In this document: one piece after another, positions 1 to 25,795 of the stretch | How positions within the stretch are numbered: position 1 is the first letter of the stretch | Layout: every line of letters begins with the position of its first letter | Source: a virus | IMG/VR virus record: IMGVR_UViG_3300031857_001224 | Location: 1 to 25,795 of that record | DNA: 25,795 nt | Direction: 5' to 3' (one strand) | Made by a program: the position numbers and the translations under genes | The notes under the pieces: model-generated | Seen by the model: the letters and a program-made list of their open reading frames with translations, nothing else | Told to the model about the DNA's origin: nothing | The model's database searches: none

Positions 1-112
1 CGTGATCGTCATGGCTCCAAGCCAACCCGTGCCAATGCTGACCCGTGAGTTTTGCCACCGCGTATTCGGCAACGGCCGCCACGCAATGTGAGGTTTGGGA
101 ATCGTCAGCCTT
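1..112. repeat. Terminal direct repeat, left copy (circular closure)
   Basis: Bases 1-112 match 25684-25795 except for one mismatch, T at 12 against C at 25695. The 100 bases from 13 to 112 are identical. The coding frame of the gene at the right end continues through the repeat into base 113 and on to a start codon at 253, as expected if the repeat is an overlap of a circular or circularly permuted molecule. A true short direct terminal repeat is possible but would have to cut a gene in two. Confidence 0.93.
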
Positions 113-253
113 TGTGCGGTCAATGCCCTGATAATGGCGCGCATCGCCCACCCCTGCATTGGCTGCTTCGCGCTGCAACCCAACCGCCCACGCCTGTTCG
201 AATTCCGATTGCGTGAGGTGCACCATCTCGCCCTTCGGCAGGTAATCAATCAT
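1..253 (-). CDS. Join-spanning hypothetical protein, N-terminal part
   Basis: This is the 5' part of a gene whose 3' part lies at 25391-25795. Joined through the terminal repeat, it encodes about 181 residues. The ATG at 253 overlaps the stop of the exonuclease gene by 8 bases, with only a weak GGTGG upstream. The N-terminal part reads MIDYLPKGEMVHLT and continues through a DARHYQG segment to DDSQTSHC, just before the AEYAVAK motif. The pattern resembles a family of unknown function that I recall from actinobacteriophages. Its place between the exonuclease and the Rad52-like annealing protein suggests a role in recombination or DNA processing. Base 12 in this copy changes one Arg codon of the right-hand copy to His. 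Confidence 0.85.
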   Translation of the reverse strand, partial: MIDYLPKGEMVHLTQSEFEQAWAVGLQREAANAGVGDARHYQGIDRTKADDSQTSHCVAAVAEYAVAKLTGQHWHGLAWSHDDH

Positions 254-1193
254 TGGTGCCACCATCGCGCACGATGAATCGGCGCGTGCCCGGCTTCACG
301 GTGGTGTAGGTGGCCACTACCTGTGGCAATACCCCTGCCGCCTGTGCCGCCAATTTCCAATCGGTGGTTTCGGTAGGGCGGGATTGGCGCCAATAGATTG
401 CCCAATTGCCCCCCGCAATTCCGCCGTTTTCACCGATCGCCTCTTTGATGATCATTTCAAGGGCGCCCTTTTTCTGCTCCAAGAAATGCAATTCGGTGTT
501 GCATTCCCTGAGCTGCTCATACACCCGCTCAATCTTTTCATCGGCGGTCAAGATCACGTCGCTATCCTGAGGCGTTGCCATCGCATAGGCGGCAGCATCA
601 AGCGCCTCAAGGGCAGGCGGCGTTTTGGTATCTACGGCCTCAAGAAAGAGCATGGCGCTTCGCTGAATCTCAGCCCACAGCGCCGGGTCAAATTGCACCC
701 GCTCAATCTTGAACACCAACCCACCCAAGAGCGCCACCACGTCGCACCATTCGGCGCCCACGATCCCCATTTGGGTAGTCACCTGCACCACCACCTCAGG
801 CGGCACGGGGTACATGCTCCAACGCGGTGAGGCTGAGGTTTTGATTTCAACGATGCCCTCAGGTTGCCCCGCAATCGTTCGATCAAGGCTTGCCATGATG
901 CGGGGGTGCCGCTTCAGGCGCACGATGCCGTTTGATTTTCGGAGCTTCACGCCGCGTTCAATTTCGTAGTAGTGCGCAACCGCATCTTCAAGAATCACGC
1001 CCCGGTGGGCGGCCGCGCCAACCACCTGTGGTGGCACCGCGCCCGTTTTCTCTGCCCACAATTGATAGGGTGTGCGGTACGGGCTCACGCCCATGACCGC
1101 CGCCATGTCTGAAGCCCCAAGCCCTGTGCGGCGCAGCTCATGCCACGCCTCAGAGCGTTGAGCCGCCTTGACGAATTCAAACGCCTTTGCCAT
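246..1193 (-). CDS. YqaJ/lambda-exonuclease-type recombinase nuclease
   Basis: A predicted 315-residue 5'-3' exonuclease of the YqaJ viral recombinase family, which produces single strands for annealing-type recombination. The N-terminal block R-x-x-GLGASDMAAVMGVSPY is the family signature. PD-(D/E)XK residues are visible as Glu69 (VILED), Asp104 (ASLDR), Glu116 and Lys118 (VEIKTS). The C-terminal part contains a probable coiled coil around YEQLRECNTELHFLEQ. I chose the ATG at 1193 because GGAGGGG sits 6-7 bases upstream; an in-frame start at 1229 lacks this. The first bases overlap the FmdB-like gene. Across the circular join the next genes are a hypothetical protein and the Rad52-like annealing protein, so exonuclease and annealase form a SynExo-type pair. 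Confidence 0.92.
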   Translation of the reverse strand: MAKAFEFVKAAQRSEAWHELRRTGLGASDMAAVMGVSPYRTPYQLWAEKTGAVPPQVVGAAAHRGVILEDAVAHYYEIERGVKLRKSNGIVRLKRHPRIMASLDRTIAGQPEGIVEIKTSASPRWSMYPVPPEVVVQVTTQMGIVGAEWCDVVALLGGLVFKIERVQFDPALWAEIQRSAMLFLEAVDTKTPPALEALDAAAYAMATPQDSDVILTADEKIERVYEQLRECNTELHFLEQKKGALEMIIKEAIGENGGIAGGNWAIYWRQSRPTETTDWKLAAQAAGVLPQVVATYTTVKPGTRRFIVRDGGTND

Positions 1194-1374
1194 TTGCACC
1201 CCTCCGATCTTTCTTTGCGAAGCCCTCACCCTTGAAGATCACGGCAGGTGGGCTGAATACCCGCCACAATTTTGCGCCGCATGCCTCATGTCGCAATGCC
1301 GTGCGCCCGTCAGCCGGGGCAAGCACCTCAACAATCACCTTGCATGTGCGGCATTGGTAATCGTAGGTGGGCAC
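1177..1374 (-). CDS. FmdB-like small zinc-ribbon protein
   Basis: A predicted 65-residue zinc-ribbon protein. The start PTYDYQCRTCK and the later FKGEGFAKKDRR match the architecture of FmdB-family putative regulatory proteins, which begin MPTYEYxCxxC and contain an IFKGxGF block. Cys8 and Cys11 form the first knuckle. The usual second CxxC is reduced to HEACG, so the fourth ligand may be His29 or metal binding may be weakened. I prefer the GTG at 1374, because GGTGGG lies 7 bases upstream and it gives the family N-terminus; an ATG at 1389 has no ribosome site. The gene starts 2 bases after the previous stop and overlaps the exonuclease gene. Confidence 0.8.
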   Translation of the reverse strand: MPTYDYQCRTCKVIVEVLAPADGRTALRHEACGAKLWRVFSPPAVIFKGEGFAKKDRRGANGKGV

Positions 1375-1376
1375 GG

Positions 1377-1547
1377 TCAGCCCACCCATCGCACGATCAA
1401 CGCGGCGGCAATCACCACCACCATGAAAACAAACGTGAGGCGCTGCCGTTGGCGGCGGCGCTCATCGAATGCAAACACCTCAAGGCTTGACGGCTTACGC
1501 AGGCCGCCGATGCTGCGCGGCTGCCCGCTGCGATTCAAGGCGCTCAC
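1377..1547 (-). CDS. Small single-pass membrane protein, 56 aa
   Basis: Function unknown. The GTG at 1547 overlaps the preceding stop as GTGA, suggesting translational coupling, and a GGCGGTG element lies upstream. The N-terminal half is soluble and basic, with FAFDERRRQRQR just before a hydrophobic helix LTFVFMVVVIAAALIV, followed by RWVG. The positive-inside rule predicts a cytoplasmic N-terminus. It could be an accessory membrane protein altering the host envelope or a superinfection factor; the sequence alone does not decide. Confidence 0.6.
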   Translation of the reverse strand: MSALNRSGQPRSIGGLRKPSSLEVFAFDERRRQRQRLTFVFMVVVIAAALIVRWVG

Positions 1548-1630
1548 GCTGCACCGCCAACAATGAGCACCACGATGATGCAGCCCACAAAGATTGCGAA
1601 GGTCAAGAATTCCTGAATTGCCGTGATCAT
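1544..1630 (-). CDS. Tiny membrane protein, 28 aa
   Basis: A 28-residue reading frame, MITAIQEFLTFAIFVGC followed by IIVVLIVGGAA, almost entirely one transmembrane helix. Its reality is supported by a strong GGGAGGTGG ribosome site 3-9 bases before the ATG at 1630, an ATGA overlap with the upstream gene, and a GTGA overlap with the downstream gene. Function unknown. Pairing with the adjacent 56-residue membrane protein suggests the two may act together. Confidence 0.6.
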   Translation of the reverse strand: MITAIQEFLTFAIFVGCIIVVLIVGGAA

Positions 1631-1779
1631 TTGCCACCTCCCAAAAGATTTTCGCGCCCCTTTACGGGCACATAGCATTTGGCGCATACGGCAATCAAGC
1701 CGCCCTGCGCATTCTTCACCACCTGCAAATACCCGTGGCGGGCAGATACGGGGCAGAGATTCCAAAAGGCTGAGCTCAT
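1627..1779 (-). CDS. Small Cys-containing protein, 50 aa
   Basis: Function unknown. The ATG at 1779 has TAGGTG upstream and overlaps the previous stop as ATGA; its own stop overlaps the next ATG the same way. The sequence contains a CPVSARH segment near residue 9 and CAKC at residues 32-35, a spacing that could bind one zinc ion. It ends in a Gly/Lys tail. It belongs to a run of very small Cys-rich proteins downstream of the promoter at 2335. Confidence 0.65.
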   Translation of the reverse strand: MSSAFWNLCPVSARHGYLQVVKNAQGGLIAVCAKCYVPVKGRENLLGGGK

Positions 1780-1982
1780 CGTGCACCTACCAATTCGGCA
1801 GGCACGCAATCGCATGAATCGCATGAGGCCGCAAAGGCATCATCAACACGGGCGGCGCGCCATTCTTCGCGTGTCATGCCGGGGTTTGTTTCTAGCACCC
1901 CCATGACGCAATCAACGCAGAGCCGATCACCCTGCTTCACTACGTATTGGTACAAACCCGTTGGGCTTACCTTCGCGCTCAT
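1776..1982 (-). CDS. Small Cys-rich protein, 68 aa
   Basis: Function unknown. The ATG at 1982 follows GGAGGTG at good spacing and shares one base with the upstream stop (TAATG). Two Cys pairs are visible, CVDC near the middle and CDSCDC near the end, giving a plausible zinc site. The segment MTREEWRAARVDDAFAAS between them is predicted helical. The 3' end overlaps the next gene by 4 bases. Small phage zinc proteins of this kind often bind host proteins or nucleic acid, but nothing here identifies a target. Confidence 0.68.
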   Translation of the reverse strand: MSAKVSPTGLYQYVVKQGDRLCVDCVMGVLETNPGMTREEWRAARVDDAFAASCDSCDCVPAELVGAR

Positions 1983-2251
1983 TAGCGCACCTCCAACGCT
2001 GATCGATTCGCCCAACGGTTGAGCTTCACAATGAGCCGGCCGCTTGCCAACGTTTTGATCGCGTACGTGATCTCTGAGGCGTCAAGGGTTGCGCTAATGC
2101 TCTCAACCGTGTGAGCGCATGAAAAAACATTTGCGGCAACCGCGCTCACGCTTACGGTGACCGCGTACCCGCAATCTTCGCAGGTGCGCTCATCGTTCAC
2201 GATTTCCCCAATTACCGCGGCGTATGTTGCCTGTGTGAGGAATGCTGCCAT
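1982..2251 (-). CDS. Hypothetical protein with CEDC motif, 89 aa
   Basis: First gene after the promoter at 2335-2307. The ATG at 2251 has GGAGGG 7 bases upstream; an in-frame upstream codon at 2266 is disfavoured. The protein has a CEDC pair near residue 24, a third Cys near residue 45, and a C-terminal ITYAIKTLASGRLIVKLNRW stretch of mixed strand and helix. No family is recognised. Its position suggests immediate-early expression. Confidence 0.7.
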   Translation of the reverse strand: MAAFLTQATYAAVIGEIVNDERTCEDCGYAVTVSVSAVAANVFSCAHTVESISATLDASEITYAIKTLASGRLIVKLNRWANRSALEVR

Positions 2252-2274
2252 TTGTTTACCCTCCAAAATCAGGC

Positions 2275-2288
2275 GCCCCGTTTGGGGC
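2275..2288. other. Weak hairpin in early leader
   Basis: GCCCC and GGGGC (5 bp) flank a four-base loop between the predicted transcription start and the ribosome site of the first early gene. There is no T run after it on the minus strand, so it is not a convincing terminator there. It could affect leader folding. Confidence 0.3.
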
Positions 2289-2306
2289 TGTTTCCCTGAC
2301 CCCCGA

Positions 2307-2335
2307 AAGATAGCCTAACGGTTTGCCCCCGTCAA
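2307..2335 (-). promoter_or_regulatory. Sigma70-like promoter for the early operon
   Basis: On the minus strand, TTGACG (2335-2330) and TATCTT (2312-2307) are separated by exactly 17 bases. They match 5 of 6 and 4 of 6 consensus positions. The -35 element overlaps the stop codon of the Lar-like gene, and the predicted start near 2300 leaves a leader of about 50 bases to the ATG at 2251. This is the best promoter match I found, in one of the few intergenic gaps. Confidence 0.6.
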
Positions 2336-2535
2336 CCCCCTGTTTCAGGATCGGGCAACCCCCCTGCCTGTGCCGCCTCAACCACCACCCTGAGGCACCC
2401 CCCGCACAGGCTTTGGCTGAGCACCCAAGCCACCCCGTGCGGCCCCGTATTCGCTACCTGCTCCCCGTAGGCGTAAAGCCTGCCCGATTCCCCACAAACC
2501 GGGCAGGGCTTCAGCTCATGTTCAGCCGTTGGCAT
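2332..2535 (-). CDS. Lar-like zinc-ribbon protein, 67 aa
   Basis: A small zinc protein with an N-terminal ELKPCPVCGESGRLY and a second pair CGGC about 35 residues later. The layout resembles the Lar restriction-alleviation / zinc-ribbon family (L-x-PCPFCG ... CxxCG). Lar of the Rac prophage modulates type I restriction, but many family members are uncharacterised, so the function is only suggested. The ATG at 2535 overlaps the phosphoesterase stop by 14 bases, with no strong ribosome site, so translation is probably coupled. A TTG at 2541 is an alternative start. It is the last gene before the early promoter. Confidence 0.65.
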   Translation of the reverse strand: MPTAEHELKPCPVCGESGRLYAYGEQVANTGPHGVAWVLSQSLCGGCLRVVVEAAQAGGLPDPETGG

Positions 2536-3547
2536 CTTCAAGGCGCACTAGGTATTCGGCGGTGACGCCACCTTTGCCGAAGAACAGCGCCCATTGCGCA
2601 GGCGTGCCGCTTGCCGCCAGCCATTCTTGGGCGTAGCGGTTTGAAGATTCAATGCTTGCATTGCCCCAAACCGTGTGCGCGCCATCGGATAGCACCAACC
2701 TTGCAGGCGTGTGCCAATGGCCGTAAAACAGGTAATCGAACGGCTGCACCGAAAGATTCCAACCCTGTGCCCGCTTCGCAATGGCGTAGTACGGCAAGCC
2801 GAATGCGCCACCTCTGAATTGATCACCGTGAACGAGCATGGCGGTTTTGCCGCCCGGCAGATTCAGCGTGTCATACCAATGGCGCCCACCCATCGTGAGG
2901 CTCTCGCGCCAATCAACGCGCTTTTCAGCCTTGAGATGTTCAGCCGCTACGCGGTACAAAATCGCATCGGCGTTTGATTCGTTCGAATGATCACCGAAGC
3001 GGCCCAACCGCCCGTGGTTTCCGATCGCCCCGCGCACGGTCACCTTCGGTGCAAGCGCCGCCATTGATCGCACGAATTGTGCAAGCATGCCCGCGCCCTC
3101 AAAAATCTGAACGTACAAACCGCCGCGCTCTACCTCATAGGCTTGGCTTGGGAAAATGTTTCCATCGCTCTCTACGAAATCCCCCAAGAGCACGCAGGCA
3201 ATTTCTTTCACGGGCGTGCCGTGCAGCTCGATGAGCCGCTGCACCTTTGAAGCCAACAGGGCAATGCGTGCCTTCGCAATGTCAATGCCGTAGGTTTCGG
3301 AATGCTTGCCCAATTGCCAATCGCCCAAGAGCACCACCAACGTTTCGGCTTCGCCCTTTTTGTTTGAGGCCTTCGGCTTGGGCACCGGGGCAATCGTGAT
3401 GCTAAGCGCCGCATCTTTGGCGGCCTGATACACCGCCGCCACCAATTCTTCACGGGCGGCATCGCGCTTTGCCAATTGGCGCAGAGCCCGTTTGTGGGCT
3501 TCGGTCACCTCATGCAGGCGCTGTTCAAGCTGCAATTCTTCGCTCAT
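2522..3547 (-). CDS. Calcineurin-like metallophosphoesterase
   Basis: A predicted dimetal phosphoesterase of about 341 residues. Motifs appear in family order: Asp76 and His82 (GDWQLGKH), Asp123 (LLGDFVESD), Asn177-His178 (IGNHGR), His240 (LVHGD) and His277/His279 (GHWHTP). Residues 1-45 look like a coiled coil. Members of this superfamily include Mre11/SbcD-type nucleases and phosphodiesterases; phages often carry one of unknown substrate. The ATG at 3547 overlaps the preceding stop as ATGA. An ATG at 3562 with a GGGG upstream is an alternative. It follows a small HTH protein, a pairing I recall from other phages, so the two may share regulation. Confidence 0.9.
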   Translation of the reverse strand: MSEELQLEQRLHEVTEAHKRALRQLAKRDAAREELVAAVYQAAKDAALSITIAPVPKPKASNKKGEAETLVVLLGDWQLGKHSETYGIDIAKARIALLASKVQRLIELHGTPVKEIACVLLGDFVESDGNIFPSQAYEVERGGLYVQIFEGAGMLAQFVRSMAALAPKVTVRGAIGNHGRLGRFGDHSNESNADAILYRVAAEHLKAEKRVDWRESLTMGGRHWYDTLNLPGGKTAMLVHGDQFRGGAFGLPYYAIAKRAQGWNLSVQPFDYLFYGHWHTPARLVLSDGAHTVWGNASIESSNRYAQEWLAASGTPAQWALFFGKGGVTAEYLVRLEDANG

Positions 3548-3774
3548 GATTTGCACGCGCATTCGCCCCGGCGGTGCCGTGCGATTGTCCAAAATGAAAT
3601 GGTGAAGCCGCGCTTTTCAAGCCATGAGGTGAGCGCCTTATTGGTAATAGCAGGATCGGCAAGCCCAACCTGCAACGTTTCCCAATCATCACCCTGAAGG
3701 TGAACGGCAGCCATGCCGCACGGCGGCCCCTTTCGGGGGCGGCTCAGCGCCCTGAGCTCATCAAGCGAATTCAT
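3544..3774 (-). CDS. Small helix-turn-helix protein, 76 aa
   Basis: A predicted DNA-binding protein. The C-terminal half has an HTH-like pattern: DPAITNKALTSWLEKRG as the first helices, a turn, then ISFWTIARHRRGECAC as the recognition helix and basic end. Similar small proteins ending RHRRGxCxC occur in other phages as I recall. The ATG at 3774 has GGAGGT 6-7 bases upstream. The gene lies directly behind the intergenic region with two 11-base repeats, so autoregulation is a reasonable hypothesis. The terminal CAC could also bind metal. Confidence 0.75.
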   Translation of the reverse strand: MNSLDELRALSRPRKGPPCGMAAVHLQGDDWETLQVGLADPAITNKALTSWLEKRGFTISFWTIARHRRGECACKS

Positions 3775-3794
3775 CGGGTACCTCCAAACACTAC

Positions 3795-3855
3795 GTGCCA
3801 CCTGTTCAGGTGACTATTCGCAGCCTACACCCGATGTTGTGCCACCTGTGTGGCA
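3795..3855. promoter_or_regulatory. Operator-like repeat region upstream of HTH gene
   Basis: GTGCCACCTGT occurs twice, at 3795-3805 and 3839-3849, with a 44-base period, close to four helical turns. Each copy lies in an inverted repeat: CACCTG-TT-CAGGTG at 3799-3812 and TGCCAC-CTGT-GTGGCA at 3840-3855. No convincing -35/-10 pair was found between them, only a weak AATAGT. The 3840-3855 hairpin begins about 9 bases after the lysin stop and might also serve as an mRNA end. Confidence 0.45.
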
Positions 3856-3864
3856 GGGTGTGTG

Positions 3865-5025
3865 TTAGGGCTTTTCTTTGATGCCGAAGGCGCTGTTTTT
3901 AGGGTCAAGGTATTTCACCAATACCTGCAACCCTGAGGCAAGCCCTGCCGAAAGCACCGTGCGGAAATCGCCGCCGCTAATGTCAAGCAGGGGAATGCCC
4001 AACCCAAGCGCCACCGAAATGCTCACCGTCACAAAGGTGCGCACAAATTCAATCAGCGCCTCATCAATCCCGGTGTTGTCTTTGATGTATCGAATGAATG
4101 TCAACATTTTTGCGGGCACACCTTTCACCTTTGATGCAGCCGCCGCCGCACCTGTGGCGGCTGTAAGCGCCCTCCCGCTGACCGCCTCCCAATTTACACC
4201 CTCAAGAGCCTTGCCCACCTGATCTGCCACGCTAGGTGTTGCGGGCTTTGGTGCGGCCTGTGGGGCTTCAACCTTCGGCGCAGGCTTCGGCGCGGCAACG
4301 GGCGTTGGCGCAGGCTGTGGCGCAGGGGTTGGCTGTGGCTGTGGTGCAGGCGTTGCAACCGGGGCAACAGGTGCAGGGGCAGCCTTACGCGCAGGGTGCG
4401 TGACAATGAGCAGCGCCTTGAAATCCTGCTTCAGCTTGCCCGCCTTCACCTTACTATTTGCGATCTGCCGCAATTGATCTTCGGTGACAGGCACCGCGTA
4501 TTTCTCAGCGGCGGTTTTCTCATCGCGTGTTGGGCAGGCCCATTGCCACCCGTGATCTTCACACCACCCCGCTGAGGTCATGTGCCCATACCCTGCAACA
4601 AGCTTCTGAGGCGCATGCTTGCCCCACCATTTGCGCCAACGGTCATGCCACGCGCTGATCGGTACGCCCGCGGGATACCCAACAGGCTGTTGCACCCACA
4701 CCATCAATGCTGCGCCCTGCTTCGCTGCCTCTACGGCATCGGCCCATGATTTGGCATAGCGGGCTTTACCCCCAAGCACGGCAATTGTTTTGGCGGCTTC
4801 AGGCAGAGAGCCGCCCGCATCGCTCACGCCCTGTTTGTCTTTTCGCCCGGTGGCTTTCTCGAATGCCGCAACACCCTGCGCGGCGGTGTAGGTGACGGCG
4901 TACCCGCTCGCCCATGAAACGGCGGCGGCGCATGATGACCATGTGCAATCGTCAAGAATCTGATTGGCGCCCTTCAATTGGGCTTCGGAATCGGCGTACA
5001 ATTGTGAGGCCACTAGGTATCTCAC
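3865..5025 (-). CDS. Endolysin: cysteine peptidase fused to holin-like tail
   Basis: A 386-residue protein in three parts. Residues 1-205 look like a papain/C39-like peptidase or amidase: Cys27 in DDCTWSSCAAAVSW is the likely nucleophile, with His148 in GYGHMTSAGW and an acidic residue near 157. Residues 212-270 are an Ala/Pro-rich linker (DNA 4216-4392). Residues 285-386 hold two hydrophobic helices, about 327-347 and 357-371, and end LDPKNSAFG, like actinophage r1t-type holins. A lysin carrying its own holin-like membrane domain is unusual; it may be membrane-tethered. The GTG at 5025 overlaps the preceding stop as GTGA. Peptidase versus amidase activity cannot be decided from sequence alone. 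Confidence 0.8.
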   Translation of the reverse strand: MRYLVASQLYADSEAQLKGANQILDDCTWSSCAAAVSWASGYAVTYTAAQGVAAFEKATGRKDKQGVSDAGGSLPEAAKTIAVLGGKARYAKSWADAVEAAKQGAALMVWVQQPVGYPAGVPISAWHDRWRKWWGKHAPQKLVAGYGHMTSAGWCEDHGWQWACPTRDEKTAAEKYAVPVTEDQLRQIANSKVKAGKLKQDFKALLIVTHPARKAAPAPVAPVATPAPQPQPTPAPQPAPTPVAAPKPAPKVEAPQAAPKPATPSVADQVGKALEGVNWEAVSGRALTAATGAAAAASKVKGVPAKMLTFIRYIKDNTGIDEALIEFVRTFVTVSISVALGLGIPLLDISGGDFRTVLSAGLASGLQVLVKYLDPKNSAFGIKEKP

Positions 5026-5276
5026 CCTGCAACCTCAGCCTTGATCATCATTGCGATGGCACGGGCAGCCGCCTCATAGTCAAGCGCGCCGCTCACGGGG
5101 TGCCCTTCGGTGACGCCTTCGGCGTAATCGTTGCCATCTTCAGCGCGGCGCCACAGGGTGCCACCAAACGCGGTGTGCGTATCATTCGGCACCACCGCCA
5201 CCCATTCGCCCGGCGCAACGGCAACGCGCGCCCAACCCTGCGCCGCTACCTCTTCGATGTAATCGCTAAACGTCAT
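5022..5276 (-). CDS. Hypothetical protein in lysis region, 84 aa
   Basis: No family recognised. It is a soluble protein beginning MTFSDYIEEVAAQGWARVAV, with several Trp residues, a predicted beta-rich middle and a C-terminal helix EAAARAIAMMIKAEVAG. The ATG at 5276 shares its A with the preceding TGA, and AAAGG lies 5 bases upstream. It sits between a two-helix membrane protein and the lysin, so a regulatory or accessory role in lysis is possible but unproved. Confidence 0.65.
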   Translation of the reverse strand: MTFSDYIEEVAAQGWARVAVAPGEWVAVVPNDTHTAFGGTLWRRAEDGNDYAEGVTEGHPVSGALDYEAAARAIAMMIKAEVAG

Positions 5277-5455
5277 CAACCTTTACCCCATCTCAACGGC
5301 CCTGTGATTGCCCAAAGGGCGATCAATCCCAAAATGCATGCGCCTACAAAATCGCGCGTGCCAGATTCTGGCAGCACGATCCAAGCCACCATCATGCCCA
5401 ACCATGTGAACGATGAGGCGGTGAAATCCAAAACAAAATCAATCAGGTGCTTCAC
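5276..5455 (-). CDS. Two-helix membrane protein, candidate holin, 59 aa
   Basis: A short gene starting at GTG 5455, overlapping the preceding stop as GTGA and ending in TGATG with the next gene. The 59 residues start MKHLIDFVLDFTASSFTWLG and contain two hydrophobic segments, roughly residues 16-29 (SFTWLGMMVAWIVL) and 36-52 (FVGACILGLIALWAITG). The end PLRWGKG is basic. Size, topology and position just upstream of the lysin fit a small holin or antiholin. No holin family is firmly recognised. Confidence 0.7.
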   Translation of the reverse strand: MKHLIDFVLDFTASSFTWLGMMVAWIVLPESGTRDFVGACILGLIALWAITGPLRWGKG

Positions 5456-6492
5456 GGTTTCGCCTTTCGTGAGCCTCCAATTGACGATGCCGCCGCGGCT
5501 GCCGCCGCTGCCGCTTGGGCAACCTGCGTGACAATCACGGCGGGCACAATTGTAGCGGCTGCTTTCTCTTTTTCTTCAGGCGTTAGATCGTGTCCAAGAT
5601 TGGCAACGAATGCCGCGGCCTGCCCTACCGCTTCGCTGACCGCTGCCGCCGCCTCACCAATGGCAGCCGCCACCTCTTCAGCCGCCGCGCCGGGGTCAAA
5701 GGGCACAGGCTCAGGGGTGGGCTCAACGGTGGGCGAAGGCGTGGGCTCAGGGGTCACGCTAGGGCTCACCTCAGGCGAAGGCTCAGGCGTAGGGGTTTGC
5801 GCCACGGTGGGGCTAGGTGAGGGCGATTCAGGGGCAGGGGGCGGGGTTGGGCTAGGCGAAGGCGTAGCGGGGCTAGGGGAGGGCTCTACGCTAGGCGCAG
5901 GGCTAGGCTCAGGGCTAGGATCAGGGCTAGGGCTAGGTTGAGGGCTATTAGTTGGCGAAGGCTCAATGGGTGGCGTGGGCTCATAGGTGGGCACCTCTTC
6001 GCTAGGCTGCACGCTAGGCAGCGGGGTTGCCTCCGGGCTAGGGTCAGGGGAAGGCTCAGGGCTTGCAGGTACAAAGGCGGGGTCACTAATGGTGAGCACC
6101 CCCGCGCCGCAACAGGTATCAACCGCCCACACGCCGAAGCCGTACACGTCACCCGGCTGCACCTCAAATTGAATGCCGCCATTGCCTTGCACGCCTTCGC
6201 TCATGAGATCGGTGGCAACGCCATTGATCAAGAATTGCGGCCGATCGAAATGCGCCGAATCGGTGGTGGCGTATTCCCAAAGCAGCCACACCGTGCCCGC
6301 TGCATCGGCCGTGGTGGTGTAGGTGGTGACGTGAGAGCCGCCGCCACCATCGGCACCCGTGATGACAAAGCCACCGTCAATGAGCTGCACGGTGCCATTG
6401 GCGGTGGTGGTAAATACCCATTCAGCCGCGGCCACAGGTACGGCACGCCACAAAACGAAAGCGGCAAGCAGCGGCAAGAGCACGCGCCGCAT
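5452..6492 (-). CDS. Secreted Ser/Pro-rich protein with beta-sandwich domain
   Basis: A 346-residue protein with a signal peptide (MRRVLLPLLAAFVLW, then RAVPVAAAE). A beta-rich domain spans about residues 23-140, with alternating Thr/Gly strands, a WLLWEYATTDS segment and an unusual Cys-Cys pair in VDTCCGAG. A long Pro/Ser/Glu linker follows (about 142-267). The Ala-rich helical end includes GHDLTPEEKEKAAATIVPA and a run of Ala before a basic tail. The beta domain resembles secreted adhesion-like modules, but no family is certain. The ATG at 6492 overlaps the previous stop as TAATG with AGGGC upstream. Secretion into the cell wall or display from it is inferred. Confidence 0.75.
   Translation of the reverse strand: MRRVLLPLLAAFVLWRAVPVAAAEWVFTTTANGTVQLIDGGFVITGADGGGGSHVTTYTTTADAAGTVWLLWEYATTDSAHFDRPQFLINGVATDLMSEGVQGNGGIQFEVQPGDVYGFGVWAVDTCCGAGVLTISDPAFVPASPEPSPDPSPEATPLPSVQPSEEVPTYEPTPPIEPSPTNSPQPSPSPDPSPEPSPAPSVEPSPSPATPSPSPTPPPAPESPSPSPTVAQTPTPEPSPEVSPSVTPEPTPSPTVEPTPEPVPFDPGAAAEEVAAAIGEAAAAVSEAVGQAAAFVANLGHDLTPEEKEKAAATIVPAVIVTQVAQAAAAAAAAASSIGGSRKAKP
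5692..6069 (-). repeat. Low-complexity Ser/Pro/Glu codon repeat
   Basis: This stretch encodes the linker of the secreted protein and is made of irregular short repeats of PSP, PEP and TPEP units, with DNA words such as GGGCTAGG and GGCTCAGG recurring on the plus strand. Such tracts can change length by slippage or recombination. They also generate long spurious open frames on the opposite strand. Confidence 0.85.
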
Positions 6493-6677
6493 TATTTGCC
6501 CTGTGATTGCAGCCACGCCAAAAGCGCGCCGATACCCCCAACACCTAGCATGGCGCCCAATGCGCGAAGCACCGCCAACCCGCCTTTCATTTGATCAATC
6601 TCTGCCTTCAGGGCATCGATCTTTTCGCTCTGCGAATCAAGCCGGGCAATGATTTGTTCAGCCTGTGTCTTTGTCAT
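6492..6677 (-). CDS. Coiled-coil membrane protein, holin-like, 61 aa
   Basis: Residues 1-35 form a heptad-like helix (QIIARLDSQSEKIDALKAEI). They are followed by a hydrophobic glycine-rich segment LGAMLGVGGIGALLAWL and a short polar end. This architecture resembles XhlA-type lysis accessory proteins and small phage membrane proteins at the tail/lysis boundary. The ATG at 6677 overlaps the previous stop as ATGA, with only a weak GAGC upstream, so expression is probably coupled. Confidence 0.7.
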   Translation of the reverse strand: MTKTQAEQIIARLDSQSEKIDALKAEIDQMKGGLAVLRALGAMLGVGGIGALLAWLQSQGK

Positions 6678-6865
6678 GCGGGCTCGCTTTGATAGTCACC
6701 AACGCCATGCCTAAATTTTCCAAGCAGCTCTACGCGCTCGCTGTCAATTTGCTCTGCCGCCTGCCCCTCACCCGGCTCATACGTGACGTCAAACCCATTG
6801 GGGAAATTGGCAATGGCAATGATCTCGCCCGTGCTGACCAAATAAACGATAGCGTGAGCAGGCAT
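6674..6865 (-). CDS. Hypothetical protein after tail fibre, 63 aa
   Basis: No family recognised. The ATG at 6865 is preceded by AAGGAG at ideal spacing. The sequence starts MPAHAIVYLVSTGEIIAIAN, predicted as two beta strands, then has an acidic region YEPGEGQAAEQIDSE. It lies 11 bases after the tail fibre gene, so a fibre accessory or chaperone is one possibility. Confidence 0.7.
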   Translation of the reverse strand: MPAHAIVYLVSTGEIIAIANFPNGFDVTYEPGEGQAAEQIDSERVELLGKFRHGVGDYQSEPA

Positions 6866-6876
6866 GTTTTTTCTCC

Positions 6877-8358
6877 TTAGTTTTCGGCGCCAACTACATA
6901 GTTGATCGCGCGTGATGATGTGATGGCCGTGCCTGTCTGATTGTATAGCCGCGCGGTGACCGTTGATGTTGACGCAAAGGCCGAACACACCACCGTGGCG
7001 TTGGAATCCGTGCCCACCCATCGAATGCCAAGCACGGCGAAATTCGGCGTGGTTGGCAGCGCGGGGAAGGTGACCGTGACAACCAAAGAGCCGTTGCCGG
7101 GGATTGACGTGGTGGCCGCGGTGCCCTCACCCACGCGAATCACGGGCACCCTGATGCCGCTTGATGTTTGGAATAGTGAGCCCACCGCCCAAAAATCGTT
7201 GATGGCTCGCAGATAGGTGCCGTTATCCTCAATGTATCGCGTTGATTGATTGCTTGGGTAGAAACGGCCGCCCGTGATGTGGCTTGTTGAGGTGATCGTT
7301 CCCGTGTTGGTAATCCCCGATGCGGTGCGCAGGCGCCCTGAAACGTCAACACCGTTGGGCGCGACAATGTTTGTGGTGTCTGATGTCATGTTGATTTGCG
7401 TGGTTGCGGTCACGTCAACATTTTCTGCGGTGCCGATGATGTCACCTGTGGCAATCAAGTTGATGTCGCCGCCGCTCTCAATGGTATTGCTCACCGATCC
7501 TAGCCAATACCCATCAAGGCCAACCACTAGGTTTTCACCTGTTGACGCAACCAGAGAAAGGTTGCCGCTCTCATTGAAGATGTATGCGGGCTGATACGTT
7601 GCAGGATCGCCTTTGTCGGTAAGGATCAGCTCAGGCAAACCATGCGCAACGCGCACTTCGGTGAGGTCAACCGTTCGATCGGCTGATTGCGTGGCAACCG
7701 TTGCAATAGTGATTGTCAATTTCAAAAAGGCAGCATCGGCGGGCGCCGTGGTGCTCGTGAGATCAGGCGCCACCGCATACAAATCTGGTGCGGTCACACC
7801 CGTTGGGCTTTGCAAACTATTGAAACCGTAAACGTCAGAGGTGAATGGTGCACCTGTAGCGGTTGCCTGATCGTTGGCGTAAAATTCGCACGTAAGCGTT
7901 GCCGTCGCCTGCGTGCTATTTGTGCCGCTCTCGAACGTGGCTTCGGCGTAGAATGAGAATGAGCGTGACGCTGAAGAGGCAACAGGAATGAATCGGCTGA
8001 GCGTGGCGCTCTTTCCTGTCAGCGTTCCGCTTGCCACCGTGAATCTCAACACGTTGCCTGAGGCTGCCCCGGCATCGGCAACCAATGCAGCGGTGATCGC
8101 ACCCGCGCTGTTCACGTCGGTGAATGTCCAATAGGGCAATGCGTTATCCGCGGTGATGGTTGCCGTGTCATCGGCAGGGGCAATGGCAAAATCACCATTG
8201 GCAACGCCTGCTTTGATTTCACGCAACGCCTGTGGGCCGAAGAGCAGCGCGCTTTCACCGAAGCTTTCGCTGCTCAACAGGGTGGCGCCATCTTCGCTGA
8301 TGACGCCGCCGCCTAGCGTTGCGATTTGCTGTTGATCGCTGCCGTATTTCTCAACCAT
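6877..8358 (-). CDS. Tail fibre / receptor-binding minor tail protein
   Basis: A 493-residue protein rich in Ser, Thr, Ala and Gly. The N-terminal 80 residues likely attach to the tail. Residues 80-250 look like a beta-sandwich carbohydrate-binding module, with a polar FSFYAEATFESG pattern. The middle third (around SGGDINLIATGDIIGTAENV) has repetitive short strands like a beta-helical shaft. The end, from GNGSLVVTVTFPALPTTPNF, has the layout of an H-type-lectin-like tip. The ATG at 8358 has AGGGGT upstream. Its place after the minor tail protein and before the lysis genes fits host recognition. Domain names are pattern-based inferences. Confidence 0.8.
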   Translation of the reverse strand: MVEKYGSDQQQIATLGGGVISEDGATLLSSESFGESALLFGPQALREIKAGVANGDFAIAPADDTATITADNALPYWTFTDVNSAGAITAALVADAGAASGNVLRFTVASGTLTGKSATLSRFIPVASSASRSFSFYAEATFESGTNSTQATATLTCEFYANDQATATGAPFTSDVYGFNSLQSPTGVTAPDLYAVAPDLTSTTAPADAAFLKLTITIATVATQSADRTVDLTEVRVAHGLPELILTDKGDPATYQPAYIFNESGNLSLVASTGENLVVGLDGYWLGSVSNTIESGGDINLIATGDIIGTAENVDVTATTQINMTSDTTNIVAPNGVDVSGRLRTASGITNTGTITSTSHITGGRFYPSNQSTRYIEDNGTYLRAINDFWAVGSLFQTSSGIRVPVIRVGEGTAATTSIPGNGSLVVTVTFPALPTTPNFAVLGIRWVGTDSNATVVCSAFASTSTVTARLYNQTGTAITSSRAINYVVGAEN

Positions 8359-8361
8359 CTT

Positions 8362-9792
8362 TTACCCCTGCAAGAATCGTTTGAGCGGGTTGCGCGGCGC
8401 CCGCTCCGCCGTGATGTCAAATTGCCGAATCATTGAGCCCGGCTCAAAGGTCATCGTGATGCTCTCGATGCGGTAGATGCCGCTGAGGTCAAGCCCCGGC
8501 GCTTCAATGTTTACCCATTGCCCTGCCTCCCAACCTGATTGCAGGGTGAAGGTATCAGGTGCGGTGCCCGTTTGACGGTACCCATCGGCAAAGCCATAGG
8601 GATTGTTTGTAGTATCGGCACCGCGAATGTTGAAGCTGATGCTTCGCTGTGGTGCAGCGCGGTTTGGGTAGGTGTTGGTGCCGAAATACCGCTTTGAAAA
8701 ATCGGTGATCTTCGCTGTCCAATAGGTAGGGCGCGCAGCCTTCGCAGGTTGCGGCGTCACGCCAATGATCGTTTCAGGGCGCGGGCCGTTGCGCGTAGTC
8801 ATGCCTGCACCATCGGGCGCAGCCTGATCGTAAACGCGGCCGTAGGGATCATCAACGGTATACACGCCACCTGAAATCTGAGAATCCCAATCTGAGGCAT
8901 TGGTGTTGAATGTGAAGCGTGCCTTTTTCATGATCGAATCGTGATCAAGCACCACGCTGAGATTGCGCGCCTGAATGGTTGCGGCCGCTGAGGCTGAGCC
9001 GTAGGGGCTATAGGTTGAGGTGGTCACGATCTTGAAGGGCGCGTTGGCAAACGTAGGGGCTGCCGATCCAAGCCGTGCATAGTTGATGCGCCCGCTAGGT
9101 GCTACCCAATAGCGGCGCTGTTCACCGTCAACCGCTTCAGCCGCCTCTTTGATTGTGTCAAGGCAGGCACGGAGCGTGCCCGGCACCATGTTGAGCTGCC
9201 CGATTGTCACCGCGGTGCCTGTATAGGCGGGGGTGGTATTGGTTGCCACGATGAGGCGGTTGGCTGCCCGCCCTGTGGTGCCGCCGCTGAATGCCTGTGC
9301 GGCATCGGCCTTTGAAACGAGCGCCGTCATGGCTGCCTGATCAGAGCCGCCCCCAACACCGATGAGAAAATTGCTCGTGTAAACCGCTTTTGTACCTGTG
9401 GCTTGCCGCCCTCTGTACACAATGATTTTGTCAAGAAAGGCAGAGGCTGCCGCTGCCGTCACGGTTGCCCGCGTACCAATGCCATTTTCGGCAAGCTGCG
9501 CGTCAATCGATGTGATGTATCCCAAAAAGGTGGTGGTGCCGCTTACCTGAAAACGCACACGCGCATTGTCATGCACCGCGCCGCTTTTCCACCACGGCCC
9601 CGCGGGGCTTGGGGTTTTCACCTGCACCACGTCAAAGGTGAGAGAGCCGCCCTCACCGTTTGCATCTTGGGTGAGGCTTACGCTTTCGGGATCAACCCAC
9701 GGCGTGGTGGGGCTTGCCGTTGAATAGTCATCAAGAATGTTTGCCCCGCTGTTGACGCCATCAACCAGAATGGCAAACGGGTGGGTTGGCAT
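8362..9792 (-). CDS. Minor tail protein (tail tip / hub)
   Basis: A 476-residue protein directly after the tape measure gene, where siphoviruses encode tail-tip and hub proteins. The N-terminal FAILVDGVNSGANILDDYS and a following beta-rich domain (SLTFDVVQV, RVRFQVSGTTTFLGYI) are typical of baseplate/hub proteins with OB-like folds. The C-terminal YRIESITMTFEPGSMIRQFD is also strand-rich. The ATG at 9792 abuts the preceding TAA, with a GGGGCG upstream. No enzymatic motif is visible. Confidence 0.8.
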   Translation of the reverse strand: MPTHPFAILVDGVNSGANILDDYSTASPTTPWVDPESVSLTQDANGEGGSLTFDVVQVKTPSPAGPWWKSGAVHDNARVRFQVSGTTTFLGYITSIDAQLAENGIGTRATVTAAAASAFLDKIIVYRGRQATGTKAVYTSNFLIGVGGGSDQAAMTALVSKADAAQAFSGGTTGRAANRLIVATNTTPAYTGTAVTIGQLNMVPGTLRACLDTIKEAAEAVDGEQRRYWVAPSGRINYARLGSAAPTFANAPFKIVTTSTYSPYGSASAAATIQARNLSVVLDHDSIMKKARFTFNTNASDWDSQISGGVYTVDDPYGRVYDQAAPDGAGMTTRNGPRPETIIGVTPQPAKAARPTYWTAKITDFSKRYFGTNTYPNRAAPQRSISFNIRGADTTNNPYGFADGYRQTGTAPDTFTLQSGWEAGQWVNIEAPGLDLSGIYRIESITMTFEPGSMIRQFDITAERAPRNPLKRFLQG

Positions 9793-11121
9793 TTAGCGCC
9801 CCGGTGTGGTGGTGGTGATGATTCGCCCCAACGAATCTTTCACTACCCCGTCAACCGCCTTGCCACCAATGTTGATGGTGTACCTGTCTGACATTGGGTT
9901 TGCCGATGTGCCCGTGCCTGCGTTTGCCGCGGGCGTAATCCCAAGCGCCCCGCCAACCGCACCCGCCACATTGCCGATGATCCCCGCAATGGTTTTGATC
10001 ACCCACCCAATTGGTGAATCCATGATTGCCTTTGAAACGTTGATGACGGCGCCAATTGCCTCACCAACAAAGCCAATGAGGTTGGCAACGATCTTGCCCA
10101 CAAAGCCCAAGATGTTGCCTACCGCCTGAACGCCAACCGCCAATGGGCCTTTGCCATCGCCCCAAAGAATCCCCACAAGCTCCATCACCTTCCCCGCTGT
10201 CTTACCTACGGCATCAAAGATCATGCCGAATACGGGAATGAGATTGTTGATGATCGGCCCTACCACGCTCATCACCGATTCGATCACGCCGCCCGGCGCT
10301 GTCAATTTGTTGATGAAGCCGCCCACGGCAGGCACCAAATTGTTCATGATGAATTTGCCAACCGTTTGAATGATCGGCATGATCGCCTTGAGCCCATCGC
10401 CTACGGCAGGCAACACTTTATCGGAAAGGATCGTGAGCCCTTCGGCTGCAATCGGCAAGAATGCCGCGCCGAAATTCTCAAAGATGTTGCCCATCTTCAC
10501 CTGAGCTTTGGCAAATTTTCCGCTCACCGTATTGGCGGCTGCATCGGCTGAGCCTTTGTATTTGTTGGTGACGGCATCAAGAACGCTCAGGCCCTTAGCG
10601 CCTTTCTTTACCTCAACGCCAAGCCCCTTCAGCCCCTTTGTGTTTCCCTGATACGCCTTACCTACCAGAGCCGTTGCCTCTTCTAGGGAAATGTTTTTCG
10701 CGGCGGCAACGTCAGCCGCTACGTTTTGAATCTTGATGGCGTCATTGAAATTCTTGGTGAATTGGGTTGCCGTAATTAGGCTCTCTCGCACCGCGTCATC
10801 GGAAATTGCCAGATTCTCCATCTTGGAAATCTGCGTTTCAACCGCCGCGCTGTTGGCTTCGGTGAGCATGTTGCGCGCCTTGAGCACGCCATTGAGCCGG
10901 GCAACCTGCTTTTCCTCATCGGCTGCCGCCTTTGTGGCTGCGATGGTGAAGCCTGCCACGGCGGTGGCAATGCCAACCGCCCCAAGCGCCAATGTTTGCA
11001 AGCCGCCCCCGATTGCGGCGCCTGCATTCTTGAGGCCACCAAAGCCCTTGCCGATTTTGCGAAGGGTAGGCGTTGCGTTATCAACCGCCTTGATAACCAG
11101 ATTCATTGTGCCTTTGTTCAC
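9793..11121 (-). CDS. Tail tape measure protein
   Basis: A 442-residue helical protein. The start LVIKAVDNATPTLRKIGKG is a typical tape measure N-terminus. Long hydrophobic Gly/Ala/Ile/Val stretches follow (for example LGAVGIATAVAGFTIAAT and many FVGKIVANLIGFVGEAI-like blocks). By the common rule of about 0.15 nm per residue, the tail would be roughly 65 nm long. It lies downstream of the chaperone frameshift pair, although a gp10-like gene intervenes. The GTG at 11121 has AAAGGG 6 bases upstream and overlaps the preceding TAG; an ATG at 11106 with AAAGG is an alternative. Confidence 0.9.
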   Translation of the reverse strand: MNKGTMNLVIKAVDNATPTLRKIGKGFGGLKNAGAAIGGGLQTLALGAVGIATAVAGFTIAATKAAADEEKQVARLNGVLKARNMLTEANSAAVETQISKMENLAISDDAVRESLITATQFTKNFNDAIKIQNVAADVAAAKNISLEEATALVGKAYQGNTKGLKGLGVEVKKGAKGLSVLDAVTNKYKGSADAAANTVSGKFAKAQVKMGNIFENFGAAFLPIAAEGLTILSDKVLPAVGDGLKAIMPIIQTVGKFIMNNLVPAVGGFINKLTAPGGVIESVMSVVGPIINNLIPVFGMIFDAVGKTAGKVMELVGILWGDGKGPLAVGVQAVGNILGFVGKIVANLIGFVGEAIGAVINVSKAIMDSPIGWVIKTIAGIIGNVAGAVGGALGITPAANAGTGTSANPMSDRYTINIGGKAVDGVVKDSLGRIITTTTPGR

Positions 11122-11630
11122 TATCTACCCTTTCGCCCCCGGTATTTGATCACCCCGCTCAAGAATGCCTGAACGGTTTTGTTCAATGCTTCGATTGCGC
11201 GTGTCTGATTGGTTGGCGCGCTTACGGTTTCACCTACGAAATCACGGCCGCGAATTGGCGTGACGCTGATCCTACCCCGCGCCTTTGTCATTCGCGTGCC
11301 CTTTGTGCCGCTCACCACAAACCACCGATACCACGCGCCATTTTGATCACCCCGGCTTGAGCCTGCGCGTACGCCAACCACGGCGGCAGGGCGATCTTGC
11401 CGCGCCTTACGGGCAGCCACGGCACGCTTCAGGCGCCCCGTGCGCACGGGTGCCGCTGCCTTCACAGGCTTCACCAATGTGCGGGCTGCGTTCAGGGTGG
11501 CAAGCTGCAACATGGCGTTGAATTTGCGGGGGTTTGACGATTCAAGAAACCCAAGCCGAAGCTCATCGGCCGCCTTCAACGATTGAGGCGTGACGAAAAT
11601 TCTTACCTTTTCAGAGCCCTTGCCTGCCAC
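11121..11630 (-). CDS. HK97 gp10-like tail/connector protein
   Basis: A 169-residue protein with the gp10-like signature: a helix ATLNAARTLVKPVKAAAPVRTGRLKRAV followed by strands (VVGVRAG) and a C-terminal YRWFVVSGTKG segment. Such proteins act in head-tail joining or tail completion. The GTG at 11630 has GAGGTG just upstream. Placement is unusual: gp10-like genes normally precede the major tail protein, yet this one sits between the chaperones and the tape measure. It could alternatively be a minor tail component with the same fold. Confidence 0.7.
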   Translation of the reverse strand: MAGKGSEKVRIFVTPQSLKAADELRLGFLESSNPRKFNAMLQLATLNAARTLVKPVKAAAPVRTGRLKRAVAARKARQDRPAAVVGVRAGSSRGDQNGAWYRWFVVSGTKGTRMTKARGRISVTPIRGRDFVGETVSAPTNQTRAIEALNKTVQAFLSGVIKYRGRKGR

Positions 11631-11811
11631 GCTTCACCTCTTTTGGCTGCATCTCAGCGTGCAATGCCCACGCCTTCAACACGTAGCATAGCGGCTGCTC
11701 TTCAACCTCCCACGGGAATTTGCCAAATTCTTTGGCAAGCATGTAGAAAATAATTTCGGGCGGCGGCTTGACGCTCTGCCCCATGCTCAATTGCCGGGCG
11801 GCAAGCCTCAC
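11611..11811 (-). CDS. Tail assembly chaperone, downstream frame (T-like)
   Basis: A 66-residue frame, with GTG at 11811, whose content (EIIFYMLAKEFGKFPWEVEE) matches the downstream half of tail assembly chaperone pairs. It lies in the -1 frame relative to the upstream chaperone and is probably made mainly as a fusion of about 162 residues: 95 upstream residues through AAA, then 67 from this frame. The GTG overlaps the upstream stop as GTGA, so independent initiation is also possible. The fusion product would chaperone the tape measure protein during tail assembly. Confidence 0.82.
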   Translation of the reverse strand: MRLAARQLSMGQSVKPPPEIIFYMLAKEFGKFPWEVEEQPLCYVLKAWALHAEMQPKEVKRGRQGL

Positions 11812-12098
11812 GCTTTTGGGAGCGTTGCGGCCTCACCAATAAATTTCGTCGCGGCTGCCTCTAGTGCCTGAATCGGTGCATCAAGCGGATCATTGGTTGG
11901 GTTGCCGTCAAGATCGCGCCACCCCTCAATGCTCAGAATCATTTTCGTATACGCCTGCAATCGAATGCCGATTGAATCGCTCTCAAGGTCAATGAGCACG
12001 CGGGCGCTGATTCGCGTGAGCGGCCTGAACGTTGCGTGCCACCCTGCAAAATCTCCATCAAGGTGCACAATCACGGGATCGGTTGCGGTGCCTGCCAT
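11808..12098 (-). CDS. Tail assembly chaperone, upstream frame (G-like)
   Basis: A 96-residue protein between the major tail and tape measure genes, the standard place for the G-like chaperone. The ATG at 12098 has GAGAGGGGG upstream. The sequence includes ARVLIDLESDSIGIRLQAYT and a helical end EALEAAATKFIGEAATLPKA. The slippery heptamer lies at its last codons. Most ribosomes should terminate at 11808; a minority should shift to the downstream frame. Confidence 0.87.
   Translation of the reverse strand: MAGTATDPVIVHLDGDFAGWHATFRPLTRISARVLIDLESDSIGIRLQAYTKMILSIEGWRDLDGNPTNDPLDAPIQALEAAATKFIGEAATLPKA
11814..11820 (-). promoter_or_regulatory. -1 programmed frameshift slippery site CCCAAAA
   Basis: The heptamer CCCAAAA is read C CCA AAA in the zero frame, exactly the X XXY YYZ arrangement, two codons before the zero-frame TGA. 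Slipping back one base enters the frame of the downstream chaperone (AGC GTG AGG). Frameshifting in these gene pairs is well established in lambda-like and many other tailed phages. I see no obvious stimulatory pseudoknot. Confidence 0.88.
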
Positions 12099-12110
12099 GT
12101 TTCCCCCTCT

Positions 12111-12125
12111 CCCGCCTGTGGCGGG
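12111..12125 (-). other. GC-rich hairpin after major tail gene
   Basis: CCCGCC and GGCGGG form a perfect 6 bp stem with a three-base loop, 6 bases after the major tail protein stop and just ahead of the next ribosome site. No U run follows on the minus strand, so an intrinsic terminator is unlikely. Protection of the 3' end or partial attenuation would fit the high demand for tail protein. Confidence 0.55.
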
Positions 12126-12131
12126 CTTACA

Positions 12132-13151
12132 TTATGCCGAAGCCGGGCGTGCCGCCAACGGCGATGTGATCCAACACTTCACGCTGTTTGTGCCATCGCT
12201 GGCAAGCTGCAACGTGACGGTTTCCAAAATGAGGCCGTCGGATTCAGAGCCAATCACGGTGACGTTTTCCATGACGCCAACGATGCTTGCCGTGAAGCCA
12301 TAGCCGTTTGAATCAACACCCGAAACCTGAACGTATTTGGTGGCGCCAATGTCGGCAAGCGGGAAGGCTGAAGCCTTTGAGCTATTCGATGCAATGGTGA
12401 TTTCAAGCGTGCCATCAAATGCCCCCGTGTAGGCAACGCCGCCTGCGTTCACGTTGGTGGCGTCACCATTCAACACCTGAAGCGGGGCAGCGCCCGGCAT
12501 GAGGGTGAGGCTCCAATTGGTGGCGTAGGTTGAATAGGCGTTGCCGCCGCCAACCGTGGTGATGAATGAGGAATTGGTGCGCACCCCGAACAGGCGCCCC
12601 GGCACAAAGTATTGCTGCGCGAATGCCGCCGTTGATGTGTCGGTGGTGGTGGCAATGTTGCGCGCTGACCACGTGACGCCCGCTTGAAGCAGGCCGCTCT
12701 GATCAGCCGAAAGCGTGAGCTCTGAAGGCACGCAGCCATCAACAATGTATTTCTGCACGCCATCGGTGAGGTAAAGCGAATAGGTTTTGATGGTGTCAAC
12801 GTCGGTGGCGCTTGGGGTGTATGCCCACGTATACGGCCCCGTACCCGTTGGGGTGATGGTTGCCAGAGCGTCAAAATAGATTGGCAGGTTGCGTGCCGAA
12901 ACAGGCGCATCGGCAAGGGTGATCACAGGCGCCTTCGCGGTGACGGTGGCTGAAGAGGCAAGGCGCTTTGGGCGAATGCCCGCGCTCTTATCATCGGCAA
13001 GATCAACGGTCACGCCCGGATCGATGACGCCCACAATGTCGGTATGTAGCAGCTCACCGTTGGCATCGTTGAACGATGACGGCGTGCCATAGGCGGATTC
13101 GCTCTTTGCCACTACCTTTGTGAATGCCTTTGCGCCTAGCGTCACAGCCAT
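12132..13151 (-). CDS. Major tail protein
   Basis: A 339-residue protein. It begins MAVTLGAKAFTKVVAKSESA and is rich in beta strands and in Thr, Ala and Gly, as tail tube proteins are. The size, the position between the probable tail terminator and the chaperone pair, and repeated strand patterns such as GPYTWAYTPSATDVDT and VSGVDSNGYGFTASIVG support this call. Only one Cys pair is obvious. The ATG at 13151 abuts the previous TAA and has AGAGG about 9 bases upstream. A GC-rich hairpin directly follows the stop. Confidence 0.85.
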   Translation of the reverse strand: MAVTLGAKAFTKVVAKSESAYGTPSSFNDANGELLHTDIVGVIDPGVTVDLADDKSAGIRPKRLASSATVTAKAPVITLADAPVSARNLPIYFDALATITPTGTGPYTWAYTPSATDVDTIKTYSLYLTDGVQKYIVDGCVPSELTLSADQSGLLQAGVTWSARNIATTTDTSTAAFAQQYFVPGRLFGVRTNSSFITTVGGGNAYSTYATNWSLTLMPGAAPLQVLNGDATNVNAGGVAYTGAFDGTLEITIASNSSKASAFPLADIGATKYVQVSGVDSNGYGFTASIVGVMENVTVIGSESDGLILETVTLQLASDGTNSVKCWITSPLAARPASA

Positions 13152-13349
13152 TTAGTCAACCTCTTTCATTGTCATAGCCGCTTTCGCGGTGGGCTTATTG
13201 TCTACGATTTCAACCAATCCTGAGGCCGCCAACGATGTGGCAACCGCGGCATCAATCTCAACCGCCTCATCGGATTCAGGCAGGTAGGGGTTGCCCTCCG
13301 GGCGGGGCTGCTTCACCTTTACCAATACCGTGCGCAATGTGTCAGGCAC
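13152..13349 (-). CDS. Small virion-region protein, 65 aa
   Basis: No family recognised with confidence. It begins with several strands (TLRTVLVKVKQ), has a NPYLPESDEAVEIDAAVATS segment and ends with a helix ATSLAASGLVEIVDN. The GTG at 13349 is preceded by AAGGGG and overlaps the previous stop by 8 bases. Position just before the major tail protein suggests a head-tail joining or tail accessory role. Confidence 0.7.
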   Translation of the reverse strand: MPDTLRTVLVKVKQPRPEGNPYLPESDEAVEIDAAVATSLAASGLVEIVDNKPTAKAAMTMKEVD

Positions 13350-13779
13350 TAACGTTCACCCCTTCAAGCACGCTCACCTGAAGGTCAGCGGCAATCGTCA
13401 TGTACGTGGTATCAGCCCACGTATCGGTGCCAATGGTAGTGCTTGCAACGATCGCCTGAGCCACCCCGGCTGTGTTCAATTGCACCTGCCCATCAAAGGC
13501 GCTGCGAAGCCATGCGCGCCATGTCAAAAGGTCAGCGTATTTTCGGCCCATGTCAGCCTGCTCTTGCAGGTACAAAATCACCGTGACGCCTAGCACCGTG
13601 GTGCGGCTGCCGCCCGTGCCGTAGGCGATCGAATCACCGCCGGGGATACACACCGCCGCGGGCACCACGGCGAGATTGTCAGGGGGCGTGGCATAGGCGT
13701 TGCGCAGGGTGTACCCCGTGGGCGGGGTGGCTGCCAATAGGCGTGCCGCCACCGCTTGATGAATGGTCAGGTCATTCAT
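13342..13779 (-). CDS. Probable tail terminator protein
   Basis: A 145-residue protein located after the head-tail connector and shortly before the major tail gene, where tail terminators are encoded. It starts with a helix (DLTIHQAVAARLLAATPPTG), followed by strands and a TVLGVTVILYLQEQ segment typical of the alpha/beta terminator fold. The ATG at 13779 overlaps the previous TAA as TAATG and lacks a clear ribosome site, suggesting coupling. The call relies on size, fold pattern and synteny. Confidence 0.65.
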   Translation of the reverse strand: MNDLTIHQAVAARLLAATPPTGYTLRNAYATPPDNLAVVPAAVCIPGGDSIAYGTGGSRTTVLGVTVILYLQEQADMGRKYADLLTWRAWLRSAFDGQVQLNTAGVAQAIVASTTIGTDTWADTTYMTIAADLQVSVLEGVNVSA

Positions 13780-14387
13780 TAGATCGCAATGCCGCTTCGG
13801 TTGCGGTAAGGCTCAATGAGAATGCGCGCCTCAGGGTGCAGGGCTGCACGCATCGTCAATACGCCGCCCAAATCTGCCGAACCCACGATGCCGAATGGGG
13901 CTGTCTTCGAGCTAAAAATGGCCGATCCCTGAATGCCCGCTGCCTGCTTGATTGCGGCAGGTACCGAAGGCCAACCGAAGGTGCCAACCACCTTCACCTC
14001 AAGATACCCCGTAGGGAAATTCAACGTTCCGCCGCTAAATGGGCTCACGTCAATTTCGGTGTAGGGGCGGGAATCAAGCGCCGCATTGCGTGGCGCCAAT
14101 ACGTAATCGTTGGCGCTCCAAGCCTGCGAATAGGTGCCATCGCCGTTGATGTCGGTGGCAAGGCTCGTGAGCGTCACGATCGGATCGGTCAACACGTAAT
14201 CCCACCGGGTGGCGGTGTAGTACCGGGTTTGGCTTGAGGTAGTGCCAAAGCCCACCTTTGTATCGACGTAATTGTTGATGAGCTGATCGGCAGCATCAAG
14301 GCAGGATTGCAGCGCTGAATCATCGGTGGTATCGGCTGAGGCAATCCCCAATTGCAATTTGAATTCTGCAAGGCTCATGTAGCTCAT
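13779..14387 (-). CDS. Head-tail connector (gp6-like adaptor)
   Basis: A 202-residue protein whose N-terminus (MSLAEFKLQLGIASADTTDD, then ALQSCLDAADQLINNYV) is the hallmark helical region of HK97 gp6-type connectors, which form a ring under the portal. The later part contains strands and LNFPTGYLEVKVVGTFGWP, with a VPAAIKQAAGI helix. The ATG at 14387 has GGAG upstream; an in-frame ATG at 14378 is possible. It lies two genes after the capsid gene, as expected for this module. Confidence 0.88.
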   Translation of the reverse strand: MSYMSLAEFKLQLGIASADTTDDSALQSCLDAADQLINNYVDTKVGFGTTSSQTRYYTATRWDYVLTDPIVTLTSLATDINGDGTYSQAWSANDYVLAPRNAALDSRPYTEIDVSPFSGGTLNFPTGYLEVKVVGTFGWPSVPAAIKQAAGIQGSAIFSSKTAPFGIVGSADLGGVLTMRAALHPEARILIEPYRNRSGIAI

Positions 14388-14390
14388 CGC

Positions 14391-14651
14391 CTAATTCTCC
14401 ATGATCATGTAGGTGAGGGTTTCGGTAGTGGCGCAAATTGCCCAAAGCTCATCACCGGGGCGCAGGCGGATTTCAACCGCGGCCGCATCTTTATCGAATA
14501 GCAGCCCCGTTGCGGTGGTGACATTCGCAGCCCCAATGAAAACGTCAGCGTTGCCAATGGTGTGCAAGATGACGCGGCAGCCGTCAACGTCAGGCGTCAC
14601 GATCTTTGCCGCGGTTGACGTCACCGCGATTTGCCCTGTAGTAAATGCCAC
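14391..14651 (-). CDS. Small head-associated protein, 86 aa
   Basis: A predicted all-beta protein starting AFTTGQIAVTSTAAKIVTPD. It carries DVFIGAANVTTATGLLFDKD and RPGDELWAICATTETLTY, a pattern I recall in uncharacterised phage virion proteins, possibly decoration or spike-like. The GTG at 14651 has AAGGGG about 10 bases upstream, and the gene sits 3 bases after the previous stop. No enzymatic motif. A role on the capsid surface is inferred from position and fold only. Confidence 0.7.
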   Translation of the reverse strand: MAFTTGQIAVTSTAAKIVTPDVDGCRVILHTIGNADVFIGAANVTTATGLLFDKDAAAVEIRLRPGDELWAICATTETLTYMIMEN

Positions 14652-14654
14652 GCT

Positions 14655-14882
14655 CTATTTCCCCTTTCGCCTCTTGGGCTGTGTGGTTGGTAGTGTAGCG
14701 CGCTCAATGATCGGCTCAGCCGTTGCACGCTCTTGCACCTGTGGCACAGGGGCAGGGATCGCGTACCCGTGGGCAATCATGTTGGTGGCTTCGCTCACGG
14801 GCAGGTCAATGATTCCCCCCGGCGCAGGCCACGGCTGCCCATTGCGCAACCCCTCAACCCGAATGATCAATTGAATTCTCAT
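14655..14882 (-). CDS. Small head-region protein, 75 aa
   Basis: Begins MRIQLIIRVEGLRNGQPWPA, with GGIIDLPVSEATNMIAHGYA, a pattern seen in small phage head proteins of unknown role, then a Pro-rich basic tail ending KRRKGK. The ATG at 14882 has GAGAGGGG upstream. It lies directly downstream of the long hairpin that follows the capsid gene. The basic tail might contact DNA or the capsid. Confidence 0.75.
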   Translation of the reverse strand: MRIQLIIRVEGLRNGQPWPAPGGIIDLPVSEATNMIAHGYAIPAPVPQVQERATAEPIIERATLPTTQPKRRKGK

Positions 14883-14900
14883 GGTTTCCCCTCTCTAAAT

Positions 14901-14935
14901 GCTGAGGGGCTGAGCACCATGCTCAGCCCCTCAGC
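14901..14935 (-). other. Long perfect hairpin after capsid gene
   Basis: A perfect 15 bp inverted repeat (14901-14915 and 14921-14935) surrounds a five-base loop, 19 bases past the capsid stop. On the minus strand it is followed by ATTTAGAG rather than a U run, so it is not a canonical intrinsic terminator. It may stabilise capsid mRNA, be an RNase processing site, or attenuate downstream transcription. Confidence 0.85.
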
Positions 14936-14954
14936 GAAACGCTACGCCTAAGGA

Positions 14955-16091
14955 TTAGACGTTGGCGCCCTTGAATGTCTTCACGGCGTTTGGATCAATG
15001 AGGCCCGTAGCACCGCGGAGAATTCCGCGATACGTGATGAGCCCATTGGCGAACGCGTAAGAGGTATCCGCGGAGATTGCAGGCGCGCCCGCAACCACGG
15101 TGTAGATAGCGCCAAGATCACCGAAGGCGATGCTCAGAGCTTCGTCACCGTTATCAGCCAGAGCGGCTGAATAAACCGGGAATCCCAAGATCGTGTCAGG
15201 GCGGGTCTGATCACCCGGCACAAAGATTGGGCGGCTCGCGCCGTCAACCAACCCCATGACCGCACCCAACGTGGTGTCATTCATGAGGAAACCACGCTTT
15301 GCGGCGCGGCGTGCCTGCTGCTTGACGCTGTAAATCAGCGAGAGCAGGTTGGCATACGTAGGAGCAACGGCTGCACCCTGTACGCCAACGGTGGCGGCGG
15401 CTGCTACGGCAGGGCCTGCAACGGCACCATGCGCAACGGCCAATTCAGCGGCAAGCTTTTCGGTTGCCCATGAAGCCACGTCAAACATTTGATCCTGAAC
15501 GGTTTCAATGCCAACCTGAAGCAGGCTTGCATACTTCACCGGGGTGAGCGAAAGGCTCGAATTCGTGCCATCGCTCTCACCGATTGAAGCGCCTTCGCTC
15601 ACAGCGGCGGCTGTTCCAAGCGCCGTGGTGCGCGGGAGCGCAATCACGTTGCCCTTCGCAACCTGAAGCACCGTGACAACGGCAGGATCAACGAATGGGT
15701 TTACCTGACCGGCGGTGATCCAAAAACGATCACCCTGCTCAACGGCCTGCGTGAACGTCGCCTTTGTGACGTCGCGCAGCTCAACCTCACCACCCTCACG
15801 GGCGATGCGGCGAAGCTCTGCCGAAAGGTCACGCGTTGCATCGGCAGCCGGGGCGAAGGCAACAGCCTTTTCCGAACGGGCAGCGTCAGCGGCGGCGCGG
15901 GCCTCTGCGGCGATCTTCTCCGAAGAGATCGCGGAATTGAGAACGGCAGCCTCTGCCGTAAGGGCGTCAAAGCGTGCCTGAGCCTCAGCCGTGAGGGCTT
16001 CGCCCTTTTCGGCATGCTCTGCCACGATGCCCGAAGCATCGGTTAGCAGCGCGGCGCGCTTCTCAGCCAGATTCTTGATAGCGTCAGACAT
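14955..16091 (-). CDS. Major capsid protein, HK97 fold
   Basis: A 378-residue capsid subunit. Residues 1 to about 100 are helical and charged (EKRAALLTDASGIVAEHAEK and a long Ala/Glu/Lys stretch), matching a delta-type scaffolding domain usually removed by the prohead protease. The rest is HK97-like: FVDPAVVTVLQVAKGNVIAL, VSEGASIGESD, ASWATEKLAAELAVAHGA and RGFLMNDTTLGAVMGLVDG. The end AFANGLITYRGILRGATGLI is the usual P-domain/A-domain closure. The ATG at 16091 has AGAGG upstream. Because scaffold, protease and capsid genes are adjacent, no separate scaffold gene is needed. Confidence 0.95.
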   Translation of the reverse strand: MSDAIKNLAEKRAALLTDASGIVAEHAEKGEALTAEAQARFDALTAEAAVLNSAISSEKIAAEARAAADAARSEKAVAFAPAADATRDLSAELRRIAREGGEVELRDVTKATFTQAVEQGDRFWITAGQVNPFVDPAVVTVLQVAKGNVIALPRTTALGTAAAVSEGASIGESDGTNSSLSLTPVKYASLLQVGIETVQDQMFDVASWATEKLAAELAVAHGAVAGPAVAAAATVGVQGAAVAPTYANLLSLIYSVKQQARRAAKRGFLMNDTTLGAVMGLVDGASRPIFVPGDQTRPDTILGFPVYSAALADNGDEALSIAFGDLGAIYTVVAGAPAISADTSYAFANGLITYRGILRGATGLIDPNAVKTFKGANV

Positions 16092-16198
16092 TTTCTAACC
16101 TCTTTCAATTTCTGGGTTTTGAACAATACGCCGGGCCACCTATCCGATGCGCCTGTTGATCAGGCAAACGCAGCGTGGCGCGTGGGCTGTTGGGGATT
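16092..16198. other. Intergenic gap before capsid gene
   Basis: A 107 base gap with a 5 bp hairpin (GCCTG at 16151-16155, CAGGC at 16161-16165). On the minus strand a weak promoter-like arrangement is present (TTGCCT, 17 bases, GATAGG), which I would not rely on. The ribosome site AGAGG for the capsid lies at the end. Confidence 0.4.
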
Positions 16199-17704
16199 CT
16201 ACCCCTTGAGCTGCTCCAATTTGAGGCGGGCTGCCACAACCGTGTGGTGCTCACCCATTGGTGCAGGCTCAGATTCGATCGCCTCAACCTCAGCGGCTGC
16301 ACCCAATCGGGCGCGCACGGCATCAAGCAGGGCGGTTTGGTCAGCGTCAAGATCGGTGCCCGCCTTGACGGCTTCAAGGGTTTCAAGCAGCGCATCACCG
16401 TCAACGCCAATTCGCGTTGGCGCAATCTTTCGCACGGCTGTGAGCCCTAGCGTTGCCGGGTATGCAGGCTGATGCCCTGAGAGCGTTGACACCTCGAGCA
16501 GCCCAATTTCGGTGAGGGTGCGGCTGCCGTCATCATTCCAAACCTGCCCATTCTTTGGCACGGTGAAGCCGAAGCTCATGCCCATTGCCTTTGATTCGTT
16601 TTGCAATTTTGAGATGACGGCGGCGGCGTCAGGATCGGCAGGGTCAAGGCGTGCCTCAACCTTCAAGCCCACCGCATCTTCGGTGAGGCTCAGGCGCCCG
16701 CTTGCCGTGGTTGCAAGCATGCGGCTTTCATCATGACCGTGCAAGAATTTGATGACGCGGCGGCCCTGCTCAGCCTGCTTGATTGCACGGCTGAACGCGC
16801 CCTGCGCGATGCGTTCGATAAACGGCAGCCCCTGCGATTCCGCGCCGAAAACGGCAGCGTACCCCGTAAAGGTTTTCTGCCCATCTTCGGTGTCGCTCAC
16901 CGTGAATTCGCCCAATGGTAGGGCGCGCATTTCATGTTCACGTGCCATCGCGTTGATCTCCTTTTGTGCCGCCTCCGCTGTGATTCTATCTGCCCACGCC
17001 AACACACGATCGGCGCCGTTTGTGTCTACGGGATTGACGCCCCAAAGCAGCGCGGCCACGGCTCCCGGCGCGGGAAAATCAGGGTGCTCAGCATCGCTAT
17101 TCTGAGGCACGCCTTCCCAATCGCCGCGGTGCCTGCGAATCCATGCTGACATTCGCGCCACCTTTTCATCGTCAACCTCACCCGCGGCAAGCTGCCGCGC
17201 TTCGCGCACGGTTTGATCCTGCAAGCCTTCGCCCCCAAGCCCGCCCTCATACGCCTCAAGCCCCGCGGTTGCGGCGGCTGAAACATAGGCAGGCACGGTG
17301 ACGATGGCGCGGCTCTCTTCGCGCAGCGCCTCTTCAGGCGTGTATGCCTCAATGCCTAAACCGCGCGCCATGTCGCGCACGGCGGGGTCATTGTCAATGG
17401 CGTATTCGATTTCATCGCCGTATTCTTTGGCAAGCAGGCCGTATTTGTATTCTTTGAATGCAAGCCCGGTGGCAAAGGCGCTGCCCTCAAAATCATTCAA
17501 ATGGATTTCGTCAACACCTGCAACGCCATGCTCTTGCAGCCATGCGCGGGTTTCGGTGAGGCGGTCAATCTTGCGCGCGCTGACAATCAAAATCTGCGCA
17601 TCACCGCTCATCACCTGATCATTCAGGTGATCGATCAGCGGCTGATTCGGCGCGTCATTCTCAAGAATCAACGTGCCGTCAAGGTCAACGATAATGTAGC
17701 TCAA
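16199..17704 (-). CDS. Three-domain protein: HAD phosphatase, helical module, prohead protease
   Basis: A 501-residue fusion. Residues 1-130 are a HAD-type phosphatase: Asp7/Asp9 in VDLDGTL, Ser42 in IVSAR, Lys84 or Lys87, and Asp104/Asp106 in AIDNDPAV. Residues 135-245 form a helical module (TVREARQLAAGEVDDEKVAR, RMSAWIRRH, ending AALLWGVNP) that I recall from other phage head-region proteins. Residues 258-425 match the HK97 prohead protease: TFTGYAAVFG, His324 in LHGHD, Ser377 in MGMSFGF and PAYPAT. The end looks helical. The TTG at 17704 overlaps the portal stop as TTGA, with GAGGAG upstream. A phosphatase with all catalytic residues inside a capsid protease is unusual. Confidence 0.88.
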   Translation of the reverse strand: MSYIIVDLDGTLILENDAPNQPLIDHLNDQVMSGDAQILIVSARKIDRLTETRAWLQEHGVAGVDEIHLNDFEGSAFATGLAFKEYKYGLLAKEYGDEIEYAIDNDPAVRDMARGLGIEAYTPEEALREESRAIVTVPAYVSAAATAGLEAYEGGLGGEGLQDQTVREARQLAAGEVDDEKVARMSAWIRRHRGDWEGVPQNSDAEHPDFPAPGAVAALLWGVNPVDTNGADRVLAWADRITAEAAQKEINAMAREHEMRALPLGEFTVSDTEDGQKTFTGYAAVFGAESQGLPFIERIAQGAFSRAIKQAEQGRRVIKFLHGHDESRMLATTASGRLSLTEDAVGLKVEARLDPADPDAAAVISKLQNESKAMGMSFGFTVPKNGQVWNDDGSRTLTEIGLLEVSTLSGHQPAYPATLGLTAVRKIAPTRIGVDGDALLETLEAVKAGTDLDADQTALLDAVRARLGAAAEVEAIESEPAPMGEHHTVVAARLKLEQLKG

Positions 17705-18876
17705 GCCTGCGGCTCCTCACCTACGGTGCCAATGTTCAGCGGCTGCCTGAACACGTCACCTTCAGGGCCAAGAGGCGGGCGATCCTCCATAGCGCGCACC
17801 TCATTGAGCGTCAAAAATCCGCCTTCATTCAATCCGATTTTGTACGCCTCATAACGCTCTTTAGTGAGCGGGCGCAGCATTGAATCAACATTGAATCGAA
17901 TGAATGTGGTTTCCCCAACGATGAGCCGCTGAAGCCCTGCCTCAAGCCGCGCAATCAGGCTGCCCAACCCAAGCATCAACCATTCACGGCTGACAATCTC
18001 AAGGCTCGAATAGCTAGAATTTGCGCCGGGTAGCTGTAGCAGGTGCAGCGGGATACCGTACAGGCGGGCGATCGCCTGCGTGCCTGCCTCCATGTTTGCC
18101 ACAATGTCAAGGTCAGAGGGCTTGAAGGTGAGCGGCTTGAAATCCGCACCGCCCGTGAGCACCGCAATTTTGTGCATGTTGCGCAGGCCCTCATGACGGC
18201 GCCCAAATGATGCACGCAGGGTTTCTGCCTGATCATTGGTGAGCTCGCCCGGTACGGTCACCAATCCCGAAACCGAAGCGCCCTGCTCAAAGAATTTGGC
18301 GGCGTATTCGGTGGTTGCCTTTGCGAGCCCAAGCGTGATTTTGTGATGTTCAACAGGTGAGATGCCGCGTAGATCTTCGCCCACACCAAAAAGGGTGATG
18401 TGCACAATGTCCTCATCGGTGAGATCAACCTTGCCTGAGGTGGTGGTGATGCGATAAATCGGCGCGCCATTCTCACCGCGAAGCACCGCAACCTTTCGGG
18501 GATCAAGCAGGCGCACCTCAACGATCTCTGCACCATCGCGCAGGATCATCAAGAATGCGTTGCCGTCAATGAGCAGGCTGCTCACGGTACGGTGCAACAG
18601 GTCAAAGCGCGTATAGTTTTTGTTATTCGGCACAGGGTTATCAAGCCACCGCGGGCGGGTCACAGGGCGGCGAACGCCACCATCACGAATGAATACACCG
18701 ACGGGCATGCTTGCCACGGTGTTGGCGTACAGCATCACCGATGCGTACAGGGCACCAATCGTGGTGGCATTTTTCTCATTGAGGCTTACCCCGGCAACGT
18801 CAGAATCAACAGGCCACATGCCGCCTACCTGCCGCTGCTCTACCTCACGCCCCAAGATTCGATCAAGAATACCCAC
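17701..18876 (-). CDS. Portal protein
   Basis: A 391-residue portal of the HK97 family. Evidence includes the SLNEKNATTIGALYASVMLY start helix, the NTVASMPVGVFIRDGG segment, RFDLLHRTVSSLLIDGNAFL, and the C-terminal block ARLYGIPLHLLQ followed by NSSYSSLEIVSREWLMLGLG, all typical. The dodecameric ring it forms is the DNA channel and the docking site for terminase. The GTG at 18876 has GGGAG upstream. It follows the large terminase by 11 bases and overlaps the protease gene by 4, the canonical head module order. Confidence 0.95.
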   Translation of the reverse strand: MGILDRILGREVEQRQVGGMWPVDSDVAGVSLNEKNATTIGALYASVMLYANTVASMPVGVFIRDGGVRRPVTRPRWLDNPVPNNKNYTRFDLLHRTVSSLLIDGNAFLMILRDGAEIVEVRLLDPRKVAVLRGENGAPIYRITTTSGKVDLTDEDIVHITLFGVGEDLRGISPVEHHKITLGLAKATTEYAAKFFEQGASVSGLVTVPGELTNDQAETLRASFGRRHEGLRNMHKIAVLTGGADFKPLTFKPSDLDIVANMEAGTQAIARLYGIPLHLLQLPGANSSYSSLEIVSREWLMLGLGSLIARLEAGLQRLIVGETTFIRFNVDSMLRPLTKERYEAYKIGLNEGGFLTLNEVRAMEDRPPLGPEGDVFRQPLNIGTVGEEPQA

Positions 18877-18887
18877 GCAATTTCTCC

Positions 18888-20507
18888 CTACAGCTCAATG
18901 AATTGCACCGATGCCTTCGGCGTATCAAGCGCCTTTGCGCCTAGCGTAGCAGCACGCCCCCACGCCATAATGGCTGCCACGCAAAGGTCAATTTTCTTGC
19001 CCGCATCTTTCCCCTTTCGCACCTGCACGCCATACCTAGTCTGCACGGGGCTTGCATTCATCACGTGCCGGGTCAGCCGCGGGTCACCGTCATGCTTGAG
19101 GCGTTTGTTCACCACGGCATCGTAGAAAGCAGCGGTTGCAGGGGTCATGCGCGCAGGGCTTTGCGGGTGCTCAACCACGGGAAGCCCTGCCTGTTGCCAA
19201 CGCTCCATGACGGCCTGCCAACGGTACGGGTCACAATTGATCTCGCGCACGTCATAGGTTTTGCAGATTTCTTCAACCCTCATTTCAACCTGCTCAACAG
19301 GCACGCGCCATGAGAGATCATCAATGGGGCGCTCCCACAGCCCAAGCGTAAACACCGCGCCATCGGTAATGCGCACGCCTACCACCGCCGTTGAATCGTT
19401 TGAAAATGAGCCATCGAATCCACAAACCAAAGGGTCACCCGGCTCAAGCTTCAAGGTGGTATCGGCGCATGAATCCCACGTGCCCGCGGGCAGAAAGGCA
19501 ACGCCTGAGGCCGTGAATTGGTTGAGGCGCTTTGTTCTAAATTCGGCTTCGGGGGTGCGCATCTTCGCGCTCTTGAGATCGTCAAGGCTCAACAGGGGTG
19601 GCGTTGAGAGCAGCCCCGGATTCGCCTGTGCCCATTTTGTTTCATCGGCGTAGGCGTCATCATCGGCCTCAAACCACGCCATGCCCAACGTGGGGTCATC
19701 GTGCTCACCCGTGATGCGGCGGCGTGCCAATTGGTACAGGGTGAAGGCGATTGAATCCATGCCCGTTTGATCGGTACGCTGCCCCGCCGTAGTGATTGCC
19801 AGAAAGAGCGGGCTGCGCCGGGCGCCCATGCTCAGGCTCAACACGTCGAACAGGTCACGATTCGGCCATGCCGCCAATTCATCGGCAAGCACTAGCGTGG
19901 CGCTCAAGCCCTCTTTGGTGTACGCCTCCGAAGAAAGCGCCCGCCAAATGGTGCCCGTGGGTTTGAATTCTAGGGTGTCACGAAACACCTTGATTTGTTC
20001 AGCCAACATGGGGCTCATCTCAACCGCGCGCTTCGCGTGGCTCATCACCAATTTGGCTTGATCCCGATCGGCGGCTGCCGAATAGATTTCACCGCCCTGA
20101 TCACCGAAGAGCCCAAGCGCCAACGGCACCGTTGAGAGCAGCGCGGTTTTGCCATTCTTACGGGCTGCACCCACCATGAAAAAGCGGTGGGCAAACGTGC
20201 CATCGGCTTTGCGGGCTAGGGCATGGCGTAGCAGCTCACGTTGCCACGGGCGAAATTGCATGGGCTCGCCTGAGAGCCCGCCGATCGAATCTTTAGCGAT
20301 GGGCACCAATGCCTCACCGAATGCAGCCACCTGATCGCCTAGCGATCGGGCAAGATCTTCAGCCCCGGTGGGCGTCAACCATTTGGGCGGCCATTCGGCA
20401 ACGCCGCGAATTTCTCCCTGAATTCTTCCAACAGGGTGCGGGCCTGCACCATTGCGATGCCTAGCCTTGCCCGATCGCTTGGGGTCAGCCCTAAGCTGCT
20501 CAGCCAT
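18888..20507 (-). CDS. terL: Terminase large subunit
   Basis: A 539-residue packaging motor of the Terminase_1 type. With numbering from the ATG at 20507, Walker A is GAARKNGKT near 113-121, Walker B LVLADE ends at Asp209-Glu210, a coupling motif LAITTAG follows, and the nuclease domain starts with Asp364 in CGFDGSFSND. It overlaps the small subunit by 133 bases. I chose 20507 for its AGAGGA site and because WPPKWLTPTG upstream of Walker A looks conserved. A TTG at 20378, overlapping the terS stop as TTGA, would give 496 residues and cannot be excluded. Confidence 0.95.
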   Translation of the reverse strand: MAEQLRADPKRSGKARHRNGAGPHPVGRIQGEIRGVAEWPPKWLTPTGAEDLARSLGDQVAAFGEALVPIAKDSIGGLSGEPMQFRPWQRELLRHALARKADGTFAHRFFMVGAARKNGKTALLSTVPLALGLFGDQGGEIYSAAADRDQAKLVMSHAKRAVEMSPMLAEQIKVFRDTLEFKPTGTIWRALSSEAYTKEGLSATLVLADELAAWPNRDLFDVLSLSMGARRSPLFLAITTAGQRTDQTGMDSIAFTLYQLARRRITGEHDDPTLGMAWFEADDDAYADETKWAQANPGLLSTPPLLSLDDLKSAKMRTPEAEFRTKRLNQFTASGVAFLPAGTWDSCADTTLKLEPGDPLVCGFDGSFSNDSTAVVGVRITDGAVFTLGLWERPIDDLSWRVPVEQVEMRVEEICKTYDVREINCDPYRWQAVMERWQQAGLPVVEHPQSPARMTPATAAFYDAVVNKRLKHDGDPRLTRHVMNASPVQTRYGVQVRKGKDAGKKIDLCVAAIMAWGRAATLGAKALDTPKASVQFIEL

Positions 20508-20860
20508 TTGTAAATCCTCTCTTCGGTTGCCGTGCGCATGCCCCAAGCGGGGTGCGCGTAGGCATAGCCTTTGTCTGTGAAGAGCACCATACCATCGGCT
20601 TCAAGCCTAGCCGTGATTTGCGCCAAAATTGATTCATCACGGCAAAGCATCGTGAGGGCTTCGCGGTCAGATTCTGCCAACCAATCGCAGGCCGATGTGA
20701 TGCGCAGCCAAACGCCCTGCGCCACCGGGTCAAGCCCCTCAGGCACCTGCAATGCGTTGAGCGGTGCCACACCATTGCCCTGTTTGGCGGGCATGCGTGA
20801 AGGCTTGAGCGTGCCGCGTTTGGCTTTGATTTCATTTGGCAGAGGCTTAGGCGATGCCAT
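20375..20860 (-). CDS. terS: Terminase small subunit (P27-like)
   Basis: A 161-residue protein of the P27-family type: the basic start PLPNEIKAKRGTLKPSR, then a helical region VAQGVWLRITSACDWLAESD (the dbP/W-x-R-I motif), DREALTMLC, and an EERIYKWLSSLGLTPSDRAR end. Small subunits recognise the packaging site and regulate the large subunit. The ATG at 20860 has GGTGGGGG upstream; an in-frame codon at 20872 is less likely. The repeat-rich stretch just upstream (20861-20917) is a candidate recognition site. Confidence 0.9.
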   Translation of the reverse strand: MASPKPLPNEIKAKRGTLKPSRMPAKQGNGVAPLNALQVPEGLDPVAQGVWLRITSACDWLAESDREALTMLCRDESILAQITARLEADGMVLFTDKGYAYAHPAWGMRTATEERIYKWLSSLGLTPSDRARLGIAMVQARTLLEEFREKFAALPNGRPNG

Positions 20861-20940
20861 GCAAACCCCCACCTACGGCAAACCCCCACCCCCTGTGGTT
20901 GCCCATGCACGCATGGGGATCGGCGCTGGATACCTTACGG
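20861..20940. promoter_or_regulatory. Repeat-rich candidate cos/pac or control region
   Basis: This 80 base gap lies between the HNH gene and terS. GCAAACCCCCACC occurs twice, at 20861-20873 and 20878-20890, a 17-base period. A perfect 7 bp inverted repeat CCCATGC-AC-GCATGGG spans 20902-20917. The first direct repeat overlaps the terS ribosome site. HNH-terminase phages commonly have cos sites here, but no ends were observed, so this is a hypothesis. Confidence 0.45.
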
Positions 20941-21288
20941 CTATTCATGCGCAGATTCTAACCCGCCCCCCCTATGTTGCGTCACCTTGCCGTGGCAAGA
21001 GCGGCAAAGCACGCGCAAAAGATCTTTGGGCACCACAGGGCTTTGCCCCGGTTGCAGGGGGTACACGTGATCAACGGTGAGGTTGGCAGGGCTGCCGCAT
21101 CTCTGGCACCACGGGTGTTCACGCCTCATCTCCGCGCTCAGGCGCCGCCATGCAGGGTCAGCGTAGGGCTGAGGGCCGCGCTCACGCTGCCGCTTTGCCG
21201 TGATTTTATTTGCGCAGGTACCGCATCGGTTGCCTATGCGTTGCAACACGCCACAGGTCAGGCAGGCGCGGGCAAACCTAAGCGGCAC
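20941..21288 (-). CDS. HNH endonuclease
   Basis: A 115-residue HNH nuclease. An N-terminal zinc ribbon (CLTCG ... RCGTC) precedes the HNH core: CQRCG at 61-65, Asp73-His74 in TVDHVYPL, and LRVLCRSCHGKVT with Cys95, Cys98 and His99. HNH proteins next to terminase genes assist the large terminase in cohesive-end cleavage in HK97-like phages. The GTG at 21288 gives the typical start PLRFARACLTCG and overlaps the previous stop by 11 bases. An upstream in-frame start at 21327 is less likely. Confidence 0.92.
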   Translation of the reverse strand: MPLRFARACLTCGVLQRIGNRCGTCANKITAKRQRERGPQPYADPAWRRLSAEMRREHPWCQRCGSPANLTVDHVYPLQPGQSPVVPKDLLRVLCRSCHGKVTQHRGGGLESAHE

Positions 21289-21763
21289 GGGGTTTGAAAT
21301 TCGGCAGGGGCAAACGCTCAGCCACAATGAAGCTCAGGGCTTCGCATACCCTTTCGCTTTCGGTATCAAATTGAGAATCAAACAGGCTGAACGCCTCAGC
21401 CCCCAAGATGCCATCAAGGTGCGCCACCATTCGATCAAGGGCGTGATGGTGCACGTGCATCAATTCGTGGGCAAGCACCCGGCGCTGCTCACGCGGCTTG
21501 AGCTTGAAGAAATCGTTTGATAGGCGAATGGTTGCCACCCATAGGTTGGCGCTCACCTCAATGTCAGCCCACGCATCATCGGGCGGCAGATCATCGCTCG
21601 CCTTCAATTCCCATTCGGTGAGGCGCATGATGCCGCGGTTGGCGTTGAGGTATGCGGTGACGCGCTCACGCGGTGTTGGGGTGTTAGCCGCCCGCGCGTG
21701 GGAGGATTCACGCGCGGGCGGGGGGCCGCCACTAGGTGACGGCGTGCGCCGATTGTATGCCAT
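21278..21763 (-). CDS. HEXXH zinc metallopeptidase
   Basis: A 161-residue protein with His99-Glu100-x-x-His103 in LAHELMHVHH, followed by acidic residues in TESERVCEALSF that could supply the third ligand. The first 35 residues are Pro/Ser-rich and disordered. The fold resembles phage and SprT/ImmA-like minimal metallopeptidases. The ATG at 21763 shares a base with the preceding stop (TGATG) and has GGTGGG upstream. The preceding gene encodes an HTH protein, recalling ImmR/ImmA pairs where a peptidase inactivates a repressor. No substrate can be stated. Confidence 0.78.
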   Translation of the reverse strand: MAYNRRTPSPSGGPPPARESSHARAANTPTPRERVTAYLNANRGIMRLTEWELKASDDLPPDDAWADIEVSANLWVATIRLSNDFFKLKPREQRRVLAHELMHVHHHALDRMVAHLDGILGAEAFSLFDSQFDTESERVCEALSFIVAERLPLPNFKPRAA

Positions 21764-22242
21764 CAATCCCACCGATCAGGCGATGACACACGCTTTGTGT
21801 GCGCATTGCCTTTCAACGGCAGCGGTGATGCCGGGCGAAGCACGCAGGTTGCATCGGGGCAGCGTGGCGTTTTGCCTTCGCCTGTATCCCCACCAACGCA
21901 CCAATCACAAAACCTGTTCACCAACATTTGCAATCGGCGTGCCTCTTTCTCTGCCGCGCTGAGCTCAGGGCGCTTCGGTGAGGTGTACGGCTTGGGGAGA
22001 TCCTCACGGCTCACCCAATCATCATCTTCAAACGGCCCGAAGGCTTGGGCGAAGATGAAACAAAACCGTTCACTAGGGCGGCGCTCTGCCTTCGCATAGG
22101 ATCGAATGGTGCGGCCTGTGATCTCAACGCCGCATTCACGCATGTGGGCTGCCACCTTTTCTGAAGCCACCACCGCTGTTGAGCCGGGGTATGCCTCAAG
22201 CACCCGTTTGTTGATTACCTCAGGGCGCAGGCTTCGGCTCAT
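21763..22242 (-). CDS. HTH protein with C-terminal zinc motif
   Basis: A 159-residue protein. The N-terminal 70 residues (VINKRVLEAYPGSTAVVASE, then TGRTIRSYAKAERRPSERFC) look like a helix-turn-helix domain. The C-terminal part carries Cys112, Cys115, Cys128 and Cys133 (CDWC ... RCPDATC) followed by RPASPLPL, a zinc-motif layout I recall from phage DNA-binding proteins. The ATG at 22242 overlaps the previous stop as ATGA, with GGTGG upstream. It may regulate transcription or bind packaging DNA. It is directly upstream of the HEXXH peptidase. Confidence 0.72.
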   Translation of the reverse strand: MSRSLRPEVINKRVLEAYPGSTAVVASEKVAAHMRECGVEITGRTIRSYAKAERRPSERFCFIFAQAFGPFEDDDWVSREDLPKPYTSPKRPELSAAEKEARRLQMLVNRFCDWCVGGDTGEGKTPRCPDATCVLRPASPLPLKGNAHTKRVSSPDRWD

Positions 22243-22703
22243 GGGAGCACCACCAATGCAATGGGCATGACGCCGCGCCCTAGCGGTACGCCTAGCGCCT
22301 GCCATACCTCAGGGCTCAGATCAATCAGCCGATCATCATTTGGGTTGGCACGCTGCCCATAGCAGGTGCAAACGTCAACCACCTGAACGATGACGCTGCG
22401 CCCCGTCAACAGGCTCACCACCTCAACGTTCCATGACGTGCGCCATGCGTGCGGCTTGAAGGCGCGCACCTCAGCGCCAATGGCGCCGTAAAGGTCAATG
22501 CCTGCCCGCGTGTACCACGTTGAGAGATTGCGGCGGTCAGCGTCATACCACGTTGCCGTTCCTACGAAATACCCAAGCGGCACAGGCGGCTGATCGGCCA
22601 ACACGCCCATGGCGTAGTTTGGCGGCGGTGCCGCGGGCTCACCCGTTGGCACAGGGTTTGCGATCGGCGCAAAGATCAGCGCCAACACCAATGCAATTTT
22701 CAT
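22239..22703 (-). CDS. Secreted RlpA-like double-psi beta-barrel protein
   Basis: A 154-residue protein with a signal peptide (MKIALVLALIFAPIANPVP) and a Pro-rich spacer. A double-psi barrel follows, with TATWYDADRR, YTRAGIDLYGAIG, SLLTGRSVIVQVVDVC and DDRLIDLSPEVWQALG, matching the RlpA pattern in which the IDLS aspartate is a key residue. RlpA-type domains include septal peptidoglycan lytic transglycosylases and expansin-like wall binders. Activity here is unproved. The ATG at 22703 has GGGAGGG upstream. Its presence among DNA metabolism genes, not the lysis block, suggests early wall remodelling or a moron. Confidence 0.82.
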   Translation of the reverse strand: MKIALVLALIFAPIANPVPTGEPAAPPPNYAMGVLADQPPVPLGYFVGTATWYDADRRNLSTWYTRAGIDLYGAIGAEVRAFKPHAWRTSWNVEVVSLLTGRSVIVQVVDVCTCYGQRANPNDDRLIDLSPEVWQALGVPLGRGVMPIALVVLP

Positions 22704-23080
22704 TTCGTGCCCTCCCTGCTTTGTAGCAGCTCGATCAGCGCCGCCCATGAGATCACCACCATGCGGCGGCTCTTGATGCCTGAGCCGGGGGCATCTTCAA
22801 CCACTAGGGCAGCCACCTCATCGGCCTTCGGCTTCAATTCGTTCAACCATTTGTCATAGCGTTCAGAATAGGCGCCGCCTTTCTTCGCGCTGATTATGAT
22901 GCCAATGCCGCGGGCGTCAACCTTCCCGCCGTATTGCCCCACCCGCTCACCTGCCAACCCTGCTTCGGTGAGCTCAGCCGCTAGGCGCCTTTCAAGCCCG
23001 TTGCCCCTTTGCCTATTGTTTTTCCCCCGGCGGCGCGCTGCATTCTGCGCGTCAACGTCAAGATCATTGGTGCGCGTCAT
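22700..23080 (-). CDS. Resolvase-like nuclease family protein
   Basis: A 126-residue protein. The pattern RQRGNGLERRLAAELTEAGL, then KVDARGIGIIISAKKGGAYS and RMVVISWAALIELLQ, resembles Hjc/VRR-NUC-like PD-(D/E)XK nucleases, with Glu in LERR and Asp in VDARG. The usual E-x-K is ISAKK, so the catalytic Glu appears replaced by Ser while Lys remains. It could be inactive or use another acidic residue. The ATG at 23080 overlaps the previous stop as ATGA and has only a weak GGGGTG site. Confidence 0.6.
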   Translation of the reverse strand: MTRTNDLDVDAQNAARRRGKNNRQRGNGLERRLAAELTEAGLAGERVGQYGGKVDARGIGIIISAKKGGAYSERYDKWLNELKPKADEVAALVVEDAPGSGIKSRRMVVISWAALIELLQSREGTK

Positions 23081-23238
23081 CGTGCCAACACCCCAAGCGT
23101 CACAGCGGTGAGCATGCTGATTGCAAACCACACGGTGACGATCGGCAGGTTGGCGCGCCGATCGGTAAGCGCGATCCAAGCCATCATCAACCCGATAGCG
23201 GCGTGCGCCACCATCAATGCCACGGCAAGCCCGCTCAT
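23077..23238 (-). CDS. Two-helix membrane protein, 53 aa
   Basis: A 53-residue protein with two hydrophobic helices, LAVALMVAHAAIGLMMAWIAL and IVTVWFAISMLTAVTLGV, joined by TDRRANL. The ATG at 23238 overlaps the previous stop as ATGA and lacks a strong ribosome site. It lies among small early genes, away from the lysis block, so a membrane-directed host-takeover role is more plausible than lysis, though unproved. Confidence 0.6.
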   Translation of the reverse strand: MSGLAVALMVAHAAIGLMMAWIALTDRRANLPIVTVWFAISMLTAVTLGVLAR

Positions 23239-23438
23239 CGAACGCACGCTTTGTGGCGCCAATGCAGGCGCACATTCCCCTTCGCCCCGTTGAACGTGAT
23301 TACCTTTACACGCTGCGCCGGGAAGGTTGGCTTTTTGGCATCGGCAACCTCAATGCTCTTGCCGCATTCGGTGCAATCGGTGACGCTCCAACGCGGGGGC
23401 AACGATGGCCCGCCCCGCTTAGCCTTCACGCCTGCCAT
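23235..23438 (-). CDS. Small zinc-finger-like protein, 67 aa
   Basis: Function unknown. It contains CTECGKSIEV near residue 22 and a C-terminal HWRHKACVR, giving a C-x2-C ... H-x2-H-x2-C arrangement that could bind zinc. Several Lys/Arg residues suggest nucleic acid contact. The ATG at 23438 overlaps the preceding TAA as TAATG, and its stop overlaps the next gene by 4 bases. Confidence 0.7.
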   Translation of the reverse strand: MAGVKAKRGGPSLPPRWSVTDCTECGKSIEVADAKKPTFPAQRVKVITFNGAKGNVRLHWRHKACVR

Positions 23439-23647
23439 TAGGCTTGCCCTGCTTCAATGATCGCGCCCAATCGCGCCATCATGCCGCTCATTGCATCGTT
23501 GAGATTGTCACCCTCAGCGGTGAGGGTGTTGCCGTCATAATCCTCACAGGCAAGCGTGACGCGCCCGCTTACCGTGTCAATGGCGCAATTGGCGTAGCGA
23601 AAGCCCACCATCTCCGCCATCATTTGCAGATCGCCTAGCTCGCTCAT
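23438..23647 (-). CDS. Hypothetical protein, 69 aa
   Basis: No family recognised. It starts MSELGDLQMMAEMVGFRYAN and has a beta-rich middle (VSGRVTLACEDYDGNTLTAE) and a helical end (MSGMMARLGAIIEAGQA). The ATG at 23647 has GGAGGT upstream and overlaps the kinase stop as ATGA. Likely a small early protein. Confidence 0.7.
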   Translation of the reverse strand: MSELGDLQMMAEMVGFRYANCAIDTVSGRVTLACEDYDGNTLTAEGDNLNDAMSGMMARLGAIIEAGQA

Positions 23648-24210
23648 TCTTTACCTCCATTCATGGCGCCCATAATGGCGCTCAGGCATTCTTGGGGTGT
23701 AAGGGCCTGCGTGTCAAGCACCAATTCCGCGGGCAGGTCACCCGCCCGGCTTTCGGTGATGTCGAATTGCCACGGCTCAGGATCGCCCACCTGAGGCCGC
23801 ACCAATCGCACAAACAGGGTTTCGGGATACCACGCCTCAATAAACGCCCGTTCAGCGTCAAGCCTCACGTCATCGCACACCCACAATCGGGGATCACCCA
23901 CGTAGCGGGTGCCGTCGGGATCGCGCCCCTCAACCCGGCGCTTCCATGCCCGAAGCCAAAAGAGAGAATCCATCTCCCTCAAGGCAGCGCCAATGTTTTG
24001 TGCAAGCTCACGCCCTGTCACTAGGGTGCTCAAGCCCAATTGGTGTTGCGGGTATTTGGTTTCTTTGTCATAGGTGCCAAAGGCAATGCGTGCCACCTGC
24101 TTGATCGAATCGGCAATGGCCACCCGATCGTAGGTGCCGCGCTCACACAGCATTTGCGCCAATGTGGTTTTGCCTGTGCCTGCCCTGCCCATCAATGCCA
24201 CGTTTCTCAT
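23644..24210 (-). CDS. Deoxynucleoside monophosphate kinase
   Basis: A 188-residue P-loop kinase, with GRAGTGKTT at residues 8-16, a lid/substrate region TGRELAQNIGAALREMDSLF and a DDVR motif around RLWVCDDVRLDAE. The layout matches T4 gp1-like dNMP kinases that phosphorylate nucleotides for phage DNA synthesis. The ATG at 24210 overlaps the previous stop as ATGA, and GGGTGG lies upstream. It is the only clear nucleotide-metabolism enzyme here, so the phage probably relies on host enzymes for the rest. Confidence 0.85.
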   Translation of the reverse strand: MRNVALMGRAGTGKTTLAQMLCERGTYDRVAIADSIKQVARIAFGTYDKETKYPQHQLGLSTLVTGRELAQNIGAALREMDSLFWLRAWKRRVEGRDPDGTRYVGDPRLWVCDDVRLDAERAFIEAWYPETLFVRLVRPQVGDPEPWQFDITESRAGDLPAELVLDTQALTPQECLSAIMGAMNGGKE

Positions 24211-24644
24211 GACACCACCCGCCGCAAAATCTCACCTGCCGTCAAGGGGGTAGGGGGATTCTCTCTATCTCTCTCTGCTCTCCCTCTCTCTCTAGGCTGT
24301 TTGGAAACCGTCAACCCCGCCGATTCCGAACGGCGCCGTGCCGTGAACGCGGCTTGACGTTGGGTTGATGTCGGGTCAACCTGATACCGATGCCACCCCA
24401 AAATGGCAACGATCCCTGCCTGATCTACCCCCAACAGCCCCTTTTCAATGAGGCCGCTGATTGCCTTCCCGTACCGGGTACCAATGCAAGCCTTCAGGTG
24501 CTCACGGCTCTTGAAGATGCCGCCGCTCCGAAGCTGCTTTGCCTCCGAAATGGCGGTGATGAATGCCCGAAATTCGGTATCGGTAAGGCTCGCAATTTTG
24601 TCATCTTTGTGGGCGTTGGCTTCCCATTTGATCCAAAGGCTCAT
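24207..24644 (-). CDS. Replication-initiator-like winged-helix protein
   Basis: A 145-residue protein starting MSLWIKWEANAHKDDKIASL, with LTDTEFRAFITAISEAKQLR and IEKGLLGVDQAGIVAILGWH then RYQVDPTSTQRQAA. This is the layout of DnaD/replisome-organiser-type winged-helix proteins of phages. The C-terminus is a charged low-complexity RERGRAERDREN tail. The ATG at 24644 has GGAGG 8 bases upstream. No polymerase or helicase is encoded, so it probably recruits the host replisome. It lies just after the Rad52-like gene and its hairpin. Confidence 0.7.
   Translation of the reverse strand: MSLWIKWEANAHKDDKIASLTDTEFRAFITAISEAKQLRSGGIFKSREHLKACIGTRYGKAISGLIEKGLLGVDQAGIVAILGWHRYQVDPTSTQRQAAFTARRRSESAGLTVSKQPRERGRAERDRENPPTPLTAGEILRRVVS
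24259..24293. repeat. GA-rich homopurine tract inside initiator gene
   Basis: On the minus strand these 35 bases are all purine except two positions (complementary to A24267 and G24277). They encode RERGRAERDRE using AGA/GAG codons. Tandem 11-base near-repeats (TTGACGTTGGG / TTGATGTCGGG) lie nearby at 24354-24375. Origins are often inside initiator genes, but there is no direct proof. Confidence 0.5.
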
Positions 24645-24665
24645 GCTCTATTCCTCCAATCTGGT

Positions 24666-24691
24666 GGGGGCGGCAATGCCCTGCCGCCCCC
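24666..24691 (-). other. GC-rich hairpin after Rad52-like gene
   Basis: A perfect 10 bp stem (24666-24675 and 24682-24691, GGGGGCGGCA against TGCCGCCCCC) with a six-base loop, 14 bases after the Rad52-like stop and before the initiator ribosome site. No U run follows. It fits 3' mRNA protection or attenuation better than intrinsic termination. Confidence 0.7.
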
Positions 24692-24705
24692 GTGAATGCG
24701 TGATG

Positions 24706-25407
24706 CTAAAAGGGCAGGCTCTCAAGGTCAACCTCTGCCCGCTCAGGCTCACCGCTAGGCGCTGCCGCCTGCGCGTTTACCCAATCGATCGAAGGCTTAC
24801 GCTTGCAAAAGCCGCCGTCACCGTTGCGGGAAGAGCAGGCCCAAAATGCGCCATACGCCTTGCCCGTGGTTTTTGATACGCCGCCCGGCTTTTGAGCCCA
24901 CGGCTGCCGATGCTCAGGGCATTCACCCTCAGCGAAGAGCTGCGCCGCCTTGAGCACCACCGTTTCATGCCCTGTGGGCGCTGCCACGGGGGCAGGAGCT
25001 GCCACAGGCTTCAACGCAGGGGCTGAAATGCGGGGCGCTGAGGCCCGATCACCTGCGTACAGGTACCTTGCAACGCCAAACAGGCTTGCACAGCGCCTGA
25101 GGGCATCGCTCGCCGCCTCTTTGAGGCTCTCCCCGCTGCCGCCCGTTTCGTACCCGAAATCTTGACGGCGTGCCACGCCACCATCGGGGAATCGAACGGT
25201 GAGCATGCCCACCACGGTGTTGGAATCGCGCACAGGCTCACAGGCGAAATCCCACGCATCAATGCCCAACACCTCATCAAGGCGTGCGGCAACGGTGCGG
25301 GCGTCAACCCATGTGAGATCTCGCCCACCTACGCCGGGGCGGTGCCTGATTACCTCAGGCGGGAATGGTGCCGCCAATGCGGCCAGAATCTCAGCGTGCT
25401 TCGGCAT
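24706..25407 (-). CDS. Rad52-like single-strand annealing protein
   Basis: A 233-residue protein. Residues 30-120 carry the Rad52/Rad22 core: LTWVDARTVAARLDEVLG, AWDF, and FGYETGGSGESLKEAASDAL followed by RRCASLFGVARYLY. An Ala/Pro linker follows (about 121-150), then a possible zinc site Cys163, His166, Cys191, Cys201 (CPEHRQPW, FWACSS, GFCKRK). The end DLESLPF resembles the acidic-hydrophobic SSB tip. The ATG at 25407 has GGGAG upstream. Such proteins anneal complementary strands made by the partner exonuclease (246-1193). Confidence 0.88.
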   Translation of the reverse strand: MPKHAEILAALAAPFPPEVIRHRPGVGGRDLTWVDARTVAARLDEVLGIDAWDFACEPVRDSNTVVGMLTVRFPDGGVARRQDFGYETGGSGESLKEAASDALRRCASLFGVARYLYAGDRASAPRISAPALKPVAAPAPVAAPTGHETVVLKAAQLFAEGECPEHRQPWAQKPGGVSKTTGKAYGAFWACSSRNGDGGFCKRKPSIDWVNAQAAAPSGEPERAEVDLESLPF

Positions 25408-25795
25408 GTGTTGTTTCTCCCTTCAATGCTTTCATGCTCTTCAAATACCTTTGCGGGACACGATTACCCCACGGTGTTGCCTCCCATACTTTCTGCCCTT
25501 CGCGGGCCTCAATCCAACCGATCACGTCAACCACCCGATACCCTGACAGGGGCAGCGGGTAGGCAAGCACCATGATTCGATCACGTGCAATGTCACGTTC
25601 ACGCACCTGCAACCCGTTGCCGGGCTTCAGGATTCGCCGCACCTCTAGGCGCTCGCCCACGTCAGGATCGTTGCGATGGGCGCCGTGATCGTCACGGCTC
25701 CAAGCCAACCCGTGCCAATGCTGACCCGTGAGTTTTGCCACCGCGTATTCGGCAACGGCCGCCACGCAATGTGAGGTTTGGGAATCGTCAGCCTT
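25391..25795 (-). CDS. Join-spanning hypothetical protein, C-terminal part
   Basis: The 3' part of the gene that starts at 253 across the join. It contains AEYAVAKLTGQHWHGLAWS, DPDVGERLEVRRI and a RIMVLAYPLP strand, then VVDVIGWIEAREGQ. The Glu of AEY, Asp of DPDVG and E-x-R in LEVR resemble a PD-(D/E)XK arrangement with Lys replaced by Arg, a guess from pattern only. It overlaps the Rad52-like gene by 17 bases, so all three recombination-region genes are probably co-transcribed. Confidence 0.85.
   Translation of the reverse strand, partial: KADDSQTSHCVAAVAEYAVAKLTGQHWHGLAWSRDDHGAHRNDPDVGERLEVRRILKPGNGLQVRERDIARDRIMVLAYPLPLSGYRVVDVIGWIEAREGQKVWEATPWGNRVPQRYLKSMKALKGETTHAEAR
25684..25795. repeat. 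Terminal direct repeat, right copy
   Basis: The second copy of the 112-base terminal overlap (see 1-112), differing only at 25695 (C here, T at base 12), which changes an Arg codon here to His in the left copy of the minus-strand gene. It supports circular closure and suggests minor sequence variation in the source population or a single-base error. Confidence 0.93.

Follow-up and report, generated by a model that had tools for sequence, protein, structure and literature searches.

The window analysed here, an IMG/VR virus record of 25,795 bases that is possibly a fragment, carries a siphophage-type gene set (terminase, portal, head protease, major head protein and tape measure) and, on the minus strand, which an earlier note on this DNA had not specified, a single reading frame in which a lysin runs into a holin-like domain (Table 1). 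The protein is laid out as a peptidase domain (residues 1–211), an Ala/Pro-rich linker of about 90 residues and a two-helix membrane hairpin, and its AlphaFold model (mean pLDDT 73.7) shows three parts: a folded domain that reaches about residue 211, an Ala/Pro stretch with little order and a helical C-terminus. Judged from this sequence and its relatives, the gene is a natural lysin–holin gene fusion of a kind shared by a group of uncultivated phages, and we regard the fusion together with the homology of its C-terminal half to separate holin genes as close to certain. The earlier note had proposed a lysin joined to a holin-like domain, and this is borne out in that the same two parts are adjacent separate genes in relatives.

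Table 1. Features of the lysis region, in positions of the window
Feature	Position	Strand	Basis or remark
Lysin–holin fusion ORF	3865..5025	minus	GTG start, 386 aa, one frame
C39/papain-like cysteine peptidase (putative lysin) domain, residues 1–211	4393..5025	minus	AlphaFold model, VIA-align, invariance, stand-alone version in split loci
C27 codon	4945–4947	minus	Peptidase active site
H148 codon	4582–4584	minus	Peptidase active site
Fusion-specific linker, residues 212–302: Ala/Pro-rich disordered part, then helix with LG-[KR]-V-D-[WF]-G-like motif	4120..4392	minus	AlphaFold, alignment
Shine-Dalgarno-like AAAGGTG, spacing 11 nt upstream of internal ATG	4119..4125	minus	Duplex −7.5 kcal/mol
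Alternative internal start GTG, residue 303	4117–4119	minus	Predicted
Putative internal start ATG, residue 307, for free 80-aa holin	4105..4107	minus	Predicted
Holin-like domain, residues 307–386, two-helix membrane hairpin	3868..4107	minus	Homologous stand-alone genes directly behind lysin; BFVD 'Holin' matches
Predicted membrane helix 1, residues 320–341	4003..4068	minus	AlphaFold model, hydropathy
Predicted membrane helix 2, residues 351–373	3907..3975	minus	AlphaFold model, hydropathy
85-aa soluble protein between 59-aa gene and lysin, overlaps lysin start	5022..5279	minus	Likely start ATG at 5276
59-aa two-helix membrane protein, candidate second holin or antiholin	5276..5455	minus	Hydropathy, two peaks; conserved upstream
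354-aa Pro/Ser-rich secreted or membrane protein, same gene row	5452..6516	minus	Hydrophobic N- and C-terminal stretches
61-aa protein, coiled coil and one hydrophobic helix, possible accessory membrane protein	6492..6677	minus	No family above cut-off

The two halves of the protein and their surroundings

The structural matches of the modelled N-terminal domain in VIA-align are papain-fold proteins, the best being the pseudomurein endoisopeptidase PeiR (8z4h; Z 11.6, rmsd 3.5, 150 aligned), with the C39-like peptidase 3erv (Z 10.0, rmsd 4.2, 157 aligned) and the PCAT1 peptidase domain 7n87 (Z 9.7, rmsd 3.7, 134 aligned) also among them; the peptidase domains of PCAT1 and ComA lie at Z 8.8–9.7. 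The Cys/His peptidase-like character described in the earlier note holds up well: in the AlphaFold model C27 opens a helix and H148 lies within a strand, and both are invariant (171/171 and 172/172 rows with a residue there, from 174 aligned); C32 is kept in 115/171 rows only. A Cys-Pro-Thr-Arg segment (CPTR) occurs in 173/173 rows with a residue there, and four more distant fused relatives (L254, L255, L260 and L261) have the textbook motifs, ADPT here and DDCG or DSCGP around the nucleophile. The third active-site position, which is assigned to the CPTR/ADPT column by alignment inference, appears to be a Cys in most of the family and an Asp in the distant members, and Cys as third residue would, if confirmed, make for an unusual triad. 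No peptidase family was matched by this domain in Pfam, PHROGs or NCBIfam; a Foldseek search of predicted viral proteins with the N-terminal part gave as best matches proteins of 211 and 267 residues (48–53% identity). By modelled fold and Cys/His pair the domain is a C39/papain-fold cysteine peptidase, and from the fold, the catalytic residues and the place of the gene we infer a putative wall-cutting enzyme.

At the other end of the protein, the two hydrophobic helices that had been proposed are supported by hydropathy and by the two model helices of Table 1. The Kyte–Doolittle 19-mer score peaks at 1.98 over residues 331–349 of the window protein and the second peak is weaker, helix 2 being weakly hydrophobic, and in the relatives scored the second tail peak is at least 1.05 in 80/80; as far as sequence can tell, the C-terminus is not the soluble one that the earlier note had named as evidence against its proposal. 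The charges, taken as averages, are net −1 in the inter-helix loop and net +2 in the C-tail, with an N-side (net −1 with 2.6 positive residues) that is ambiguous taken alone, and they would favour a cytoplasmic location for both hairpin ends. When compared by Foldseek with the predicted viral proteins of BFVD, the C-terminal part matches proteins of 79 and 130 residues named Holin (62–65% identity), and the top three matches of a stand-alone holin model are also so named (two at E < 1e-5, one at 0.02), the name being an annotation and not a test. Among the matches that VIA-align listed for the holin model (best Z 5.9) there was no holin, a result that counts neither for nor against.

Two details of the earlier description have to be given up. 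The protein terminates in LDPKNSAFGIKEKP and not in LDPKNSAFG, and the label of an r1t-type holin finds no backing: profile PF16945 matched 0/10 records at E ≤ 10, the window among them, gave no match at E ≤ 1 in single proteins (hmmscan) and does not figure in the family matches of 32 members. The fold match is weak as well, the first r1t-type name among the BFVD matches of the stand-alone holin standing at rank 10 (E 0.8), where helical hairpins match many things. Membership in the r1t-type family was rejected for want of a PF16945 profile match. What was found is a small membrane protein with two hydrophobic helices that is encoded with a lysin; it looks like a two-helix holin in appearance and gene place and would, by these tests, form a family of its own. 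Its function as a holin is probable, hole formation being expected from homology to the stand-alone gene downstream of the lysin in relatives.

Both families lie outside the collections searched. Against Pfam, PHROGs and NCBIfam, neither half was convincingly matched, and the whole fused protein, scanned together with 32 members, gave weak matches only, some of them low-complexity ones in the linker; tail-protein, TonB and SOG2 identities for the linker were rejected as low-complexity Ala/Pro matches. The stand-alone holins gave nothing above cut-off in Pfam and PHROGs. Among 50,697 sequenced phage records there were no matches for the whole protein, the split lysin or the split holin as queries, and the C-terminus as query returned five rows only, at E 0.6 to 7. 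Foldseek of the fused-protein model against the PDB found nothing at E ≤ 0.001 (best E 0.026).

The genes upstream of the lysin form an overlapping row, which is headed by the 61-residue protein. Counted over loci with enough upstream sequence, the 59-residue protein is found upstream in 84/92 fused and 30/33 split loci, the 85-residue protein in 63/92 and 5/33, and relatives of the 354-residue protein in 63/92 and 17/33. The 59-residue protein had no family above cut-off in Pfam, PHROGs or NCBIfam. Since it is present in most loci, lysis in this phage probably involves more than one membrane protein, and it is mainly because of this upstream two-helix protein that we make no claim that one polypeptide does everything. 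The 61-residue protein matched phrog_1193 ('hemolysin') at E 0.17 only; we take it to be reminiscent of the XhlA-type accessory lysis proteins.

Several features elsewhere in the record may be mentioned. A head maturation protease (16199–17704, minus; protease residues about 121–419) has an N-terminal polynucleotide-kinase-phosphatase-like domain (residues 2–122; phrog_415, E 5.8e-11), which makes it another unusual gene fusion in the record, beside that of the lysin. A 169-residue protein (22239–22748, minus) with a hydrophobic N-terminus and an RlpA-like double-psi beta-barrel (PF03330, E 4e-8) lies far from the lysis genes and is a possible wall-active or secreted protein, and a zinc-metallopeptidase-like protein (21278–21772, minus; IrrE/M78, E 8.3e-5) lies upstream of the terminase region. 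Among the window proteins scanned, which are part of the ORFs of a record that may be a fragment, no further canonical endolysin family turned up. The tRNA scan of the window found none, and neither the promoter nor the terminator scan departed from chance by more than about one and a half standard deviations. The terminase most like the window's comes from Pontimonas phage phiPsal1 (42%), whose lysis genes (an M23 endolysin and a separate holin) differ in kind from those described here.

One lysin–holin pair in fused and in split form

A scan of viral contigs with the whole protein gave 193 related stretches, a number far above what chance would give, and the best 80 of these are, without exception, single-frame fusions of 367–397 residues with both end domains. 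With the C-terminal piece as query there were 197 stretches, of which the best 80 comprise 46 split loci, 33 fused loci and one that is cut off. With the other scans added, 181 of 182 sequences were classified, one being dropped as partial, into 128 fused and 53 split (134 distinct sequences: 87 and 47), counts that depend on the queries, include some contigs under two locus ids and are not frequencies. A scan with a hairpin profile found 436 relatives, and the best 80 added 78 further locus ids (68 split, 10 fused), none of which had the hairpin without a lysin of the same kind directly upstream.

In the split relatives the lysin and the holin are two adjacent genes with the hairpin gene second. 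The separate hairpin gene stands beside the lysin in 53/53 and 68/68 split loci, and in the former set its ATG falls at −12 to +25 nt from the lysin stop in every case. Split lysins either stop where the peptidase domain does or go on into a shorter Ala/Pro tail, and the split holins begin MYSDIKAGIRWIIDNTG... or MNKIKWIMDNTG... The stand-alone hairpin proteins are up to 91% identical to the C-terminus of the window protein, identity being 84–91% for the main split group and 46–65% for the group of L097 and L098.

The linker is specific to the fused form. It is absent from the split lysins shown, in whose loci the lysin stop and the holin ATG are separated by gaps of 8–13 nt, and the fused proteins compared share some form of it, including two with clearly different peptidase domains (31–34% identity for L254 and L255). 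In the 125 complete fused rows that were aligned, from 128 with three incomplete rows left out, the linker columns hold 82–110 residues (median 99, window 100), of which 39% on average are Ala or Pro, and a conserved LG-[KR]-V-D-[WF]-G helix lies near the linker end. The Ala/Pro linker of the earlier note is in this way confirmed, residues 217–264 of the model being mostly below pLDDT 50.

Trees were built from 60 representatives of 174 rows, seven of the 181 sequences having been left out as too short. The peptidase tree has one clade that is fused in 46/46 rows and another with 11 split and 3 fused, and needs at least two changes between the fused and split states, and in the hairpin tree, which has few columns, fused and split rows interleave and four changes are needed, at least three of them forced by well-supported branches. 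Given an interleaved hairpin tree and a clade-wise peptidase tree, we read the pattern as one linker–holin half that may have met several lysin modules by recombination.

In many split lysins (L097–L103 and L184–L209) the C-terminus is an Ala/Pro tail that contains a single CPACGGTG(I/V)KK-like motif, which is presumably half of a DnaJ-type zinc finger, and the partner holins shown for them have a DTDGDGIPDELAG tail like the calcium-binding TSP3 repeat, below the Pfam cut-off; possibly the motif and the tail form a lysin–holin contact. A scan of bacterial genomes returned one locus, L082 (RFQY01000166.1), on a 6-kb contig in a Rhodobacteraceae MAG, which encodes a fused protein about 82% identical to that of the window. 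Compared by eye this contig seems to be phage throughout and of the same kind as the window, and the binning may be wrong; the MAG is not counted as host evidence.

A start codon kept inside the fused gene

An in-frame start codon lies within window columns 300–313, where the separate holin genes begin, in 125/125 complete fused ORFs. The best duplex with the 16S tail is at or below −6 kcal/mol, a cut chosen by the analyst, at 98% of the fused junctions and in 19% of the background windows that hold a start (14-codon windows, 1106 of 2125 with a start). Mean duplex energies are −8.6 for the internal starts, −8.5 for the split holin starts and −7.4 for the ORFs' own starts. Among 49 representatives, methionine makes up 52 of 427 junction residues and 7 of 4226 linker residues, an approximately 70-fold enrichment. 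Under a fixed rule for the choice of start, the real 15 bases upstream beat the mean of synonymous recodings in 43 of the 49 representatives (−8.72 against −7.25), six failing the comparison, and a version that took the best of several starts gave 45/49; these figures are to be read with the knowledge that the Lys, Glu and Gly residues at the junction bias the codons towards Shine-Dalgarno-like strings and that the sequences are related, not independent. Codon identity at position 299 reaches 95% of same-residue pairs (mean 50%), a value to which little weight is given, the neighbouring codons being not unusual. Ten fused loci fetched later all have an ATG 92–99 residues from the end, with energies of −5.6 to −13.3, and seven of the ten add new sequence, since L258 and L259 repeat the protein of L018 and L228 repeats that of L104.

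The family as a whole has, then, an in-frame start with a ribosome-binding signal at the domain border. In the window itself this signal is weak, being no stronger than in synonymous recodings (−7.5 against −7.8), so that a second product is less sure for the window's own phage. Had the fusion done no more than overwrite the former stop, ribosome site and start, the start would be expected to decay, and in these sequences there is no decay. Since the former holin start still has its start codon and Shine-Dalgarno-like element, two products are probably made from the gene, and we lean, by a little, towards the view that these would be the tethered lysin at full length and, free of it, a holin of about 80 residues.

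Proposed mode of lysis and known systems

Four other explanations of the gene were weighed. It is conceivable that the hairpin serves as a membrane anchor only and that the upstream 59-residue protein is the holin, or a pinholin, that frees or activates the lysin; this protein has two hydrophobic peaks and is present in nearly all of the fused and split loci counted above, and the authors of the Enc34 study, in the part of that report available, speculate on tethering and pinholins (PMC8943055). For a mere anchor, however, one would not expect split relatives to encode the hairpin separately behind the lysin, nor the fused genes to keep a start codon for it, and we consider this explanation unlikely. 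Somewhat less likely again is that one polypeptide does both jobs and that the internal start is a leftover. M4Lys when overproduced would provide a precedent, since it is described, in the text available, as lysing E. coli alone and as needing its C-terminal transmembrane domain (PMC7143992), and the unremarkable internal signal of the window points the same way, but a leftover sits poorly with a junction start codon in 125/125 and 10/10 fused ORFs across very different peptidase domains and with the roughly 70-fold excess of junction methionine over the linker.

That the enzyme is no lysin at all, being instead a membrane-bound C39-type protease with another role such as leader-peptide processing, export or phage exclusion, might be argued from the PCAT1 and ComA domains among its structural matches and from the lack of another canonical endolysin family among the scanned part of the ORFs of this record, which may be a fragment. 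Against this, the best match is a wall endopeptidase, PeiR, the gene adjoins small membrane proteins, every split locus pairs its stand-alone form with a holin-like gene, and a C39-like domain is a described endolysin module in the N5 account as available (PMC3314691); we hold a non-lysin role to be improbable. The chance of an assembly or gene-calling artefact, in which two genes were joined by a frameshift or lost stop codon, is practically negligible. The earlier note had named an artificial frameshift as what would undo its proposal, and the existence of the split arrangement in relatives might invite the thought, but an artefact was rejected on finding that the best 80 of the 193 relatives are all single-frame and that the linker of 82–110 residues is without counterpart in the short gaps of the split loci shown.

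The explanation that we prefer, and think rather probable overall, is a lysin–holin fusion with two products in which a tethered enzyme would be released through holin holes. The N-terminal C39/papain-like peptidase would cut the host wall. With both hairpin ends predicted to be cytoplasmic and no signal peptide, the enzyme would sit on the inner face of the membrane, held there by the hairpin, and the membrane would contain a mixture of the tethered lysin and the free holin until, at a set time, the holin array would collapse into holes. The enzyme, on its leash of about 90 residues, might then pass the opening and cut the wall beside the hole, a picture of the leash that we offer as plausible while judging it somewhat more apt to be wrong than right. 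More tentative still is the idea of a one-gene lysis clock, whereby the ribosome-binding site within the lysin frame would set the ratio of free holin to lysin–holin in a mixed array, the hole edge would carry the enzyme on a leash of set length (82–110 residues), and the lysin module would be repeatedly swapped on the same linker–holin half. The same lysin and holin exist both as a gene pair and as a single gene, which provides natural controls in which the effect of fusion is directly measurable, and the proposal supplies a function hypothesis for two protein families present in hundreds of viral contigs without a match to a curated profile or among the sequenced phages searched.

Some components of this arrangement have precedents, which are cited here from the parts of the reports available. 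The endolysins of the chivirus group (Enc34 ORF39, M4Lys and Siskin) need a C-terminal transmembrane domain for lysis on overproduction and, like the window fusion, have an N-terminal catalytic domain, no signal peptide and a C-terminal transmembrane domain, of two helices in Enc34 (PMC8943055, PMC7143992). Their catalytic domain is lysozyme-like (PHA02564), the matches of the window's model being papain-fold, and their hosts are Gram-negative, and those parts of the reports describe no homologous stand-alone holin, long Ala/Pro linker or internal start (PMC8943055, PMC7143992). The route by which a C-terminally membrane-anchored endolysin reaches the wall is treated there as an open question (PMC8943055, PMC7143992). 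A natural holin–endolysin fusion of the TpeE family is encoded at a bacterial locus in six isolates of Clostridium sporogenes, and in it, too, a holin is translationally fused to its endolysin; as far as the available text goes, that fusion is holin-first, with one transmembrane and one amphipathic helix, and its families are unrelated (PMC9527704).

For the catalytic half, the endolysin of mycobacteriophage N5 has a C39-like module of the same fold class, whose HHpred partner is a B. anthracis C39-like peptidase, and our PDB match 3erv is likewise described as such a peptidase (PMC3314691). L5 gp10, a lysin checked by its authors, has, by the available part of the same paper, no transmembrane domain, in contrast to the window fusion (PMC3314691). 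The r1t-type holins (PF16945) are likewise small, with two hydrophobic helices, and encoded beside the lysin, whereas the window hairpin has no profile match to them and weak fold similarity only.

Internal translation starts are described for the endolysins Ply2638A, for which there is a fitness effect, Lys170, CTP1L and Ms6 (Lysin384/Lysin241), again from the available text (PMC12203907, PMC6116114). There, as is predicted here, a single frame of one gene yields a long and a short protein that have the C-terminus in common; the shorter of the two is the wall-binding or amidase portion of the enzyme in those systems and would be a holin in this one (PMC12203907, PMC6116114). In the open-access literature searched, this family was not found described, nor was a lysin–holin pair that exists both fused and split, nor an internal start that would release a holin. 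Already known, therefore, are lysins with two C-terminal helices, a holin–endolysin fusion in the reverse order and internal starts in lysins; new is the in-frame internal start found in every complete fused ORF at the position where the separate holins start, nearly always with a Shine-Dalgarno-like element.

Follow-up and report, generated by a model that had tools for sequence, protein, structure and literature searches.

An HAD phosphatase-like module joined to the prohead protease of an uncultured phage and its relatives

Results

Gene, coordinates and genomic context

The window, that is the whole stretch of DNA that was analysed, is an entire virus record of 25,795 bases. Its two ends (positions 1-112 and 25684-25795) carry a direct repeat of 112 nt that is 99% identical, and the record therefore probably represents a complete phage genome (about 25.7 kb) that is terminally redundant or was assembled as a circle. 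The genes around the locus follow the order portal, protease, capsid of a late structural operon and lie on the minus strand. The portal protein gene (17701..18876; Pfam Phage_portal, 1.7e-70) is preceded by that of the large terminase subunit (18888..20546; TerL_nuclease, 3.7e-21; TerL_ATPase, 9.1e-18), and the major capsid protein, which has an N-terminal scaffold (delta) region, is encoded downstream of the protease gene (14955..16091; Phage_capsid, 2.6e-27).

Directly downstream of the portal gene, and overlapping it by 4 bases, lies the gene of interest (16199..17704, minus strand; 501 aa and a stop codon), which encodes an HAD domain, a domain here called F and an S78 prohead protease. 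The initial annotation had listed one ORF in this interval; it is real and lies on the minus strand, and the plus strand of the interval contains many stops. Its TTG start codon overlaps the TGA stop of the portal gene (TTGA) and is supported by the relatives, which start at the equivalent site with ATG, GTG or TTG.

Four further genes of the window deserve mention. A small protein encoded after the capsid gene (14391-14651) resembles, by eye, gene 5 of Pontimonas phage phiPsal1 (L002:3536-3805); gene 5 is placed between portal and protease in that phage, and the window counterpart would be a displaced small head gene. A 386-aa protein (3865-5025, minus strand) has an N-terminal stretch with a cysteine-peptidase-like motif and a C-terminal membrane stretch. 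It had no match in Pfam or PHROG and may be an endolysin. A 354-aa protein (5452-6516, minus strand), with no match in PHROG, begins with a signal-like stretch, continues with a long Pro/Ser/Glu repeat and ends in a hydrophobic, Ala-rich stretch. Upstream of the terminase genes, a small HExxH metalloprotease-like protein is encoded (21278-21772, minus strand; Peptidase_M78, 8.3e-5).

The fusion is a genuine gene

We scanned IMG/VR with the family of the window protein and kept 80 of the 195 encoding stretches. HAD, F and protease were found in a single frame in 79 of the 80, at 58-94% identity; one kept sequence (L068) ends early at a contig end. The initial annotation had proposed a database search for the same fusion and had named two genes joined by a frameshift as the finding that would overturn its reading. 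Since 79 other contigs keep the same in-frame fusion, such an assembly artefact is excluded and its chance is practically nil; a distinct clade that carries HAD in other module orders also speaks against it. Among dereplicated members, mean pairwise identity was 0.74 for HAD, 0.67 for F and 0.72 for the protease, so that HAD is as conserved as the protease.

No relatives of the fusion were found among plasmid sequences, nor in GTDB when scanned with the family of the window protein. When GTDB was scanned with a second, distant HAD clade (see below), four multi-module members were obtained together with many ordinary proteases, which served as controls. Databases already contain related proteins, under no other names than prohead protease or HAD-like.

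The protease domain

Residues 270-419 (16448..16897, minus strand) form an S78 or HK97-type prohead protease, as had been claimed from the His and Ser in the C-terminal part. The domain matched Pfam PF04586 (Peptidase_S78) at 1.8e-29 (103.5 bits; cut-off 21) and TIGR01543 at 1.5e-24 (86.7 bits; cut-off 59). His324 and Ser377 were invariant in 28/28 aligned relatives, and the assignment rests on the curated profile scores, these two residues and the late-operon position. The full-length structural model reached a pTM of 0.36, and the relative placement of the domains was left uninterpreted.

The HAD domain

The HAD phosphatase domain (residues 1-124; 17333..17704, minus strand) was delimited by PHROG 415, predicted structure, Foldseek and conservation. 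Its motifs are VDLDGTL (6-12), IVSAR (40-44), K84 and AIDNDPAV (102-109), with D7, D9, T11, S42, R44, K84, D104 and D106 as key residues. They provide motif I DxDxT (D7-L-D9-G-T11), the motif II Ser/Thr (S42), the motif III Lys (K84) and the motif IV Asp (D104). D9, G10, T11, S42, R44, K84, D104, N105 and D106 were unchanged in all 80 relatives and D7 in 79 of them. The second HAD clade keeps D7, D9, T11 and R44 in 34/34 sequences and K84 and D104 in 33/34, with T or S as the motif II residue. The complete catalytic set that had been read from the window is thus near-invariant in the 80 relatives and in the second clade. Variant sites occur in single lineages, namely Asp to Glu at residue 7, the nucleophile (L014), and at residue 104, the motif IV Asp (L190, D104E), and DIDNT in place of DIDGT at residue 10 (L197/L202; window numbering); they may reflect a change of specificity or inactivation.

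The AlphaFold2 model of the domain shows alternating strands and helices, with pLDDT blocks mostly 87-94 (about 90), and the leading Foldseek matches of this predicted Rossmannoid structure were HAD phosphatases, in agreement with the fold first proposed. The best PDB match was the 3'-phosphatase of T4 Pnkp (5uj0; E=1.2e-5, TM 0.64 on target); lipin/Pah HAD phosphatases were also among the matches. An HAD profile searched against the PDB reached Pnkp at 2.3e-4, and phmmer with the whole 501-aa protein found no PDB match; Pnkp was reached only by profile and structure searches. PHROG 415 (polynucleotide kinase) matched residues 2-122 at 5.8e-11. When residues 1-123 were compared with phage records, the matches listed were mainly polynucleotide kinase/phosphatases (26-34% identity), and none of those listed was annotated as prohead protease. 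A tree of HAD domains, in which Pnkp-like domains were the only outgroup, separated both protease-HAD clades as one group from the Pnkp domains (95/95); the branches between these two clades are long.

T4 Pnkp (PseT; 5uj0, 1ltq; PHROG 415/505; HAD_PNKP) is thus the best relative of the domain in fold and sequence, with which it shares the HAD core and the motifs DxDGT, S/T-x-R, K and D. R213 and K258 of T4 Pnkp have their counterparts in R44 and K84. Besides the common HAD set, we take R176, D254 and D278 to be essential side chains of T4 Pnkp. In the alignment, R176 falls in a gap, D254 is replaced by G80 and D278 by N105; motif IV reads DD in T4 Pnkp and DND in the clade of the window. The 5'-kinase domain attached to T4 Pnkp was absent from the 501-aa ORF in Pfam and PHROG searches, and the Pfam HAD_PNKP score of 16.3 bits lies below the cut-off of 27.6. 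For lack of equivalents of R176 and D254 and of the kinase, we did not class the domain as a plain T4-type Pnkp. The likeness to polynucleotide phosphatases suggested by the initial annotation therefore holds for the closest fold and sequence relative and fails at two Pnkp-specific essential residues. Because the catalytic set is kept and these residues are missing, catalysis by the HAD domain is likely, and the likeness hints weakly at nucleic acid ends as substrate; we treat 'polynucleotide phosphatase' as a lead and make no such assignment.

The F module

The initial annotation described the fusion of HAD and protease correctly and missed a third domain between them. This module, F (about residues 133-250; 16955..17308, minus strand), is helical in the predicted structure and, modelled alone, reached a pLDDT of 91.6 and a pTM of 0.84. 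It belongs to no Pfam family and had no match in the PDB by profile or by fold. F was found in BFVD proteins named prohead protease, XkdF, HAD-like, ParB/sulfiredoxin, Dps, portal and major capsid; A0A6J5PW45 is one of the HAD-like records. Synechococcus phage S-CBS1 gp04 joins F, S78 protease and a capsid domain in a single chain, and the 'major capsid protein' of Roseobacter phage CRP-821 does so with module E in addition. In Limnohabitans phage DC31, F stands beside an XkdF-type protease, and in the minor head protein gp15 of Nodularia phage 2AV2 it occurs with Tudor and InPase domains. F is thus a recurrent component of phage head proteins and a candidate head-targeting domain.

The two protease-capsid chains of S-CBS1 and CRP-821 (L218:2474-4984 and L219:2480-5248) are annotated merely as capsid; L221 and L222 are further F-bearing loci beside these two.

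Modules are exchanged in front of the protease

Scans with the phiPsal1 protein, followed by scans with the second HAD clade, yielded 127 more loci, to which module profiles were applied. At least seven modules (A-F and HAD) are swapped in front of the protease (P) among related phages, and at least four architectures contain HAD: HAD-F-P (68 distinct ORFs), A-HAD-F-P (21), A-HAD-C-F-P (7) and HAD-P (5, at least three of which retain a degenerate F-like stretch). The other module orders include A-C-F-P (22 distinct ORFs), A-B-F-P (11), A-D-E-F-P and B-C-F-P. Module D is DUF3721 and module E is DUF5824; A resembles DUF2188, B the HIPIP Cys4 proteins and C Hva1_TUDOR, these three likenesses falling below the Pfam cut-offs. 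F adjoins the protease in nearly all family members. Since HAD occurs in varied module orders, it behaves as an exchangeable module as judged from the sequences. The initial annotation had overlooked that the N-terminal half is modular and that HAD is one among several interchangeable modules.

The closest named phage is phiPsal1 (MG835450), whose prohead protease (AUV61415.1) has the same gene position and shares the F module and the protease (37% identity over residues 73-443); modules A (DUF2188-like) and B (Cys4, HIPIP-like) replace HAD in it. In bacterial genomes, 76 protease-only S78 ORFs stood against four multi-module ORFs. The four come from two MAGs, one from a pond (A-HAD-F-P) and one of an uncultured member of the Microbacteriaceae. 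These members, together with the host of phiPsal1, point to aquatic actinobacteria as probable hosts. A 651-aa ORF on a Microbacteriaceae MAG contig (L225) carries the Tudor-like module in tandem (A-C-C-F-protease).

An E-x-R motif at module linkers and at the capsid scaffold boundary

The linkers are lower-confidence regions of the AlphaFold2 model. The one between HAD and F contains E130-S-R132 followed by A-I (17309..17317, minus strand), with predicted self-cleavage after R132, which was invariant in 28/28 aligned relatives. The F/protease linker (low-confidence residues 249-265) contains E258-M-R260 followed by A-L (16925..16933, minus strand). Whichever modules are neighbours, E-x-R recurs at their boundaries, and a small or polar residue comes next.

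Ordinary, module-free S78 proteases, used as a control, also open with E-x-R (73/76). The motif between F and protease is therefore no evidence of cutting between modules when taken alone; we set it aside and recomputed the enrichment without this boundary. Among 34 representatives (80% identity cut) with 66 boundaries upstream of that of the protease, E-x-R was present in 44 of the 66 non-redundant linkers, which are related by descent, so that the counts are not independent. Shuffled linkers gave 13.4±3.1 (maximum 23) and same-length windows inside modules 8.3. E-x-x-R was not enriched in the linkers, and other spacings were far weaker.

The capsid protein carries E104-L-R106-D-V at the end of its scaffold region (15774-15782, minus strand), a predicted maturation site whose motif is conserved in relatives. 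Of 122 distinct capsid proteins encoded by the same phages, 85 have E-x-R-[DATSQ]-[VILAM] at the scaffold boundary. The putative cut lies after the Arg of E-x-R. Self-cleavage, which the initial annotation had offered as one way of releasing the HAD domain, is a prediction that gains support from this motif, enriched at the linkers and present at the capsid scaffold boundary.

Discussion

Comparison with known systems

Our computations establish a fusion with intact active sites at both ends, the shuffling of modules in front of the protease and an E-x-R motif that linkers and capsid share. Polyvalent proteins with C-terminal assemblin-like proteases are known, whereas the fusion of HAD and prohead protease, the F module and a motif common to module linkers and the capsid scaffold boundary were not reported in the literature searched. 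Polyvalent proteins of phages and conjugative elements (Iyer et al. 2017, PMC5512222) unite several unrelated domains in one polypeptide, and their genes lie among those of the virion; some have at the C-terminus an assemblin-like peptidase with the prohead-protease fold that is thought to process them, and these proteins are predicted to be packaged, processed and injected (PMC5512222). The window protein resembles them in having at least two functionally disparate domains, a gene beside virion genes and, in line with the rule given in that paper, a C-terminal peptidase (270-419 of 501). It differs in that its peptidase holds the canonical position of the prohead protease and is the only peptidase recognised in the window. 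Of the domains catalogued for polyvalent proteins, InPase accompanies F in Nodularia phage 2AV2, and F also occurs in the BFVD protein named ParB/sulfiredoxin; the sole catalogued domain of the window protein itself is the peptidase. The terms HAD, haloacid dehalogenase and phosphatase are absent from the text of PMC5512222.

With HK97/S78 prohead proteases (PF04586, TIGR01543, PHROG 80), the window protein shares scores above the curated cut-offs, His and Ser, and gene order. It differs from them by about 250 extra N-terminal residues that include an enzyme domain, and in PHROG 80 modules A and B take the N-terminal place that HAD has in the window.

Proposed mechanism and its alternatives

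Our preferred reading, which we hold tentatively and at not quite even chances, is that the protein is of the polyvalent type: its prohead protease would bring HAD into the procapsid and then release it by cutting itself, and some of the HAD would be injected. The 501-aa protein would be built into the procapsid as the protease precursor. Once activated, the protease would cut the capsid protein as well as its own linkers after the Arg of E-x-R, and self-cutting would release the HAD enzyme (residues 1-132; 14.7 kDa) and the F domain (133-260; 13.7 kDa). Part of the HAD would remain in the virion head and enter the next host along with the DNA, where it may remove phosphates. The most plausible targets would be the damaged ends of nucleic acids, bearing 3'-phosphates or cyclic phosphates, or else a nucleotide signal. 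The HK97 prohead contains about 60 protease copies (PMC12749128), and many packaged head proteins are reported to be ejected into the host (PMC10052503).

Release of HAD could equally serve to clear it from the particle, since fragments and propeptides of prohead proteases are generally expected to exit the head (PMC10052503). HAD would then act only in the producing cell or while heads are assembled; its targets might be, for instance, nucleotides, the ends of DNA or a head or terminase protein that carries phosphate, and it would be degraded or lost when the protease destroys itself, with nothing injected. The place of HAD within the late structural operon agrees with this alternative, and so does its conserved active site, which implies that catalysis matters somewhere. 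We nevertheless consider it doubtful: modules that swap freely in front of one protease fit a cargo better than a fixed assembly step, and relatives with other modules, such as phiPsal1, manage without HAD.

The modules might instead be mainly structural, as spacers, as contacts to the scaffold or as a means of targeting the protease to the procapsid, and the activity of HAD incidental. F at least may be such a head-targeting part, as it stands beside the protease in nearly all members and also occurs in portal and capsid fusions. For the module set as a whole this is improbable, given that the HAD catalytic residues have all been retained under selection in two clades separated by long branches, that ordinary S78 proteases need no such module (76 protease-only ORFs) and that the capsid protein has a scaffold region of its own.

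We give slightly less credence still to HAD as a moron-like phosphatase acting on a nucleotide, sugar or lipid phosphate, which would be carried along by a late gene, work from unassembled protein in the cytoplasm of the lysing cell and share only its fold with Pnkp. The two missing Pnkp-specific residues and the lipin/Pah phosphatases among the fold matches are what such an enzyme would lead one to expect, but the nearest annotated phage sequences are polynucleotide kinase/phosphatases, and the motif at the junction suggests a release coupled to maturation.

Implications

Beyond the window, the preferred reading of loading and self-release can be extended to the family, a generalization that we put forward with somewhat more reserve. 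The essential prohead protease of a large set of aquatic phages may be a general cargo-loading platform, with which exchangeable enzymatic or binding modules (HAD phosphatase, Tudor-like, Cys4, DUF5824, DUF3721, DUF2188-like and F) would enter every procapsid, be freed by the E-x-R specificity that also matures the capsid and be delivered to the host. Specialists may be most surprised by the modular protease family, the F domain and the cleavage motif common to linkers and capsid. F, a new domain whose fold is predicted with confidence, can be named as an element that phage head proteins share. If the proposal is true, E-x-R between modules would provide a testable rule for reading the polyproteins of uncultured phages, and a PNKP-like phosphatase packaged in the head could counter the nucleic acid damage inflicted by host defences upon entry. 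Capsid maturation and the delivery of virion enzymes, which are usually treated apart, would then be linked by the specificity of one protease.
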